Below are positions 1 to 64,000 of a stretch of 64,000 nucleotides of DNA, one piece after another (the stretch's first letter is position 1; every line of letters starts with the position of its first letter). The position numbers and the translations under genes are program-made. Location: positions 145,992 through 209,991 of the forward strand of contig QCGP01000001.1 in assembly GCA_003279845.1 (NCBI GenBank), read 5' to 3'. The stretch is from Prochlorococcus sp. AG-388-F11 (lineage in GTDB: Bacteria > Cyanobacteriota > Cyanobacteriia > PCC-6307 > Cyanobiaceae). The notes below the pieces were generated by a model. The model was given only the letters and a program-made list of their open reading frames with translations. It made no database searches and was not told the origin of the DNA.

Positions 1-550
1 GAAAAGAGGAGCCATACAAATAGACTGCAGCTGCAGCCGAACCAACAAGCAAGTATTTTAAAGCTGCTTCTGAACTTCTTGGATCTCTCTTGAGATAACC
101 AGAGAGCAAATAACTCGCTACCGATAAAGTTTCCAGAGATATAAATACACTAATAAGGTCAGTAGATCCACACAAAAGCATTGCTCCAAGAGTTGCCGAA
201 AGAACTATGGCTGCGAACTCGCCAATTGGGCTACCGCTTTGTTCCGTATAACGCCAACTTATAAGTAAAGAAATTAAGGTTGATAAGGATATTATTGCTC
301 TAAATGCGATTGCCAAATTATCTGAATTAAAGGAGCCAAGAAAAGCACTATTTACTGGATTATTCCATTGTAAGGCCAAACTAAAAAGGGAGCTGCCAAT
401 TGATAAATAGCAAATTATTGGTGCCCACTTTGATGCCGTTTTTTCTCCCGCTAGATCTACAAGAAGAGTCCCAACAATGCCTAATAAAATAAAAGCCTCC
501 GGAATAATGGCTTGAGCATTTAAATTAATTGTAAAGATTTCGTTGGGCAC
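1..550 (-). CDS. ndhB: NAD(P)H-quinone oxidoreductase subunit 2 (NdhB), N-terminal part
   Basis: Partial gene: the N-terminal ~183 codons are present and the rest lies left of the window. NdhB is a proton-pumping membrane subunit of the cyanobacterial NDH-1 complex, which serves respiration and cyclic electron flow in thylakoids. Reading the minus strand from a GTG at 550 gives [20 protein letters not shown], then several hydrophobic helices, then the diagnostic stretches [19 protein letters not shown] and [20 protein letters not shown] typical of NdhB. GTG is the only sensible start, because the conserved N-terminus begins directly after it. The gene is divergent from topA across a 175-base A+T-rich spacer that must hold both promoters. 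Family assignment is confident; the remainder cannot be judged. Confidence 0.9.
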
Positions 551-725
551 TTTATTAAATTGGATTAAATTAGATGTTTGATTGTAAGGGTCTAAGAGTT
601 AATCTTAACTTGATTATAATTTGTGGGTATGATTTTTGAAATTTTAAGAAGATAATACTTGAAAAAACTTCAAATAATCATAATATGCCCTAACTGAACA
701 AAAACACCAATTTTTGAAATAAACC

Positions 726-3329
726 TTGGATCACACACTTGTTATTGTTGAAAGTCCCACCAAAGCAAAAACTATAAGAAAGTTTTTGCCTTCTAATTAT
801 GAAGTTCTTGCTTCAATGGGGCACGTAAGAGACCTTCCTAAAGGAGCTGCTGAAATCCCTGCTGCAGTTAAAAAGGAAAAATGGTCAAGGATAGGAGTTA
901 ATACTACCGAAGATTTTGAACCACTTTATATAGTTCCAAAAGATAAGAAAAAGGTTGTGAAAGAGTTGAAAGATGCATTAAAAGGTGCAACCCAACTATT
1001 ACTCGCAACTGATGAAGATAGAGAGGGAGAAAGTATTAGCTGGCATCTTATGCAAATACTTAAACCTAAAATACCAACCAAGAGGATGGTTTTTCACGAA
1101 ATTACAAAAAAGGCAATTAATAAAGCTTTAGATCAAACAAGAGAAATTGATATGGAACTTGTTCAAGCTCAAGAAACGAGAAGAATCTTGGACAGGCTTT
1201 TTGGATATGAATTATCTCCTTTGCTTTGGAAGAAAGTAGCCCCCCGATTATCTGCTGGTCGTGTTCAATCAGTTTCCGTAAGACTTCTTGTAAGAAGAGA
1301 GAGAGAAAGAAGATCTTTTAAAAAAGCGAGCTACTGGGGGATTAAAGCTTACTTAGTAAAGGATAACGTTACCTTCGAAACTAAACTATTTAGTTTGAAC
1401 GGTCAAAGAATTGCTAATGGTTCCGATTTTGATGAACAGACTGGGAAATTAAAACAAGGTAATAAATCTTTAATAATTAGAGAAGAAAAAGTAAATGATT
1501 TATTGAGGGCTTTTTCTTCGGAGGATTGGTTGGTTTCAAAAATTGAAAGAAAGCCATCTACTAGGAAGCCCGTTCCGCCATTTACGACAAGTACATTGCA
1601 ACAAGAAGCAAACAGGAAGCTTCGTTTATCTGCAAGAGAAACCATGAGATGTGCACAAGGTTTATATGAGAGAGGTTTTATAACTTATATGAGAACAGAT
1701 TCAGTTCATCTTTCCGACCAAGCAATAACAGCTGCTAGAGAATGTGTAAGTTCCAAGTATGGTAAAGAATATTTATCTAATTCACCAAGACAATTTAATT
1801 CAAATGCAAGAAATGCTCAAGAAGCTCACGAAGCTATTAGACCAGCAGGTGAGGTCTTTAAAACACCGAAAGAAACAAATCTTACAGGTAGGGATTTATC
1901 TCTTTACGATTTAATTTGGAAAAGAACTGTTGCTAGTCAAATGGCGGAAGCTAGGCTAACAATGATTAATGCTGAAATTAAAGTAGGGGATGGATTATTT
2001 AAATCGAGTGGGAAAAGTATTGATTTTGCAGGATTCTTCAGAGCTTATGTCGAGGGAAGTGATGATCCAACTTCATCACTTGAACAACAAGAAATAATTC
2101 TTCCAAACTTAACAAGTGGAACTTGTCTCGAAGTTAAGGATACGTTATCTACTCATCATGAAACTAAACCACCTGCAAGATATACAGAGGCTGCATTAGT
2201 TAAAGTCCTTGAAAAAGAAGGAATTGGAAGACCTTCTACTTATGCAAGTATTATTGGGACAATTGTGGATAGAGGTTATGCAAATATATCTTCAAATACT
2301 TTGGCCCCAACCTTTACAGCTTTCGCTGTTACCGCTCTATTAGAGGAACATTTTCATGATTTAGTTGATACAACTTTTACTGCAAAAATGGAATCTTCAT
2401 TGGATGAAATATCCTCAGGTAATCTTGAGTGGCTACCATACCTTGAGACTTTTTATAAAGGCAAAAATGGTCTTGAGGTGAAAGTACAGAAAACAGAGGG
2501 TGATATTGATGGTAAAGCTTATCGGCAAGTTGATTTTGAAGATCTTCCTTGCGTAGTCAGAATAGGTTCTAACGGACCTTGGTTAGAGGGTATAAAAATT
2601 GATGAATCTGGCAATGAAATTCAGGCTAAAGGTAATCTTCCAATGGATATTACTCCGGGAGATTTAGACAAAAAGAAAGTTGATCAAATTTTAAGTGGCC
2701 CATCAGATCTTGGGACTGATCCAAAAACTGGTGAAAAAGTTTTTTTGCGATTTGGTCCTTATGGCCCTTATGTTCAATTGGGAAATAATGATCAAGATAA
2801 AGCTAAACCAAGAAGAGCTTCATTACCTAAAGAGTTGAAAACTGATGATTTAACTTTAGATGAAGCTCTAGAACTTTTAAGCCTACCAAAATTGCTGGGA
2901 GTTCATCCTCAAGGAGGTTTTGTTGAGGCTGATAGAGGAAGATTTGGACCTTATATTAAATGGATCAAAAATGAAAATGAATCGGAAAACAGATCATTAA
3001 AAAAAGAAGACGATGTTTTTACAGTTGATCTCAAACGAGCATTAGAAATTCTTGCAATGCCAAAAATGGGCAGAGGTGGTCAAGAGGTACTGAAAGATTT
3101 TGGAAAAGCAAAAGAATTTAATGAGAAAATTCAAATATTAAATGGAAGATATGGGGTCTATTTAAAATGTGGTAAAACTAATGTTTCCCTCGCCAAAGAT
3201 ACTGATTTGGAAAAATTCACAATTAATGATGCTTTAGTTCTTCTTGAGGAAAAATTAAAAGATAAAAAAGGATCTATTACAAAAGAAATAAAGGGAAATA
3301 AGAAAAAAGTCAGGAAAAAGAAAATTTAA
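726..3329 (+). CDS. topA: DNA topoisomerase I
   Basis: Type IA topoisomerase that relaxes negative supercoils by a transient 5'-phosphotyrosine single-strand break. The N-terminus TLVIVESPTKAKTI and the acidic TOPRIM motif ATDEDREGE (about residues 94-102) bind Mg2+. The catalytic tyrosine is in GFITYMRTDS (Y321 by codon count), and EGIGRPSTYA marks domain IV. The C-terminal third has repeats of the TopoI C-terminal kind (RFGPYGPYVQLG, GRFGPYIKW, GRYGVYLKCG) and ends in a Lys-rich tail. At 867 residues it has the usual length for cyanobacterial TopA. The start is TTG at 726; the conserved sequence begins four codons later and no better start exists. A repeat-bearing lipoprotein gene follows after 5 bases, so the two are probably co-transcribed. 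Confidence 0.96.
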   Translation: MDHTLVIVESPTKAKTIRKFLPSNYEVLASMGHVRDLPKGAAEIPAAVKKEKWSRIGVNTTEDFEPLYIVPKDKKKVVKELKDALKGATQLLLATDEDREGESISWHLMQILKPKIPTKRMVFHEITKKAINKALDQTREIDMELVQAQETRRILDRLFGYELSPLLWKKVAPRLSAGRVQSVSVRLLVRRERERRSFKKASYWGIKAYLVKDNVTFETKLFSLNGQRIANGSDFDEQTGKLKQGNKSLIIREEKVNDLLRAFSSEDWLVSKIERKPSTRKPVPPFTTSTLQQEANRKLRLSARETMRCAQGLYERGFITYMRTDSVHLSDQAITAARECVSSKYGKEYLSNSPRQFNSNARNAQEAHEAIRPAGEVFKTPKETNLTGRDLSLYDLIWKRTVASQMAEARLTMINAEIKVGDGLFKSSGKSIDFAGFFRAYVEGSDDPTSSLEQQEIILPNLTSGTCLEVKDTLSTHHETKPPARYTEAALVKVLEKEGIGRPSTYASIIGTIVDRGYANISSNTLAPTFTAFAVTALLEEHFHDLVDTTFTAKMESSLDEISSGNLEWLPYLETFYKGKNGLEVKVQKTEGDIDGKAYRQVDFEDLPCVVRIGSNGPWLEGIKIDESGNEIQAKGNLPMDITPGDLDKKKVDQILSGPSDLGTDPKTGEKVFLRFGPYGPYVQLGNNDQDKAKPRRASLPKELKTDDLTLDEALELLSLPKLLGVHPQGGFVEADRGRFGPYIKWIKNENESENRSLKKEDDVFTVDLKRALEILAMPKMGRGGQEVLKDFGKAKEFNEKIQILNGRYGVYLKCGKTNVSLAKDTDLEKFTINDALVLLEEKLKDKKGSITKEIKGNKKKVRKKKI

Positions 3330-3334
3330 AAGAT

Positions 3335-4168
3335 ATGATTTTTAAAAAAAAAGAATTTTTTTTATTAATTTTTTTAATACTATTACAATCATGCTCTGGG
3401 GGCAGAATTGGAAATTTTCTTGAAAGTAGTTTTAAGGATTTAGAAAAAATAAGCCAAGATGCCGATTCGAGAAAGAATTTAGAAAAGGCAAAATTTGTTC
3501 CAGAAATTAAAAATATTAATGATAAAAATAATGAAAAAGGAAAAAAAATAGAAAAGCCAAAATTTGCTTCAAAAAATAAAAATATTAATGATAAAAATAA
3601 TGAAAAAAGGGAAAAAATAGAAAAGCCAAAATTTGCTTCAAAAAATAAAAATATTAATGATAAAAATTATGAAAAAAGGGAAAAAATAGAAAAGCCAAAA
3701 TTTGCTTCAAAAAATAAAAATATTAATGATAAAAATAATGAAAAAAGGGAAAAAATAGAAAAGCCAAAATTTGCTTTAAAAAATAAAAATATTAATGATA
3801 AAAATAATGAAAAAAGGGAAAAAATAGAAAAGCCAAAATTTGCTTCAAAAAATAAAAATATTAATGATAAAAATAATGAAAAAAGGGAAAAAATAGAAAA
3901 GCCAAAATCTGTTCTAGGAAATAAAAAAGATATAAATTATGAAAAAAAACTAAAACAAAAAAATAACAATATTAGGAATTCTTTAAAAATAAGAAAAAAT
4001 GAACTTCAAACTTACAAAATAATTTTTATATTAAAAGATGTAGATCCTAAAGATCCTACTGAAGAGTTAAGTTCCATATTAAGGAATTATGAGGTAAATT
4101 TTGAAATAGAAAAGATTGAACGTTTTTCAGACTATAAAAATAAAAGTATGAATAAAAAAATTAATTAA
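3335..4168 (+). CDS. Putative lipoprotein with six tandem 23-residue Lys/Asn/Glu-rich repeats
   Basis: I do not recognise a functional family. The first ~20 residues form a Lys-plus-hydrophobic signal peptide ending in the lipobox-like LLQSC, so an exported, lipid-anchored protein is likely. Residues ~53-190 are six consecutive 23-residue units of the form KFASKNKNINDKNNEKREKI plus EKP. The first copy is the most diverged and copies 2-6 differ at only one or two residues. The C-terminal ~75 residues look globular (TYKIIFILKDVDPKDPTEEL) and may be the conserved part. The repeat region is strongly basic and probably disordered or helical. It sits between topA and a DUF2232 gene on one strand with gaps of 5 and 16 bases. 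Function unknown; copy number may vary between strains. Confidence 0.75.
   Translation: MIFKKKEFFLLIFLILLQSCSGGRIGNFLESSFKDLEKISQDADSRKNLEKAKFVPEIKNINDKNNEKGKKIEKPKFASKNKNINDKNNEKREKIEKPKFASKNKNINDKNYEKREKIEKPKFASKNKNINDKNNEKREKIEKPKFALKNKNINDKNNEKREKIEKPKFASKNKNINDKNNEKREKIEKPKSVLGNKKDINYEKKLKQKNNNIRNSLKIRKNELQTYKIIFILKDVDPKDPTEELSSILRNYEVNFEIEKIERFSDYKNKSMNKKIN
3491..3904 (+). repeat. Six in-frame 69-bp tandem repeats in the lipoprotein gene
   Basis: Six head-to-tail units of exactly 69 bp start at 3491, 3560, 3629, 3698, 3767 and 3836. The period is a multiple of three, so the reading frame is kept. Units 2-6 are almost identical at DNA level, while unit 1 and the sequence after 3904 are diverged edge copies. 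Near-identity between units points to recent expansion or ongoing homogenisation by slippage or recombination. Confidence 0.95.
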
Positions 4169-4184
4169 AAAATATTCTAAAAAA

Positions 4185-4823
4185 ATGAAAATAAAAACAA
4201 AAACCGAAGCTTTAAATATTGTCGAGACCTCATATTTAGCATCGCTTTCGTCTCTATTATGGGTTGCGCTCTATTATTTGCCGATCGGGGGAGCTTTATT
4301 AAGGTTGATTTTACCTCTCCCAATCATCCTGTTGCAATTAAGAAGAGGAACTAAAACTGCATTGGAAGGTCTCCTTATACAATTTCTACTTTTATTCATA
4401 ATTATGGGTCCTGTTAGAGGAACCTTATTTTTATTTCCTTATGGTATCTTGGCTTTTTGGTTGGGTTGGTGTTGGTATAAAGAAAAGAGTTGGAGACTAA
4501 GTTTAACCATTGGAGTCATTATTGGAACCCTCGGTTTCTTTCTACGAGTAATAGCATTATCTACATTAGTTGGAGATAATCTTTGGGTGTTAATTACTAG
4601 AGCAAGTTATGGTCTAATAGAAAAGTTAATTGGATTATTTAATTTACCTTTTTCTCCATCAATATTAAGTATCCAATTAGGTGCAATTTTATTAATAATT
4701 TTTCAAGAAATCGTTTATGTTTTAACGGTACATATAGTTGCCTATTCTCTTTTCCCAAGATTTAAATTATCTATCCCAGATCCTCCAAGATTATTAAATA
4801 CTCTAGTTGATTTAAATCATTGA
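4185..4823 (+). CDS. DUF2232 family integral membrane protein
   Basis: A 212-residue polytopic membrane protein with about five or six hydrophobic segments. It resembles the DUF2232/YybS-like membrane family found throughout cyanobacteria, some of whose members resemble S components of ECF vitamin transporters. Visible features are an early helix with ALYYLPIGGALLRLILPLP, a short loop LRRGTKTALEGLL, and further helices ending in SLFPRFKLSIPDPPRLL. The start ATG at 4185 is 16 bases after the preceding stop, and the CobT-like gene follows after 13 bases, suggesting one operon. A transport or corrinoid-related role would be a guess from neighbourhood only. Confidence 0.8.
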   Translation: MKIKTKTEALNIVETSYLASLSSLLWVALYYLPIGGALLRLILPLPIILLQLRRGTKTALEGLLIQFLLLFIIMGPVRGTLFLFPYGILAFWLGWCWYKEKSWRLSLTIGVIIGTLGFFLRVIALSTLVGDNLWVLITRASYGLIEKLIGLFNLPFSPSILSIQLGAILLIIFQEIVYVLTVHIVAYSLFPRFKLSIPDPPRLLNTLVDLNH

Positions 4824-4836
4824 TAAAAAAATAAGA

Positions 4837-5994
4837 ATGTCTTGTTCAGAAATGGGGATAAATTTTTTTGGAAATGGATCCAAAACAAAAAGGGAACTTA
4901 ATAGGATAAATATATTGCAGAAGAATATAAATAACTTCAAAATATTTCTTGTAATAGCAGGCACTAATACATCTCAAATTCCAGGAATTTCTGCCGCAGG
5001 TATTAATGCTAAGTCAAGAAGAATAACTGCGCTCGCTGATGCCGAATTTTTGCTTAAGGGTGCTTCAAAAGATCATAAATATAAATTGCCTCTTCTCAAT
5101 GCGGGAGTAACTCCCGCTCTAATAAGTCATGTTTGTTCAAAACTTATTAATGTTTATCCAGTTATTGTTCCTTTGGGAATGGGAGTAAAACCTGAATTTA
5201 ATCATATGGTTGTTGAAAATTGGGATTTGGGGCCATCAAATTGTCTTACTACTGGTAAATCTATGCCTAAAGAGAGAGTTATAAATCTCTATAAAAGAGG
5301 TCTTGCGATAGGGAAATCCTCAAAACAACCTATCTTAATTTCTGAATCTGTACCAGGAGGCACCACAACTGCACAGGCAGTAATGGAAGCTTATGGTTTA
5401 AGCGTTTCTAATTTAGTAGGAAGTAGTTTATTTAAAGCTCCAAGAGATCTCAGAAGAAAAGTAGTTCAAAAAGGACTATTAAATGCAAATCTCAAGACTG
5501 ATTTTGACTCTTTTGATGTCGTCGCAGCAGTTGGAGATCCTTTCCAAGCATTCTCCATGGGTTTATTAATTGGCGCTAGGTTAGCAAAGCAACCTGTTAT
5601 ATTGTCTGGTGGTAGTCAAATGTTGGCTGTCATTTTGCTTGGATTAGAATTCTTAGGTGTAAAGAAAAAAGATAACTTTATTGAGGATGTTTTTATTGCC
5701 ACAACTGGCTGGCTTATAAAAGATAATTCTCTAAATGATTTATTAAATTTAATTAATGAGAAATATGATGTTAACTTATTAGGTCTAGCGAGCCCTTTAA
5801 ATTTTAAGTCTTCACCATACAAAGAATTGAAAGATTATGAAATGGGCCATGTAAAAGAGGGTGTAGGTGCTGGTGGAATATCATTACTTGCTTTCTTAAA
5901 TGGATTTAAAAATGACGAAATAGTTTCATTGTGTCAACTAAATCTGGAAAAGATGAAGGGTCTAGGTCAAATTTCTTTAGAGAAGGATTGCTAA
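4837..5994 (+). CDS. cobT: CobT-like nicotinate-nucleotide-dependent phosphoribosyltransferase
   Basis: This resembles the cyanobacterial/archaeal branch of nicotinate-nucleotide:dimethylbenzimidazole phosphoribosyltransferase, which makes the alpha-ribazole phosphate (or adenine equivalent) used for the lower ligand of cobamides. Seen here are an early conserved stretch AGTNTSQIPGISAAG, LPLLNAGVTPALISH, the glycine-rich SESVPGGTTTAQAVMEAYG, and a C-terminal GVGAGGISLLAFLNG where the family carries its Gly-rich active-site loop. The length of 385 residues suits that branch. Other corrin genes in the window (cobM, cobK, a CobW protein) fit a cell that makes its own cobamide, which in marine cyanobacteria is reported to be pseudocobalamin. 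Its stop directly abuts the next ATG, indicating translational coupling. Confidence 0.85.
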   Translation: MSCSEMGINFFGNGSKTKRELNRINILQKNINNFKIFLVIAGTNTSQIPGISAAGINAKSRRITALADAEFLLKGASKDHKYKLPLLNAGVTPALISHVCSKLINVYPVIVPLGMGVKPEFNHMVVENWDLGPSNCLTTGKSMPKERVINLYKRGLAIGKSSKQPILISESVPGGTTTAQAVMEAYGLSVSNLVGSSLFKAPRDLRRKVVQKGLLNANLKTDFDSFDVVAAVGDPFQAFSMGLLIGARLAKQPVILSGGSQMLAVILLGLEFLGVKKKDNFIEDVFIATTGWLIKDNSLNDLLNLINEKYDVNLLGLASPLNFKSSPYKELKDYEMGHVKEGVGAGGISLLAFLNGFKNDEIVSLCQLNLEKMKGLGQISLEKDC

Positions 5995-6993
5995 ATGTTT
6001 TCAAAATTTGCAACCAGAAGAGAATTTTTAAATTGTGGTAAGCTTTCGCTTTTATTTCTCTTAAACTCATGCAGCAATCTTCCTAATAAAGTAAAAATTG
6101 CACTTCAAAATTCTTTTTATCCAGAATCTTTTAAAGATACGATTCCAAAAGGTTGGAAGCAGGAAAAAATTAATTTTGAAAGTATTCAGCTTCAAAAAAA
6201 TAGAAACACAATTTTCAATTCTGACTTTACTTTAATAAACGATGGATGGGTTAGTAGTATAGATTTTGCAGAATTTGAAAAAATAAATGAATATCCGCTG
6301 ATCGAGAATTTGGATAAGAGATCGATAGATTATTTGGGAAGTTTTAATCAAAATCAGAGAAATAAATTATTTCCGATTGGTGTAGTGCCTTATACAATTA
6401 TCATTAAAAATAATAAAGAATTAATAAATTCAGCAAGAACTTCTTGGGATTTTCTTCTTTCAAAAAAATTAACTGGGAAAATTATTTTGCCACAAAGTCC
6501 CAGAATAATATTATCAATTGCTAACAAAATTAATTCATCTAATTCTTTAAAAAAACTCAAAAGTCAAGCAATGTTATTTGATGATAAAAATATGCTCAAT
6601 TGGTTGATTAATTCTGATGCTTCTGTCGCAATTGTTCCTTATAGTCTCTGCTCAAAATATTTAAAAATAGATCCAAGGCTTTCTTTAGTTTTCCCAATTC
6701 AAGGAGTACCTTTGATGTGGCATTTTCTACTAAGTCGCTCAAATCTAAATAATGCAATATTAATTAAATGGATTCAATCTTTAAAAAATAAATCGATAGT
6801 AGATAAATTAGTAAGCCAGGGTTGGTATCTACCATTCAATAGTGATTATTTACAAAGTAAATATAAATCTGAGATGTTCCCAATCTCAGGACCTTCTGAG
6901 AAATGTTGGGAAAATAGTTGGTCTTTCCCTGTCCTAACAAATGAACAAAAAATTAATCTTAAAAATTTCTGGAATGAGTCTTTAACCCCATAA
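5995..6993 (+). CDS. Extracellular solute-binding (PotD-like) lipoprotein with Tat-type signal
   Basis: Probable periplasmic substrate-binding protein of 332 residues, distantly like the polyamine/iron binding proteins of ABC importers. The N-terminus has a twin-arginine motif (TRREFL), then a hydrophobic stretch, then a lipobox LLNSC, so it is predicted to be exported folded by Tat and lipid-anchored. The body shows periplasmic-binding-fold features such as FPIGVVPYTIIIKN, SWDFLLSKKLTGKIILPQSP and GWYLPFNSDY. The start follows the CobT-like stop with no gap. No permease or ATPase lies next to it, so its partner is unknown. The last 12 bases overlap the convergent aldo/keto reductase gene. 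The substrate is not inferable from sequence alone. Confidence 0.7.
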   Translation: MFSKFATRREFLNCGKLSLLFLLNSCSNLPNKVKIALQNSFYPESFKDTIPKGWKQEKINFESIQLQKNRNTIFNSDFTLINDGWVSSIDFAEFEKINEYPLIENLDKRSIDYLGSFNQNQRNKLFPIGVVPYTIIIKNNKELINSARTSWDFLLSKKLTGKIILPQSPRIILSIANKINSSNSLKKLKSQAMLFDDKNMLNWLINSDASVAIVPYSLCSKYLKIDPRLSLVFPIQGVPLMWHFLLSRSNLNNAILIKWIQSLKNKSIVDKLVSQGWYLPFNSDYLQSKYKSEMFPISGPSEKCWENSWSFPVLTNEQKINLKNFWNESLTP

Positions 6994-8124
6994 TCTTTTT
7001 GTAGGAGTTTCAATTAATAAGTTATGGGTTTGCTTTAATAAATTTGGTATATCTAATTTACAAGGACATTTAGGAACACATTTATTACATGATTGACAAA
7101 ATGAGGAATTTTTTTCTTCCCACCAGTGGCCAGCTTTTCCTATTAAATTGTATCTTTCTTTTGAAAATTCTAATTGGCCATAACCAATTGATATATTCCT
7201 TAAACGAAGTATTTCTGGAATAGGTATTTCATTTGGGCATGGAAGACAAGATCTGCATTGTTCACATTTGGTTGAGTTTAATCTTTCATTAGCAACTTCC
7301 TCAATTTTATTCAGAGCCCTTTTTTCAAGTTTTGTAAGCTTCTCGAAGGAGTTTTTAAGTTTATGTGCTAATTCAAAATCTTTTTTGTTTGTTGCCCCCA
7401 AGGACAAAGTTGTAATGCCTTTTGCCAACAGAAATCTATACGCTAATTCTAATGGATGAAAAGGCTTAGAGGCCTCTAACAAAATATCACTTGGAGAATA
7501 TAATCTACCGCCTTTATCAGCAGGCGATATTGCTAATACTCCCATACCTTTTTTTATAGCTTCCTCTGCCAAAGTAATTTTAGATTGATCTAAATAATGT
7601 AAATGAAGACTGCAAAAACTAAAAACTTCACAGTTAATTGCTTCTTTAATTAGTGAATAACTTCCGTGTGAACTAAAACCAACTTGATCAACTAGTTCCT
7701 TCTCAAGTATCCATGATATGAATTTCTTACCCTCTCCAGTTAGAACCCAATCTAGATGTTGTTTTAAGTTGAGTCCATGAATTGCAAGATTATTAATTTT
7801 CTTGCGATTTAAATTTTTAAGAGAATTTTTAAAATTATTTTTTAAAAAGTCAAAATCCCCCCTTGGTAAAATTTTGGTAGTAATCACCCAATTTTTTTCT
7901 TTTATATTCTCTTCTATTTCTAATTTTTTTATTGAATTTCCAATAAGTGATTCAGCATCACCATAAGAAGGTGCTGTTTCTATGTGGTTAATTCCTACAT
8001 AGTATGCATTCTTTATCATGCTATACATTTTTTCGAGACCTTCCGTTGCTCGCATTGTTCCTAAAGTGAATAAGCTCACTTTATCCCCTTTACCAAATGA
8101 TCTTTTTTGTGAGTTAATAATCAT
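6982..8124 (-). CDS. Aldo/keto reductase with C-terminal Fe-S cluster motifs
   Basis: A 380-residue fusion of an aldo/keto reductase TIM barrel with a ferredoxin-like tail. The barrel is indicated by the early FTLGTMRATEGLEKMYSMI, GINHIETAPSYGDAESLIG (the AKR Asp/Tyr region) and LGATNKKDFELAHKL near the NADPH site. The C-terminal ~100 residues carry two cysteine groups, CEQCRSCLPCP and CQSCNKCVPKCPC, typical of proteins annotated as 4Fe-4S aldo/keto reductases. Such proteins are widespread in cyanobacteria, but the substrate is unknown. The 3' end overlaps the convergent lipoprotein gene by 12 bases. The start ATG at 8124 faces ribE across a 112-base A+T-rich spacer. Confidence 0.85.
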   Translation of the reverse strand: MIINSQKRSFGKGDKVSLFTLGTMRATEGLEKMYSMIKNAYYVGINHIETAPSYGDAESLIGNSIKKLEIEENIKEKNWVITTKILPRGDFDFLKNNFKNSLKNLNRKKINNLAIHGLNLKQHLDWVLTGEGKKFISWILEKELVDQVGFSSHGSYSLIKEAINCEVFSFCSLHLHYLDQSKITLAEEAIKKGMGVLAISPADKGGRLYSPSDILLEASKPFHPLELAYRFLLAKGITTLSLGATNKKDFELAHKLKNSFEKLTKLEKRALNKIEEVANERLNSTKCEQCRSCLPCPNEIPIPEILRLRNISIGYGQLEFSKERYNLIGKAGHWWEEKNSSFCQSCNKCVPKCPCKLDIPNLLKQTHNLLIETPTKRLWG

Positions 8125-8236
8125 CTAAATATGATCAATTTATTTTTATTTACTCTTTAATTTATTTATAGTTGAAAATGATTTAAAGTAAATTAAAGTA
8201 ATTACAAAATTTTGCAAAAATATTTTTCTTAAATCT

Positions 8237-8890
8237 ATGTTCACAGGAATAATTCAATCAATTGGAAAATTAAAAAAAGAAAAAAATATTTTAGAAATTG
8301 AAATTCTAGATAATTTATTTGATATGGCAATAGGCGACAGCATAGCTGTTGATGGAATTTGTTTGACAGTTAAAGAGATTTTTCAAAATAAATTTACTGT
8401 TGATGTTAGTGAGGAAACATTAAAAAAAACAACTTTAGGAGTAAAGTTGAACCTTAATCAGATTGTTAATTTGGAGCCAGCTCTTAGGGTGTCTGATCGT
8501 CTAGGAGGGCATATAGTCAGTGGACATGTTGATGGCCTTGGAATAGTTGAGAATATAGAAAAATTAGAGAAATCTTGGCTTTTATCTATAAAGTGGAAAA
8601 ATAATAATTTTTCGAAATATGTAGTTAATAAAGGCAGTATTTGTGTAAATGGTATAAGTCTTACAATTGCAAAATATGAGCAGGAAGGGGAAATATTTAC
8701 TATTGCTATAATTCCTCACACTTGGCATAACACAAATCTGAATAAATTAAATGTCGGTGACATCGTAAACCTTGAGGCAGATGCACTAATTAAATATGTA
8801 GAGAAATTACTTTTATTTAATAAAAATAGTAATCAAGATATATCTTCAAATATTATTTCTTCGGAGTGGCTTAAAGAAAACGGTTGGTAA
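8237..8890 (+). CDS. ribE: Riboflavin synthase alpha chain
   Basis: Catalyses dismutation of two 6,7-dimethyl-8-ribityllumazine molecules to riboflavin, the last step of vitamin B2 synthesis, in the cytosol. The sequence begins with the nearly invariant MFTGIIQSIG and shows the two lumazine-binding barrel repeats: SIAVDGICLTV with LGGHIVSGHVDG in the first, and GSICVNGISLTIA with IAIIPHTWHNT in the second. The length of 217 residues is standard. It stands alone between divergent and convergent neighbours and ends 10 bases before the convergent abrB gene, so it is likely monocistronic. I see no FMN riboswitch in the short leader. Confidence 0.96.
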   Translation: MFTGIIQSIGKLKKEKNILEIEILDNLFDMAIGDSIAVDGICLTVKEIFQNKFTVDVSEETLKKTTLGVKLNLNQIVNLEPALRVSDRLGGHIVSGHVDGLGIVENIEKLEKSWLLSIKWKNNNFSKYVVNKGSICVNGISLTIAKYEQEGEIFTIAIIPHTWHNTNLNKLNVGDIVNLEADALIKYVEKLLLFNKNSNQDISSNIISSEWLKENGW

Positions 8891-8900
8891 AATATATTTT

Positions 8901-9254
8901 TCAATTTAATGGAATCAGATAAATTGTTTTTGACTCCTTTTTAAGATCGATTTTAAATTCCTGACCAGGTTCTAGACGTAATTTTTTGGTGTAGGCATGA
9001 CCAATTAATAGGTTCCCATTGCCATGAACTTTAGTTTTGAATTCCGTCTGTCTGCCTCTTGAAGCTCTATTACCATTTTTCCCTTGACGACCGTTTCCTA
9101 TTTTGTAACCCTTAGCTTCGATAAGCGCCCTATAAAAACTTTTTCTTAAGATTCTTCCGCTAGGACCTACGTACCCACAACCTTTTGCTATCTCATCTTC
9201 AGGTTTTTTACTTAATAATTTTGCTTTTTTAAGAAGTTCTTTTCCTTCTAGCAT
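8901..9254 (-). CDS. Cyanobacterial AbrB-family transcriptional regulator
   Basis: A 117-residue protein of the cyAbrB family, small DNA-binding regulators conserved in cyanobacteria and linked there to carbon/nitrogen balance and stress responses. Family features are the start LEGKELLKKAKLL, GCGYVGPSGRILRKSFYRAL, the basic GNGRQGKNGNRASRGRQ and the C-terminal swapped-hairpin-like segment with LIGHAYTKKLRLEPGQEFKI. Unlike Bacillus AbrB, the AbrB-like segment is C-terminal. Marine picocyanobacteria usually encode two paralogues; which one this is I cannot tell. It is convergent with ribE and lies 95 bases downstream of ctaE on the same strand. Confidence 0.88.
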   Translation of the reverse strand: MLEGKELLKKAKLLSKKPEDEIAKGCGYVGPSGRILRKSFYRALIEAKGYKIGNGRQGKNGNRASRGRQTEFKTKVHGNGNLLIGHAYTKKLRLEPGQEFKIDLKKESKTIYLIPLN

Positions 9255-9349
9255 TATCTGATAAATTTCTAATTATATATTCTTACTAAAAAGGAGAACT
9301 GTGGCAACATAAATTAATAAAAAATATATTTAATTTTTTAAATTTAGTT

Positions 9350-9952
9350 TTATAAAAGATATAAGATAATAAATAAAATAACCCATATTCCATCTACAAA
9401 ATGCCAGTACAATTCAACAGCTTCCAATGGGAACATATTTTGACTAGTTAATCTTCCGCCATTGATTCTCGATTGCCAAGCAATAATTAAAATCATTAAA
9501 GTGCCTAAAGTGACATGTAATCCATGAAAACCGGTAAGAGCATAAAAAGTACTTGCAAATAAATTATCGGTTAATCCAAAAGGTAAATGAAAATATTCAA
9601 ATAATTGACATATTAAAAATATAATTCCAAGAAAAGCAGTAAAAAATAACCATTTTTGGGAATCAGAGTTTTTATCTTTTAAAAGTGCTTTGCCTGCTTT
9701 ATGGAAAGTTGCACTACTAACAAGTAACAAAATTGTATTGAGTGTAGGTATTGGTAGTTCTAATTCATAGATAGCGCCATCAGGCAATGGATTTACTGCT
9801 TTATAAGTTAAATATGCAGCAAAGAATCCAGCAAAAGTCATTCCGTCAGCAATTAGGAAAGTTATAAGACCAAACATTCTGAAGTCTTCATGTGTTTCAT
9901 TAACTTCAGAATTATTTTTTTGAATTTCTTTTGAGCTATCTAGAGTTGTCAT
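9350..9952 (-). CDS. ctaE: Cytochrome c oxidase subunit III
   Basis: Third core subunit of the aa3-type terminal oxidase in the respiratory chain. The 200-residue protein has about five membrane helices, with FRMFGLITFLIADGMTFAGF, FYALTGFHGLHVTLGTLMIL and the C-terminal VELYWHFVDGIWVILFIILY, all typical of subunit III. It is the last gene of a minus-strand operon ctaC-ctaD-ctaE, 6 bases downstream of ctaD. The cyanobacterial form lacks the first two helices of the seven-helix proteobacterial protein, which agrees with its length. Confidence 0.95.
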   Translation of the reverse strand: MTTLDSSKEIQKNNSEVNETHEDFRMFGLITFLIADGMTFAGFFAAYLTYKAVNPLPDGAIYELELPIPTLNTILLLVSSATFHKAGKALLKDKNSDSQKWLFFTAFLGIIFLICQLFEYFHLPFGLTDNLFASTFYALTGFHGLHVTLGTLMILIIAWQSRINGGRLTSQNMFPLEAVELYWHFVDGIWVILFIILYLL

Positions 9953-9958
9953 ATGTTT

Positions 9959-11584
9959 TTATTTTTGTTCAGAAAATTCTTTACCATAACCATAAGGTTC
10001 TTCAACTAATGGAGCTTCTCCTTCCCAATTTTCAACTGGCGGTGGAGAAGAAGTTAACCATTCAGGTGTAAGAGCATTCCATGGGTTATCTCCAGCATCT
10101 TTTCCATTCCTCACACTAAGGAATACATTAATTAAAAAAGGAATTGTACTTATTGCCATCAAGAGAGCCCCAAGGCTACTAATTTGATTAACGAACTGGA
10201 ATTGAGGATCATATTCTGCAACTCTTCTTGGCATTCCATTTAAACCAAGCCAATGTTGAGGAGCAAAGCACAAGTTAAATCCAATAAAGGTAATGATAAA
10301 ATGTAATATTCCTAATTTTTCATTGAGCATTTTTCCAGTTACTTTGGGGAACCAATGATAAATTGAAGAGAAAATAATAAAAACAGTCCCTCCATAAACT
10401 ATGTAATGAAAATGGGCTACAACGAAATAGGTATCATGTACGTGAATATCGAAAGGTACCTGTGCCAAAGCAACTCCTGTAATACCTCCAAAAACAAAAT
10501 TTATAATAAATCCGCAAGAGAATAACATTGCACTATTGATGGAAATTTTACCTCCCCATAATGTTGCAACCCAATTGAAAAATTTTATACCTGTTGGAAC
10601 AGCAATAAATGCTGTGGCAATAGTAAAGAACAATCTCATCCAAGGGGGAGTCCCACTCGTAAACATGTGATGCGCCCAAACAACTAAACCTAAAACTACT
10701 ATCCCCATTATTGAAAAAACCATTGTTGTATATCCAAAAAGTGGTTTTCTAGCATGTATAGGAAGTATTTCACTAACTAAACCAAAGGCAGGAAGAACCA
10801 TAATGTATACAGCTGGATGAGAATAAAACCAAAATAAATGCTGATAAACCACGACATTCCCACCTAAAACAGGATTGAAAAAACCTGTATTAGCGATGAT
10901 ATCGAAGCTAAGCAGAATTAAAGTGCCTGCTAAAACAGGAGTTGACAAAACAACTAATAGACTTGTCCCAAGCATTGCCCAACAATACATTGGCAATTGC
11001 ATAAGTTTTAATCCTGGCCTTCTTAATTTGATAATAGTTGCGATAAAGTTTATTCCACCAAATATAGAACTGCCTCCAAGTAATAGAACGCTAAGAATCC
11101 AAATAATTTGTCCCGATTGAGGAGTAGTTATGCTCAAAGGTGGATAAGCAGTCCATCCAGCCTGAGCAGCACCCTCAACAAAATAGCTTGCTACCAGCAT
11201 CAAACCTGAAGGAGGAATTAACCAAAAAGCTACAGCATTTAATCTTGGGAATGCCATGTCTCTTGCACCCACATAAAATGGAATTAAATAATTTCCAAAA
11301 GCACCGTTAACTACAGGCACTATCCAAAGGAATATCATTATTGTTCCATGTAAAGTTAAAACTTGGTTATAAACATCTCTTGGCATGAAATCGGACATTG
11401 GACTGGTTAGTTCAATTCTTATAGCGCTAGCTAAGGTTCCTCCTATTAAATAGAAGAGAAAACCACAAACCAAATATTGTATCCCAATTACTTTATGATC
11501 AAGGCTAAAACTAAAGTATCTAAGCCAGCCTTTAGGTTGAAGACTTTCATTATTAGTTTTTTGTGGATCAATTGATATTGTCAT
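9959..11584 (-). CDS. ctaD: Cytochrome c oxidase subunit I
   Basis: Catalytic subunit with heme a and the heme a3-CuB site, reducing O2 and pumping protons. All key ligands are visible: the low-spin heme His in LTLHGTIMIFLW, the CuB His-Tyr pair in YSHPAVYIMVLPAFG, the His-His pair in VWAHHMFTSG, and the two heme His in HDTYFVVAHFHYIVYGG. At 541 residues with about twelve helices it is full length. The start overlaps the ctaC stop by 4 bases, indicating translational coupling. Heme A synthesis genes ctaA and ctaB are encoded divergently just beyond ctaC. Confidence 0.97.
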   Translation of the reverse strand: MTISIDPQKTNNESLQPKGWLRYFSFSLDHKVIGIQYLVCGFLFYLIGGTLASAIRIELTSPMSDFMPRDVYNQVLTLHGTIMIFLWIVPVVNGAFGNYLIPFYVGARDMAFPRLNAVAFWLIPPSGLMLVASYFVEGAAQAGWTAYPPLSITTPQSGQIIWILSVLLLGGSSIFGGINFIATIIKLRRPGLKLMQLPMYCWAMLGTSLLVVLSTPVLAGTLILLSFDIIANTGFFNPVLGGNVVVYQHLFWFYSHPAVYIMVLPAFGLVSEILPIHARKPLFGYTTMVFSIMGIVVLGLVVWAHHMFTSGTPPWMRLFFTIATAFIAVPTGIKFFNWVATLWGGKISINSAMLFSCGFIINFVFGGITGVALAQVPFDIHVHDTYFVVAHFHYIVYGGTVFIIFSSIYHWFPKVTGKMLNEKLGILHFIITFIGFNLCFAPQHWLGLNGMPRRVAEYDPQFQFVNQISSLGALLMAISTIPFLINVFLSVRNGKDAGDNPWNALTPEWLTSSPPPVENWEGEAPLVEEPYGYGKEFSEQK

Positions 11585-12384
11585 AAATTCACCTCTGGTT
11601 TTTTATTTTTGTTAAACCATTCGTTGTAATCAGATTCTTCTTCAACAATTATGGAGGCTCTCATACCTCCATGGTATGGGCCACATAATTCTGCGCAAAT
11701 TATCGGATATTTTCCTACTTTTGTAGGAGTGAAATTTAGAATAGTCGGTTGTCCAGGAATAATATCCTGTTTAATTCTGAACTCTGGTACCCAAAAAGCA
11801 TGAATGACATCTTTGGATTCCATTTTCATTGATACTTTTTGATCAACAGGAACGTGTAATTCTCCTGATATGAAATTGCCCTTGGGATAATTGAATAGAA
11901 ATGCAAATTGCATAGCTGAAACTTCAATTGATAAATTATTTATTGCTATTTCATTATCAGAAGTTTGACTTATTCCAGCCCATATTTTTTCAGTGTTAGA
12001 ACTCATCATTTCGTGGTTATGATTTAGTTCTTTCATCCCTCCCATTCGATCGTAGATATTGTAGCTATATAAACCTATTAATAAAACAATTATTGAAGGG
12101 ATAATTGTCCATACAATTTCTAAGCTTAAATTTCCCTCTAAAGCTATGCCATCACCTATCTGATCATTTCTTTTCCTAAACTTTAATAAGCTATAAATAA
12201 CTGCTATTGTCATTCCTAAAAAAATAATTAATCCAATGATGAAAAGAATTTTAAAAAGTTCATCGTAAATTGGTGCATTAATACTTGCTTCCGCTGGGAG
12301 CAAATTTACATTAAAACCAATCCAAAAAGATATAGCAAAAACGAGGGAAATAATTAGTATTAAATAAATGTTTTTATTTAACAA
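11581..12384 (-). CDS. ctaC: Cytochrome c oxidase subunit II
   Basis: Subunit carrying the binuclear CuA centre that accepts electrons from plastocyanin or cytochrome c. Two N-terminal membrane helices (about residues 5-25 and 45-70) precede a cupredoxin domain. CuA ligands are seen in VIHAFWVPEF and in CAELCGPYHGGM near the C-terminus. The length is 267 residues. It is the first gene of ctaCDE. The 263-base spacer between this gene and divergent ctaA holds both promoters and is very A+T-rich. Confidence 0.96.
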   Translation of the reverse strand: MLNKNIYLILIISLVFAISFWIGFNVNLLPAEASINAPIYDELFKILFIIGLIIFLGMTIAVIYSLLKFRKRNDQIGDGIALEGNLSLEIVWTIIPSIIVLLIGLYSYNIYDRMGGMKELNHNHEMMSSNTEKIWAGISQTSDNEIAINNLSIEVSAMQFAFLFNYPKGNFISGELHVPVDQKVSMKMESKDVIHAFWVPEFRIKQDIIPGQPTILNFTPTKVGKYPIICAELCGPYHGGMRASIIVEEESDYNEWFNKNKKPEVNL

Positions 12385-12647
12385 TTTATGTATAGAAATT
12401 TGTATTTATATCCTAAAGATATTCATTTTTTTTAATCCTGCATCCTTTGTTAAAAGAAAATCATTTAAATTCACAACTTTTTAAGATTTATGAAATAAAA
12501 GGCGTATTATTAATAACTTTTTAGAGTTAATTGTCAGGGAAAAAAGATTAAATTAGTAAATTATTTTTTAAATTAAACATATTAATTTTTAATTAATGTT
12601 TAGTTTTTGAATCTAATTTATTATGCAAAATAATAGGTTTTATCCAT

Positions 12648-13574
12648 TTGATTAATAACCAATTATATAAATCAAAATATCTGACAATTTTTAAAAGGTT
12701 GGGAAGCCATAGTGTACTTGCACTTATCGCACTAATCGTAATTGGAGGTGCTACGAGAGTCATGGAGGCGGGTCTTGCCTGTCCCGATTGGCCATTATGT
12801 TATGGATCTTTTTTGCCCTTTAATCATATGAACCTAAGAGTATTTCTAGAGTGGTTCCATCGCCTAGATGCTTTTCTGGTTGGAATATTGATTGCTTTTA
12901 AATTTGCCCTTTCAATTATTTGGAAAAATGAAATTCCAAATTGGTTACCTAAAACTTATTCATTATTACTTTTTCTTGTTATTGTCCAAGGATCTTTTGG
13001 AGCTTTAACAGTAATAAATCTGCTTGATTCATTTACTGTTACTGGTCATCTTTTAATAGCTTTTCTACTTCTCATTACAACAATTTCAATAAATCAAAAT
13101 TTAGAAAATGACGAAAGAGAAGAGTCATTAATTTGGTGGAGATTATTATTGTTTGTTCCTCTTTTACTTACTCTGATTCAATCTTTTATTGGAGTAAGGC
13201 TTTCATCAACTTGGTCAGCACATATTTGCTTATCTTTTAATAAACAATGCCTAATTCTAAATACTCATAAATTATTTGCTTTTCCAATTGCTTTTTCAAT
13301 GCTATTGATTATTGCTACTGCAATTTATAAGAGAAGTTTGCTTGCTGAAAATTGGAAATATCTCTCAGCACTTATTTTTCTCTTATTTTCCCAAATTGTT
13401 TTGGGTGTTTTAAGTCTTAAAACAAATTTGAATGAACCTATTTTTATTATCGGTCATCAACTTAACGCCTCTTTATTTATTGCAATATTAACAACATTAA
13501 TTTTTAGAAATCCTTTTAATAAAAAAGGTCTAAACCACTCCCTAAATTCTCAAATGGTTGGTATCAATTCATGA
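12648..13574 (+). CDS. ctaA: Heme A synthase (COX15/CtaA)
   Basis: Membrane enzyme that oxidises the heme O methyl group to the formyl group of heme A. It has about eight helices in two four-helix repeats. The conserved [22 protein letters not shown] follows the first helix, and [28 protein letters not shown] and [11 protein letters not shown] supply the His ligand pairs. The start is a TTG at 12648. An ATG at 12623 is out of frame and quickly stopped, so TTG is the best visible start. The stop overlaps the ctaB start (ATGA). It is divergent from ctaCDE, whose enzyme uses the product. Confidence 0.92.
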
Positions 13575-14572
13575 ACAGTAGTAACTTAGAAAACTTGAAC
13601 TATAAATCTTCAATTAGGGATGAAGTTGTACCTTCAAGAAAAAGATTAACTTTGCCGCCTTGGCTTGAAGTTGCAAAACCCAGATTAATCCCCCTTTTAC
13701 TGGCGACAACTTTGGGAGGAATGGCTCTAACAGAGGAATGGCCTTTGTCTTCACCGAAACTTATCTGTACCTTAGGAGGCGGAGCTTTGGCAGCAGCAGC
13801 AGCAGGAGCACTTAATTGCTTGTGGGAAATGGAATTAGATAAAAGGATGACAAGAACTAGCAAAAGAGCTTTGCCAGCAGGAAAGTTGTCATCTGAGACT
13901 GTATTTTTAGCTGCTATATCATGTACTTTGGCAGCTTCTATGCTTTTAGTAAGTGGTGTAAATTATTTAGCAGCGGGATTAACTCTTCTTGGTCTATTTA
14001 GCTATGTGATTTTATATACAGTTATTTTGAAACCTCGTACAACAAGAAATATTGTTTTCGGAGGAGTTGCTGGTGCAATACCACCTTTAGTTGGAGCATC
14101 TGCTGCTACAGGGCATATAGGTCTTAGTGGTTGGTGGTTGTTTGGTTTAGTAATGTTATGGACTCCAGCTCATTTTTGGGCACTTGCGATCTTGTTGAAG
14201 GATGATTACGCATCTGTTGGAATTCCTATGCTTCCTTCTGTTAAAGGATCTGTTTTTACTGCTAAAGCGATTTCTCGTTACGGATGGGCAACAGTTTTAA
14301 TGAGTATAATGGGAGTCTTTGCTTTACCTGAAGGGGGTCTCTTATACGGAATTATGTTATTGCCATTTAATGGAAGACTTTTGCAATTAATAAATGAATT
14401 AAATAAATCTCCTGATGATCTTTCAAGAGCAAAGTCTCTTTTTAGGTGGTCTATTCTATATATGTTCGGTATTTGTCTTTTGTTATTAATTTCCAGAACC
14501 GAACTATCCGTAGAATTTGAGCAGCAATCTATGCAAATATTTTCCTCTACAGTATCCCTGCTTAGTAATTAA
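13571..14572 (+). CDS. ctaB: Protoheme IX farnesyltransferase (heme O synthase)
   Basis: UbiA-superfamily membrane prenyltransferase that farnesylates heme B to heme O. The 333-residue protein has about nine helices, [19 protein letters not shown] at the N-terminus, and the first prenyl-diphosphate motif as [15 protein letters not shown]. In most homologues this reads N-x-x-x-D-x-D-x-D followed by M-x-R-T, so two Asp are replaced by Glu here. The second motif region includes [20 protein letters not shown] and is intact. A 4-base overlap with ctaA suggests coupled translation. An exporter gene pair follows 39 bases downstream. Confidence 0.95.
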
Positions 14573-14611
14573 ATTAGATGTAAAATGTTTTTTAAGTAAA
14601 TAGTAAGTTTG

Positions 14612-15628
14612 ATGAATTATATAAAAGTTAAAGGGCTCTCAAAATCTTATTCAGATATAAAGGCACTAAAGAAGTTATCGATGGAAATTGAAGCTGGAAC
14701 ATTATTCGGAATACTTGGCCCAAATGGTGCTGGCAAATCAACATTCATAAAAATACTCGCTACTTTAATTGAGCCAGATAGTGGAGAAGTTTTTATAAAT
14801 AATATTAATTTGGTAAAAAATTCAAGAAAAATCAGAGAATTAATTGGTTATGTTGCCCAGGACATTGCACTTGACAAAATATTAACTGGACGAGAGCTTT
14901 TGGATTTTCAATCGGATTTATATCACATCAACAAAAACAAAAAATTTGAAAGGATAAAGAAATTAATAGATCAATTAGAAATGAATGATTGGATTGATCG
15001 TAAGTGCGGAACTTATTCAGGGGGAATGAAAAGAAGAATAGATCTGGCAGCTGGACTTTTACATTTGCCTCAAGTATTAATATTGGATGAACCTACAGTT
15101 GGTTTAGATATTGAAAGTAGGAATATTATATGGCAACTTCTGAAAGATCTTAGAAATAACGGAATGACTATTATTTTAAGCAGTCACTATCTTGATGAAA
15201 TAGATAAATTGGCAGACAGATTAGTAATAATTGATGATGGAAGAGTTATAGCACAAGGGGCTCCTGCGGAACTTAAAAATAAATTAGGAGGAGATAGAGT
15301 AACTTTGAAAGTAAGAGAATTTAGTAATCAGGAAGAAGCAAAAAATATATGTCAAATTTTATCTTCAATAGATGGAATTAGTCAGATTATCATAAATGAA
15401 GCTCAAGGTTTCTCGATAAATTTTGTTGCAGATAAGGAAAAAGATTTACTTACGAAGCTAAAAGTAGAATTGGCCTTCTCAAAGTTTGAAATTTTTTCTC
15501 TTACCCAAAGTCAGCCAAGTTTGGATGATGTATATCTTCAGGCAACAGGGAAAACATTATTGGATGCCGAAATTTCTATGGCAGGGAAAAGAGACCTTAA
15601 AAAAGAATCAAAGCAATCAATGCGATAA
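14612..15628 (+). CDS. ABC transporter ATP-binding protein (DrrA/CcmA type)
   Basis: ATPase of an ABC-2 exporter. It has Walker A GPNGAGKST, signature YSGGMKRRID, Walker B VLILDEPTVGLD and H-loop SSHYLDEID, followed by a C-terminal ~100-residue DrrA-type extension. An in-frame TTG at 14609 precedes the ATG at 14612, and I chose the ATG. The permease gene begins 48 bases after the stop, so the two form a transporter. The substrate is unknown; family members export drugs, polysaccharides or lipids. Being downstream of ctaB does not show a link to heme. Confidence 0.9.
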   Translation: MNYIKVKGLSKSYSDIKALKKLSMEIEAGTLFGILGPNGAGKSTFIKILATLIEPDSGEVFINNINLVKNSRKIRELIGYVAQDIALDKILTGRELLDFQSDLYHINKNKKFERIKKLIDQLEMNDWIDRKCGTYSGGMKRRIDLAAGLLHLPQVLILDEPTVGLDIESRNIIWQLLKDLRNNGMTIILSSHYLDEIDKLADRLVIIDDGRVIAQGAPAELKNKLGGDRVTLKVREFSNQEEAKNICQILSSIDGISQIIINEAQGFSINFVADKEKDLLTKLKVELAFSKFEIFSLTQSQPSLDDVYLQATGKTLLDAEISMAGKRDLKKESKQSMR

Positions 15629-15676
15629 AAAAACTTTTGGTTAATTAATTATAATGAATACTAATTACTGCTAATT

Positions 15677-16501
15677 ATGGAATTAAAACAGTATAATTTA
15701 TTTTTTTTATATCAAGAAACTTTTGCCTTAACCAAGAGATTATTTATTCAATTAAAAAGAAGACCATCAACTCTTTTAGCTGGAATATTACAACCCATAA
15801 TTTGGCTGTTTTTGTTTGGAGCATTATTCTCTAAAGCTCCTGAAGGTTTTTTACCAGGAGTTGATTCTTATGGGAATTTTTTAGGAGCGGGACTTATTGT
15901 TTTTACTGCTTTTAGCGGAGCCCTAAACTCTGGTCTGCCTTTAATGTTTGATAGAGAGTTTGGATTTCTCAATAGATTACTTGTGGCTCCTTTAACCAGT
16001 AGATTATCCATAGTTTTATCTTCCTTTTTTTACATAACAATCCTTAGCTTTGTTCAGAGTATTGTAATAATGGTTGTTTCATACATTTTGGGTTATGGAT
16101 GGCCCAACTTATATGGTTTAGGAATTGTCTTTACAACACTAATTCTATTAGTTCTTTTTGTGACATCAATAAGTTTATGTTTAGCGTTTGTTTTGCCCGG
16201 ACATATTGAATTAATCGCTCTTATATTTGTAATAAACTTACCTCTTCTTTTTGCAAGCACTGCTTTAGCTCCAATCTCTTTCATGCCAAATTGGCTTGGA
16301 TGGTTAGCTTCATTAAATCCATTAACTTTTGCGATTGAACCTATTAGGACTGCTTATACAGAAACTATGAATTTAGAATTAGTGGCTTTACATGCCCCAT
16401 ATGGTGATTTAACTTGTAAGAGTTGTATATCAATTTTATTTTCTTTAACAGTTTTTTCCTTGATTATCATAAGACCTCTGTTAAATAGAAAGTTAAATTA
16501 A
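15677..16501 (+). CDS. ABC-2 type transporter permease
   Basis: Membrane partner of the preceding ATPase, 274 residues with six predicted helices. Features typical of ABC-2 permeases are RRPSTLLAGILQPIIWLFLF near the N-terminus, FDREFGFLNRLLVAPL in the first cytoplasmic loop, and a conserved LNPLTFAIEPIR near the end. The ATPase and permease together make a two-gene exporter, probably a homodimer of each. A small unknown gene follows 7 bases later on the same strand. Substrate unknown. Confidence 0.9.
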   Translation: MELKQYNLFFLYQETFALTKRLFIQLKRRPSTLLAGILQPIIWLFLFGALFSKAPEGFLPGVDSYGNFLGAGLIVFTAFSGALNSGLPLMFDREFGFLNRLLVAPLTSRLSIVLSSFFYITILSFVQSIVIMVVSYILGYGWPNLYGLGIVFTTLILLVLFVTSISLCLAFVLPGHIELIALIFVINLPLLFASTALAPISFMPNWLGWLASLNPLTFAIEPIRTAYTETMNLELVALHAPYGDLTCKSCISILFSLTVFSLIIIRPLLNRKLN

Positions 16502-16508
16502 TGAATTT

Positions 16509-16988
16509 ATGCTTTTAAAAAATCATCTAATAAAAGTTTTTAAAAAAGCTTCTTCAGAAAATAATATTTTGCTTAAGGAAAATATTGTACTTAAGTGGGT
16601 GCATAGATTTGGGGTTGATTCTTTAAATGATTTATTAATCCATACCCCAGCTCTAAGTGAATATCAGCTTGAAGAAGAAAATCAAGAACAAATCACATTA
16701 ATGGATGAAGTAGATGAAGAAGAAAATCAAGAACAAATCACATTAATGGATGAAGTAGATGAAGAAGAAAATCAAGAACAAATCAAACTTGAATTATCAA
16801 AAACTTTTGAAGATATAGAAGAAACAAAATGGAAATCAAATCATCTAGAAACTTCTAGCAGTGATAGAATATTTAGTAAAGATCAAAATTCTAATAATAT
16901 AAAAAAACTTACTGATAACAATAAATTACCACTACCTTATATTAAAAATTTAAGAAAGTGGATTAATAACGATAAAAAAGCAAGTTAA
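16509..16988 (+). CDS. Acidic protein of unknown function with internal 15-residue repeats
   Basis: Not recognised. The 159-residue protein has a basic amphipathic N-terminus (LLKNHLIKVFKKASSENNIL), a possible folded segment VLKWVHRFGVDSLNDLL, then an acidic tract with two identical 15-residue units EEENQEQITLMDEVD and a third partial copy. A low-complexity stretch follows, then a short C-terminal motif LPLPYIKNLRKWINND. No signal peptide or membrane segment is seen. It begins 7 bases after the ABC permease and may be co-transcribed with it. It is convergent with groEL, 4 bases away. The short terminal motifs look more constrained than the repeat tract. Confidence 0.7.
   Translation: MLLKNHLIKVFKKASSENNILLKENIVLKWVHRFGVDSLNDLLIHTPALSEYQLEEENQEQITLMDEVDEEENQEQITLMDEVDEEENQEQIKLELSKTFEDIEETKWKSNHLETSSSDRIFSKDQNSNNIKKLTDNNKLPLPYIKNLRKWINNDKKAS
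16671..16785 (+). repeat. 45-bp in-frame tandem repeat, two exact copies plus a partial third
   Basis: Units at 16671-16715 and 16716-16760 are identical base for base. A third begins at 16761 and matches for about 25 bases before diverging. Exact identity implies recent duplication. The period is a multiple of three and so preserves the frame of the acidic protein. Confidence 0.93.
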
Positions 16989-16992
16989 ATTT

Positions 16993-18738
16993 TTACATCA
17001 TTCCCGGCATACCCATGCCACCCATTCCCGGCATACCCATGCCACCCATTCCCGGCATACCCATACCACCCATTCCCGGCATACCCATACCACCCATTCC
17101 AGGCATACCCATACCACCCATTCCTCCCATAGGATCTCCACCTGGCCCTCCAGGGGCTGCGGCTTCAGGTTCTGGAATGTCGGCCATCGCAACTTCTGTT
17201 GTAAGGAGCATGGCTGCAATAGATACTGAATCTTGAAGAGCTAATCTTATTACTTTGGTTGGATCTAATATTCCTGAATCCTTTAAATCCTCATATTTTC
17301 CTGAATTAGCATTAAAACCTTTGTTAAGTCTTTTAATTTCAGCGACAACTACATCACCATTAAAACCAGCATTTTTTGCTATTTGTTTGGTAGGTTCCAA
17401 AAGGGCTTCTTTAACTATATTTATACCTGTTCTTAAATCATCGGAAGATGTTTTACTTAAATTTAAAAGCTCATCTGATATTTCAATTAAAGTTTGTCCT
17501 CCTCCAGAAACAACACCCTCTTCAATTGCAGCTTTAGTAGCATTAAGGGAATCTTCGATTCTGAACTTTTTATACTTCATCTCTGTTTCTGTAGCAGCTC
17601 CTACTTTGATAAGAGCTACTCCCCCGGCTAGTTTGGCTATCCTTTCATTGATTTTATCCTGATCATACTCTGATTCAGTTATATTAACTTCTCTCTTTAA
17701 TTTCTCTACTCGCGCTTTAACTAAATCTTTAGTGTCTTCAAAGGCAACAATTGTAGTTTTATCCTTTGTGATAGTTATTTTTTTTGCTTTGCCTAAATCA
17801 TTAATCGATACTTTATCAAGTGTCATTGATTTATCTTCGCTAATCAACTTAGCCCCTGTAAGAATTGCAATATCTTCAAGGGCAGCTTTTCTTCTCTCAC
17901 CAAATAACGGAGCTCTAACGGAAGCTACATTTAAAACCCCACTATTCTTATTCAAAACCAGAGTGGTTAAAGCCTCTCCTTCGATATCTTCAGCAAGAAT
18001 TAGAAAAGTTGAGCTTGACTTCTGAATTTCTTCTAATATTGGAACCAGATCAACTAAAGTTGATATTTTTTGATCAGTTATTAATATTTTAGGGTTTTCA
18101 AGTTCACAAATTTGTCTTTCTTGGTCTGTCACAAAATATGGAGAACTATAACCTCTATCAAAAGACATACCTTCAGTAATATCTAATTCTGTTTCTAGTG
18201 ATTGAGATTCTTCAACACTTATTACACCATCAGAAGTTACAATATCCATTGCTTTCGAAATTATAGATCCAATTTCTTCATCACCTCCAGCACTAACTGT
18301 TGCAACTTTTTGGATATCAGAACCACTTAATGAAATACTTTTGGAACTTAATTTTTCTAAAACAAAAGCTAGGCCTACCTCCATACCTTTTTTTAACTCG
18401 ATAGGACTGGCACCAGAAGCAATATTTTTTAACCCCTCCTGAACCATCTTCTGAGTCAAAATAGTTGCTGTGGTTGTTCCATCACCAGCACTCTCTTTTG
18501 TTTTGGATGCTACTTGTTCTATTAATTTCGCGCCTAAATTAGAAATAGGGTTTTCAATTTCAATCTCTTTAGCAACAGTGGATCCATCTCTTACTATATC
18601 TGGAGAACCCAATTTTCTTTGTATTACTACGTTTTTTGCTTTCGGCCCAATAGTAACCTTTACTGCATTAGCTACGAAATTTACACCTTTTTCTAGCGCC
18701 TCTCTTGATTCATTAGAAAAACTTAATTGTTTTGCCAT
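16993..18738 (-). CDS. groL: 60-kDa chaperonin GroEL (monocistronic copy)
   Basis: ATP-dependent protein-folding chaperonin. It shows the ATP-binding [31 protein letters not shown] near the N-terminus, and [13 protein letters not shown] and [11 protein letters not shown] in the later equatorial region. The 581-residue length is longer than the usual ~545 because the C-terminal Gly-Met tail is expanded to five [12 protein letters not shown] units. No groES lies upstream, so this is the solitary groEL that many cyanobacteria have beside a groESL operon. I saw no CIRCE inverted repeat in the ~130-base upstream spacer. It is convergent with the acidic repeat protein. Confidence 0.95.
16999..17118 (-). 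repeat. Five 24-bp tandem repeats coding the GroEL Gly-Met tail
   Basis: Five consecutive 24-bp units start at 16999, 17023, 17047, 17071 and 17095, with only scattered single-base differences. Each encodes an eight-residue [12 protein letters not shown] unit. They extend the disordered C-terminal tail that projects into the chaperonin cavity. The G/C-rich repeat contrasts with the A+T-rich surroundings. Confidence 0.93.
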
Positions 18739-18869
18739 TTTTACTATATTTTTTATCTTATTCTAATCTCCCATAGAATCATTTTTAAGGGATATTTAAT
18801 TAAGTGGGGAAAGCCGAATTTCTTTTAATGAGACATACAAATTAATTTAAATAAGAGTATCTTAAAGAT

Positions 18870-19049
18870 ATGAATGAAACAAATAATCTTATTTTTACTC
18901 TTACCGCAATCCTTGCGATTGCTATGACACTAATATATTTTCCTCTGAGGTTTTTCTTGACTTTAACTGCTAGAAGTCGAAGACTAAAACTCTTACAAAA
19001 AATTAGAAGGTTGAGAGATGAATTGGGCCAACCTTACGAAAGTACATAA
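18870..19049 (+). CDS. Small conserved-looking membrane protein, 59 residues
   Basis: A short reading frame starting at ATG 18870. It encodes MNETNNLIFTLTAILAIAMT, then a continued hydrophobic helix LIYFPLRFFLTL, then a basic tail with RSRRLKLLQKIRRLRDELGQ. The single membrane helix with a positive cytoplasmic tail, and a composition like the real genes, support it as coding. Its stop is immediately adjacent to the convergent fabG stop at 19050. I do not recognise the family. It lies in the spacer between groEL and fabG, 131 bases from the divergent groEL start. Confidence 0.65.
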   Translation: MNETNNLIFTLTAILAIAMTLIYFPLRFFLTLTARSRRLKLLQKIRRLRDELGQPYEST

Positions 19050-19799
19050 TCAAATACTCATTCCACCGTCAATACTAATTGTTTGTCCTGTAATGTAACT
19101 TCCAGCATTACTTGAAACTAGAAATGATATTAAGCTTGCAATTTGAGAGCAACTTCCCAATTTCCCTAAAGGAATAACTTTAAGTATTTCTTCAGTATTA
19201 AGTTTTTCAGTCATCTCTGTTTCTATGAAACCTGGAGCTATTGCATTTACGTTTATGCCTCTTGAAGCAAATTCTTTTGCGCAAGTTTTAGTGAATCCAA
19301 TAACTCCAGCTTTGGCTGCAGAATAATTTGCTTGACCGGGATTACCAATTATTCCAACAACAGATGAAATGTTTACAATACTACCACTTCTTTTTTTCAT
19401 CATGAATTTTGAAGCATATTTTGTGCAAAGAAATACTCCTTTTAAGTTTGTATTTAGTACGTCATCCCATTGTTCCGATTTCATTCTCATCAATAGTCCA
19501 TCTCTAGTAATGCCAGCATTGTTAATGAGGATATCAATGGAGCCATTAATTTTGATGATTTCTTCAAAAGCTGAACTGACAGAATCCTCTTTTGATACAT
19601 CAAATTTTAATTTATGAGCTTTACCTCCCGAATTTTTTATTGAATTTATAACTTCTTCAGCTTTTTCATCAGAAGAAGAGTAATTTATAAAAACTTCTGC
19701 TCCTAAGCGGCTTAATTCTAGAGCAATTTCTTTACCAATTCCTCTGCTAGCTCCAGTAATTAAAGCAACTTTGCCTGATAATGAATCTGTATTAGACAT
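19050..19799 (-). CDS. fabG: 3-oxoacyl-[acyl-carrier-protein] reductase
   Basis: NADPH-dependent short-chain dehydrogenase of type II fatty acid synthesis. Visible features are the cofactor motif TGASRGIG, NNAGITRDGLLMRM, the catalytic Ser/Tyr/Lys in ISSVVGIIG with YSAAKAGVIGFTK, and VNAIAPGFIETEMTEKL, which are highly characteristic of FabG. The length of 249 residues is standard. It is divergent from ispD with a 92-base spacer. No other fab genes adjoin it. Confidence 0.95.
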   Translation of the reverse strand: MSNTDSLSGKVALITGASRGIGKEIALELSRLGAEVFINYSSSDEKAEEVINSIKNSGGKAHKLKFDVSKEDSVSSAFEEIIKINGSIDILINNAGITRDGLLMRMKSEQWDDVLNTNLKGVFLCTKYASKFMMKKRSGSIVNISSVVGIIGNPGQANYSAAKAGVIGFTKTCAKEFASRGINVNAIAPGFIETEMTEKLNTEEILKVIPLGKLGSCSQIASLISFLVSSNAGSYITGQTISIDGGMSI

Positions 19800-19891
19800 T
19801 ATGAAATTTTATAATTTTTAATCGTAGTACTATTTGTGTAAAGATATTACTTTTATTTATAATTGTCTAGAAAATATTAAGACCTTTTATC

Positions 19892-20563
19892 GTGCACTTT
19901 TTAATACCAGCTGCAGGAAGCGGTAGCAGAATGAAAGCTGGAAAAAATAAATTACTTATTGATTTAGAGGGCGAGTCCTTAATTTATTGGACACTTAAAT
20001 CTGTATTTTCTGCAAGCTCCACAAACTGGGTTGGAATAATTGGGCAACCGAAAGATAAAAATTTATTATTAAATTCAGCAAAGGATTTTGCCCATAAAGT
20101 TCATTGGATTAATGGTGGAGATACCAGACAACAGTCTGTTTTTAATGGTTTAAAAGCGCTGCCAAAAGATGCTCAAAAAGTTTTAATACATGATGGTGCT
20201 AGATGTCTAATTAATCCTGAATTGATAGACCAATGTGCCAATCAATTAGATGAAAATGAAGCGGTTATTTTGGCTACTAAGGTAACTGACACAATAAAGA
20301 TTGTTGATAATGAAGGTTTTATTAAAGAAACACCTGATAGAAATTATTTATGGGCGGCGCAAACTCCTCAGGGCTTTTTAGTAGATAGATTAAAAAAAGC
20401 GCATAAGATGGCAATTGATAAAAACTGGAAAGTCACAGATGACGCCTCACTATTCGAAATGCTTGATTGGAAAGTAAAGATTATTGAAGGAACTTATTCA
20501 AATATAAAAATTACATCCCCTATAGATTTGAAAATAGCAAAACTTTTTGTGAAGAACTCCTAG
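19892..20563 (+). CDS. ispD: 2-C-methyl-D-erythritol 4-phosphate cytidylyltransferase
   Basis: Third step of the MEP isoprenoid pathway: transfers CMP to MEP. Recognised from the nucleotide-binding [17 protein letters not shown] at the N-terminus, [17 protein letters not shown], and the later [17 protein letters not shown] and [10 protein letters not shown]. The start is GTG at 19892, placing the conserved loop at the usual distance. At 223 residues it is normal. The stop directly abuts that of the convergent LD-carboxypeptidase gene. The product feeds carotenoid, phytol and plastoquinone synthesis. Confidence 0.95.
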
Positions 20564-21433
20564 TTAAAAAGGTTTATCGATACTAAGAATGCCGTTATCA
20601 CCATTTAAGGTTGCTTCATACCCTAACGGAACGCATGCATTCCCTGATATGTGGCCTATGGGGAGGTCAAAAAGAATAGGAAAATTAAACTCTTGGAGTC
20701 TCTCAATAATGCAGTATTTTAGTAAATCTTTCCATTCAGGGTCGCAGGAATCATTAGAAAAACTTCCGAATCCAATACCTGCAATTTCAGTAAGTTTTTT
20801 AGTCATCCTAAGGTAAGTCAACATGCGATCAATTTTATAAATATCTTCATTAATATCTTCAAAAATTAATATTTTCCCTTTGCAATCTGGAAAGTGATTA
20901 GTACCAATTAAAAAAGTAGCAATAGTTAAGTTAGAAACGATAATTTTTCCTTTAGCTTCCCCACCTCTTAAAGGAATTCCTCTTATGTCCTCAACATATC
21001 CCTCAAAGAGTAAATTTCTTAATCTCTCAAGACTCCACTCTGGCTCTTTGTAAAGGCCGGTAACCATTGGCCCATGAATAGAACCTATAAAACCTTGAGA
21101 ATATTTAGATAGTAATAAAGAACATGTATCTGAGAATCCAAGCATTAAACCATCCTGCCAAGAAGGTTCTTTTTCTAATAGTCTTGCTGAACCCCAGCCT
21201 CCTTTTGCAAAAATGATTAGCTTACTATTTTGCGCTTTTTCCAGTTCTTCAAATCTGGTTAGATCATCACCTGCAAAATAACCAAATTTTTTTGATAGAG
21301 AATTATTTTCATTAATTACCAAGCCCCAGTTTTTTAAGATTTCAATTCCTTTTTTAAAATTTTCTTCTTCATCAATAAAGGAGCCTGGAGCTAAAATATC
21401 TATTAGATCCCCATTTTTTAATCTAAGAACCAT
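20564..21433 (-). CDS. LD-carboxypeptidase (peptidase family S66)
   Basis: Cytosolic muramoyl-tetrapeptide carboxypeptidase-like hydrolase for murein recycling. The family nucleophile Ser is in LGFSDTCSLLL, and the upstream FAKGGWGSARLLE and following GSIHGPMVTGLY are typical. C-terminal elements with ILIFEDINEDIYKIDRML and LPIGHISGNACVPLG supply the Glu and His of the Ser-Glu-His triad. The length of 289 residues fits LdcA. It lies 9 bases downstream of the UbiA-type gene on the same strand, probably co-transcribed, although the functions differ. Confidence 0.88.
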   Translation of the reverse strand: MVLRLKNGDLIDILAPGSFIDEEENFKKGIEILKNWGLVINENNSLSKKFGYFAGDDLTRFEELEKAQNSKLIIFAKGGWGSARLLEKEPSWQDGLMLGFSDTCSLLLSKYSQGFIGSIHGPMVTGLYKEPEWSLERLRNLLFEGYVEDIRGIPLRGGEAKGKIIVSNLTIATFLIGTNHFPDCKGKILIFEDINEDIYKIDRMLTYLRMTKKLTEIAGIGFGSFSNDSCDPEWKDLLKYCIIERLQEFNFPILFDLPIGHISGNACVPLGYEATLNGDNGILSIDKPF

Positions 21434-21442
21434 ATTTAGAAT

Positions 21443-22351
21443 TTATGAGGCAATAATAATTCCTAATAAAAGGACTCCTCCATAAATTGATTGATTTTTG
21501 AAGTGATTCCCAATATTTTTTATTGATTGCTTTTCCTCAGGAAATACCTTTAGTATATCTCTCTGCATTAAGATTGATGTTGTAAGCCAAATTGGCCAAA
21601 AAATAAAATTGATTTGATTAATAAATCCGCATAATGCGAGAAAACTAGAAGTTAAAAAATAACAAATTTGAATAGTTATTCTTGTATTGTTCTTGAGGTT
21701 AACGGCGGAACTATTTATTCCAATTTTGATATCATATTTTTTATCTGCTAAAGCATAAATCGTGTCAAAGCCAAAAGTCCAAAAAATGGTAGCTAGCCAG
21801 CAAAACAATAAAACAATACTATTCAAATTGCCTTCATTTGCGGCCCATGGAATTAAGACGGCAAAACCCCAGCATATGGATAAGATTAATTGAGGATATT
21901 TAAACCATCTTTTGGAAGAAGGATAAATTAAAATAATAGGTAAAGCTAAAAAAGCAAGTGAAATGGATAGGATCCTTCCAGGTTGAGGTAGTGACAAAGT
22001 TAAAAAGAAACTACATAAAATTAAAAAGAAAAGAATTGAATAAGCCGTTTTAAGACCGATTTTATTTGCTGCTAGAGGTCTGTTTTTTGTCCTAAAAACT
22101 ATTTGATCAATTTTTTTGTCCCAAATATCATTAACCACGCAGCCTAATCCACTTACTAGTAGTCCTCCTAGGATTATTCTTAATAACATTAAAAATGTTG
22201 GATTAGCTCCTGGGGTTAAATATAAACTCCATCCAGCAGGAATAAGTAAGATCATTCTTCCAGTCGGCTTATTCCACCTTAATAATTCAAAAAAAGTACT
22301 TAATTTAATTTGTCGATTTTTATTTTGCATATAACCTATTGTATATTTCAT
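21443..22351 (-). CDS. 4-hydroxybenzoate polyprenyltransferase-like (UbiA family)
   Basis: Membrane prenyltransferase that in cyanobacteria attaches a polyprenyl chain to 4-hydroxybenzoate for plastoquinone. Eight or nine helices are seen, with the first Asp motif in GCVVNDIWDKKIDQ and the second in ALADKKYDIKIGINS. The N-terminal LLRWNKPTGRMILLIPAGWS is strongly UbiA-like. An in-frame ATG seven codons downstream, at 22330, is an alternative start. The LD-carboxypeptidase gene follows after 9 bases. It is divergent from ppx with a 104-base spacer. Confidence 0.9.
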   Translation of the reverse strand: MKYTIGYMQNKNRQIKLSTFFELLRWNKPTGRMILLIPAGWSLYLTPGANPTFLMLLRIILGGLLVSGLGCVVNDIWDKKIDQIVFRTKNRPLAANKIGLKTAYSILFFLILCSFFLTLSLPQPGRILSISLAFLALPIILIYPSSKRWFKYPQLILSICWGFAVLIPWAANEGNLNSIVLLFCWLATIFWTFGFDTIYALADKKYDIKIGINSSAVNLKNNTRITIQICYFLTSSFLALCGFINQINFIFWPIWLTTSILMQRDILKVFPEEKQSIKNIGNHFKNQSIYGGVLLLGIIIAS

Positions 22352-22455
22352 AACTTTAAATAATCTTACTAGGATTAAATGATTTCTATTATTTAATAAT
22401 CAATCTTAGGTATATTTATTAATGGATTAAAGATATCTGCATTTTATAAAAAGAA

Positions 22456-24051
22456 ATGATACGTAAACAAGATTTAAGATATTTTCAAGAAAAGCAAATT
22501 TTAGTAGCTGCGATAGATATTGGAACTAATTCTACACATCTCTTGGTAGCAGAAATTAATATAGAATTAAAATCATTTTCAATAAAATTCACTGATAAAT
22601 CAACCACTCGTCTTGGAGAAAGAGATGAGGAGGGAAATCTTACTGAAGAATCAATCCAAAGAGCTTTAGTTACTCTTAAGCGATTTAAGGAATATTGTAA
22701 AAGTAATGGAGTAAAACAAATAGTAACAGCAGCAACAAGCGCAGTTAGAGAAGCTCCAAACGGTCAAGATTTTATTAGAAGAGTTCTTGATGAAAGTGAT
22801 ATCCAAATAGAAATGATAAGTGGTTCTGAGGAGGCCAGATTAATTTACCTTGGTGTTCTTTCTGGTATGGCTTTTGAAGATCAGACTTTTGTAATCATTG
22901 ATATTGGAGGAGGATCTACAGAATTAATACTTGCAGATAAAAAAGATGCAATAGCTCTTACCAGTTCGAGAATTGGTACGGTAAGACTTAAAAATGATTT
23001 TTTAAATAAAGAGTCTATAAATTCAGAAAGATCGAGTTTTCTAAAAACTTTTATTGAAGGATCTTTAGAACCATCCGTTCGAAAAATAAAAAGTAGATCT
23101 AAGAGAGATGAACCTTTGTCTATGATTGCAACAAGTGGCACTGCAACCTCATTAGGAAATTTGATTTCAGATGATTTAGGAGAATCCAAACAAAAGTTGC
23201 ATGGTTATAAATTTAAAAGGGAAAATTTACAGAATGTATTGGAAAAACTAATTAAATTGCCAGTTTCGGAAATCAGGAAAATACCTTCTTTAAGTGAGAG
23301 AAGAGCAGAAATAATTATTCCGGGTGCATTGATATTAAACACCGCAATGGAGATGTTGAACTTTAATGAATTAATAATTAGTGAGAGGGCGCTTCGAGAG
23401 GGTTTAGTTGTTGATTGGATGCTTCGTAAAGGGATAATAAAAAACGAGTTCAATATTCAAAGCAATATTAGAAAAACAACTATAGTTCATCAGGCCAGAA
23501 AGTTTGGAGTAGATAAAACAAGAGCTGAGAAAGTTATTGATATTGCATCGCAAATCTATGATCAGACTAAAAATATCTTACATAGTGATAATGAACCTAA
23601 AGCTAAAGAATTTCTTTGGGCAGCTTCTAATCTTTATAATTGTGGGAAATACGTGAATGTTGGTTCATATCACAAACACTCTTGGTACTTAATAAAAAAT
23701 TGTGAATTATTGGGATATTCTGAAGCAGAAACAAATATTATTGCTTCGATCGCTAGATACCATAGAAAGACTCTACCCAAGAAAAGACATGAATCTTGGC
23801 AAAATTTAATATCTAAAGAAGATAAAAAATTAGTTCTTGAAATGTCATTAATTTTGAGACTAGCAGCAGCTCTTGATCAAAGACCTGATAAGGTAATCTC
23901 CTCAGTTCAAATAAAATTGCAGGAAAATATTCTTATATTTGAACTTTTACCTTTAATTAGAAATAATGATCTTCTACTTGAAAAATGGAACTTAGGATTA
24001 TGCCGTAATGTAATAAAAGAACTAAAGAATTTGGATTTACAAGTTATTTAG
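22456..24051 (+). CDS. ppx: Exopolyphosphatase (Ppx/GppA family)
   Basis: Releases phosphate from polyphosphate or hydrolyses pppGpp. The actin/hsp70-fold ATPase motifs are present: AAIDIGTNSTHLLVAEI, the catalytic Glu region SGSEEARLIYLGV, and IIDIGGGSTELILADK. The C-terminal ~200 residues form the HD-like domain, and KYVNVGSYHKHSWYLIKN contributes its His residues. At 531 residues it is full length. The 3' end overlaps the convergent RodZ-like gene by 8 bases. Phosphate storage matters in phosphate-poor oceans, but substrate preference is not readable here. Confidence 0.92.
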   Translation: MIRKQDLRYFQEKQILVAAIDIGTNSTHLLVAEINIELKSFSIKFTDKSTTRLGERDEEGNLTEESIQRALVTLKRFKEYCKSNGVKQIVTAATSAVREAPNGQDFIRRVLDESDIQIEMISGSEEARLIYLGVLSGMAFEDQTFVIIDIGGGSTELILADKKDAIALTSSRIGTVRLKNDFLNKESINSERSSFLKTFIEGSLEPSVRKIKSRSKRDEPLSMIATSGTATSLGNLISDDLGESKQKLHGYKFKRENLQNVLEKLIKLPVSEIRKIPSLSERRAEIIIPGALILNTAMEMLNFNELIISERALREGLVVDWMLRKGIIKNEFNIQSNIRKTTIVHQARKFGVDKTRAEKVIDIASQIYDQTKNILHSDNEPKAKEFLWAASNLYNCGKYVNVGSYHKHSWYLIKNCELLGYSEAETNIIASIARYHRKTLPKKRHESWQNLISKEDKKLVLEMSLILRLAAALDQRPDKVISSVQIKLQENILIFELLPLIRNNDLLLEKWNLGLCRNVIKELKNLDLQVI

Positions 24052-24547
24052 TTTTTTTTAAAAGTTCTTGTTTTGGCGTTTGATTCTGAGAAGAGTCTGA
24101 AAATAAATTGAAAATTAAGGACGAGGCTATTAGTCCGAGAAGACCGGAAATTAAAATAAATATTAAGGACCTCGCTGGATTAAGATTCTTAGATCGTCTT
24201 GATTTATGACTTTTTTTTGAAACTTCTTCAACTATTTCTTCGATTTTTACTTCTTTTCTCTCCGTATTGAATTCATTCATTATAAATTCTGTATCAAGTT
24301 TCAGCTTCTGTGAAATTCTACGAACCATTGCTTTGACAAATACTTTTTCAGGTAGCTCTTCTTCATTGCCTTCTTCAATAGCTTTAAGTTGATGGGATCC
24401 GATTTTTAGATCAGAAGCCAATTCTTCAACAGATTGCTCTCTACTTAATCTTGCCTCTTTAATAAAGTTTCCAATTCTCTTTAAAGAGGGTTTTTCTATT
24501 TTGTTATTGTTTTCTGGATTAGATTTTATTTCTTTCAAAGCAATCAA
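24044..24547 (-). CDS. RodZ-like helix-turn-helix membrane protein
   Basis: A 167-residue protein with an N-terminal helix-turn-helix of the HTH_25/RodZ kind (about residues 25-95), recognisable as IGNFIKEARLSREQSVEELA and KAIEEGNEEELPEKVFVKAM. A basic/acidic linker and one membrane helix (about residues 128-150) follow, then only ~17 residues. RodZ proper has a longer periplasmic part, so this looks like a shortened cyanobacterial version that may link the membrane to MreB-type filaments or act as a regulator. The end overlaps ppx convergently. The role is inferred from domain order only. Confidence 0.7.
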   Translation of the reverse strand: MIALKEIKSNPENNNKIEKPSLKRIGNFIKEARLSREQSVEELASDLKIGSHQLKAIEEGNEEELPEKVFVKAMVRRISQKLKLDTEFIMNEFNTERKEVKIEEIVEEVSKKSHKSRRSKNLNPARSLIFILISGLLGLIASSLIFNLFSDSSQNQTPKQELLKKTK

Positions 24548-24593
24548 ATTTTTACTAATTATAGTGATTAATATTTTTCTATCAACTTTACGA

Positions 24594-25349
24594 TTATTTA
24601 TTTCTGAAGAGATGTCTATATGATCGATTATATAGATTAGACCTGTTTTGAGAATTATTAATTGCTGGACTAATAATGTAAATAGTTGTTCTAATTAATT
24701 TTTTTTCAATAGAAAATTTTTCCATATCTTTTAATTCTATTAATGATGTCCAACCATCATCCCAAGATACTCTGAATCCAACGATAACTTTAGTCTCTCG
24801 GGGATAAAACTCTAGTAAAGTTTCTTGAGATCTTTTTACATGCCTAGCACTTAAATAAAGGCATAAAGAGGAATTGTGTTTCGCAAGATCTTTCAGAGAT
24901 TCTTTCTCGGGCATACCAGTTCTTCCTCCTGCTCTAGTTAAAATTATTGTTTGCGTTACGTCAGGAATAGTTAACTCAGCTTCATGATATGCTGCTGCGA
25001 CTTGAAAAGCACTTACACCTGGAATAACTTCGATTTCAATTTTTTCTTTTTTTAAAATTTCTATTTGTTCTCTAATCGCTCCAAAAAGACAAGGGTCTCC
25101 ATCATGCAACCTTATAACAGTTTTCCCTGCTTGAAATTCTTTTATCATAATTGAGGTGATTTGCTCTAAGTTGAGCGAACTCGTTTTGATTTTTTCAGAA
25201 CCTTCTTTAGAAAAATCTAAAATCTTTTCAGGAATTAGAGAATTCGTCCAAATAATGACATCTGCATTTTTTATCTTTTTTAAAGCTTTTAATGTTAATA
25301 AATCTGGATCGCCCGGACCAACTCCAATAAAGGATATTTTTTTATACAT
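24594..25349 (-). CDS. cobM: Precorrin-4 C11-methyltransferase
   Basis: SAM-dependent methyltransferase of the corrin pathway that adds the C11 methyl group. Tetrapyrrole-methylase fold signatures are visible: [55 protein letters not shown] and [16 protein letters not shown], the last typical of CobM/CbiF. The length is 251 residues. The start overlaps the lgt 3' end by 8 bases, so the genes are translationally linked. It works with cobK and the CobT-like gene elsewhere in the window in cobamide synthesis. Confidence 0.93.
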
Positions 25350-26235
25350 TCTTTCTATTTTTGCCGTTATATGGTCTTAATCTTAAAAAAAATATTCCAA
25401 TTAATCCAGAAGAAAATAGAAAAATACTTATAAATTGAGCCATTCTTATACCGCCATCACAGAAAGGTGGAAGTCCACCAATGCATAGTGGGTCAGTTCT
25501 TAAACCTTCAATCCAGAATCTTCCAAAGCTATAACTTATTAAATAAAGACAGCTAATAAAGCCAGGCCTTAAAAAATCTGTTTTATTTTGTTTATTAAAG
25601 GTAATAATGAGGAGGATGAAAATTAAAAGATTCCACAATGACTCATAGAGAAATGTAGGATGAAAAAATTCATAATTAAGAAATTCTGAAGGCCTATTTT
25701 GGATAGGTATAAATAATTTCCAAGGCAAATTTGTGGGAACTCCAAATGCTTCATTATTGAAAAAATTTCCCCACCTTCCTATTGATTGTCCAAGAATAAT
25801 CGAGGGTGTTAATATATCTATAAAAGTTTTTATATTAATTTTTTTTGACTTACAGAAATAGATAATAGATATTAATCCTCCAATTAGACCTCCATGGATT
25901 GCTATACCTCCTTCCCAAACTGCAAGAAAAGAGGGTATTTGTATGATCTTATTGAATAGTTCTAAAGAAGTAAAAAAGTTTTCTCCACTATATTGCCTCC
26001 ATTCAAAAATTACGTAATAAGCTCTAGCTCCAATTATTGAAAAGATTATTAATGATGGAAGTATTTCACTAATGTACTCTGGGTCAATATTCCTAGCCTT
26101 TGCTAGTTTTTTAGAGATAAAAAGGCCTATTAAAACTGAAAACGAAATAAGAAATCCATACCATCTAATAGTTATAAACCCTAAATTTAAAAAAGTTTCT
26201 CCTGGAGATTGTATAAAAGCTTGAAATATAAGCAT
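25342..26235 (-). CDS. lgt: Prolipoprotein diacylglyceryl transferase
   Basis: Membrane enzyme that transfers a diacylglyceryl group to the lipobox cysteine of preprolipoproteins. About seven helices and the Lgt signature [20 protein letters not shown] are clear. [15 protein letters not shown] at the N-terminus and [17 protein letters not shown] are further hallmarks. At 297 residues it is normal. It lies 10 bases downstream of petA and overlaps cobM, forming a petC-petA-lgt-cobM run. Lipoproteins predicted in this window would be its substrates. Confidence 0.95.
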
Positions 26236-26245
26236 TTAAAGAAAG

Positions 26246-27199
26246 TTAGATACCCTCTGCTGCTTGCACTTTTTCTACTTGTTTTTTCTTTAATACTAAA
26301 AGTATTTGTGTTAGACCTACACCAATAAAGAATGCAATCAATCCAATTACTCTATAAGGGCTCTGAAGTACAACCTCAGCATCTAATTGTCCAAAGCCGC
26401 CAACGTTGGGATCATTGGTAAGCGGGTCACCTGCATTAATTTTGTCTTGTGCTTTTACAATAAGTTGAGGACCAACAGGAACTGATTCAGTAGTTATCTC
26501 TCCATTCTCGTCTTCTATATTGACCTTATAGCTACCATCTTCAATTGTTTCTATTGAATTTATAGTTCCTGAGGTGGAAGATGTGAAAACTACATTATTG
26601 CTTTTTTCTCCAGTTGGGTATACCTGACCTCTACCTCTATTGCCTCCAATATGTAGGGAGTATTTCCCATAGTGATATTCTTTATTAGTTGATGGATCAG
26701 GGGAAAGTACAGGAAAAACTATTTCTTTATTGGTATCGCCAGGTAAAGGTCCGACAATAATGATATTATCTTTCTCTTCACTGTAATTAGTGAAATAAAC
26801 CCCTTCTGTCTCCTCTTTGATTTCTTCGGTCCATCTTTCTTGTGGAGCAAGTTTAAAGCCATCAGGCAGCATTACAACAGCACCAACTTGTAATGGGACC
26901 TCTGAACCATCAGCTCCGATCTCTTTTAAGTCATTTTTGTAGGGTATTTTGACTACAGCTTTAAAAACACTGTCTGCTCCAACAGATTGTGGAACCTCTG
27001 CAATTGTAGGCATCTGAGCTAGATGACAATTTGCACAGACTATCTTACCTGTGGCTTCTCTTGGGGATTCGTAGTTTTGCTGAGCCCAAAATGGATAAGC
27101 AAAAGTGATCTTTGGATAAAATACAATGCTCGAAATGAAAATTAGAGTACAGATAAATAAATTTGTTTTTTTCATGATTTGATTTTTAAGACCTTTCAT
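26246..27199 (-). CDS. petA: Apocytochrome f
   Basis: c-type cytochrome of the b6f complex that passes electrons to plastocyanin. After the signal peptide the mature protein begins YPFWAQQNY, where the Tyr amine is the heme axial ligand. The CxxCH heme site is CANCHLAQ, and the C-terminus has one membrane helix ([20 protein letters not shown]) with a short stromal tail. I chose the ATG at 27199 (317 residues). An upstream ATG at 27217 would overlap petC by 13 bases, and an ATG at 27175 would leave a typical 26-residue signal. It follows petC by 5 bases, the classic petCA operon. Confidence 0.96.
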
Positions 27200-27204
27200 T
27201 TTTT

Positions 27205-27741
27205 TTATGCCCACCATGGATTTTCATTAGTTCTAAAGTCAGTTTCTGGCCATTGTTTGACTATTACAGCATCATCTTCAATATCGACATGAGCTAGCGC
27301 TAAAGACAAAGGAGCAGGCCCTCTGACTACCTTCCCATTTGTATCGTACTGACTGCCATGACAAGGACATATAAATTTATTAGCACCGCTATCCCATGGG
27401 ACAACGCAACCTAAATGTGTACAAATTGCATTTAAACCAAATTCTCCTATTTCCCCACCCTCATTAACTATTAAATAAGTTGGATCTCCCTTTAGGCCCT
27501 GCACTAGACTTCTGTCTCCTGCTTGATGGGTAGCTAACCAACCTGTCTTGGTTATTGGATTCCCTAATTCATCTTTAGCAGAAGTTCCACCACCACCACC
27601 ACCTGCTCTTAAAGGCATGAAATAATTTGCTACGGGGTAAAGGGCTCCTAACGCTACACCAGTCGCAGTACCAAATGTAAGAAGATTCATAAATTGCCTT
27701 CGACCCATTGAAGGGACATCATTGGAACTTAATTGAGTCAT
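27205..27741 (-). CDS. petC: Rieske iron-sulfur protein of the cytochrome b6f complex
   Basis: 2Fe-2S protein that oxidises plastoquinol with cytochrome b6. The cluster motifs [10 protein letters not shown] and CPCHGSQYD are intact. The N-terminal membrane anchor carries a twin-arginine motif (GRRQFMN), consistent with Tat-dependent assembly known for Rieske proteins. A glycine-rich hinge of consecutive Gly follows the helix. The length is 178 residues. It is the first gene of petC-petA, with a 123-base upstream spacer shared with a divergent DUF3067 gene. tatC lies about 400 bases beyond. Confidence 0.97.
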
Positions 27742-27864
27742 TCGCTACTTGATTCTGTTATTTATTAGTTATTATGAAACAAATTGTTCAATTTCTGTTG
27801 CAAATAGATAGGACTTTTAATAATTTAAAGTAAAAGTTTAGGAAGTCTTAATTAATTGATTTAA

Positions 27865-28182
27865 ATGAACCCATTGTTATTAGATGAAGTTATCCATTAT
27901 TTGATTCATCGCTGGGGAAAAAAATATGATTTTAGACTATTTAGAAGAGGAAAATTTGTTTATTTTCAAATGATGTGGGGATTTCTTGGACAGGAATCAT
28001 TTCCTTTAAGTGAAGATGAATATAAAAAATCTATAGCTGATAAAATCGAGATTTTGAATAGATGTGGATATTCAGAAGAAGTAAGGGAATGGCTAAAGAA
28101 AGTAAATGCTAAGCCAAGGTTAGGTAGAGCTGTCAGCTTGCAATTAAATCTTAATGAGAAGATGAAAGAGTTTTTGACTTAA
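27865..28182 (+). CDS. DUF3067 family protein
   Basis: A 105-residue soluble protein resembling the DUF3067 family of cyanobacteria and plastids, of unknown function. Visible family-like parts are DEVIHYLIHRWGKKYDFRLF, YFQMMWGFLGQESFPLSEDE and VREWLKKVNAKPRLGRAVSL. It sits divergently from petC, and its last 32 bases overlap the convergent tatC gene. Such an overlap argues for a short compact genome rather than a joint function. Its place beside b6f and Tat genes makes a thylakoid-assembly role conceivable, but that is inference. Confidence 0.8.
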   Translation: MNPLLLDEVIHYLIHRWGKKYDFRLFRRGKFVYFQMMWGFLGQESFPLSEDEYKKSIADKIEILNRCGYSEEVREWLKKVNAKPRLGRAVSLQLNLNEKMKEFLT

Positions 28183-28909
28183 GATTTTCTGATAAGTAAG
28201 TTAATCCAGTACCTATAAAAAATAAAAACACAATCGATATAGATAGCAATGTCATTGTCAATGGGTCTGTTGAAGGGGTAATCACTGCAGATAAGATTGC
28301 GGATGAGATTACAACTATCTTCCAATTCGAAATCATTTTTTCTGTTGTAATTATTCCAAGAGAACCTAGAATAAATTGTAATACTGGCAATTGAAAAGCT
28401 ATTCCAGTGCTAGACATTAATAAGAGAACAAAATCAAAATATCTTTCTATAGACCAAGTTGGTTCAACAATATCAGCACCGAAATTAATAAAGAATTTTA
28501 TTGCTGCAGGGACTAATATCCACCATGAAAAAATTAATCCTAAAAAAAACAAAAGACCTGAACCAAAAACTGCGGGCAGGATAAGGTTTTTTTCTTGTTT
28601 TGTTAAACCAGGGGAAATAAATAATATTACTTGATAAAAAATATAAGGCATAGAAACTATCAATCCGCTGTAACCTGCAACTTTAATAGCGACAAATAAA
28701 AACTCTCCTGGAGCAAGTTGTAGTAGATGAATATCACCAGCTGGGATTTCTAAAAAAGATATTAATGGCTTAATGATAAGAAAACTAAAGAATATTGAAA
28801 TAATTATTGAGTAAATTGAGTTTAGTATCCTCTGACGAAGCTCCTCTAAATGATCACTAAAAGTCATCGAAGCCGATAATTTATTTCCACTTTGATCTGT
28901 ACCTCTCAT
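28151..28909 (-). CDS. tatC: Sec-independent protein translocase TatC
   Basis: Polytopic receptor for twin-arginine signal peptides in the plasma and thylakoid membranes. Six helices are predicted. The N-terminal SMTFSDHLEELRQRILNSIY is the canonical TatC start region, and FLFVAIKVAGYSGLIVSMPY and AFQLPVLQFILGSLGIITTE follow the expected topology. The length is 252 residues. Rieske (petC) and the solute-binding lipoprotein at ~6 kb both carry Tat-type signals and are plausible clients. TatA is not in the window. Confidence 0.94.
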   Translation of the reverse strand: MRGTDQSGNKLSASMTFSDHLEELRQRILNSIYSIIISIFFSFLIIKPLISFLEIPAGDIHLLQLAPGEFLFVAIKVAGYSGLIVSMPYIFYQVILFISPGLTKQEKNLILPAVFGSGLLFFLGLIFSWWILVPAAIKFFINFGADIVEPTWSIERYFDFVLLLMSSTGIAFQLPVLQFILGSLGIITTEKMISNWKIVVISSAILSAVITPSTDPLTMTLLSISIVFLFFIGTGLTYLSENLKSKTLSSSH

Positions 28910-28992
28910 TATTATTATTTGATAGAGATTTTATAAGAAAAAAATTTAAAATAACTATTGTCAAAGTCCAATTTATTTTACGTTAAATTTAA

Positions 28993-29253
28993 TTATTTAC
29001 TTAATTTAGGATTAGTTGGATCTGGTAATAAGAAAGGAGGGGCATCATTTAGAGATGATTCACCGTAAGTTTCATATTCTCTATATCCTCCCATTTTTCC
29101 ATTTGTTTTCATTAAAGCGCTTACGAAGGCAAGTAGTAAGAAAACAGTAGGAGCTCCAATTATTAATGCAGCACCAAATAGATATCCAACAATAAATTCT
29201 GGAAAACTATGATTTCCTAAAAATTCATGAGTGCCCAAAAGAAAATCAAACAT
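28993..29253 (-). CDS. Small membrane protein of unknown function, 86 residues
   Basis: Not recognised. It has one hydrophobic helix (about residues 20-46, with IVGYLFGAALIIGAPTVFLL), preceded by MFDFLLGTHEFLGNHSFPEF and followed by a soluble tail ending DAPPFLLPDPTNPKLS. The helix ends in KTNGKMGGYREYETYGESS. Its size and single helix resemble small thylakoid subunits, and it lies between tatC (83 bases away) and the NFACT gene on the same strand. It starts with ATG at 29253. Calling it a photosynthetic subunit would be speculation. Confidence 0.72.
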   Translation of the reverse strand: MFDFLLGTHEFLGNHSFPEFIVGYLFGAALIIGAPTVFLLLAFVSALMKTNGKMGGYREYETYGESSLNDAPPFLLPDPTNPKLSK

Positions 29254-29282
29254 TTAGATTTAAAAATTTTTTTTATTATAAA

Positions 29283-31007
29283 CTAAATTACTGTTTTCAG
29301 ATTTTTTTTAATGTAATCTTCTCCTCTTGTAGGATTTCCCCAAATAATTTCTCCATTTTTAAAGGAAACGCAACCCGGTCCTCCTTTTTTGATTTTTTGC
29401 AAATCTTTAATCTTTACTAAATTAATAGGAACTTTTATGTTTCTTTTTGCCTTACTAAATAAAGCAGCTAAATCTGCAGCTATTTGAAGATCTTGTTCAG
29501 ATGCTGCTTGAGATGAAGACTTCAAAACTACATGACTGCCTGGTGATTCCTGTGCATGAAACCATAAATCACCTTTTTTTGAAAACTTGAAGCTTATTAA
29601 GTCATTTTGCCTCATGTTTCTCCCTACCTGAAGCTTCAATCCTGTGGGAGTATCAACTTGAATTGGTAAAGATTGTATCTCAGATGTATTTTTCTTATCT
29701 TCTTTTTGCCTCTTGATATTGATATTAAACTCATTACAAATTTCTTCCAAAATTTCTTCTAAAAGTTTAATTTTTACGAATAGTTCATCTTTATATAAAT
29801 AATTTAGATTCTCTAGAAGTGTAGTGAATTCATCTAATCTATCTATGTTGGTTTTGTAAATATTTAGTCTATCCTTTATTAATTCTCTAGATCTTTTTAG
29901 TTTCTTTGATTTTTTATATAGTTTTTGTCCTTTAATAATATCTTGTTTTTTGATCTCACTTTTTGTGAATATCTTGTCAGCTTTTTCTTTATATATTTTG
30001 TAGTTTTCTGAATTTGATAGGAGATCATATTGAATATTTAAATTTTTTTTCTCATTATTTGTTTGTTTGAAAATTATCCCTTCAACTTTCTTTATTAATA
30101 ATTCAAATTTTTTTTGTTTTAGATGATGATCATAATAATTTTCTAAACCGGTGCATAAATCTATTTTATTTTCACAGTTAATTTCTTTATCTAAAAACCA
30201 GACGGAATAAAAATAATTATTAAATGTAGAAAAGTAAAAGTTTTTGTTTTGAAACCTATTTATCCATATCTTCCAACTTTTGAATATCTCCTTTAAAATT
30301 GCATCGTTAATAAGATCAATATTTTTTTCCATTATTTCCGATTCATTAGTATTACTAAATATCTCTAATTGTTTTGTGAGAATAGGGCTTACTCCTTGGT
30401 AGGTATTTATTAAACAGTATTTCAAAGACTTAGGTACTGTTGAAATTGATTCTTTCCATGATTGAAAAGACTCATCTTCTTTAGGTTGTTTTTTGAGATT
30501 GACTGGAGGGTCAGAATAAATTGATCCTGTTGAAATTGTTCTAAAACTAGATTGACTTGACTTAATTTGTTTGCCAACTGCGATAATTTTATGTTTATTG
30601 TCTAAATAAAAAATATTACTATGTTTTCCCATTAACTCAAAAATTAAATACTTACTAATTTCATCTCCAGGTTTTTTTGCAAAACCAAATTTTATAACTC
30701 TTTCGTAATCATCTTGATCAATTGAAATTAAAGCCATATATTTCAATCCGTATCTGATTTGTTTAGAAAGTGTACTCTCTCTTCCAATTTTTTCTGGCTT
30801 ATTGATCTTTAGTATTCTCGGAGATTCACCATTCCATGAGACTTCTAACCAAGTTTGAGAATCAACTCCTCTAAAACATAATTGAATTGTATTAGGCTCT
30901 GGTTGTTGGGCAGTTTCAAACTTTGTAGGTAAAATGTTTCTTGTTAAATAATGCAAGACAGATCTAATCGATGTAATATCCATTATCTGTGGCACACCTT
31001 TTTGCAT
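29283..31007 (-). CDS. NFACT family protein (RqcH/Rqc2 homologue)
   Basis: A 574-residue protein with NFACT-N at the start (MDITSIRSVLHYLTRNILPT), a central coiled-coil segment (about residues 310-450), and a C-terminal NFACT-R domain with KGDLWFHAQESPGSHVVLKS and AADLAALFSKAKRNIKVPIN. Relatives bind stalled large ribosomal subunits and recruit tRNA-Ala for C-terminal tailing. Older annotation calls them fibronectin-binding proteins. An internal ATG at codon 9 may be the true start. It is divergent from gmk with a 48-base spacer. The activity of the cyanobacterial member is not shown by the sequence. Confidence 0.88.
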   Translation of the reverse strand: MQKGVPQIMDITSIRSVLHYLTRNILPTKFETAQQPEPNTIQLCFRGVDSQTWLEVSWNGESPRILKINKPEKIGRESTLSKQIRYGLKYMALISIDQDDYERVIKFGFAKKPGDEISKYLIFELMGKHSNIFYLDNKHKIIAVGKQIKSSQSSFRTISTGSIYSDPPVNLKKQPKEDESFQSWKESISTVPKSLKYCLINTYQGVSPILTKQLEIFSNTNESEIMEKNIDLINDAILKEIFKSWKIWINRFQNKNFYFSTFNNYFYSVWFLDKEINCENKIDLCTGLENYYDHHLKQKKFELLIKKVEGIIFKQTNNEKKNLNIQYDLLSNSENYKIYKEKADKIFTKSEIKKQDIIKGQKLYKKSKKLKRSRELIKDRLNIYKTNIDRLDEFTTLLENLNYLYKDELFVKIKLLEEILEEICNEFNINIKRQKEDKKNTSEIQSLPIQVDTPTGLKLQVGRNMRQNDLISFKFSKKGDLWFHAQESPGSHVVLKSSSQAASEQDLQIAADLAALFSKAKRNIKVPINLVKIKDLQKIKKGGPGCVSFKNGEIIWGNPTRGEDYIKKNLKTVI

Positions 31008-31055
31008 TATTTCTTTTAGTTCGCAAGAGATTTATTTTACTGTAAAAATTTTAAT

Positions 31056-31610
31056 ATGAAAAATCAAAAAAAACTCATTATTCTTACCGGGCCTAGCGGG
31101 GTGGGAAAAGGAACTGTTGTCAGAGAAATATTAGGCAAAGATAAAAATATTTGGCTTTCAATATCTGCAACCACTAGAGATCCTAGAGAGGGAGAGAGGG
31201 AGGGAGAAAATTATTACTTTTTGAATCAAGAAAAGTTTAAAGAAATGATTGATCAAAACCTTTTTCTTGAATGGGCTCAATTTGCTGGAAACTTCTATGG
31301 AACTCCTTTATCTTCTGTCAATGAGAAAATCAAAAAGGGATTTACCGTATTACTAGAAATTGAAGTGGAAGGCGCAAAGCAAATAAAAGAGAAGTTTCCT
31401 AATTCCCTGTCAATATTTTTACTTCCTCCAAATAAAGAAGAGTTAGAGAGAAGAATAAGAAAAAGAGGTACAGAGAAAGAAGAGGCAATTCAAAAAAGAC
31501 TCTCAAGGGCTAATTATGAGATTTCAGCATCAAATCAATTTGATTTTGCTTTAACAAATAACAATGTTGATGAAACAGCAGAGAGAATAATCAAATTAAT
31601 AAAAACTTGA
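31056..31610 (+). CDS. gmk: Guanylate kinase
   Basis: Phosphorylates GMP to GDP with ATP. The P-loop GPSGVGKGTVVREIL is at the N-terminus, ATTRDPREGEREGENYYFL forms the GMP-binding region, and LEIEVEGAKQIKEKFP and RRIRKRGTEKEEAIQKRL follow in order. At 184 residues it is standard. Its stop codon lies inside a strong inverted repeat shared with the convergent psaJ gene. Confidence 0.95.
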   Translation: MKNQKKLIILTGPSGVGKGTVVREILGKDKNIWLSISATTRDPREGEREGENYYFLNQEKFKEMIDQNLFLEWAQFAGNFYGTPLSSVNEKIKKGFTVLLEIEVEGAKQIKEKFPNSLSIFLLPPNKEELERRIRKRGTEKEEAIQKRLSRANYEISASNQFDFALTNNNVDETAERIIKLIKT

Positions 31611-31620
31611 TTATTCTCTC
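31581..31620. terminator. Inverted repeat between gmk and psaJ, likely bidirectional terminator
   Basis: A perfect 14-base stem (31581-31594 paired with 31607-31620, GAGAGAATAATCAA and its complement) encloses a 12-base A+T-rich loop. It covers the end of gmk and lies 5 bases from the psaJ stop, so it can end transcription from both convergent units. No long U-tract follows on either side, which lowers certainty that it acts as an intrinsic terminator rather than as mRNA end protection. Confidence 0.65.
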
Positions 31621-31625
31621 ATTTA

Positions 31626-31760
31626 TCAGCTCATTGGATGAAATAATAAGTCTGGGAAAAACCTATTAAATTCAATAATTATTCCAGCTGTGAGGCTTAG
31701 CCAAATTGCTGCAACTACTGGAGCTGATCTAACAAATTTTGTATTTAGAATTTTGAACAT
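31626..31760 (-). CDS. psaJ: Photosystem I reaction centre subunit IX (PsaJ)
   Basis: A 44-residue single-helix subunit of photosystem I. Translation from the ATG at 31760 gives [20 protein letters not shown], then [20 protein letters not shown] and HPMS. The N-terminus, the helix and the E-x-NRFFPD motif match PsaJ closely. It lies 28 bases after psaF, the usual psaFJ arrangement, and is probably translated from the same mRNA. It binds chlorophyll and carotenoid near PsaF at the edge of the complex. Confidence 0.94.
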
Positions 31761-31788
31761 TTGTTTTTATGAAAGTTTTTAAAGATGT

Positions 31789-32343
31789 TTAGCGAGGACC
31801 ATTAAGTGTAATATTGTTATCTTTCTCTCTTAAATCTCCATTTCTGCCTTGTTTGTTAGCAAGAAGAGGCCATTGTGCTCCTTTAATAAGACATTTTCTA
31901 GCCAAGTCAAGATCAATAATAATCTCAAGATCAGCTGGATTCTTAGTCTTTTTTGATTCAATTAAATATTCTCTTCCGGACCAGCCTATGATTCCAGCAA
32001 TGTAAATGAACAATACTCCTGGAATAAGTAAATCACCCTCATGCCCTCTATTTAAAAGAGCTCCCCATGGCTCAAGTGGAGGTCCAATAATTAAATGTGG
32101 AAGACCATCATCTCCGCATGAGGCTTTTCCGTATCTTTCAAATCTTGCTATATCTTTTTGAGTAGTTGCAGAATTTGCTCTCTCAATGAATTTTGGGTTT
32201 TCAGAGCATTTTGTTAGAGCTGATGCGGTATATTCTGTACTAGCTCTGTCTGCGTTTAGGGCGGGCCCATTAGCAGCTAAAGCTATTGGAGTAATTCCTA
32301 GGAACAGAAAAACCGAGGTTATTATTGAAAAAAAGAATTTCAT
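31789..32343 (-). CDS. psaF: Photosystem I reaction centre subunit III (PsaF)
   Basis: Lumen-exposed PSI subunit that helps dock the electron donor in eukaryotes and stabilises the antenna edge in cyanobacteria. The ATG at 32343 begins a signal peptide, MKFFFSIITSVFLFLGITPI followed by ALAA. The mature protein has two Cys (SALTKCSENP and GKASCGDDGLPHLI), the conserved hydrophobic segment LLIPGVLFIYIAGIIGWSGR and a C-terminal domain with DLDLARKCLIKGAQWPL. A TTG three codons upstream is in frame but less likely. psaJ follows. It is divergent from tsaD with a 74-base spacer. Confidence 0.95.
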   Translation of the reverse strand: MKFFFSIITSVFLFLGITPIALAANGPALNADRASTEYTASALTKCSENPKFIERANSATTQKDIARFERYGKASCGDDGLPHLIIGPPLEPWGALLNRGHEGDLLIPGVLFIYIAGIIGWSGREYLIESKKTKNPADLEIIIDLDLARKCLIKGAQWPLLANKQGRNGDLREKDNNITLNGPR

Positions 32344-32417
32344 AAGTTGCAATCTTTAATTCCTTATAGTGTGTTAAGTAAGAAATTAATATTAAAATAG
32401 AACAAGTTGAATCAAAT

Positions 32418-33488
32418 ATGAACAAAGTTTTAGCTATTGAAACAAGTTGTGATGAGACATCTGTCTCAATAGTTTCTAATATTGGCGATAATTTCAAAAT
32501 ACATTCAAATATAATTGCATCTCAAATTGAAGATCATTCAAAATGGGGAGGAGTTGTACCTGAACTTGCGGCCAGAAAGCACCTAGAGTTATTACCCTTT
32601 GTTTTAGAAAAGGCTTTTATAGAATCAAAAATCAAAATTGAGGAAATTGACTATATTGCATCTACTGTCGCTCCTGGATTGGTTGGATGTTTACGCGTTG
32701 GCTCAATAACTGCAAGATCACTTTGCATGTTACATTCAAAGCCATTCTTGGGAATTCATCATTTGGAGGGACATTTATCTTCAATTCTATTTTCAGAAAA
32801 CTATCCAAAGAAATCTTTTCTTACATTACTTGTTAGCGGCGGACATACTGAATTGATAAAGGTTGATGATAGAGGGGTAATGCAGAGACTTGGAAAAAGT
32901 TTTGATGATGCCGCAGGAGAAGCCTTTGACAAAGTTGGAAGATTATTAGGTTTGACTTATCCAGGAGGACCGGCAATTGAAAAGATTGCTAAAAATGGAG
33001 ACCCTATGAAATTTAATTTACCAAAATGTAGGATTTCTGATAAAAAGGGTGGCTTTCTTAAATATGATTTCTCCTTTAGTGGTCTAAAAACCGCTGTATT
33101 AAGATTAGTTGAGAAAATAAATTTAGAAGGGAAGACCGTTCCTGTTCCTGATATCGCCGCAAGTTTTGAGAGAGTAGTGGCAGAGGTTTTGGTAGAGAGA
33201 ACTATAAAATGTGCAGCAGACTATAGCTTGGATAATGTTGTTGTGGTTGGGGGAGTGGCTGCCAATAATACATTAAGAAAAATGATGATTAGTGAAGCTA
33301 GTAAAAAATCTATTAAAGTTCATTTAGCTCCACTTGATCTTTGTACGGATAATGCGGCGATGATTGGTGCAGCGGCATTGTTCAGGATCAAATTTAAGGA
33401 TCATTTCAGTTCTCTTAAGTTAGGCGTCTCTGGCAGATTATCAATTGAACAAGCAAATACACTTTATGAAGAAAATCCTCCTTTCTAA
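32418..33488 (+). CDS. tsaD: tRNA N6-adenosine threonylcarbamoyltransferase
   Basis: Transfers the threonylcarbamoyl group to A37 of ANN-decoding tRNAs (t6A). Recognised by the N-terminal LAIETSCDETSVSIV, metal-binding GIHHLEGHLSS, VSGGHTELIKV, KSFDDAAGEAFDKVGRLLGL and VVVVGGVAANNTLR. The length of 356 residues is typical of the bacterial TsaD/Gcp family. A small high-light-inducible protein gene begins 5 bases after its stop, so the two probably share a transcript. Confidence 0.95.
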   Translation: MNKVLAIETSCDETSVSIVSNIGDNFKIHSNIIASQIEDHSKWGGVVPELAARKHLELLPFVLEKAFIESKIKIEEIDYIASTVAPGLVGCLRVGSITARSLCMLHSKPFLGIHHLEGHLSSILFSENYPKKSFLTLLVSGGHTELIKVDDRGVMQRLGKSFDDAAGEAFDKVGRLLGLTYPGGPAIEKIAKNGDPMKFNLPKCRISDKKGGFLKYDFSFSGLKTAVLRLVEKINLEGKTVPVPDIAASFERVVAEVLVERTIKCAADYSLDNVVVVGGVAANNTLRKMMISEASKKSIKVHLAPLDLCTDNAAMIGAAALFRIKFKDHFSSLKLGVSGRLSIEQANTLYEENPPF

Positions 33489-33493
33489 CTCCA

Positions 33494-33670
33494 ATGAACA
33501 AACAACCTAAAATTGAGATTGAAGAGACAAAAAATTTTGTTGATAAAAAGGAACTGAATTTATGGAAAAGAGGTTTTACGCCTCAAGCTGAAATTTGGAA
33601 CGGTAGGATGGCAACTGTTGGTATAGGAATAATTTTTATTATTATCGCTTTAATAAGCCAATTTTCTTAA
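33494..33670 (+). CDS. hli: High-light-inducible protein (Hlip/LHC-like), 58 residues
   Basis: Single-helix chlorophyll-binding stress protein. The ATG at 33494 encodes a charged N-terminus (MNKQPKIEIEETKNF), then WKRGFTPQAEIWNGRMATVG, which carries the E-x-x-N-x-R chlorophyll-binding motif of the LHC/ELIP/Hlip superfamily. The helix GIIFIIIALISQF then ends the protein. Hlips bind pigments to protect photosystems and assembly intermediates under strong light. It follows tsaD after 5 bases. Prochlorococcus typically has many hli copies; the number of this one is not assignable here. Confidence 0.9.
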   Translation: MNKQPKIEIEETKNFVDKKELNLWKRGFTPQAEIWNGRMATVGIGIIFIIIALISQFS

Positions 33671-33834
33671 ATTGAGATTAAATTTATTTGATTTAAAATT
33701 AATTTCTGAGTTTTATTAAGATTAAGTCTTGTTCAGATGATTAATTAAATTAAAAAGTATTGTATTTAATGGACTTGCGATAAGATTATTGATTTAATCA
33801 AAATAATTAATAATTTTATTATTTATAATTATAT

Positions 33835-35031
33835 ATGACGCCTGAAAGGCTTGGATTACTTTGGGGAATAACTGTATTTGCAGGTGCTTGTGCTCGATTA
33901 TTTTCTTCTTTTACAGGATTTCCCAGTGTTGTTATTTTATTGCTTTCTGGATTATTAGTCGGAAGATCAGGTTTAGGCCTTGTTGAGCCTTTAGATCTTG
34001 GTCAAGGGCTTGAAACGATTGTAGGGCTTTTAGTCTGCTTGGTTCTATTTGAAGGGGGACTAAATTTAAAACTGCCTGATGGAAATATAAGAAATACTGT
34101 TTTGAAAATTTCATTAGTAAGACTTTTTATTTCATTATCTGCTGGAATTTTTATTGCTCATTGGCTGGCAGGCCTTTCATGGCAAGTTGCAGGAATATAT
34201 AGTGCCATAGTTCTAGCTACCGGCCCAACTGTTGTTTCTCCACTAGTAGAACAAATAAAATTAGCTTCCCCTCTTTCGGAAGTTTTAAAAGCTGAAGGGT
34301 TGTTACTTGAACCAATTGGTGCAGTACTAGCATTATTACTTTTAGAACTAACATTAGGAGATCTACGTGGGATTAACGATGTATTTATTGCATTAATGCA
34401 AAGATTAGGAGGTGGAGTTTTAATCGGATTAAGTGCAGGATGGTTACTATCAGAAATTTTAAAAAAAATAAAAAATGAAGCATCATTTGGGATAGAGTTA
34501 CAAGTTACTCTCGGATTTATTTTTCTTGTCTATGGAATTTGTGAATATTTTTTGCCAGAGTCAGGGTTGCCTGCTTCAGTAGCGGCAGGTTTTATTGTGG
34601 GCAAAAGAGAAGTAATAGATAAGGAGAGATTGGATAATCTAATAGGTGAATTAGCTCAATTAGCGATAACAGTTCTTTTCCCTCTTTTGGCAGCTGATGT
34701 TTCTTGGGGTGAATTAAGTCCACTAGGTTGGGGTGGGGTTGTCTGCGTTTTTATGTTGATGGTAATTGTTCGTCCTATCTCAATTTGGATAGCAACAATG
34801 GGAAGAGAATTAAACTTCAAAGAAAAAGTATTTTGTGCTTGGTTAGCTCCAAGAGGTATCGTGACTGCGGCGGTAGCCTCTCTTTTTTCTATAAGATTAG
34901 AACAGGCTGGTATCCTTGGGGCTGGACGTCTTCAAGGTCTAGTATTTCTTACTATATTAATGACGGTAGGAATCCAAGGTATTACAGCTAAACCTTTGGC
35001 GAACAGGCTTGAGTTAGGCCAAAAAAATTAG
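33835..35031 (+). CDS. Cation/proton antiporter (CPA1/NhaP-type)
   Basis: A 398-residue polytopic membrane protein with ~12 helices in the Na+/H+ exchanger family. Features include FTGFPSVVILLLSGLLVGRS at the start, VLFEGGLNLKL, the ion-site region IVLATGPTVVSPLVEQIKLA with the nearby LKAEGLLLEPIGAV, and the late motif WLAPRGIVTAAVASLFSIRL. It lacks the long cytoplasmic tail of eukaryotic NHE. It probably exports Na+ or K+ for pH and salt balance. The stop overlaps the convergent gltX by 4 bases. The 164-base upstream spacer is A+T-rich with no gene visible. Confidence 0.88.
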   Translation: MTPERLGLLWGITVFAGACARLFSSFTGFPSVVILLLSGLLVGRSGLGLVEPLDLGQGLETIVGLLVCLVLFEGGLNLKLPDGNIRNTVLKISLVRLFISLSAGIFIAHWLAGLSWQVAGIYSAIVLATGPTVVSPLVEQIKLASPLSEVLKAEGLLLEPIGAVLALLLLELTLGDLRGINDVFIALMQRLGGGVLIGLSAGWLLSEILKKIKNEASFGIELQVTLGFIFLVYGICEYFLPESGLPASVAAGFIVGKREVIDKERLDNLIGELAQLAITVLFPLLAADVSWGELSPLGWGGVVCVFMLMVIVRPISIWIATMGRELNFKEKVFCAWLAPRGIVTAAVASLFSIRLEQAGILGAGRLQGLVFLTILMTVGIQGITAKPLANRLELGQKN

Positions 35032-36467
35032 ATTAATTTGAGACATCTTTCAATTCGCAATATATCACTTTTATTTTCAGAGAAAAGTTCCCAACTTTGA
35101 ACTAAATCTGGCCCATTTAGAGAACCAAAAAAGGCTACTCTTAATGATTTCATTAAAATCCCTTTCTTAACGTTATGGATTTTTGATATTTCGTTTATTA
35201 TTTCTTTTGCGTTCTCTTTGTCCAGTTTTAAAGCACTTTGCTTAGTTAAATAATTTAAGATTAGTATTAGAGATAGTTCGCCATTATTATTTACAAGGAA
35301 ATCTTGACCTTCTTTTTCAATTCTAGGCAATACGAAAAATGGTTTCGATTGTTCAATGGCGTCTTTTAAAAGAATCATCGAGTCTTTAATCAAAATTACT
35401 AATTTAATAGCCCATTCTTTAGTTGGCGGTTCCCAACCCATATTTTCCCAGTATTTCAATATGATCCCACTTAACTTTACTGATTCCATGTTTTTTATGT
35501 ATTGAGAATTAATCCAGTTTAGTTTTTCCCAACTGAATTTAGCTCCAGCTTTATTTATATCTGCTAACTCAAAAATTCTAGATATTTCATGAAGTGAAAG
35601 TATTTCACTTTCGGTAGATTTTGGTGACCAACCTAGAAAGGCCATATAGTTCGACAAGGCCTCAGGTAAATATCCCATTTCTCTAAATTCGTCGATTGAA
35701 GTGACGCAATCTCTCTTTGATAGTTTTTTCCCTTCGCTATTAAGTATTAGAGGTGTATGTGAAAAAGTCGGCAGTTTGAAATCTAATGCTTCATAAATTA
35801 ATATTTGTTTTGCAGTATTAGAGATATGGTCTTCACCCCTTACTACATGAGTGATATTCATGAAATTATCATCAATTACAACTGCAAGATTATATAAAGG
35901 ATCTCCAATCTCGTATCCCATAGCCCTTCTTGATAAAACTAAATCACCACCTAAGTCCCTCCCTTGCCATTTGATTTCACCTCTTATCTGATCTATCCAT
36001 TTTATTTGAATTTTTTCGTCAATTTTAAATCTTATTACGGAAGTCCTTCCTTGGGATATGAATGTTTCAATTTCTTCTTTAGAAAGATTTCTGTGCCTAT
36101 TATCATGCTTTGGAGGTAATCCTTTCTTTTTTTGTTCTTCCCTTAATTTAGAAATCTCATTTTCTGTAGTAAAGCATCTATATGCATTTCCAGATTCTAG
36201 AAGCTTTTTGATGTATTTTTTGTGAATTGAAATTCGGTCACTTTGCTTTATGGGATCTTCATCCCATTTAAGTCCAAGCCATTTCAAACCCTCTAAAATA
36301 TTTTCTGTGTATTTAGATTTAGATCTAAGAAAATCTGTATCTTCTATTCTTATGAGGAACTTTCCTTCTATTTTTTTTGCATATAACCAGTTAAATAATG
36401 CTGTTCGAGCTGTTCCAATATGAAATAAACCCGTTGGACTTGGGGCTAATCTTAAACGTTTTTCCAA
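35028..36467 (-). CDS. gltX: Glutamyl-tRNA synthetase
   Basis: Class I aminoacyl-tRNA synthetase. It also supplies glutamyl-tRNA for tetrapyrrole synthesis, which connects it with hemL and hemC in this window. The HIGH-type motif is SPTGLFHIGTARTALFNWLY and the KMSKS-type motif is GKKLSKRDCVTS. VVDDNFMN-like sequence (AVVIDDNFMNITHVVRGEDH) sits between them. At 479 residues it is standard. It lies 17 bases downstream of tRNA-Asp, at the end of the minus-strand translation block. Confidence 0.96.
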   Translation of the reverse strand: MEKRLRLAPSPTGLFHIGTARTALFNWLYAKKIEGKFLIRIEDTDFLRSKSKYTENILEGLKWLGLKWDEDPIKQSDRISIHKKYIKKLLESGNAYRCFTTENEISKLREEQKKKGLPPKHDNRHRNLSKEEIETFISQGRTSVIRFKIDEKIQIKWIDQIRGEIKWQGRDLGGDLVLSRRAMGYEIGDPLYNLAVVIDDNFMNITHVVRGEDHISNTAKQILIYEALDFKLPTFSHTPLILNSEGKKLSKRDCVTSIDEFREMGYLPEALSNYMAFLGWSPKSTESEILSLHEISRIFELADINKAGAKFSWEKLNWINSQYIKNMESVKLSGIILKYWENMGWEPPTKEWAIKLVILIKDSMILLKDAIEQSKPFFVLPRIEKEGQDFLVNNNGELSLILILNYLTKQSALKLDKENAKEIINEISKIHNVKKGILMKSLRVAFFGSLNGPDLVQSWELFSENKSDILRIERCLKLI

Positions 36468-36484
36468 ATTTTCCTTAGAAAAAA

Positions 36485-36558
36485 CGGGACCGACGGGATT
36501 CGAACCCGCAACTTCCGCCGTGACAGGGCGGTGCTCTAACCAGTTGAACTACGGTCCC
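36485..36558 (-). tRNA. tRNA-Asp (GTC)
   Basis: A full cloverleaf on the minus strand. Acceptor arm GGGACCG pairs with CGGTCCC, with a G discriminator. The D-arm is GTTCAACTGGTTAGAGC, the anticodon stem CCGCC/GGCGG encloses CTGTCAC with anticodon GTC, and the T-arm contains GGGTTCGAATCCC. The CCA end is not encoded. It lies between the hyperconserved-protein gene and gltX on the same strand. Confidence 0.96.
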
Positions 36559-36702
36559 AAATATTGTTCTAAAATTAATTAGAACTTCATTCTTAAAATT
36601 ATCAGATCATAATACTTAATTAATGTTGTTGTAATAAAATAATTTTTTTAATTTGAGGATTTAAAGAAATTGTTTGATGTAGAGCTGGCTTAACATTAAT
36701 AA

Positions 36703-36897
36703 CTATTTTTGCGGTCTAAAGCCAGCAGGTTCTATCAACCTAACTTGATTACCTCTGGCGGTAAATTCTCTTCCTTGGTCACTTTGTACGACAACTCTTC
36801 CACCAGACTTAACTCTGATGACTCTTGCACGAACCCATCCTAAGGCGGCTGATTCGAGGACTTTTACTACGTCCCCAGGTTGAAGATCTAACTCCAT
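36703..36897 (-). CDS. Hyperconserved small SH3-like protein of picocyanobacteria (PSHCP)
   Basis: A 64-residue protein reading MELDLQPGDVVKVLESAALG, then WVRARVIRVKSGGRVVVQSD, then QGREFTARGNQVRLIEPAGF. I recognise this from memory as the protein reported to be essentially invariant across Prochlorococcus and marine Synechococcus. It is described there as SH3-like and as associated with ribosomal protein L2 and PSI assembly proteins; treat that as recalled literature. The short beta-rich, Gly/Val-rich pattern fits an SH3-type barrel. By hand count its coding GC is about 46%, far above the surroundings, consistent with strong constraint. An upstream in-frame start would run into tRNA-Trp and is rejected. 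Neighbours are all translation genes. Confidence 0.85.
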   Translation of the reverse strand: MELDLQPGDVVKVLESAALGWVRARVIRVKSGGRVVVQSDQGREFTARGNQVRLIEPAGFRPQK

Positions 36898-36933
36898 CTT
36901 ATGAAAAAAATGATTTACATAATGTTGATTAAA

Positions 36934-37006
36934 CGCGTCGTGGAGGACTTGAACCCCCGACATCAGGTTTTGGAGACCTGCGTTCTACCAACTGAACTAA
37001 CGACGC
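36934..37006 (-). tRNA. tRNA-Trp (CCA)
   Basis: A cloverleaf on the minus strand. Acceptor arm GCGTCGT pairs with ACGACGC, with a G discriminator. The D-arm is GTTCAGTTGGTAGAAC, the anticodon loop CTCCAAA in stem CAGGT/ACCTG gives anticodon CCA, and the T-arm holds GGGGGTTCAAGTCC. CCA is not encoded. It lies 53 bases downstream of rplS and 36 bases upstream of the hyperconserved-protein ATG, so all may be cut from one transcript. Confidence 0.96.
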
Positions 37007-37059
37007 ATCTAAGTGATTATAGGCGCCTTTGTGACCAATAAGTAGATTAATTTACAACT

Positions 37060-37530
37060 TTATCGATCAAAGCGTTGTTTTACGCGAGTAGCTTTTCCTA
37101 CTCTATCTCTTAGATAGAATAACTTAGCTCTTCTTACTTTACCTCTACGTTCAACTTTTAGAGAGGCAACTTGTGGACTATGTAGCATAAATACTCTTTC
37201 AACACCTATGCCTTGGAAAATTCTTCTAACTGTAATTGTTTGGTTAAGACCCCCGTGTCTTTTTGCGATTACAACACCTTCATAAGGTTGAACTCTTTCT
37301 TTGTTACCCTCTGTAATTTTTACTCCAACTTTAACAGTGTCCCCAACATAAATTTCAGGTAATTCTTTTTTTGCTTGTTCATTCTCAAATTCCTCAATAA
37401 TGTTGGAAGAACTTATTGTTTTTGTAGTTTCGGAAACCAAGTTTTCCCCTTCTGTTTCGACTGCCACATCAATTGATCCATCAGGTTTAATGCCGGTTTC
37501 TAATTCATTTTCTTGTTTCTCTTTGGCCAT
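37060..37530 (-). CDS. rplS: 50S ribosomal protein L19
   Basis: Ribosomal protein at the 30S-50S interface. The core begins at about residue 57 ([16 protein letters not shown]) and contains [40 protein letters not shown] and the C-terminal [20 protein letters not shown], all diagnostic. Compared with the ~115-residue E. coli protein there is an acidic N-terminal extension of about 50 residues, predicted to be disordered. It heads the translation block with tRNA-Trp, the hyperconserved protein, tRNA-Asp and gltX. Confidence 0.95.
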
Positions 37531-37562
37531 TTTGGTCTTTTTATCCTAACAAGTTCTATATC

Positions 37563-37871
37563 TTAACCCTTCGACTCGCCTTTAGTAACCTTTTTGGTAA
37601 ATGAAATTGTTTTTGAAAACATTTGGAATCCCGTTATAAGCATCCACAATACTCCAAGAGAATTTAATAATACGTATATTAATTCTCCATTATCTCCAAG
37701 CCACTCGCCCTCGTGAAGCGACATTAACCAATGAACTTGCTCTCTAGAGTAACCCAGTAAGTCTTTTGAAACCCTATAAAGTAGCCCAGTAATTGAAGAT
37801 AAAAATAATGGAAGGAAAATCCAAGGCGCCAAAACTTTATGAAATTGCCTAGAATTAGTTAAAAATTTCAT
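37563..37871 (-). CDS. PepSY-associated-type small membrane protein, 102 residues
   Basis: Two hydrophobic helices (about residues 13-30 and 62-85) flank a hydrophilic segment with SREQVHWLMSLHEGEWLGDN. The N-terminal helix SRQFHKVLAPWIFLPLFLSS and the HEGEW motif resemble PepSY-associated membrane proteins of cyanobacteria. Their function is unknown, and some relatives sit with iron or redox proteins. It lies 32 bases upstream of rplS on the same strand and is divergent from map (91-base spacer). Confidence 0.72.
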   Translation of the reverse strand: MKFLTNSRQFHKVLAPWIFLPLFLSSITGLLYRVSKDLLGYSREQVHWLMSLHEGEWLGDNGELIYVLLNSLGVLWMLITGFQMFSKTISFTKKVTKGESKG

Positions 37872-37962
37872 TACTGTTGCCCATTGTTATTGATATATTT
37901 AAGATAGCCAAGAACGTAATGGCTATTTTGACGATATTAATCTTTTACTATTATTTATTCCA

Positions 37963-38802
37963 ATGAAACATTTTGCAGATCTTTTATTAAATAAAAATAA
38001 TAACAAAATTAATGATCAGGTCCCATTTATCCAAAGGAGAAGAGGAATTGAAATAAAGTCTGCACGAGAAATAAATCTTATGAAGAAATCTAGCAGAATA
38101 GTAGCAACAGTTCTGAGAGAAATTAATGAATTAATTAAGCCAGGAATGAGTACAAAAGATTTAGATGACTTCGCAGAAAAAAGGATAAAAAGTTTTGGAG
38201 CCGTACCTAGCTTTAAAGGCTATCATGGTTTCCCTTCTAGTATTTGTTCAAGTATTAATAATGAGGTTGTGCATGGGATACCAAGTAAAAATAAAATAAT
38301 CAAGAATGGTGACTTAGTTAAAATAGATACTGGAGCATATTTAGATGGATTTCATGGTGATAGTTGTATATCAATATGTGTTGGAGATGTTAGTTCAAAA
38401 GCTCAAAAACTAAGTGATGTGGCATTTAAAGCTCTAAATGCGGGCCTTTCAAAAATTAAGGCAGGAAATACACTACTCGATATAGCTGGGGAAATTGAAG
38501 ATGTTGTTAGAAAAAACGGATTTAGTGTTGTTGAAGACTATACCGGCCATGGAGTTGGAAGGAATCTGCACGAAGAGCCTTCGGTATTTAATTTTCGAAC
38601 TAAAGAATTGCCCAACGTAGTCTTACGTGAAGGAATGACACTTGCAGTTGAACCTATTGTTAACGAAGGGAGTAAATTTTGTAAAACATTAAATGATAGA
38701 TGGACTGTTATCACAAAAGATGGGAAATTATCTGCACAATGGGAGCATACAATAGTTGTTTTGAAAGATGGTATAGAAATATTGACAGATAGAGATTTCT
38801 GA
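37963..38802 (+). CDS. map: Methionine aminopeptidase, type I
   Basis: Removes the initiator Met from nascent proteins. Features include [39 protein letters not shown], the metal ligands in [17 protein letters not shown] (two Asp), [14 protein letters not shown] (His), [10 protein letters not shown] (Glu) and [11 protein letters not shown] (Glu). The protein has 279 residues and a short N-terminal extension before the catalytic core. Its end is 2 bases from the convergent SDR gene. Confidence 0.95.
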
Positions 38803-38804
38803 TT

Positions 38805-39524
38805 TTAAGATTTATATTTATAAATAATCTTGCAATATAGAAAATTAAAAAATTCTTTCATGGGGAAAATTAAGTAGGTTAATGGGTTTGGACTAATTAT
38901 TATTAAAAAATTGTTTAGAGAAGCTAAATCATAAATCTTCTTAGAGACAAATTTCGGACTCATAATTCCTATTGGATTTAGTTCTGATTTAAAAGGCCCT
39001 AAGATGATTTTCTTTATAGTTAATTTTTTCTTAGTATCTTTGTTAAGAAGATTTTTTTTGAAAGAAACTAATTGACCAATTAGCGATTTACTTATCTCAT
39101 ATGATGGGTTAAGAGCTGGTAATATTTCTGCTTCAGATGTGTTTATCCAAATCTCTTTTTTTATATATGATTCATTTTTTAAAGCAATATCTTCAAATAA
39201 ATTTAAAAATTTGAATTTGCTTAGTGCATTTATTTCTATTGAGTTTTCATAATTTGAGTTTTCTCGACTTAAATTATAGATTCCGTGGTTCAAAATTAAA
39301 ATATCTAATTTTTTTAGATGCTTTTTTAATGTATATTCTTTCCCACATTCCCATTGAATCCATTCATTGGGAGACTCGATATTTATTTCATTATCAATTC
39401 TACTATGAGTAAATCCAACTACCTTATACCCTTTCTGACGAAATAATTTTGTTAGTTCTTTCCCTAATGCTCCTGAAGCTCCGGTAATCCCAACAGTTTT
39501 TACGTTTTTGATTGAGTTTTTCAT
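38805..39524 (-). CDS. Short-chain dehydrogenase/reductase-like protein
   Basis: A 239-residue Rossmann-fold protein. The N-terminus has TVGITGASGALGKELTKLFR (the TGxxxGxG cofactor loop), LDILILNHGIYNL in place of the usual NNAG motif, a Ser region WINTSEAEIL, and YEISKSLIGQLVSF as the catalytic Tyr-x-x-x-Lys. The C-terminus ends in a hydrophobic segment (FLIIISPNPLTYLIFPMKEF) that may lie at the membrane. It resembles the SDR half of cyanobacterial proteins annotated as sterol desaturase/SDR, but no desaturase half is present. Substrate unknown. Confidence 0.72.
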   Translation of the reverse strand: MKNSIKNVKTVGITGASGALGKELTKLFRQKGYKVVGFTHSRIDNEINIESPNEWIQWECGKEYTLKKHLKKLDILILNHGIYNLSRENSNYENSIEINALSKFKFLNLFEDIALKNESYIKKEIWINTSEAEILPALNPSYEISKSLIGQLVSFKKNLLNKDTKKKLTIKKIILGPFKSELNPIGIMSPKFVSKKIYDLASLNNFLIIISPNPLTYLIFPMKEFFNFLYCKIIYKYKS

Positions 39525-39679
39525 TTGGTTTGATTTTGGTTAATTACCAAAGAATTAAAATAAATTTACCTAAAAAAATTATTAATTTATCTATTTGATT
39601 AAAACTCATAAATAAATATTTGTTTAGTTCTAAAAAAAATATTATCTTGAACCTATATTGATATATTATTTTACTGATT

Positions 39680-40789
39680 ATGAGCGATATATTATTAATT
39701 GGTTCATGTGAGCCATTTAGTGGTAAGTCTGCACTAGTTCTTGGTATTGCAAAAAGACTCCTTCTGGAGAAAAAAAAAGTACGAATTGGTAAACCACTTG
39801 CAACATGTATAGAACTTACTAATTTACCCTCAATGTCTTATGAGGGACTAATAGACGACGATGTTAAGTTTATTGGATCTACATTAAATATCGAAGAGGG
39901 TAATTTAATTTCTTCAGTAGGATTATTGGATAATATATCAGCTGAAAAAAGAATCTCTAATAAAGACTTGCTCCCAGGAAAAGGTTTTGATCAAATAAAG
40001 GCATTAGTGAATGATGATTTTGAAGGTTTAAACATTCTTGAAGCAGCAGGAAGTATTCATGAAGGTATGATTTATGGTTTAAGTCTTCCTCAATTGGCTG
40101 AGAGTTTAGATGCGAAAGTCCTGATTGTTAATCTATGGGAAGATTGTAAAAGTGTAGATGCATTACTTGATGCGAAAAAACAATTAGGAGAGCATTTGGC
40201 TGGAGTAGTATTGAATGCCGTTTTGCCTGAAGAAGTGGAAAAAGTTAACAATGAAATAATACCTTCTCTTAAAGATTTGAATATTGAAGTGTTTGGGGTA
40301 ATGCCTAAATCACCACTACTCAGAAGTGTTACTGTCGGTGAGCTTGTAAGAAGATTAGATGCAAAGGTAATTTGTTGCCCTGAAAAAGATGAATTACTTG
40401 TTGAGACATTAAGTATTGGTGCGATGGGTGTTAATTCTGCAATGGAATTTTTTAGAAGAAGAAGAAATATGGCTGTAGTTACAGGTGCTGACAGAACTGA
40501 TATTCAACTTGCGGCATTGGAAGCTTCGACTCAATGCCTCATTTTAACTGGTATGGGAGAACCTCTATCACAGTTGATTCATCGAGCGGAGGAATTGGAG
40601 GTTCCAATTTTAAAAGTGGAATTAGATACCCTTGCTTCCGTAGAAATTATTGAGCGAGCTTTTGGTCATGTCAGGATACATGAATCAATTAAAGCTTCTT
40701 ATGCAGTCCAATTAGTTCAGGAGCATGTAAATCTAAAAAGAATTCTCGAAAAGATAGAATTTCCCTGCAATTTTTCAGATAAATGCTAA
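39680..40789 (+). CDS. BioD-like P-loop protein with DRTGG domain (phosphotransacetylase-like family)
   Basis: A 369-residue protein. The N-terminal half is a dethiobiotin-synthetase-like P-loop domain (IGSCEPFSGKSALVLGIAKR, with ILEAAGSIHEGMIYGLSLPQ and VLIVNLWEDCKSVDALL). The C-terminal half is a DRTGG-type domain (VITGADRTDIQLAALEAS-like: AVVTGADRTDIQLAALEAST, then ILTGMGEPLSQLIHRAEELE). This order matches the N-terminal regulatory portion of long phosphotransacetylases, but the catalytic PTA domain is missing. A role as nucleotide-sensing regulator or P-loop synthetase is possible and unproven. A SLOG-like gene follows after 25 bases. Confidence 0.78.
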   Translation: MSDILLIGSCEPFSGKSALVLGIAKRLLLEKKKVRIGKPLATCIELTNLPSMSYEGLIDDDVKFIGSTLNIEEGNLISSVGLLDNISAEKRISNKDLLPGKGFDQIKALVNDDFEGLNILEAAGSIHEGMIYGLSLPQLAESLDAKVLIVNLWEDCKSVDALLDAKKQLGEHLAGVVLNAVLPEEVEKVNNEIIPSLKDLNIEVFGVMPKSPLLRSVTVGELVRRLDAKVICCPEKDELLVETLSIGAMGVNSAMEFFRRRRNMAVVTGADRTDIQLAALEASTQCLILTGMGEPLSQLIHRAEELEVPILKVELDTLASVEIIERAFGHVRIHESIKASYAVQLVQEHVNLKRILEKIEFPCNFSDKC

Positions 40790-40814
40790 TTTCAAATATA
40801 GGAACTATTTTATT

Positions 40815-41327
40815 TTGAGTCGTTCATTAGATTTACCGGCAACTGAGGGTGTTGATGCTCTAGCTCAAGAACTCGCAAAAATCCAAGATAATGGGAAAAG
40901 GAGGATTGCTTTTTTAGGCAGTAGACATGTGCCAGTTGTCGACATCCACTTAATTGAGTTGATAGCAAGGTCTTTAGCAGAGGAGGGTCATAATATTCTC
41001 ACATCTGGATCTCAAGGGGTGAATGCGGCAGTTATTCGTGCTGTTTTAGGTATTAATCCATCATTATTGACTGTTTTATTACCACAAAGTCTTGATAGAC
41101 AAATACCCGAAATCAAGGATCAACTTGAAAAGGTTATGCATTTGGTTGAAAAGAGTGAAAATGACGAATTGCCATTACCATTAGCAAGCAGTCTATGTAA
41201 TCAAGAGATCATTACAAGATGCGATCAATTAATATGCTTTGCCTTCCACGATAGTGAAACCCTATTAAATAGTTGTAGATGTGCGGAAGAAATGGGGAAA
41301 ATGGTAAGTTTATTATTTTTTGATTAA
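40815..41327 (+). CDS. SLOG/DprA-like Rossmann protein, 170 residues
   Basis: Soluble protein with RRIAFLGSRHVPVVDIHLIE, LAEEGHNILTSGSQGVNAAV and ITRCDQLICFAFHDSETLLN. The GS-x-G phosphate loop and the following nucleotide-binding arrangement resemble the SLOG superfamily (DprA, LOG, TIR-like binding proteins). It may bind nucleotides or act on DNA, but it is far shorter than DprA and lacks its helical domains. The start is TTG at 40815. It is part of a plus-strand series with the P-loop/DRTGG protein upstream and YajQ downstream. Confidence 0.7.
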   Translation: MSRSLDLPATEGVDALAQELAKIQDNGKRRIAFLGSRHVPVVDIHLIELIARSLAEEGHNILTSGSQGVNAAVIRAVLGINPSLLTVLLPQSLDRQIPEIKDQLEKVMHLVEKSENDELPLPLASSLCNQEIITRCDQLICFAFHDSETLLNSCRCAEEMGKMVSLLFFD

Positions 41328-41394
41328 ATTAATCTATTTTTTCTTATTTAGATCAAATTTATGCTAATAATAATCAGGCGAATATAATCTTACG

Positions 41395-41892
41395 ATGGCA
41401 GAAAGTTTTTCATTTGATGTGGTTTCTGATTTTGAAAGACAGGAATTAGTCAATACCTTGGATCAAGTAAAGAGGGAAATTTCACAGCGTTACGATCTCA
41501 AAGAGACAGATACGTCAGTTGATTTAGATAAAGAATATATTTATATATTTACTAATAGTGAATTAACTCTAAATGCTGTAAATGACATGATTAGACAAAA
41601 GGCAATAAAAAGGAACTTATCTTTGAAAATTTTTGACTTCGGCGAAATTGAAATAGTAAGTGGTAATAAAGTTAAACAGACAATTTTATTGAAGCAAGGG
41701 ATTAAACAAGAAATAGCAAAAAAAATTAGTAAAAATATTAGAGATCATATAAAAAAAATTAATGTCAGCATCAATGGAGAAACACTCAGAGTCTCTAGTA
41801 AGAGCAAAAATGATCTTCAATCAGCAATAAAGCTCGTTAGTAATTTGGAAGATTCTTTGAATATTCCTCTGAAAGCGAGCAACTTTAGATAA
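41395..41892 (+). CDS. YajQ family nucleotide-binding protein
   Basis: A 165-residue protein of the YajQ/UPF0234 family, two ferredoxin-like domains that bind nucleotides; in some bacteria it is reported to bind cyclic di-GMP. Characteristic regions are FSFDVVSDFERQELVNTLDQ, the early REISQRYDLKETDTSV, and the later KIKINVSINGE-like segment (KKINVSINGETLRVSSKSKN). It is the third gene of a plus-strand series. No cyclic di-GMP enzymes are seen in this window, so its ligand here is open. Confidence 0.88.
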   Translation: MAESFSFDVVSDFERQELVNTLDQVKREISQRYDLKETDTSVDLDKEYIYIFTNSELTLNAVNDMIRQKAIKRNLSLKIFDFGEIEIVSGNKVKQTILLKQGIKQEIAKKISKNIRDHIKKINVSINGETLRVSSKSKNDLQSAIKLVSNLEDSLNIPLKASNFR

Positions 41893-41919
41893 AATCTTGA
41901 TTAAGGTTATTTCTAAAAA

Positions 41920-42126
41920 ATGTCAGATTATCCAGAATCTCTTATAAAATCTTTGTTTGTAAAGGTAAAAGAATATCCTCGTTTTTCAATAGGAGAAATA
42001 GAAAAATTTTGTTGGATGGCAGTGCATGAGTATAAACATGGTGTTTTGCCTTCAGAATATGACATTAGGGAGATCGATGAGGACCTTTATTTACAACTTT
42101 TGCTTCAATTTAAATCACATCATTAA
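41920..42126 (+). CDS. Small unknown protein, 68 residues
   Basis: Not recognised. It reads MSDYPESLIKSLFVKVKEYP, then FSIGEIEKFCWMAVHEYKHG and a C-terminal acidic/hydrophobic part ending LLQFKSHH. It looks soluble and mostly helical, with one Cys and an aromatic Trp-Met pair, and no membrane helix. It starts with ATG 27 bases after yajQ and probably belongs to the same transcript. The 111-base gap to the prohibitin-like gene carries nothing I recognise. Confidence 0.65.
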   Translation: MSDYPESLIKSLFVKVKEYPRFSIGEIEKFCWMAVHEYKHGVLPSEYDIREIDEDLYLQLLLQFKSHH

Positions 42127-42237
42127 AAAAATGCAATTTATCTTTTCTTTAATTATTAAAAAAATATTTTAATTAAATGCCTTACTAATGCACTAATTAA
42201 TTTCATTAAATAAAATGAATTAAAAGTAAAGAATTTA

Positions 42238-43041
42238 ATGTCAAGTTCGTTTAAAAATGTCACGCCTACTGGTCCCGGTGGGACTGCAACACTATTAATT
42301 GTATTGTCTTTTACAGGCTTTCTTTTACTTACACAGTCTCTCTTCGTTGTTCCCTCAGGACAGGTTGCTGTAGTTACAACATTAGGAAAAGTTAGTGGAC
42401 CCTCTAGGAGAGCGGGTTTAAATTTTAAACTCCCATTCATTCAGTCTGTATATCCATTTGATATTAAAACTCAAGTTCAACCTGAAAAATTTGAAACCTT
42501 AACCAAGGATCTTCAGGTAATTAGAGCAACAGCTACAGTCAAATATTCAGTTAAGCCTCAGGAAGCAGGAAGAATTTTTGCCACAATTGCCAGCAGAAAT
42601 AGCGATGTTTATCAAAAAATTGTACAGCCATCTTTACTCAAAGCTCTTAAATCAGTCTTTTCACAGTATGAGCTAGAGACAATCGCTACAGAGTTTGCAG
42701 TCATTTCTGAGAAAGTAGGTGATACAGTTGCTCAGGAACTAAATTCATTCGATTATGTCGATGTTAAAAGTTTAGATCTTACTGGATTAGAGATTGCTGA
42801 AGAATATAGAGCTGCTATTGAACAAAAACAAATAGCAGGTCAACAACTATTAAGAGCTAAAACAGAAGTGGAAATTGCTGAACAAGAAGCACTTAGATAC
42901 GAAACATTAAATAGAAGTCTTGATGATCAAGTACTTTTCAAATTGTTCCTTGATAAATGGGATGGTAGTACACAGGTTGTGCCTGGCCTTCCTGGTTCAG
43001 AAGGAGGCAGTCCACCTGTCATAGTTGGTGGTAGAAGATAA
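42238..43041 (+). CDS. Prohibitin/SPFH (band 7) membrane protein
   Basis: A 267-residue SPFH-family protein that forms large membrane rings and scaffolds other complexes. One N-terminal membrane helix (about residues 18-38) is followed by SLFVVPSGQVAVVTTLGKVS, the SPFH core with FDIKTQVQPEKFETLTKDLQ and SVFSQYELETIATEFAVISE, then a coiled-coil region (EEYRAAIEQKQIAGQQLLRA). The C-terminus has a Pro/Gly-rich tail ending GGSPPVIVGGRR. Cyanobacterial prohibitins are thylakoid or plasma membrane proteins of uncertain function. Confidence 0.9.
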   Translation: MSSSFKNVTPTGPGGTATLLIVLSFTGFLLLTQSLFVVPSGQVAVVTTLGKVSGPSRRAGLNFKLPFIQSVYPFDIKTQVQPEKFETLTKDLQVIRATATVKYSVKPQEAGRIFATIASRNSDVYQKIVQPSLLKALKSVFSQYELETIATEFAVISEKVGDTVAQELNSFDYVDVKSLDLTGLEIAEEYRAAIEQKQIAGQQLLRAKTEVEIAEQEALRYETLNRSLDDQVLFKLFLDKWDGSTQVVPGLPGSEGGSPPVIVGGRR

Positions 43042-43126
43042 TAATTATTAAATTTTTTTTAATCTTGTAATTTAAAATAGTAATTTATCTTGATTAATTT
43101 TACTTTCTTAAAAAATTAATAAGATG

Positions 43127-44428
43127 TTAATTTTTTATAGAATTAAAAGATTGATCAAATGCTTCGATGGTTTTGTCTATCTCAGCCTCACTATGAGCTA
43201 ATGATGTGAAGCCAGCTTCAAAAGGACTTGGAGCAAGGTAAATACCTCTTTTAAGCATCTCTCTATGTAACTTACCAAATAGTTCAGCATTATTTGTTTT
43301 TGCTTCATCAAAGTTCCTTACTGGCCCATCACATAAGAAAAATCCAAACATGGCACTCACACTTCCTCCATTGATAGCGATACCATTATTTTCTGCCGAC
43401 TGAATTATACCTTCAATAAGTCTTGAGGTTGTTGCATCTAGTTTTTCATAAGTACCTTCTTGTTTGAGTAGTTCAAGAGTCTTTATTCCTGCAGTCATTG
43501 CGAGTGGGTTACCGCTCAATGTACCTGCCTGGTAGACAGGTCCGGAAGGAGCAACCATAGACATGATTTCTTTCTTGCCGCCATATGCTCCAACCGGTAG
43601 ACCTCCTCCAATTACTTTTCCAAGTGTGGTTAAATCAGGAGTAACTCCGAATTTTTCTTGGGCGCCTCCATAACTTATTCTGAACCCGGTCATTACTTCA
43701 TCGAAAACTAGTAAGGATCCATTCTCAGTGGTTAATTCTCTTAAACCTTCTAAGAATCCAGGCTCAGGAGTAATAAATCCAGCATTACCAACAATAGGCT
43801 CAAGTATTACACCTGAAATGGCATCAGGATTTTCAGAAAATAATTTTTTTACAGCTTCAAGATCATTGTAAGGTGCAGTAAGTGTGTTGGCGGTTGTAGT
43901 TCGTGGAACCCCTGGTGAATCTGGTAATCCTAAAGTAGCCACACCTGATCCTGCTTTTACTAAAAACATATCTGCATGTCCGTGATAGCAACCGTCAAAT
44001 TTTATAACCTTATCTCTTCCGGTAAAGGCTCTCATTAGCCTTAAAACTGCCATGCAAGCTTCAGTCCCACTATTAACAAACCTAACCATTTCTACAGATG
44101 GGACAGCATCTATAACCATCTCAGCAAGAGTGTTTTCTAAAACACATGGAGCTCCAAAGCTTGTACCTTTCTCAATTGCCTCTTGTAGTGCTGTTGTAAC
44201 TTCAGGGTGTGCATGTCCGCATATTGCAGGCCCCCAACTTCCTATATAGTCAATATACCTATTCCCATCAATATCCCAAGCAAAAGGGCCTTTTACTCTA
44301 TCAAAAACTATTGGCTGTCCACCGACAGACTTAAAAGCTCTCACTGGAGAGCTAACACCTCCAGGCATTAATTCTTGTGCAGCAGAGAAAACTTCTTCTG
44401 ATTGGGTGAAATTTAATATGTCAGTCAC
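43127..44428 (-). CDS. hemL: Glutamate-1-semialdehyde 2,1-aminomutase
   Basis: PLP enzyme that makes 5-aminolevulinate from glutamate-1-semialdehyde in the C5 pathway. Signature parts are [74 protein letters not shown] and the PLP lysine in [18 protein letters not shown] chose the GTG at 44428 (433 residues, the normal length), because the conserved sequence [13 protein letters not shown] begins right after it. An ATG at 44500 would add 24 residues with no resemblance to the family. gltX and hemC in this window belong to the same pathway. Confidence 0.95.
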
Positions 44429-44654
44429 AATTTGATTAAATAAAGCTTTGAGAAAAATTTTGTCATGTTCTAACTTATAAATAAGTAAAAATTTTGTCAA
44501 ATAGAATGAAATTCTACATTATGATATTTTTATTGCGTTAGTTTGGATTGTAAATAATTAATTTTCAGGAAATCATAATACAAATCAATATCACCCCAAA
44601 TAACTCTTTATTGATGAGCATTCTCAGGCATTAAAGAATTTATATTTAATTTAT

Positions 44655-45500
44655 TTATATTTCGAAAAAATCATCTTCAATATCAAAAAAATCTACATTT
44701 ATGTCATTTAAGTTAAGGTCAATCATTACTGGGGCATGATCACTTGGGCGTATATTTTCTCTAGGTGAGCTGTCTATGACACAGCTTTTAAGTTTAGATG
44801 ATAGTTCTTTACTGATGTAGATATGGTCTATTCTCCAACCTTTATTTAATTCATATGAGTTATTACGGTAATCCCACCAACTCCAATCGCTTTTATTTTT
44901 TTCAAAAATCCTGAATGAATCTATTAATCTTTCTTTCAAAACATTATTTAATGCATTTCTCTCTATCTCTGAAGCCATTATTCCACCTGCATATTTATCT
45001 GGATCATGAATATCTAAGTCAGATGGAGCAACGTTAAAATCACCCATAAGACAGATCAATTGTCCTTTTTTTTCTTGCTCATCCAAAAAAGAAGCTAAAC
45101 AATTTAACCAATTAATTTTGTATCGGAACTTTTCAGATACCAGCGAAGATCCATTAGGAACATACACATTTATGATTTTAATACCATTAATTTCAGCAGA
45201 AATTAATCTTTTTTGATCTAGGAAAATTCCTATATTTTGATCAAAATCTTTACAACCGTAGAAGCCTTTTTTAACATTTTCTGCTTTAATTTTTGAAATA
45301 ATAGCAACTCCATTGTATGACTTTTGTCCGTAAACTTCTACTGAATAGCCTAATTTTTCAAAAGGTTCAATTGGGAAATTATCATCCATCACTTTTGTTT
45401 CTTGAAAACATATAATGTCTGGATTGACTTGATTAATCCAATCTATTATTTGTGAAAGTCTGGTTCTTATAGAGTTAACATTCCAAGTTGCTATTAACAA
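44655..45500 (-). CDS. xth: Exodeoxyribonuclease III
   Basis: Base-excision-repair AP endonuclease/3'-5' exonuclease of the EEP fold. Starts LIATWNVNSIRTRLSQIIDW, and shows ICFQETKVMDDNFP, VYVPNGSSLVSEKFRYKINW, LICLMGDFNVAPSDLDIHDP (Asp, Asn) and RPSDHAPVMIDL (Asp-His). The start is TTG at 45500, one residue before the conserved core, and no better codon is nearby. At 281 residues it is normal. The 154-base spacer to hemL shows nothing clear. Confidence 0.93.
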   Translation of the reverse strand: MLIATWNVNSIRTRLSQIIDWINQVNPDIICFQETKVMDDNFPIEPFEKLGYSVEVYGQKSYNGVAIISKIKAENVKKGFYGCKDFDQNIGIFLDQKRLISAEINGIKIINVYVPNGSSLVSEKFRYKINWLNCLASFLDEQEKKGQLICLMGDFNVAPSDLDIHDPDKYAGGIMASEIERNALNNVLKERLIDSFRIFEKNKSDWSWWDYRNNSYELNKGWRIDHIYISKELSSKLKSCVIDSSPRENIRPSDHAPVMIDLNLNDINVDFFDIEDDFFEI

Positions 45501-45571
45501 ATTTCTACTAGAATATGTAGAATTAAATTAGCAAAAAATTTTAGTATTATATAATTTTGAAAATAAATAAA

Positions 45572-45856
45572 ATGAAAATTTATTTTTGTAAAAATCAATT
45601 AAACCTAATAACTTTAGTTTTTTTTCTGATTTCCTTGATTTCTTTAAAAGGTCAATATCTTCGTGCTGAATATTTATTTGAAGATTTGCAAATCGATAGC
45701 TCTACTAAAGTAGAGGAGGACAAATCAGTTATTCCTACTAATCCGTTTGAAATTGTAGAAATGATTAGAAGATATAATAGTTTGAATGATGCAACTAATC
45801 CCTCTGATGCTATAGACAATGCGTTAGAGTCATTTAATACTCTGGAGGAAAAATAA
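45572..45856 (+). CDS. Predicted exported small protein, 94 residues
   Basis: Not recognised. From the ATG at 45572 it reads MKIYFCKNQLNLITLVFFLI, a hydrophobic signal or anchor continuing to SLKGQYLRAEY, then an acidic hydrophilic region with PTNPFEIVEMIRRYNSLNDA and a Ser/Asp-rich end. A TTG 15 bases upstream is in frame but less likely. The segment after the signal is mostly charged and helical. It is divergent from xth and lies 38 bases before another unknown gene on the same strand. Confidence 0.62.
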   Translation: MKIYFCKNQLNLITLVFFLISLISLKGQYLRAEYLFEDLQIDSSTKVEEDKSVIPTNPFEIVEMIRRYNSLNDATNPSDAIDNALESFNTLEEK

Positions 45857-45894
45857 GAAACTTAAGACGATAAATTGTCATTTTAATCTTTAAT

Positions 45895-46488
45895 ATGTTA
45901 AAAAATCCTATCCCAAAAGTTACAGATAAATTGCAGTACAGAGCTATTGGTATTGTAAATGGTAAATTTATTCCCCATAATAGTAATCAAATAAATAGAG
46001 GCTATATAAGTGATAACAAAGGCGAAAAAATTGAAACTGTAATACTTGGAAAAGCTTTATCACTTTTAAAAAAGCATATTGATTTAAAGAAAAGTTATTT
46101 TTGGATTGTTTACCCAAAAAATAAAAATACACAAAGCTTGCATTTACAAGTAGTTGGCATCTGGGATCCTTATCAACTTAATGATTTTCCAAATAATTCT
46201 TCAAAAATAAACTTTTCTAATTTATTAGAGGAAATAGATTTAAAAGATAATTATTTTTCTATTAGAGGTGAATTAGTTTTTGTAAACACTCAAAAGAAAG
46301 AGGTTGTTATTAAGATTTGTTCTGCTTTAAAACAGAAGAATTTAAAAAATAAAAATTTTAAATTATCAATAAAAGGCGAGCTTTCTATTAAACTTCTCAA
46401 TAGTTTTGTAAGTTTAGATGTTAACAGGGATGGAAATTCTTTAAAGTTACTAAATTACGAAGTTATTGAAAAGAATCTGCCTAAATAA
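45895..46488 (+). CDS. Unknown protein, 197 residues, conserved-type
   Basis: Not recognised by function. The N-terminal half contains LQYRAIGIVNGKFIPHN, AVLGKALSLLKKHI-like sequence (VILGKALSLLKKHIDLKKSY) and FWIVYPKNKNTQSLHLQVVG. The C-terminal half has YFSIRGELVFVNTQKKEVVI and LSIKGELSIKLLNSFVSLDV. The alternating hydrophobic pattern suggests a beta-rich, possibly OB-like fold. No signal or membrane helix is seen. It lies between a small exported protein and larC. Confidence 0.65.
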   Translation: MLKNPIPKVTDKLQYRAIGIVNGKFIPHNSNQINRGYISDNKGEKIETVILGKALSLLKKHIDLKKSYFWIVYPKNKNTQSLHLQVVGIWDPYQLNDFPNNSSKINFSNLLEEIDLKDNYFSIRGELVFVNTQKKEVVIKICSALKQKNLKNKNFKLSIKGELSIKLLNSFVSLDVNRDGNSLKLLNYEVIEKNLPK

Positions 46489-46544
46489 TTAAAATAAAAT
46501 TTTGATCATCATCTCAATTTTTCCAAATCAAGAAATTAAGATTT

Positions 46545-47771
46545 ATGGAAGATGTTTTAATTGAATGTTCTCCAGGGATCTCAGGAGATATGTTGTTAGG
46601 AGCTTTTTATGACCTTGGTGTGCCTAAAAAAGTAATTGAACAACCACTTGTAAATATAGGTTTAAAGGATCTTTATAATCTAGAATTTGAAGAATCTAAA
46701 AGTTGTTCAATCCGGGGGATCAAGGCAAAGGTTGATAATATTGACGGCGGTAAAATTAAAAGAAATTGGAGAAGTATTAAAGAACTTATTTTAAATGCAA
46801 ACTTAGAAGATAAATTAAAGCAAATGATTTATGAAGTATTTGAATCTTTAGCAAGTGCAGAAGGAAGAGTTCATGGCATAAAATCTGATGATGTTCATTT
46901 TCACGAAATTGGGGCTATCGATTCATTGGTGGATATCATTGGGGTATGTGCTGCAATAAATTACCTTAATCCTAAGAAGATTTATTGTAATGAACCAATG
47001 TTGGGAAAAGGTTTTGTTCAAACAGAACACGGAACATTATCTGTCCCACCTCCTGCGGTTATTGAGTTAATAAAGGAAAAAAATATTAAGGTTACATCAT
47101 GCTTTGATTTAGTAGAGGGGGAATTATCTACCCCAACTGGCATAGCTTTACTATCTAATTTAATTGATTATCTGAAGCTCCCTTCAAAATATTCTATTCA
47201 CTCTTATGGTGTAGGTATTGGTAATTTAAAATTTTCATTCCCCAATTTGGTTAGAGTATATAGAATCACTTCATTTGAGGATTCTTTTCTTAATCAACAA
47301 ATTAGTCCAAAGTGTGAAGAAATATCTATTCAAGAAGCATGGATTGATGACCAAACACCTGAAGATATATCAAATTTTGTAGAGAAATTGAGAATTGAGG
47401 GAGCTTACGACGTTTCTTATCAAGCTATCAATATGAAAAAAAATAGAGTTGGATTCTCTATTCAAGCAATCTTGCCAATAGATAAAAAAGAATTTTTTAG
47501 ACGATTATGGTTTGATTATTCCAATACTATAGGAGTGCGTGAAAGGACACAATCAAGGTGGATATTACTTAGAAGAAGAGGAGAATGTTCAACGACTTTT
47601 GGCAATATAAAAGTTAAACAAACTATGAAACCAGATGGATCTATAACTATCAAACCAGAAAATGACGAAGTTTTTAGATTGAAACTAGATCATAAAATAT
47701 CAACTGATGAAATAAGAAAAATAATAAAAGAGTCTAGTAAAAATTTTAAAGCATTCGAAAACTGGAAATGA
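46545..47771 (+). CDS. larC: LarC family (DUF111) nickel-pincer cofactor / nickel insertion protein
   Basis: In characterised bacteria LarC is a cyclometallase that inserts nickel into the pincer nucleotide of lactate racemase. The sequence has IECSPGISGDMLLGAFYDLG at the start, SDDVHFHEIGAIDSLVDIIG and HGTLSVPPPAVIELIKEKNI, and the C-terminal domain with TMKPDGSITIKPENDEVFRL. At 408 residues it is one open frame, whereas some bacteria make it by frameshifting. No larA, larB or larE lies near, so its client here is unknown. Its stop overlaps the next gene by 4 bases. Confidence 0.88.
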   Translation: MEDVLIECSPGISGDMLLGAFYDLGVPKKVIEQPLVNIGLKDLYNLEFEESKSCSIRGIKAKVDNIDGGKIKRNWRSIKELILNANLEDKLKQMIYEVFESLASAEGRVHGIKSDDVHFHEIGAIDSLVDIIGVCAAINYLNPKKIYCNEPMLGKGFVQTEHGTLSVPPPAVIELIKEKNIKVTSCFDLVEGELSTPTGIALLSNLIDYLKLPSKYSIHSYGVGIGNLKFSFPNLVRVYRITSFEDSFLNQQISPKCEEISIQEAWIDDQTPEDISNFVEKLRIEGAYDVSYQAINMKKNRVGFSIQAILPIDKKEFFRRLWFDYSNTIGVRERTQSRWILLRRRGECSTTFGNIKVKQTMKPDGSITIKPENDEVFRLKLDHKISTDEIRKIIKESSKNFKAFENWK

Positions 47772-48724
47772 GATTGAATATAATTAATAAATCATATTGG
47801 AAATTTTTTAAAAAAATTAATTTTGGTAGTTTAAAGAGCATTTTCTTTATTTCAAGCCTGTTATATTTTTGCATCTATTTTTTTTATAATATTGATCAAA
47901 TTTCTTTTGATATTAATTTAGAAAAAAATGGATTTAATCTTTCTTTATCTTTTTTATTTTGTGTTTTAAGTATTTACCTTAACGCTTATGCATGGAAATA
48001 TGTAGTTAAATGGTTCGGGAAAGAATTTAAAAGCAATAATCTAGTCTCTTTCTATGTTTTAACCAATATTCTTAAATATGTTCCTGGGGGGATTTGGCAT
48101 TTTGTTGAAAGATTTAATTTTATAAAAAAATTAAGTAATCATCAGATTGCTTTGTATTCGACACTTATAGAGCCTTACTTTATGTTGAGTGGATCTTTTC
48201 TATTGGCATCGTTGGGAGTAATTTTTTCACCACTTTACTTTTTTTTAATTTTGCCTCTAGTTTTTTTAAATAGGAAATTAATTTATTTTGTATTAAAAAG
48301 ATTAGGGTCTCTTAAGGGACAAGTCTTTGAAGTTTTGAGAATTACAAATTCAAACGACCAATTTGAAGAGAAAATTAAAATAATTTCATTTTTCCCTACC
48401 AGAGCCTTATTATTTGAAATTGGTTTTGTTTTAACTAAATTTACTGGGTTTTATATTTGTCTAAATACTTTTATTACTAGTAATTCTCTTGATATTATAT
48501 CTTTATTAGTAATATTTTCTTTGTCATGGTCTTTAGGTTTGATAGTTCCATCAGCTCCAGGGGGGGTTGGAGTTTTTGAAGCCTGCCTCCTTTTTTTTGT
48601 TGGCAGAAATATTCCACAAAATACAATACTTATAAGCTTAATTTATTTTAGGGTTATATCTACCTCGGCAGATTTGTTGTTAAGCTTTCCTTTTTTAATT
48701 AGAAAATTGTTTAAAAGAATTTAG
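47768..48724 (+). CDS. LPG-synthase-TM/YbhN-type membrane protein
   Basis: A 318-residue protein with about eight helices resembling the UPF0104/lysylphosphatidylglycerol synthase transmembrane family. Typical parts are LKYVPGGIWHFVERFNFIKK, LSWSLGLIVPSAPGGVGVFE and the following SADLLLSFPFLI. The catalytic C-terminal domain of true LPG synthases is absent, so it is more likely a flippase or lipid-transport type protein. The 4-base ATGA overlap with larC means coupled translation. Its end overlaps the convergent permease gene by 4 bases. Confidence 0.82.
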   Translation: MRLNIINKSYWKFFKKINFGSLKSIFFISSLLYFCIYFFYNIDQISFDINLEKNGFNLSLSFLFCVLSIYLNAYAWKYVVKWFGKEFKSNNLVSFYVLTNILKYVPGGIWHFVERFNFIKKLSNHQIALYSTLIEPYFMLSGSFLLASLGVIFSPLYFFLILPLVFLNRKLIYFVLKRLGSLKGQVFEVLRITNSNDQFEEKIKIISFFPTRALLFEIGFVLTKFTGFYICLNTFITSNSLDIISLLVIFSLSWSLGLIVPSAPGGVGVFEACLLFFVGRNIPQNTILISLIYFRVISTSADLLLSFPFLIRKLFKRI

Positions 48725-50259
48725 TATCTTTTCTCTAAACTTGGTACTAATGTAATTGATGCAATAAGGCCTAAAGTCATAATAAGAATTGCTGGTAATA
48801 TTGCCTCTACCATTCTTTCATCTCCAGCATATTGATATATTCTTACAGATAATGTATCGAAATCGAATGGTCTTAAAATAAATGTTATGGGTAATTCTTT
48901 TATCGTGTCTACAAAAACTAAAAGTGATCCTACAAATATTGGTCCTTGAAGAAGAGGTAGATGAATTCTTTTTATGATTCCCAGCCAATTCTCTCCTAGT
49001 CCAAGTGCAGCTTCATCGAGACTTGGAGGAATTCTTTCAAGACTTGAATCAATAGAACCCTTTGAAATAGTTAGAAATCTTACAATATAACCCCAAATTA
49101 GTAGGCAAATAGCAATGAAATTCAATTTAAAAGAAGCAATGCTTATTAAAGATAAAGCTAATACAGTACCTGGGATTGCATAACCTATCCCTGCAAGGTT
49201 TGTTATTACTCCAAGTAAAAAGCTTTTATTTGGTCGTCTAGCTAAGGAAATTATTAAAGAGAATAGCATCGTTAATAATGCTGTAAAAAGGCCTAGAGCA
49301 ATAGTCCTTGATGATAGGGTAAGTAATTCTATCGAAAACCCCTTTTGAATTTGATCGATATTTAGCAGAACCCAAATACATGGAATTCCAAAAGAGAAAA
49401 TTGGAGGAAATAATGATATAGATATCGCTAAAAAAGCTCTAGTTTCTTTTAATTCCCATCCTTGAGAATCTTTTGATGCAGGATTCTCACTCCACCTCTT
49501 TGACTTTCTTCTTGAGAATTTTTCAAATATAATTAATGTAAAAATTATTAACAAGGCTATCAAAGATAATCCAATAGCACTTTTTGCATTGCCCTCAATT
49601 ATCCAATTTTCGGCTATGCCTGTAGAAATACTTGGAATATTTAATAATGCAAATGTACCTAACTCATTCATTACTTCCATACACATTAAACTTATTCCTG
49701 TTATTAGTGCTGGTAAAGCCATTGGAAAAGCAATCTTAAAAAAGCTCCTCCATGGGCCAACTCCTAATCCTCTACTAGCGTTGATTTGATTAACTCCAAA
49801 TTTATTAAAACTTTCGTTAGCAAGGATGAATACATATGGGTAGGTAGAAATCGAAAGTATTAAAACTCCCCACCATAAACCAGTTACTTGATACCCAAAA
49901 ATACTTCCTAAATCCTGCAAAACTGCTGTTATTAGATACGCTGGAGCAGCTAGTGGAACCAATTGACAAATACGAAGAACTTTTCTGAATTTAAAATCAC
50001 AATTTGAAAGTAACCATCCATTCAAGGTTCCTAATCCCCCTCCAAATAAACTTGTGAGCGCTAAAACTTTTAAAGTGCCTATTACTTCTCCTCTTCCTGT
50101 AATACCCAATGAAAAATTTCCACTAATAATATAATCAATTCCTTCAAGAAGAAAATTGAGAATTGGAATGATTACTAAGAGTGCGACAATAAACGAAGTA
50201 ATATAGAAAAGTTTTAATTCGGTTACTGCTTTTTTAAATCCTTTAATAAGTATTTTCAA
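48721..50259 (-). CDS. Iron(III)-type ABC transporter permease (two-module FbpB/FutB)
   Basis: A 512-residue permease made of two ABC-importer modules of about six helices each, as in ferric-iron and thiamine importers. Module-specific EAA-loop-like sequences are NASRGLGVGPWRSFFKIAFP in the first half and DEAALGLGENWLGIIKRIHL in the second. The start TTG at 50259 is forced by an in-frame stop two codons upstream. FutC-type ATPase and FutA-type binding protein are not adjacent. Iron is the likely substrate by family, but not proven. The CobW-type gene is 26 bases upstream. Confidence 0.85.
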   Translation of the reverse strand: MKILIKGFKKAVTELKLFYITSFIVALLVIIPILNFLLEGIDYIISGNFSLGITGRGEVIGTLKVLALTSLFGGGLGTLNGWLLSNCDFKFRKVLRICQLVPLAAPAYLITAVLQDLGSIFGYQVTGLWWGVLILSISTYPYVFILANESFNKFGVNQINASRGLGVGPWRSFFKIAFPMALPALITGISLMCMEVMNELGTFALLNIPSISTGIAENWIIEGNAKSAIGLSLIALLIIFTLIIFEKFSRRKSKRWSENPASKDSQGWELKETRAFLAISISLFPPIFSFGIPCIWVLLNIDQIQKGFSIELLTLSSRTIALGLFTALLTMLFSLIISLARRPNKSFLLGVITNLAGIGYAIPGTVLALSLISIASFKLNFIAICLLIWGYIVRFLTISKGSIDSSLERIPPSLDEAALGLGENWLGIIKRIHLPLLQGPIFVGSLLVFVDTIKELPITFILRPFDFDTLSVRIYQYAGDERMVEAILPAILIMTLGLIASITLVPSLEKRY

Positions 50260-50285
50260 AAATTAATTAAATCCTACTATGTACT

Positions 50286-51311
50286 CTAATCTGAATTAAA
50301 TCTACATGACGAAAGTTGCTTCTTAATAGTTTGATGATCTAAGTTCTTTCCAATTAATACTATCTTGTTAGATTTTTCTTTTGTCCATTCTTCATCATCT
50401 AGAGAAAATCGTTTCCCAGATAGGTGAAAAATGTGCTTTCTTTCACTTTCCATAAACCATAGTATTCCTTTTGCTCTAAATATATTTTGTGATATTTGAT
50501 TATCTAAGAAATATTGAAACTTCCTCAAGGAAAATGGTTCATATGTCTCATAAGAAACTGATGTAAACCCCTCAATATTATTAGTCAAATCATGCGAATG
50601 AGAAGAGTGATCATGCGAATGAGAAGAGTGATCATGCGAATGAGAAGAGTGATCATGCGAATTGTTTTTTACATTTTTTTTATCCTTCTCGAACTTAAAA
50701 GTATCTGTCTCAAATAGACCTACGCTCATTATTGTTTGTAATGCAACTTCACTATTGGTTGATCTCAAGATCCTTGGTTCTTTTTTTATGTTATTTATAA
50801 ACTTTTCTATTTTCTTTAGTTGTTTTTCATTCACTAAATCAGATTTATTTAGAAGAAGGATATCTCCGTATAAAATTTGAGAATAGGCAACACTTTTATT
50901 ATTAATTTCAAAATCAAAATTTTCGCCATCAATAACAGTGATAATCGAATCTAATCTTACTTTTTCTCTAAGATCGCCAGCCGCAAATGTCATGGCTACT
51001 GGCAATGGATCTGCTAGCCCAGTTGTCTCAACAATTAAGTAGTCTATGTTTTCCGCTCTTTCTAGAACTTTGGATACTGTATTTAATAATTCGCCATTAA
51101 TAGAGCAACATATACATCCGTTATTTAATTCGATCATATCTTCTGAACCTTCTATGATTAATTCATTATCTATCCCGATCTCTCCAAATTCGTTAACTAA
51201 AACAGCTGTTTTAATACCAACTTGATTTTTTAAAATATGATTCAGAAGTGTTGTTTTTCCAGAACCTAAAAATCCACTGATAATCGTAACTGGCAATAAC
51301 TTTTTAGACAT
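50286..51311 (-). CDS. CobW/P47K family metal-binding GTPase with His-rich repeats
   Basis: G3E-family P-loop GTPase, a metallochaperone group that includes CobW and zinc-responsive ZNG/YeiR proteins. Walker A is GFLGSGKT (residues 13-20), the metal-binding CxCC motif is NGCICCSI (residues 66-69), and LLNKSDL supplies the GTP base specificity. Residues ~218-240 are three exact copies of a seven-residue His unit (HDHSSHS-type) plus a partial fourth. The C-terminal CobW_C domain follows, with FRAKGILWFMESERKHIFHL. It may deliver zinc or cobalt; nothing here decides between them. Confidence 0.9.
   Translation of the reverse strand: MSKKLLPVTIISGFLGSGKTTLLNHILKNQVGIKTAVLVNEFGEIGIDNELIIEGSEDMIELNNGCICCSINGELLNTVSKVLERAENIDYLIVETTGLADPLPVAMTFAAGDLREKVRLDSIITVIDGENFDFEINNKSVAYSQILYGDILLLNKSDLVNEKQLKKIEKFINNIKKEPRILRSTNSEVALQTIMSVGLFETDTFKFEKDKKNVKNNSHDHSSHSHDHSSHSHDHSSHSHDLTNNIEGFTSVSYETYEPFSLRKFQYFLDNQISQNIFRAKGILWFMESERKHIFHLSGKRFSLDDEEWTKEKSNKIVLIGKNLDHQTIKKQLSSCRFNSD
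50591..50661 (-). repeat. 21-bp tandem repeat, three exact copies plus a partial, encoding a His-rich loop
   Basis: Units at 50591-50611, 50612-50632 and 50633-50653 are identical, and a partial fourth follows to about 50661. Each encodes a seven-residue Ser/His/Asp unit in frame in the CobW-type GTPase. Exact identity implies recent slippage. Confidence 0.95.
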
Positions 51312-51340
51312 TTTATTAATTTAATGAATAAGTTTGTAAT

Positions 51341-51631
51341 TTATTGACCGAAAATTTTGTTGATTTCCGAAGCTAATGTTTGATCTAGATTTGTAATGCC
51401 ACCCAAATCATGCGTATTTAATCTGATTGTTACTTTTGAATAAATATTTTCCCAGTTAGGATGATGGTTATATTTTTCGCATATTAAAGCAACCTTTGTC
51501 ATAAAAGAGAAGGCTTCAATAAAATTAGCGAAGTTAAATTCTCTTTGGATTTGTCTAGAACTAATTTCCCAGCCTGGTATTTTGGCAACTAATTCCTTCA
51601 GTTCTCCATTTTGTAAAAGGTAAGGTTCCAT
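51341..51631 (-). CDS. 4a-hydroxytetrahydrobiopterin dehydratase
   Basis: Pterin-4a-carbinolamine dehydratase family. The sequence contains KIPGWEISSRQIQREFNFAN, FIEAFSFMTKVALICEKYNH, HPNWENIYSKVTIRLNTHD and GGITNLDQTLASEINKI, closely following the family pattern with the His-His-Pro motif. I chose the ATG at 51631, giving 96 residues as is usual. An upstream ATG at 51685 would overlap yjbQ. In bacteria without phenylalanine hydroxylase it may serve molybdopterin or other pterin chemistry. Confidence 0.9.
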   Translation of the reverse strand: MEPYLLQNGELKELVAKIPGWEISSRQIQREFNFANFIEAFSFMTKVALICEKYNHHPNWENIYSKVTIRLNTHDLGGITNLDQTLASEINKIFGQ

Positions 51632-51668
51632 TAAATAACTAATCTGACTCTTTAAATTATAAATATTT

Positions 51669-52124
51669 TTACTTTTTCTCACCAATTATATGTACGTTTA
51701 TAATCCTTTCCTTTTGATCAAATCTATGTTCCCATAAATAAACTGCTTGCCATGTGCCAAGAATAATTTTTCCATCTTGAAAACTTAAAGATAAACAAGT
51801 GTTTGTTAAGGATGTTTTAATATGTGCTGGCATATCATCAGCTCCTTCTTGGTAATGTTTATAGGATATTTCTTCTCTATTTTTTGATAAGGTTAAGTAG
51901 GAATCATATGGAACTATAGATTGCATATATTTTTTTAGGTCCCTTTGTACATTTGGATCTGCATTCTCATTAATAGTTAAGCTGCAACTGGTATGTAGTG
52001 TAGTTAAATTAAAAATTCCGGAATGAAAATTATTTTTTTTTATATATAAATTTAAATCATGTGTGATGTCCATAAAACCCTCGCCATGGGTTAAAAATTT
52101 TAATTTAGAAAATATTTGTTCCAT
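51669..52124 (-). CDS. YjbQ/UPF0047 family protein
   Basis: A 151-residue protein of the YjbQ family, small homotrimers reported to have weak thiamine-phosphate synthase-like activity; in-vivo role unknown. The family motifs FNLTTLHTSCSLTINENADP, HIKTSLTNTCLSLSFQDGKI and GTWQAVYLWEHRFDQKERI are clear. It begins with ATG at 52124 and is 37 bases upstream of the pterin dehydratase ATG. A 109-base spacer separates it from the divergent M32 peptidase gene. Confidence 0.88.
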   Translation of the reverse strand: MEQIFSKLKFLTHGEGFMDITHDLNLYIKKNNFHSGIFNLTTLHTSCSLTINENADPNVQRDLKKYMQSIVPYDSYLTLSKNREEISYKHYQEGADDMPAHIKTSLTNTCLSLSFQDGKIILGTWQAVYLWEHRFDQKERIINVHIIGEKK

Positions 52125-52233
52125 AAAAGTTAAAACTTAATTAATCAATATCCTATTATGGATAAAAGTTGCATATTTTTATGCAGACATTAAATATTTT
52201 ATCTTAAAATATATCTAATTTAAATTTAAATTT

Positions 52234-53739
52234 TTGGCTGAAACTCAATGGAATAAGCTGGGGGCTTATCTTAAAGAAACTCAAATATTAGGTTCAATCC
52301 AGAATTCACTTTATTGGGATCAGAATACTGGGATGCCAAAGAAAGGAGCTTCTTGGAGGTCTGAACAACTTACTTACATTGCAAAAGTATTGCATAAAAG
52401 AAACTCTTCAGAAGAATTTTCTCATTTAATACAATCTGCAAAAAACGAACTAATAAATACTGAACGACATTGCCATAATCAACTTTTTATAAAGGGTAAA
52501 GAAAAAAATATTAATCTTTTATTGAAGGAATTTAATAGAGAAAGAAATTTAGATCCTAAATTAGTTGAGTCTTTAGCAAAGGCAAAATCTAAAGGCTACG
52601 AAAGCTGGCAAGAGGCTAAGAAAAAATCAGATTTTAAAATTTTTCTTCCATTCTTTGAAGAATTAGTTAAATTGCGAATCGAAGAGGCAAAACAAATATC
52701 TGATCAATATTCACCATGGGAGACATTAGCCCAACCTTTTGAGCCTGAATTGACTTTGAAATGGTTGAATAAAATGTTTCAACCATTGAAAGAAAAGATC
52801 CCAGAGCTGATTAGAGGAATCAAAGAGTTAAAAAAAAATCATTGGGATTTAAGTCATGAATCTCAACAAAATTTATGTTCACAATTACTTGATGAGTTTG
52901 GGAGAGATAAAGATCTTGTTGTTGTTGGTAGATCTCCCCATCCTTTTTCAATTACATTAGGTCCTAACGACTATAGGATTACGACAAGAATCGTTGAAGG
53001 TGAACCATTATCAAGTTTTTTAGCAACTGCCCATGAGTGGGGGCATTCAATTTATGAGCAGGGTCTTCCATCTCAAAGCCATCAATGGTTTGCTTGGCCT
53101 TTGGGTCAAGCAACTTCTATGGGTATTCATGAAAGTCAATCTTTATTTTGGGAAAATAGAATAGTTAAATCCAAATCTTTTTCAAAAAGATTTTTTAAAA
53201 ACTTTGTTTTGGCTGGATGTTCTCTAAATAATTATTTAGAACTCTGGAAATCTATTAATCATTTGGAAGCAGGATTAAATAGGGTTGAAGCAGATGAATT
53301 GACTTATGGCTTACACATATTGATAAGAACCGAACTTGAAATAGATTTAATTGAAGGAGGATTACCTGTTGAAGATATTCCAGCAGAATGGAATAAAAGA
53401 TATGATGAACTCTTGGGAATAAAACCATCTAATGATTCAGTAGGATGTCTTCAAGATGTTCATTGGAGCGAAGGTGCTTTTGGATATTTCCCTTCATATT
53501 TATTAGGACATCTTATAAGTGCACAAATATCAAATCAAATGGAAAGAGATATTGGTTTGATTGATAATTTAATTGAAGATGGTGAATATCAAAAGATCAT
53601 TTTTTGGTTAAAGAATAATGTACATAAATATGGTAGATCAGTTAATTCTATGGAGTTGGTAAGAGCAGTCACTAATGAAGAGTTATCACCAAACTATTTT
53701 ATTAATCATTTAAGGAGTAAGGTAGATGATTTTTGCTGA
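52234..53739 (+). CDS. M32 family carboxypeptidase (Taq type)
   Basis: Zinc metallocarboxypeptidase that removes C-terminal residues from peptides. The HExxH motif occurs in LATAHEWGHSIYEQGLP (His, Glu, His), followed by MGIHESQSLFWENRIVKSK with the third ligand Glu. DRPHPFSI-like family sequence is present as RSPHPFSITLGPNDYRITTR. At 501 residues it is full length. The start TTG at 52234 lies directly at the conserved N-terminus. Probably involved in peptide recycling in the cytosol. Confidence 0.92.
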   Translation: MAETQWNKLGAYLKETQILGSIQNSLYWDQNTGMPKKGASWRSEQLTYIAKVLHKRNSSEEFSHLIQSAKNELINTERHCHNQLFIKGKEKNINLLLKEFNRERNLDPKLVESLAKAKSKGYESWQEAKKKSDFKIFLPFFEELVKLRIEEAKQISDQYSPWETLAQPFEPELTLKWLNKMFQPLKEKIPELIRGIKELKKNHWDLSHESQQNLCSQLLDEFGRDKDLVVVGRSPHPFSITLGPNDYRITTRIVEGEPLSSFLATAHEWGHSIYEQGLPSQSHQWFAWPLGQATSMGIHESQSLFWENRIVKSKSFSKRFFKNFVLAGCSLNNYLELWKSINHLEAGLNRVEADELTYGLHILIRTELEIDLIEGGLPVEDIPAEWNKRYDELLGIKPSNDSVGCLQDVHWSEGAFGYFPSYLLGHLISAQISNQMERDIGLIDNLIEDGEYQKIIFWLKNNVHKYGRSVNSMELVRAVTNEELSPNYFINHLRSKVDDFC

Positions 53740-53802
53740 AACATTACTTTGAAAGAATTTGGTTGGGTGTGAGGATGTAAGATAAACAAAAATAATTTCT
53801 TG

Positions 53803-54390
53803 ATGGCAAATCTTAATCAACCTCCAAGTAGGGTTACACCAAATTTACTACATATACTGAATGCTTTCACTGATAGCTCAAATTCAATAGTCAACACTAT
53901 TGTCGAATTGAATTCTAATACGATAAATAAATATGAATTAATTACCGAAACGGGTCATCTCAAACTTGATAGGGTGGGCTATTCTTCACTTGCTTATCCC
54001 TTTGCTTATGGATGTATACCCAGGACTTGGGATGAAGATGGAGATCCACTTGATATCGAAATTGTTGGAGTAACAGAGCCATTGATTCCTGGTTCTATTG
54101 TAGAGGCTAGGATTATTGGGGTCATGAAATTTGATGACGGAGGAGAGGTTGATGATAAGGTAATAGCAGTTTTGTCAGATGATAAAAGAATGGATCATAT
54201 TTCAAGTTTCGAAGATCTTGGAGAACATTGGCTAAAAGAAACAAAGTATTATTGGGAACATTACAAAGATCTAAAAAAACCAGGTACATGTACTGTAAAT
54301 GGTTTTTTTGGGATAGAAGAAGCTGTTAAAGTAATTAAAGATTGTGAAGACAGATATAAAAAAGAAATTGACCCTAAATTAGTAAACTAA
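53803..54390 (+). CDS. ppa: Inorganic pyrophosphatase
   Basis: Soluble family I pyrophosphatase that drives biosynthesis by hydrolysing PPi. Catalytic parts are LDRVGYSSLAYPFAYGCIPR, the Asp cluster in DEDGDPLDIEIVG and DDGGEVDDKVIAVLSDDKRM. The ATG at 53803 (195 residues) is directly preceded by an in-frame TTG, and I used the ATG. It is convergent with hemC, with 6 bases between. Confidence 0.94.
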   Translation: MANLNQPPSRVTPNLLHILNAFTDSSNSIVNTIVELNSNTINKYELITETGHLKLDRVGYSSLAYPFAYGCIPRTWDEDGDPLDIEIVGVTEPLIPGSIVEARIIGVMKFDDGGEVDDKVIAVLSDDKRMDHISSFEDLGEHWLKETKYYWEHYKDLKKPGTCTVNGFFGIEEAVKVIKDCEDRYKKEIDPKLVN

Positions 54391-54396
54391 CAAATT

Positions 54397-55347
54397 TTAG
54401 TTTTCCCTAAATTGTTCAAATATTTCTTTGAGTATTATGTCGGCGCCTTGGAGCTTTAATTTTTCAGCTAGTTCTTTACCTATTTGTTCAGGGTTATTAA
54501 TATTGCCAATAGATTGATCTTTAATTAGCCTTTCTCCATCAAGAGAGGCTACCATGCCAGTAAGGTAAAGTTTTTCATTCTTAATACTACTATTAACACC
54601 TATTGGAACTTGGCATCCGCCTTCAAGCTCTCTTAAAAAGGCTCTCTCTGCTAAACATCTTTGACTAGTGGGTTTATCTTCTAAGACATTTATAATGTCT
54701 AAAATTTTTTTATCATCAGATTTACATTCAATGCCTAGTGCACCTTGTCCAACGGCATGAAGGGAAATTTCATTTGGAATAATCTGATGAATTCTTGATT
54801 CAAAGCCTAACCTCTTCAGACCAGCAGCTGCAAGGATTATACAATCAAATTCTCCTGCATCTAATTTTTCTATCCTTGTAATTACATTTCCTCTAATATC
54901 CTTGAAATTAAGATGTGGGTACTTATTTTTTAGTTGTGCAAGTCTTCTCAGAGAACTTGTCCCCACAATTGAACCTTCTGGCAAAGTTTCTAATTTATAA
55001 CAATCATTTTTTTTGTTAACTACTAAAGCATCCGCGGGGTCTTCTCTTTTTGTTATGCATCCTAATTTAAGGCCACTAGGCAAATTTGTTGGTAAATCTT
55101 TTAGAGAATGTACTGCTATGTCTGCTTGGCCTACCAGCATTTGTGCTTCAAGTTCTTTTGTAAATAAGCCTTTGTCACCTATTTTTGCTAAGGCAACATC
55201 AAGAATTTTGTCACCTTGAGTTGCCATGGCCTCTATGGAAACCTCTAAATCGGGAATATTTTTTTCTAATTGATCTTTAACCCATAAAGTTTGAACCATG
55301 GCAAGTTTACTTCTTCTGCTAGCTATTTTTAGTTTAAAATTAGTCAT
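54397..55347 (-). CDS. hemC: Porphobilinogen deaminase (hydroxymethylbilane synthase)
   Basis: Polymerises four porphobilinogens for heme, chlorophyll and corrins. Features include [75 protein letters not shown] and [16 protein letters not shown]. The dipyrromethane-binding Cys sits in [11 protein letters not shown]. At 316 residues it is standard. The gene shares its strand with the sigma factor upstream (96-base spacer) and forms a tetrapyrrole theme with hemL and gltX. Confidence 0.96.
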
Positions 55348-55443
55348 TAAATATTATTTTGAGTTTGGATTAAAATTTAGTCGAATTTATTTTAAACTAT
55401 TCTTTTGCAAGATTATAAAGCTGAAAATTATATTTAACTTTTT

Positions 55444-56626
55444 TTATTTAATATATTCTTTTAAAACCCCATTTCGGTTTGGATGCCTAAGTTTTCTAAG
55501 AGCTTTTGCCTCTATTTGTCTAATTCTTTCTCTAGTCACATCAAAAAATCTGACCAATTTCTTCAAGAGTTTTCATTCTCCCGTCATCAATTCCATATCT
55601 TAATCTAAGAACATCTCTTTCCCTTGGACTAAGAGTTGCTAGAACTCCTTCTAAATCTTCTCTTAATAGAGTTTTAGAAACATCTTGCTCTGGATTTTCA
55701 ATATCAGCTTCTATGAAGTCTCCAAGTCTTGAGTCTTCTTCTTTACCTATTGGAGTTTCTAAAGAAATAGGTAGCTGAGCACTTTTAGCTATAAATCTCA
55801 ATTTTTCAATTGTCATTTCCATGCTCTCAGCTATTTCTTCTTCACTTGGTTTCCTTCCGAATTCCTGACTGAGAACTTTTGTGGTTTTTTTAATTCTAGA
55901 TATTGTCTCGTATAGATGAACTGGTAATCTAATAGTCCTACTTTGATCAGCTATTGCTCTAGTGATGGCTTGGCGAATCCACCAAGTAGCATAAGTAGAG
56001 AATTTATAACCTTTCTCATGGTCAAACTTTTCTGCTGCTCTAATTAGACCCAAACTTCCTTCTTGTATTAGGTCTTGAAATGATAAACCTCTATTCATAT
56101 ATTTTTTTGCGATGGAAACAACTAATCTTAAATTTGATTGAACCATTTTTTCTTTAGCTCTTCTTCCTAAAAGAAGTCTTCTTCTGAACTTAGGAAGAGG
56201 CATGTCTATTAATTCTGCCCATTCTCTAACAGATGGGAAATGCCCTTTTTCTGACTCATATTGAGTTGCCAGTTCTTCTAATTGAAGTAAGTCAGCAATC
56301 TTTCTAGCAAGTTCAATTTCTTCATCGGGTCTTAAAAGTCTAATTCTTCCTATTTCTTGAAGGTAAACTCTGATCGAATCCTCTGTATAAATACCTTTTG
56401 GCCCTAGTTTTATATTCCCTAGCCCCTTATCTTCCTCCTCAGAATCACTAAATTCATTATTTTTTTCTAAACCAGATTCGTTTAAATCAGAAGAGGCTTT
56501 GAATTTTTGGCTATTATTATTGCTGTCTTCTTCGACTAATGTTTGTAAATTAGCGTTGATTTTTTTATTAATCTTTTTTTTTGAGCTAGGGTTTGAATTC
56601 TTTGATTCTGCTGCGACTGGGCACAT
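55444..56626 (-). pseudogene. rpoD: Principal RNA polymerase sigma factor (RpoD/SigA), frameshifted near the 3' end
   Basis: Group 1 sigma factor. Region 1.2 is near [20 protein letters not shown] and region 2 is complete with [40 protein letters not shown] and [20 protein letters not shown]. Region 4 begins [20 protein letters not shown]. The open frame stops at 55541 after LEEIGQIF, inside region 4.2. Removing one base from a six-base A run at 55543-55548 (T run in the gene) restores [20 protein letters not shown] and [12 protein letters not shown] to a stop at 55444. The coordinates here cover the restored gene (393 residues). As the factor is essential, a sequence error in a homopolymer is more likely than a true null. 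Confidence 0.9.
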
Positions 56627-56950
56627 AATTGACTCCTTTCTTCCGTGAATTTAACTAGATAAAATTTTATTTAGGGCTAATTTGTACATTTAGTAGTAAA
56701 TTTACCTTAATTTTTAAAAGAACTTTTTTATAAAATGTGAATAAAAAAAGTTTTTCTAAATTGTTGAAAAATTTAAATAGTGCTATAGATTACCTAAAGT
56801 AAAAAGTCTTGGGATTTCTCAGACAGGCAGATCAATTTTTGAATTTTCACTCAATGATCCAAGCTTCATGTCTCCCTTAAGAGCAGGATACTTACAATGT
56901 GCAAAAAACACTTTGTGGAATGTTCAACAATCCAATACTAAGAAAAAGTT
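56627..56950. other. Spacer between the sigma factor and priA, no gene found
   Basis: This 324-base divergent spacer must hold promoters for both genes. The first half (next to the sigma gene) is A+T-rich. The half nearer priA (about 56810-56930) is less A+T-rich and holds an imperfect hairpin (56894-56901 with 56909-56916, 8 bp with one mismatch, 7-base loop). The longest plus-strand frame there, 28 codons from 56869, looks random. A small RNA is possible but unsupported. Confidence 0.4.
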
Positions 56951-59227
56951 TTGAAGCCGGCAAGTAATCAGTTGTCAAACATCTCTTTAAAATTTGAGGT
57001 TTTGCTTGATATAGGGAGTAGTAGTAATAGTTTTTCCTATGTTGATGGAAATAATCTTGGAGTAGAAGTTGGAGATATTGTAATTGTGAAACTTAGAGGG
57101 AGATTATTGAGTGGATTAGTAATCTCTAAAGAAAACTATTCAAAATTTAATGAAGATCAAATAAATATTACTGGAAGAAGAAACATAAAATATTTGTTTA
57201 TTGAAGGTATTTTGCAGAAAAAAGTAATTGATGACTGGTGGAGAGATCTAATAGAGTCCCTAGCTTCTTTTTATATGGTTAGTAATTTAAAGATGTTTAA
57301 AACTGCATTTCCTCCAGGCTGGATTGGCAAACATAAGAAAGTTACTCAAGGTTTAAAAGAACAAATATGGATTGAAATCAATAAAGAATTAGATATTAAA
57401 AAAAACGAATTGAGTAAACAAGGATTTTTATTGATAAATAATTTGCCTGAGAAAGGTGATTGGCAAAATGAATTAATTAATGCTGGATTTAATTACACTT
57501 TAATTAACTCAATGGTTAGTAAAAATTATCTGGTTAAATCTAAAAGAAAAAAAACAATAAATCCTAAATCAACATTCTTTTTAAATGATCAAATTTCAAT
57601 AAAAAGACCAAATCTTACAAATGAGCAAAAAATCGCATTTCAAGAATATCAGGCAATGAAACCTGGAGATGTGTTATTGATCTGGGGTGAAACAGGTTCA
57701 GGCAAAACAGAAGTTTATATGAGAATTGCTGAAGATCAATTACTTAAGAAAAAAAGTTGTTTAATTCTTGCGCCAGAAATTGGTCTAATTCCTCAACTCA
57801 TAGATAGATTTAGCGGAAGATTTAATAATATTGTTTACGAATATCATAGTAATTGTTCTTCATCTAAAAGAACTTTAGTTTGGAAGAAAATCATTAATTC
57901 TAATGAACCTTTAATAGTTATAGGAACAAGGTCTGCAGTATTTCTTCCAATTAAAAATCTTGGATTAATAATAATGGATGAAGAACATGATATCTCATAT
58001 AAACAAGATAGTCCTATGCCTTGTTATGACGCTAGAGAGGTTGCTATAGAAATAGTTAAAAGGAATAATGCCAAACTTATTTTTGGAAGTGCAACCCCAT
58101 CTATGAATACTTGGAAAAAGTGTATTTATGAAAAAAAATTTAAATTGGTGCGAATGATGCAAAGGATATCAGAACATGAGGCACCTGAAATAAAAATTAT
58201 TGATATGAGAGATGAATTTAAGAAAGGAAACATGAAAATTTTGTCTAGTGAATTATTAGAATTGCTTCCTAAGCTTCGTTTGAAGAATGAACAGGCAATA
58301 ATTTTGATCCCTAGAAGGGGGCACAGTGGTTTTTTAAGTTGTAGGAATTGTGGATATTTGATAAATTGTCCAAATTGTGACGTTCCTTTATCTGTACATC
58401 ATGGTTCACAAGGAGGAAAATGGTTAAGTTGTCATTGGTGTGAGTATAAATCGAGAATGATAAATAATTGTCCAGATTGTAATTCAAATGCCTTCAAGCC
58501 TTTTGGCATAGGGACTCAAAGAGTTATAGAGTTTTTAAATGAAGAATTTCCTGACTTAAGGGTGCTTCAATTCGATCGTGATTCAACTTCAGGTAAGGAT
58601 GGTCATAGAGATATTCTTTCAAAGTTTTCTAGAGGTGATGCCGATGTTCTTGTAGGAACTCAAATGTTAGCAAAAGGGATAGACATCCCAAAAATCACTC
58701 TTTCAGTAGTTATCGCAGCAGATGGTTTGCTACATCGTCCAGATATTTCGGCAGAAGAAAAATCATTACAATTATTTTTGCAATTGGCTGGTAGAGCAGG
58801 CAGAGCCCAAAAAAAAGGAAAAGTAATATTTCAGTCATATAAACCGAGCCATCCTGTAATTTCCTATCTTCAGAAAAGAGATTACGAAGGGTTTCTAATT
58901 AAAACTTCGGAATTAAGAAAAGATGCTAATTTATTCCCATTCTGCAAGATTTGTCTTCTAAAGATATCGGGTGAAAATCATGAATTAACGGAATCAATTG
59001 CTTTTAAAATTGCAAAATATTTGCAAAATTTTTGTGAACAAAAGAACTGGAAATTAATTGGTCCTGCTCCAAGTTTGATTGCTAAAGTTGGGAAAAAATA
59101 TAGATGGCAAATTTTAATACATGGTCGTGAAGGTTCAAAATTACCTTTGCCAGATAGGAAGTTGTTATGGGAACTGATTCCAAAAAATGTTTTTTTAACA
59201 ATTGATGTTAATCCAGCAGAATTGTAG
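56951..59227 (+). CDS. priA: Primosomal protein N' (PriA helicase)
   Basis: Replication-restart helicase. Walker A is WGETGSGKTEVYMRIAE, the DEAH-type box reads MDEEHDISYKQD, and the zinc-binding Cys pairs are seen in CRNCGYLINCPNCDVPLSVH and CHWCEYKSRMINNCPDC. Helicase motif V/VI sequences are VGTQMLAKGIDIPKITL and LQLAGRAGRAQKKGKVI. The length of 758 residues is normal. The start TTG at 56951 is bounded by an in-frame stop three codons upstream. The end abuts the convergent DUF3153 gene. Confidence 0.95.
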   Translation: MKPASNQLSNISLKFEVLLDIGSSSNSFSYVDGNNLGVEVGDIVIVKLRGRLLSGLVISKENYSKFNEDQINITGRRNIKYLFIEGILQKKVIDDWWRDLIESLASFYMVSNLKMFKTAFPPGWIGKHKKVTQGLKEQIWIEINKELDIKKNELSKQGFLLINNLPEKGDWQNELINAGFNYTLINSMVSKNYLVKSKRKKTINPKSTFFLNDQISIKRPNLTNEQKIAFQEYQAMKPGDVLLIWGETGSGKTEVYMRIAEDQLLKKKSCLILAPEIGLIPQLIDRFSGRFNNIVYEYHSNCSSSKRTLVWKKIINSNEPLIVIGTRSAVFLPIKNLGLIIMDEEHDISYKQDSPMPCYDAREVAIEIVKRNNAKLIFGSATPSMNTWKKCIYEKKFKLVRMMQRISEHEAPEIKIIDMRDEFKKGNMKILSSELLELLPKLRLKNEQAIILIPRRGHSGFLSCRNCGYLINCPNCDVPLSVHHGSQGGKWLSCHWCEYKSRMINNCPDCNSNAFKPFGIGTQRVIEFLNEEFPDLRVLQFDRDSTSGKDGHRDILSKFSRGDADVLVGTQMLAKGIDIPKITLSVVIAADGLLHRPDISAEEKSLQLFLQLAGRAGRAQKKGKVIFQSYKPSHPVISYLQKRDYEGFLIKTSELRKDANLFPFCKICLLKISGENHELTESIAFKIAKYLQNFCEQKNWKLIGPAPSLIAKVGKKYRWQILIHGREGSKLPLPDRKLLWELIPKNVFLTIDVNPAEL

Positions 59228-60337
59228 TTATTTTGATGGAAGTTGAGGCAAATCTGTACCTAACTTAAATCTATAGAATCTTAATGCATAAGTCAGTATT
59301 ATTATTATTAAAATAATCAATAATCCAATAAACAATTTGTTCAGGCTCCAGAAATAAAATTCGATACTATTCATCTGCCCAGGATTTAATTTCCAAATTA
59401 ATTCATTTTTTGTAATTTCTAAATTCGAATTATTTTTCCCAGAAATGGTTACTTTATTTGGGTGAATAATTTTGAAAAAAAGTTCTAATTCATCGATACT
59501 TTTGATAGATTTAAGATCTAAATCGACCTTATAAAAGTTTTTTTTAAATAAGATGAAGTTTTTTTGAGTCGTATTAATTTCTATATTTGTTGATCCTCCC
59601 GCTAACTCTCCAGCTGTATTTTGGGTTATTTTAAGAACTTGCTTTGTATCTTCTAGATTAAGATTTTTATGTTTCAAAGAAAAGGTTGATTCATCTTGTT
59701 CAATTTCTGCGTCAGGAAAAATATCTTTCATCTTCTCTTCAAATTTTAATTGCCAAGGAAATTTCTTTATGTATTTACTCTCTATAACTAAATTATTGGT
59801 TATTGAATCAAGTTCACTAAGATCAAGGGTTTGCTCAACTTTAACGCAGCCACTTAAAAGGGGAATTAATAATAATAGTATTAAAAAAATAATTAGTGAA
59901 AAGCCTTTCTGAAAGGGTTTCGTCTCGCCCGTTGGCTTATTAGTTACATTAATAAATTTCTTTTTCTCAAATACTTCTCTTTTTTTGCGCAGTGAGTTAA
60001 GAGATTTTTTATTTAGTGATGGGTAGCTTTCAAACTTAACGTTCCAATTTTCTGGCTTTTTAATGTCAGGAGAGTCTATAACTTCCATCAAATATTTTGC
60101 ATTTTCTCTCGTCTTATTATTGTAAGATTTAAGAAGTTCTTTACAAAACCCTTTAGCTTCCTCCTTTTTATTGATACCACAAAGAGCAGTAATTAAGATT
60201 GTTCTTAAATTCACTCCCTCTTTACTTGACAAAGGAAATGATTCGATTAGAGGCAAAAGAAATTCAATACAATAATGATACTCACCCTTAGCTAAAGCAA
60301 GTTCTACTGTTTCTAAAACTTGCTCATAAGTTTTCAT
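59228..60337 (-). CDS. DUF3153-type membrane protein with N-terminal helical domain
   Basis: A 369-residue protein. The N-terminal ~140 residues are helical (TPR-like pattern, with LALAKGEYHYCIEFLLPLIE). Then comes a membrane helix ending in a lipobox-like LLSGC (about residues 150-167). A beta-rich extracytoplasmic domain resembles DUF3153 (VEQTLDLSELDSITNNLVIE), followed by a final helix near the C-terminus (LFIGLLIILIIIILTYALRF). The internal lipobox is unlikely to be processed, because the segment is preceded by a long domain. Function unknown. It lies 3 bases from argB on the same strand. Confidence 0.75.
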   Translation of the reverse strand: MKTYEQVLETVELALAKGEYHYCIEFLLPLIESFPLSSKEGVNLRTILITALCGINKKEEAKGFCKELLKSYNNKTRENAKYLMEVIDSPDIKKPENWNVKFESYPSLNKKSLNSLRKKREVFEKKKFINVTNKPTGETKPFQKGFSLIIFLILLLLIPLLSGCVKVEQTLDLSELDSITNNLVIESKYIKKFPWQLKFEEKMKDIFPDAEIEQDESTFSLKHKNLNLEDTKQVLKITQNTAGELAGGSTNIEINTTQKNFILFKKNFYKVDLDLKSIKSIDELELFFKIIHPNKVTISGKNNSNLEITKNELIWKLNPGQMNSIEFYFWSLNKLFIGLLIILIIIILTYALRFYRFKLGTDLPQLPSK

Positions 60338-60340
60338 GGG

Positions 60341-61192
60341 TTAGGCGACTATCATTGTACCTATTCCGGAATTTGTGAAAATCTCAAGAAGTAATGAATG
60401 TTTTATGCTTCCATCAATTATGTGAGCTGCTTTAACTCCTTGTGCTAAAGCTCTTATGCAGCATTCTGTCTTTGGAATCATACCTTCAGTCACAATTTTT
60501 TTATCAATAAAATCTCTTGCCTCTTTAAGATTCGTTTTTTCAACAAGACTATTTTTGTTATCTTTTTCTTTTAAAATCCCTTGAGTATCAGTAAGAAGAA
60601 TAAGTTTTTCTGCATTTATTGCAGCAGCAATCTCTCCAGCAACAAAATCTGCATTAATGTTTTGGGAAATACCCTCCAAGGTTGATCCAATACTGGAAAT
60701 AATAGGGATATATCCTTTAGAAATAAGAGGATCTAATATTTCAGGGTTGATTTTTGTAACCTCTCCCACTAATCCATGGCTCCCATCTCCAAGTTCTCTA
60801 GATTGAATTAAGTTACCATCAAGACCTGATATTCCCACAGCTAAGGATCCAGTTTTATTAATGCCTTTTACAATTTGTTTGTTAACTCTACCCATTAGAA
60901 CCATCTCGACAACTTCCATTGTTTTTTGATCAGTAATTCTTAATCCATTTTCGAATTTAGGAGTTATTTCTAATTTCTTTAACCAATTATTAATCTCGGG
61001 TCCACCTCCATGAATTACTATCGGACAAACCCCCACGGTTGATAAAAGTGCTATGTCTCTAAAAAAAGCATTTTTTAAATCATCTTCCTCCATAACAGAA
61101 CCACCATACTTTATAACAATTTTTCTACCTGAGAAACTTTGTATATATGGAAGTGCTTCGCTTAATATCGATACTCTTTGAGAATCATTCAT
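60341..61192 (-). CDS. argB: Acetylglutamate kinase
   Basis: Second enzyme of arginine synthesis, phosphorylating N-acetylglutamate; in cyanobacteria it is a target of PII regulation. Features include [60 protein letters not shown] and [20 protein letters not shown], with [20 protein letters not shown] near the end. At 283 residues it is usual. A 64-base spacer divides it from the DUF2854 gene on the same strand. Confidence 0.94.
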
Positions 61193-61256
61193 TATTAAAA
61201 AACATTAAAACTTGATTGAATTGATTAATTAGGTTTTTACAAATATATCCCTATAT

Positions 61257-61787
61257 TCAATAAAAGAGAATAAAATCAAATTCTTTTTTATTATCGTCGA
61301 TACTAAATTCCGATTCAAGACCTTTGACGAAAAACCTGTTTAATCTTTCTTGTTTTTCAATCCATTTTTCTACAGGGACAGCGTTTAATTCGAAACGCAT
61401 TCTGAGACCATTTTTTTCTTCCTTTGTAATTTCTTCTATTTCTTTTAGTTGAGGGGGATTATCCTCGTCCCACAAATTTAAAGATTCTAATGAAGATTCA
61501 AGATGAGCTTTTATCCCATACCTCCATCTTGTAACATCTTTAACTAGTGCTGTTAATTCTTTTGGTCTATTAAATTTATTTGTTGCGAAATTTGTCTTGT
61601 CAAACAACTCTACAGGAGGTATTTCGGAAGTCTTTAAACCTAATCCAATTAGAAAAATAGGTACTCCATAAAAAAAAGTAGGTACACTTAAATTCACTGA
61701 GTCTGTAAAATAAGCAGTCATTCCAACAAAAGCTAATATACCCCCAGTGGTTACGATTAAGTTTCCAGGCGATAAGTATTTCTTCAT
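61257..61787 (-). CDS. DUF2854 family membrane protein
   Basis: A 176-residue protein with two N-terminal hydrophobic helices (LIVTTGGILAFVGMTAYF and FFYGVPIFLIGLGLKTSEIP) and a soluble C-terminal domain with TRWRYGIKAHLESSLESLNL and LRMRFELNAVPVEKWIEKQE. It matches what I recall of DUF2854, found in cyanobacteria and plastids, with unknown function. It is divergent from a 60-residue unknown protein with a 42-base spacer. Confidence 0.78.
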   Translation of the reverse strand: MKKYLSPGNLIVTTGGILAFVGMTAYFTDSVNLSVPTFFYGVPIFLIGLGLKTSEIPPVELFDKTNFATNKFNRPKELTALVKDVTRWRYGIKAHLESSLESLNLWDEDNPPQLKEIEEITKEEKNGLRMRFELNAVPVEKWIEKQERLNRFFVKGLESEFSIDDNKKEFDFILFY

Positions 61788-61829
61788 TTTGATTTAGTAG
61801 AATTAGTTTTAAGTGAGCTAACAAGTATT

Positions 61830-62012
61830 ATGCAAGATCCATATACTGCAAATCAAGGAGATTTAATTTTTAAACTTGATCAAGATAGAGCATGGCTATT
61901 AGAAAATCTTGATAAGGGTAAATGGTCAGAAATTAGAAGCGAACTTGCCGAGCTTGAAAGAAAAATAAGCAAATTAATTATAAGCGTTCAAGAAAATAAT
62001 GTTGATATTTGA
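61830..62012 (+). CDS. Small unknown protein, 60 residues
   Basis: Not recognised. It reads MQDPYTANQGDLIFKLDQDR, then AWLLENLDKGKWSEIRSELA and ELERKISKLIISVQENNVDI, mostly helical and possibly a coiled coil. No signal or membrane segment is seen. The composition is like real genes. It begins with ATG at 61830 and its stop lies 1 base before the convergent ssb stop. Confidence 0.6.
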   Translation: MQDPYTANQGDLIFKLDQDRAWLLENLDKGKWSEIRSELAELERKISKLIISVQENNVDI

Positions 62013-62013
62013 T

Positions 62014-62439
62014 TTAAAAAGGTATTTCGTCAACTTCTGGTACTAAAGGTGAACTATCCCAACTAGATTTTTTGGCATTTTCTTTATTCTCAAATGACTC
62101 ATTATTTTCTTTTTGATCAGACTTAATAACGTCAACTTGCGATATTTGATGAATCTTTGAAGCTGTTAGTTCTGGTTGCTTTTCTTTTGTTCCGTCTTTT
62201 CTAGTAACAGAATTCATCTTTAGACGTCCCTCAATTACAATGTTTTGCCCTTCCTTTAGTTCATCTACCATTCCTTGGGCAATATTTCCCCATCCTATGA
62301 TCTTGAGATCTCTGGTTGGATCTTCACTACGTAATCCTTTAAAATTAACAATCATTTCTGCAATTGGAGTTTGGTTCTCTTTGGTATACCTCATTTGGGG
62401 AGCGCTATTAATTACCGCCTGAATTAAACAATGATTCAT
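62014..62439 (-). CDS. ssb: Single-stranded DNA-binding protein
   Basis: OB-fold ssDNA-binding protein for replication and repair. Features are QMRYTKENQTPIAEMIVNFK, the core IGWGNIAQGMVDELKEGQNI and VIEGRLKMNSVTRKDGTKEK. The C-terminal acidic tip ends VPEVDEIPF, the docking site for partner proteins. At 141 residues it belongs to the short cyanobacterial type. It is divergent from cobK across 28 bases. Confidence 0.92.
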   Translation of the reverse strand: MNHCLIQAVINSAPQMRYTKENQTPIAEMIVNFKGLRSEDPTRDLKIIGWGNIAQGMVDELKEGQNIVIEGRLKMNSVTRKDGTKEKQPELTASKIHQISQVDVIKSDQKENNESFENKENAKKSSWDSSPLVPEVDEIPF

Positions 62440-62467
62440 TACTTACTATTTAATTAAAGACATACTG

Positions 62468-63265
62468 ATGCAGAATCAAGAAAAATGCCACGAAAATGTT
62501 TGGATCCTATCAGGAACTTCGGATGGACCTGTAATAGCTAATAGGCTTCTTGAACTTAATTATTCAGTTTTTGCAAGTGTTTTAACTTATAAAGCAGGGC
62601 AAGCTTATACTGAAAATCCAAAGTTACATATCATTACGGGTAAATTAAATAATAAATATCAAATAATTAATTTCATAAAAAAAAATAAAATCAAATGCGT
62701 TGTCGATGCTACTCATCCGTTTGCGGTGATAATTTCTAAAAATCTTAATAATGCATGTAAAGAGATTAATATACCTCTCTTACTATTTGAGAGGAAATCT
62801 CTAATAAATAACTCTAACAATTTTTTTTATATTAATGATTTAAAGGATATAAATAACGTTAATCTAGAAAATAAGAATATTCTTTTAGCAATAGGATCAA
62901 GATTCCTTAACGATACAGCTAATTATTATATGAATTGTAAAGCGAATGTATTTACAAGGGTACTTCCAACTTATGAAAGTATAACTAAAGCTTTTGGATC
63001 ATGTATTGAAAATTCAAATATAGCGATACTTGAACCTAGTAAAAATAATGAAAGCTTATTAGAAAAAAAACTTTGTGATTTTTGGGATATAGATTATGTT
63101 CTATGCAGAGAATCCGGAAGTTATTCTCAAAAAAACTGGGAGAGTATAGTTTCTGGAAGTAAAATGAAGTTATTTTTGGTTAAAAGGCCGAAAGTTAAAG
63201 ATGATTATTCTTACTTTTTTAATCAATACCACAATTTGATAAATCACATAATTAAAAAATATTGA
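62468..63265 (+). CDS. cobK: Precorrin-6A reductase (CobK/CbiJ)
   Basis: NADPH-dependent reductase of the corrin pathway. Recognised by VWILSGTSDGPVIANRLLEL at the N-terminus, VDATHPFAVIISKNLNNACK, LLAIGSRFLNDTANYYM, and CRESGSYSQKNWESIVSGSK late in the protein. The length is 265 residues, typical of CobK/CbiJ. It lies 13 bases before cutA on the same strand. Together with cobM and the CobT-like gene it supports de novo cobamide synthesis. Confidence 0.88.
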   Translation: MQNQEKCHENVWILSGTSDGPVIANRLLELNYSVFASVLTYKAGQAYTENPKLHIITGKLNNKYQIINFIKKNKIKCVVDATHPFAVIISKNLNNACKEINIPLLLFERKSLINNSNNFFYINDLKDINNVNLENKNILLAIGSRFLNDTANYYMNCKANVFTRVLPTYESITKAFGSCIENSNIAILEPSKNNESLLEKKLCDFWDIDYVLCRESGSYSQKNWESIVSGSKMKLFLVKRPKVKDDYSYFFNQYHNLINHIIKKY

Positions 63266-63278
63266 TTTTTAATTCATT

Positions 63279-63584
63279 ATGGAAGTATTAGTTATGATCA
63301 CAACTGAATCAAGTAGAGCAAATGCTTTGCGAATGGCTAAATTGCTAATACAAAATAAACTCGCAGCTTGTGTTTCGATAAAGCAAATTTTTTCAATTTA
63401 TAAGTGGGATGATGATATTGAAGAAACTAAAGAGTTTGAAGTCACAATAAAAAGTAAACTAGAATTTAAAGATAATTTAATTGAATTCTTAAATAAAAAT
63501 TCCACATATTATGTCCCTCAAATTATTTACAAAAAATACCATGCTGAGATGAAATATTATGATTGGATCAATAAGACTATTTGA
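63279..63584 (+). CDS. cutA: Divalent-cation tolerance protein CutA
   Basis: A 101-residue member of the CutA family, trimeric, of uncertain function (copper tolerance by name). The motif LLIQNKLAACVSIKQIFSIY and the C-terminal YYVPQIIYKKYHAEMKYYDW are characteristic. It is convergent with the PfkB-type kinase gene, and the stops are adjacent. Confidence 0.92.
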   Translation: MEVLVMITTESSRANALRMAKLLIQNKLAACVSIKQIFSIYKWDDDIEETKEFEVTIKSKLEFKDNLIEFLNKNSTYYVPQIIYKKYHAEMKYYDWINKTI

Positions 63585-64000
63585 TTAAATTTCTCTTATT
63601 AACTCTTTAATCTCAATATCTGATCTAGATCCTAATTGCGTAATTATTTGTCCCGCACAAATTGAAGCTATCTCTCCGCATTTCTTGAGGGAAAAATTGT
63701 TTATTAATCCATGGATAAATGCTCCCGCATAGATATCTCCCGCTCCTGTAGTATCAATAATCTTGCCTTTGGTTATTGACTCAATTATTTCAACATTATT
63801 TTTGTTGACTATGAGAGAACCATTGCTTCCAAGAGTTACTATGACTAATTCACATAAGGAAGATAGCTCTTCTTGGCAGCTTTCTAATTTATCATTTTCA
63901 AATAAACTTAAAACCTCGGATTCATTACAAAAAACAATATCTACATATTCATCAATTAATTCCAAGAAACTCTCACGATGTCTATCTACACAAAATGAAT
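63585..64000 (-). CDS. PfkB-family sugar/adenosine kinase, C-terminal part
   Basis: Partial gene whose N-terminal part lies right of the window. The translation continues without a stop through 64000 (CVDRHRESFLELIDEYVDIV), so the apparent start inside the window is not real. The PfkB signature with the catalytic Asp is TTGAGDIYAGAFIHGLINNF, and VTLGSNGSLIVNK is the preceding ATP-site region. It most resembles adenosine kinase-type members. Substrate cannot be fixed from the fragment. Confidence 0.85.
   Translation of the reverse strand, partial: SFCVDRHRESFLELIDEYVDIVFCNESEVLSLFENDKLESCQEELSSLCELVIVTLGSNGSLIVNKNNVEIIESITKGKIIDTTGAGDIYAGAFIHGLINNFSLKKCGEIASICAGQIITQLGSRSDIEIKELIREI

Follow-up and report, generated by a model that had tools for sequence, protein, structure and literature searches.

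Within the window, the 64,000-nucleotide stretch of Prochlorococcus sp. AG-388-F11 DNA analyzed here, a gene encoding a 64-residue protein is positioned between two tRNA genes, and these in turn are flanked by rplS and gltX (Table 1). This order, with all members on one strand, had been put forward in the original prediction and is borne out by the open reading frames, ARAGORN, and Rfam. The assignments of rplS and gltX are supported by Pfam and NCBIfam. The set of loci used for comparison numbered 135, 133 of which were complete and two of which were cut within the small gene; it is not a random sample in that low-scoring genomes were deliberately included. The leader separating the tRNA-Trp gene from the small gene measures 33-36 nt in 119 of the 133 complete loci, and its sequence is conserved. 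In PMC4215834, a promoter is proposed to lie 12-14 bases ahead of the start codon. A promoter scan of the region returned one site versus a mean of 2.4 in shuffled sequence, i.e. fewer than in the shuffled controls. An FMN-reductase-like open reading frame lies inside the spacer leading to the tRNA-Asp gene in nine loci.

Table 1. Features of the locus in the Prochlorococcus sp. AG-388-F11 window.
Feature	Positions	Strand	Support
rplS, ribosomal protein L19, 156 aa	37060..37530	-	ORF; TIGR01024 156.4 bits, PF01245 156.4 bits
tRNA-Trp (CCA)	36933..37007	-	ARAGORN; Rfam RF00005 68.8 bits
35-nt leader, tRNA-Trp to PSHCP start codon	36898..36932	-	conserved sequence in family
PSHCP coding sequence, 64 residues + stop, Tudor/SH3-like barrel	36703..36897	-	ATG start ORF; PDB 6NNB match; AF2 model
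PSHCP codons 2-9, few synonymous differences across family, as also in psaC and other genes	36871..36894	-	
143-nt spacer, PSHCP to tRNA-Asp	36560..36702	-	length not constant in family
tRNA-Asp (GTC)	36484..36559	-	ARAGORN; Rfam RF00005 68.5 bits
gltX, glutamate--tRNA ligase, 479 aa, TTG start	35028..36467	-	ORF; TIGR00464 525 bits

The product of the small gene is PSHCP, the known picocyanobacterial hyperconserved protein (hcp), whose Tudor fold has been solved. Indeed, residues 1-56 are identical to the chain in PDB entry 6NNB (E 2.9e-31), and thus its recognition in the original prediction as the near-invariant protein of Prochlorococcus and marine Synechococcus was correct. The protein as published contains 62 residues whereas that encoded in the window contains 64; across the family the length ranges from 62 to 64, and a two-residue variation at the C-terminus was already mentioned in PMC4215834. 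A five-stranded SH3-like barrel is indicated by the title of 6NNB, which names a Tudor domain, by the AF2 model (mean pLDDT of 83.3), and by the best 50 VIA matches. Structural matches were likewise considered for the best 50 of 1381 Foldseek hits. The best Pfam match is SH3_1, with an E-value of 1.3e-4 and a score of 21.9 bits, just below the cut-off of 22.9. Tudor domains that function as methyl-lysine or methyl-arginine readers employ an aromatic cage of about four residues. The only aromatic residues in PSHCP are Trp 21, Phe 45, and Phe 60, and a typical methyl-reader cage is therefore impossible. PSHCP thus differs from the Tudor domains of TDRD3, PHF1, and SMN in being a stand-alone bacterial protein that lacks such a cage. 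The C-terminal Tudor domain of UvrD and the RID of Mfd, as described in PMC7585439, are also bacterial Tudor-like barrels, but are domains of repair proteins and bind RNA polymerase.

Residues 1-60 of PSHCP are identical in 118 of the 133 complete loci, with the remaining 15 showing one, three, or five differences. The protein had been described as invariant across the clade; near-identity holds, but strict invariance does not. Residues 61-62 are Arg-Pro in 123 of the 133 complete loci. Note that an earlier count of 107 of 121 identical loci was biased because those with other residues at positions 61-62 had been left out, and it is superseded by the present recount. The 60-locus subset employed for the codon, leader, and psaC comparisons was drawn from those 121 loci and carries the same C-terminal bias; within it, the constancy of PSHCP is about equal to that of psaC.

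A search of 400 genomes of the family yielded 373 matches, ten of which were chance matches (E 0.17-0.55), leaving 363. Among the 250 well-assembled genomes, PSHCP is present in 246, and in each of the other four the locus itself is absent or broken. True loss of the gene was accordingly rejected for this set of four: both rplS and gltX are missing from G711, rplS is absent from G511 where the gltX matches are only partial, rplS and a partial gltX sit at contig ends in G680, and the contig of G521 stops 28 nt beyond rplS. The last of these is the least clear, for a stray rplS fragment begins the contig that bears tRNA-Asp and a complete gltX. All strong matches in a phylum-wide sample of 386 genomes fall within the one family, and no match above chance was observed outside of it (best E 0.004). 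The Paulinella proteins appear at 95% and 89% among the best 120 of 170 protein clusters, such that in these two collections PSHCP is confined to picocyanobacteria and chromatophore relatives. A phage-borne copy was also considered and rejected; tblastn revealed none in 50,697 phage records, and of 34 stretches in IMG/VR that fit the peptide pattern none was confirmed.

The order rplS - tRNA-Trp - PSHCP - tRNA-Asp - gltX is intact in 129 of the 135 loci, the other six being cut by contig ends. The linkage that the original prediction had proposed to examine thus holds in every locus uncut by a contig end. The same five-gene order was published previously (PMC4215834). In other cyanobacteria, rplS adjoins tRNA-Trp in 29 of 30 loci, and secE-nusG follows this pair in 27 of the 30. 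Additionally, in one genome that branches beside the family in a MutS2 tree, tRNA-Trp adjoins tRNA-Asp with PSHCP absent. On the basis of these observations, tRNA-Trp and tRNA-Asp were likely already separated by a gap that the PSHCP gene entered in the stem lineage of the family, and part of its "translation neighborhood" likely predates it. The argument from context for a role in translation is consequently weaker than it appears, and an insertion beside older translation genes suggests that gene order alone should be given less weight.

The presence of secE-nusG downstream of rplS-tRNA-Trp in those outgroup loci raises the question of whether PSHCP is what remains of a KOW domain, derived either from that nusG or from MutS2. 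PSHCP resembles KOW folds among the best 50 VIA matches, two weak genome-search matches (E 0.12 and 0.22) fall in KOW segments of MutS2, and hhalign gives a one-pair E-value of 0.0042 against MutS2. The hhalign probabilities, however, are only 3.4% for MutS2, 0.09% for NusG, and 0.08% for L19, which was tried as a third source, as compared with 0.16% and 0.04% for the unrelated controls SecE and L11. The test has little power, however, the PSHCP profile being nearly devoid of diversity. The NusG and MutS2 profiles were built from 26 of 31 and 20 of 30 loci, respectively, the others having failed the motif filter. Furthermore, the 45-column alignment to MutS2 does not match the register of the barrel, nusG persists elsewhere in the genome of the window, and mutS2 is found in 40 of the 40 genomes searched. 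By hand alignment, the position of the uS10-docking loop, occupied by Phe 165 in NusG, corresponds in PSHCP to the polar sequence SDQGR. PSHCP is a separate protein, in contrast to the KOW domains of MutS2 and Spt5/NusG, and hhalign with this low-diversity profile reveals no convincing homology to the cyanobacterial MutS2 or NusG KOW sequences. Such an origin is considered highly improbable.

Codons 2-9 of PSHCP show far fewer synonymous changes than do those past codon 14 (F 0.61 versus 0.11 in the 60 loci) and, given that the leader is conserved as well, the two together might constitute an RNA element specific to PSHCP, for instance one bound in autoregulation or targeted by a small RNA. 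Freezing of these codons is stronger in psaC (0.68-0.88), however, with rplJ, rplK, and acpP intermediate. In the first comparison a strict start motif skipped three of 30 psaC loci and 11 of 30 rplK loci; with all 30 loci of each included, the values are lower (0.68 for psaC and 0.47 for rplK). The first ∼10 codons of Escherichia coli genes also have low synonymous rates according to a passage in PMC12725619. RNAalifold detected no conserved structure across 59 loci (z of -1.3 to 0.3), and the excess of PSHCP over the whole gene (mean z of 7.05) equals that of rplS (6.83). With psaC, rplJ, and rplK frozen alike, a PSHCP-specific element is very unlikely and was rejected.

With regard to function, pull-down experiments with PSHCP recovered L2, PsaD, and a Ycf48-like protein, the latter two in three strains, its abundance was found to be of the same order as that of RbcL, and a ribosome hypothesis was published in 2014 (PMC4215834). 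The title of a 2019 paper refers to a Tudor structure that binds RNA. With these in print, the label of a poorly described system no longer applies, and the ribosome- or tRNA-linked function proposed in the original prediction is the published idea; it agrees with the 2014 hypothesis, but the support it took from gene context is weakened. PSHCP is also reported to favor tRNA over DNA and to have a site at Lys 30. The explanation favored here, which we give about an even chance, is that PSHCP is a ribosome-associated, RNA-binding accessory protein. It would sit on the large subunit near L2, the ligand in the cell would be tRNA or rRNA, and its near-total constancy may reflect contacts with unchanging RNA and protein surfaces.

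These reported RNA-binding properties, together with the location of PSHCP between the two tRNA genes wherever the locus is intact and its short distance from tRNA-Trp, would also suit a factor that acts on tRNAs, as a chaperone or in processing, and that prefers those encoded alongside. The two tRNA genes adjoin one another without PSHCP in the neighboring lineage, however, and an abundance near that of RbcL (PMC4215834) would fit a general partner better than a tRNA-specific one, making this reading quite unlikely. Another proposal is that PSHCP acts in photosystem biogenesis by bringing nascent thylakoid proteins together with assembly factors, Ycf48 among them, its RNA binding serving to keep it near translating ribosomes. 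The recovery of PsaD and the Ycf48-like protein argues for this role, which is repeated in a passage of a review (PMC4823308). So does a constancy comparable to that of psaC, but translation genes flank PSHCP in every intact locus. Moreover, Ycf48 and PsaD occur in other cyanobacteria, whereas PSHCP is missing from those in the 386-genome sample, and we regard a photosystem function as improbable.

Returning to the ribosome, a more specific and rather doubtful version holds that PSHCP joined the ribosome recently, as a new small ribosomal protein peculiar to this lineage. It would have appeared once, in stem picocyanobacteria, its gene arising in the tRNA-Trp/tRNA-Asp gap after rplS-tRNA-Trp had parted from secE-nusG, and its sequence would have been frozen because it lies buried near L2, enclosed by RNA and protein surfaces that stay constant. 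If PSHCP is a true ribosomal protein, the ribosome has gained a component at a point that can be mapped on the tree. Picocyanobacteria are among the most abundant phototrophs of the ocean, and PSHCP is nearly identical throughout a family that inhabits both oceans and lakes. The protein, the five-gene order, the pull-down of L2, PsaD, and Ycf48, and the ribosome hypothesis were already in print (PMC4215834); new here are the scale of its presence (246/250), the scale of the linkage (129/135), the lack of above-chance matches in the rest of the phylum sample and in the phage collections, and a probable account of how the locus arose.

The coding GC content of PSHCP, predicted to be about 46%, is 45.8%, above the 36.1% of rplS and the 32.5% of gltX over their aligned parts. 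Transfer as the source of this excess was rejected, for the third-position GC of PSHCP tracks that of gltX (r = 0.93, 121 loci). Much of the excess arises from amino acid composition, since third-position GC is only 31% as compared with 20% for rplS and 25% for gltX.

On the minus strand of the window lie, in order, rplS, tRNA-Trp, a 64-residue open reading frame, tRNA-Asp and gltX. The reading frame had been recognized in the original prediction as a known invariant protein, and it is indeed that of PSHCP, the hyperconserved picocyanobacterial protein, given that its residues 1-56 are matched at 100% by PDB entry 6NNB. A 2019 paper, by its title and that of the 6NNB entry, reportedly describes the Tudor structure and RNA-binding function of PSHCP. 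Coordinates are provided in the table.

Features of the PSHCP locus and loci used for comparison
Feature	Sequence	Position	Strand
gltX	window	35028-36467	minus
tRNA-Asp	window	36484-36559	minus
PSHCP	window	36703-36897	minus
tRNA-Trp	window	36933-37007	minus
rplS	window	37060-37530	minus
102-residue ORF	window	37563-37871	minus
NADPH-dependent FMN reductase-like gene (PF03358)	L099	990-1493	minus
NADPH-dependent FMN reductase-like gene (PF03358)	L079	937-1452	minus
FMN reductase-like gene, further seven loci	L087, L089, L100-L104		
psaC control loci	L296-L325		
rpsL control loci	L326-L355		
rplK and neighbors, control loci	L356-L385		

The linkage set comprised 135 loci, with one genome (G114) counted twice. 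All five genes were found on one strand in 128 of these at first count; another locus, L091, is also intact on a longer stretch, and the other six end at contig ends. The adjacency of rplS, both tRNAs and gltX across picocyanobacteria, proposed earlier as a check, thus holds in every locus not cut by a contig end. In 119 of 133 loci, 33-36 nt separate tRNA-Trp from the ATG of PSHCP, while the spacer between PSHCP and tRNA-Asp ranges from about 90 to 1500 nt. Positioned within the latter spacer in nine loci is an FMN reductase-like reading frame (Pfam check on two of the nine), which may have belonged to the locus from early on and dropped out in Prochlorococcus. The loci carrying it include those of the genus branching first in the MutS2 tree. 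On contig 51 of genome G521 (L109, L110), tRNA-Asp and gltX are closely preceded by a 38-residue rplS fragment on the opposite strand. Lying at a contig end, this fragment is probably an artefact of assembly.

Across 386 sampled genomes of the phylum, all strong matches to PSHCP (E ≤4e-35) fell inside the window's own family, the best match outside it being in one genome at E 0.004. With ten chance hits excluded, three of them among the better genomes, a true match was present in 363 of 400 family genomes and in 246 of the 250 with at least 90% completeness and at most 5% contamination. The locus is missing or broken in each of the remaining four, and there is therefore no convincing gene loss. 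In a protein search the best 120 of 170 clusters were all PSHCP (89-100% identity), two Paulinella proteins among them. No phage copy was found by tblastn against 50,697 phage records, and none was confirmed among the 34 stretches of IMG/VR that fit a peptide pattern.

The term "invariant" is largely apt: residues 1-60 are identical in 118 of 133 complete loci. The other 15 differ, eight by one change and one, whose N-terminus is shorter, by three; the remaining six belong to the G508 group and carry five changes, including V10L and L19M. Among 60 loci more than 10% apart in coding sequence, identity averages 0.80 for nucleotides and 0.995 for amino acids. Over matched sets of 26-30 genomes the values are 0.992-0.998 for PSHCP, 0.988 for psaC, 0.960 for rpsL and 0.908 for rplK; the constancy of PSHCP is thus about that of PsaC and does not make it unique.

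Codons 2-9 of PSHCP show few synonymous differences relative to a null based on gltX codon usage. Codon 2 is GAG in 56 of 58 cases and codon 4 is GAT in 58 of 60, and the constraint persists even where gltX GC3 exceeds 0.9. Control genes were needed because this null ignores shared descent; rplJ, acpP, fabF, rplA, glmS and rpsG are presumed to be such from sequence recognition. The whole-gene excess is alike for PSHCP (mean z 7.05) and rplS (6.83). For codons 2-9 the normalized excess F is 0.61 for PSHCP, 0.68-0.88 for psaC, 0.59 for rplJ, 0.47-0.53 for rplK, 0.41 for acpP, 0.35 for fabF, 0.34 for rplA, 0.21 for rpsL, 0.17 for glmS, 0.10 for rpsG and 0.06 for gltX. An RNA element specific to PSHCP did not hold up, given the higher F of psaC and the lack of conserved structure at the PSHCP start region (RNAalifold, 59 loci). 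PSHCP is, rather, one of the genes with a strongly constrained start region, which fits its being an abundant protein. In psaC, codons 2-9 are nearly fixed at synonymous sites across picocyanobacteria of gltX GC3 0.22 to 0.92, five of them being identical in 27/27 of one set and 27-30/30 of a second; the other genes show graded values. For E. coli, PMC12725619 describes synonymous rates that are low over roughly the first ten codons.

In 29 of 30 genomes representing the other cyanobacterial families of the class, tRNA-Trp comes next after rplS, and in 27 of the 30 rplS, tRNA-Trp, secE and nusG stand in a row. In the window's 1.5 Mb assembly, a different contig carries nusG together with rplK. 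The outgroup genome G036 (2.8 Mb; locus L039) displays rplS, tRNA-Trp, 204 nt and tRNA-Asp. The 204-nt gap contains a terminator-like hairpin, judged by eye, and no PSHCP; the kilobase that follows holds no gltX. The MutS2 tree, with rows from 30 of 40 genomes searched, has G036 branching between the 16 rows of the family and the 13 remaining outgroups (99/98); the earliest split within the family is that of G508 (97/95). L039 is accordingly a candidate for the pre-insertion arrangement. On the simplest reading, which presumes a root among the other outgroups and is drawn from the one genome G036, loss of secE-nusG from this site and adjacency of the two tRNAs preceded PSHCP, which entered the gap in the family stem. 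An origin of PSHCP from KOW-domain proteins found no convincing support in sequence comparison with MutS2 and NusG and is very improbable.

The available text of PMC4215834 gives a gene order identical to that of the window, and its main text does not contain the term "secE". It describes co-transcription of PSHCP with rpl19 and the tRNAs, long transcripts being a small share, expression parallel to that of translation genes, and an abundance of 8-26 fmol per µg protein as against 20-71 for RbcL. L2, PsaD and a Ycf48-like protein were pulled down with PSHCP in three strains, and the hypothesis offered is of a ribosome-associated protein, possibly with a role in photosystem assembly. The original prediction was accurate in observation, and its interpretation is already the one published there. 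The present analysis adds scale, a likely history of the locus, the comparison with psaC and two readings that gained no convincing support, the KOW origin and the PSHCP-specific RNA element.

Upstream of rplS in the window, the 102-residue reading frame matches the PepSY-associated TM region PF03929 at 30.4 bits (cut-off 28.8).
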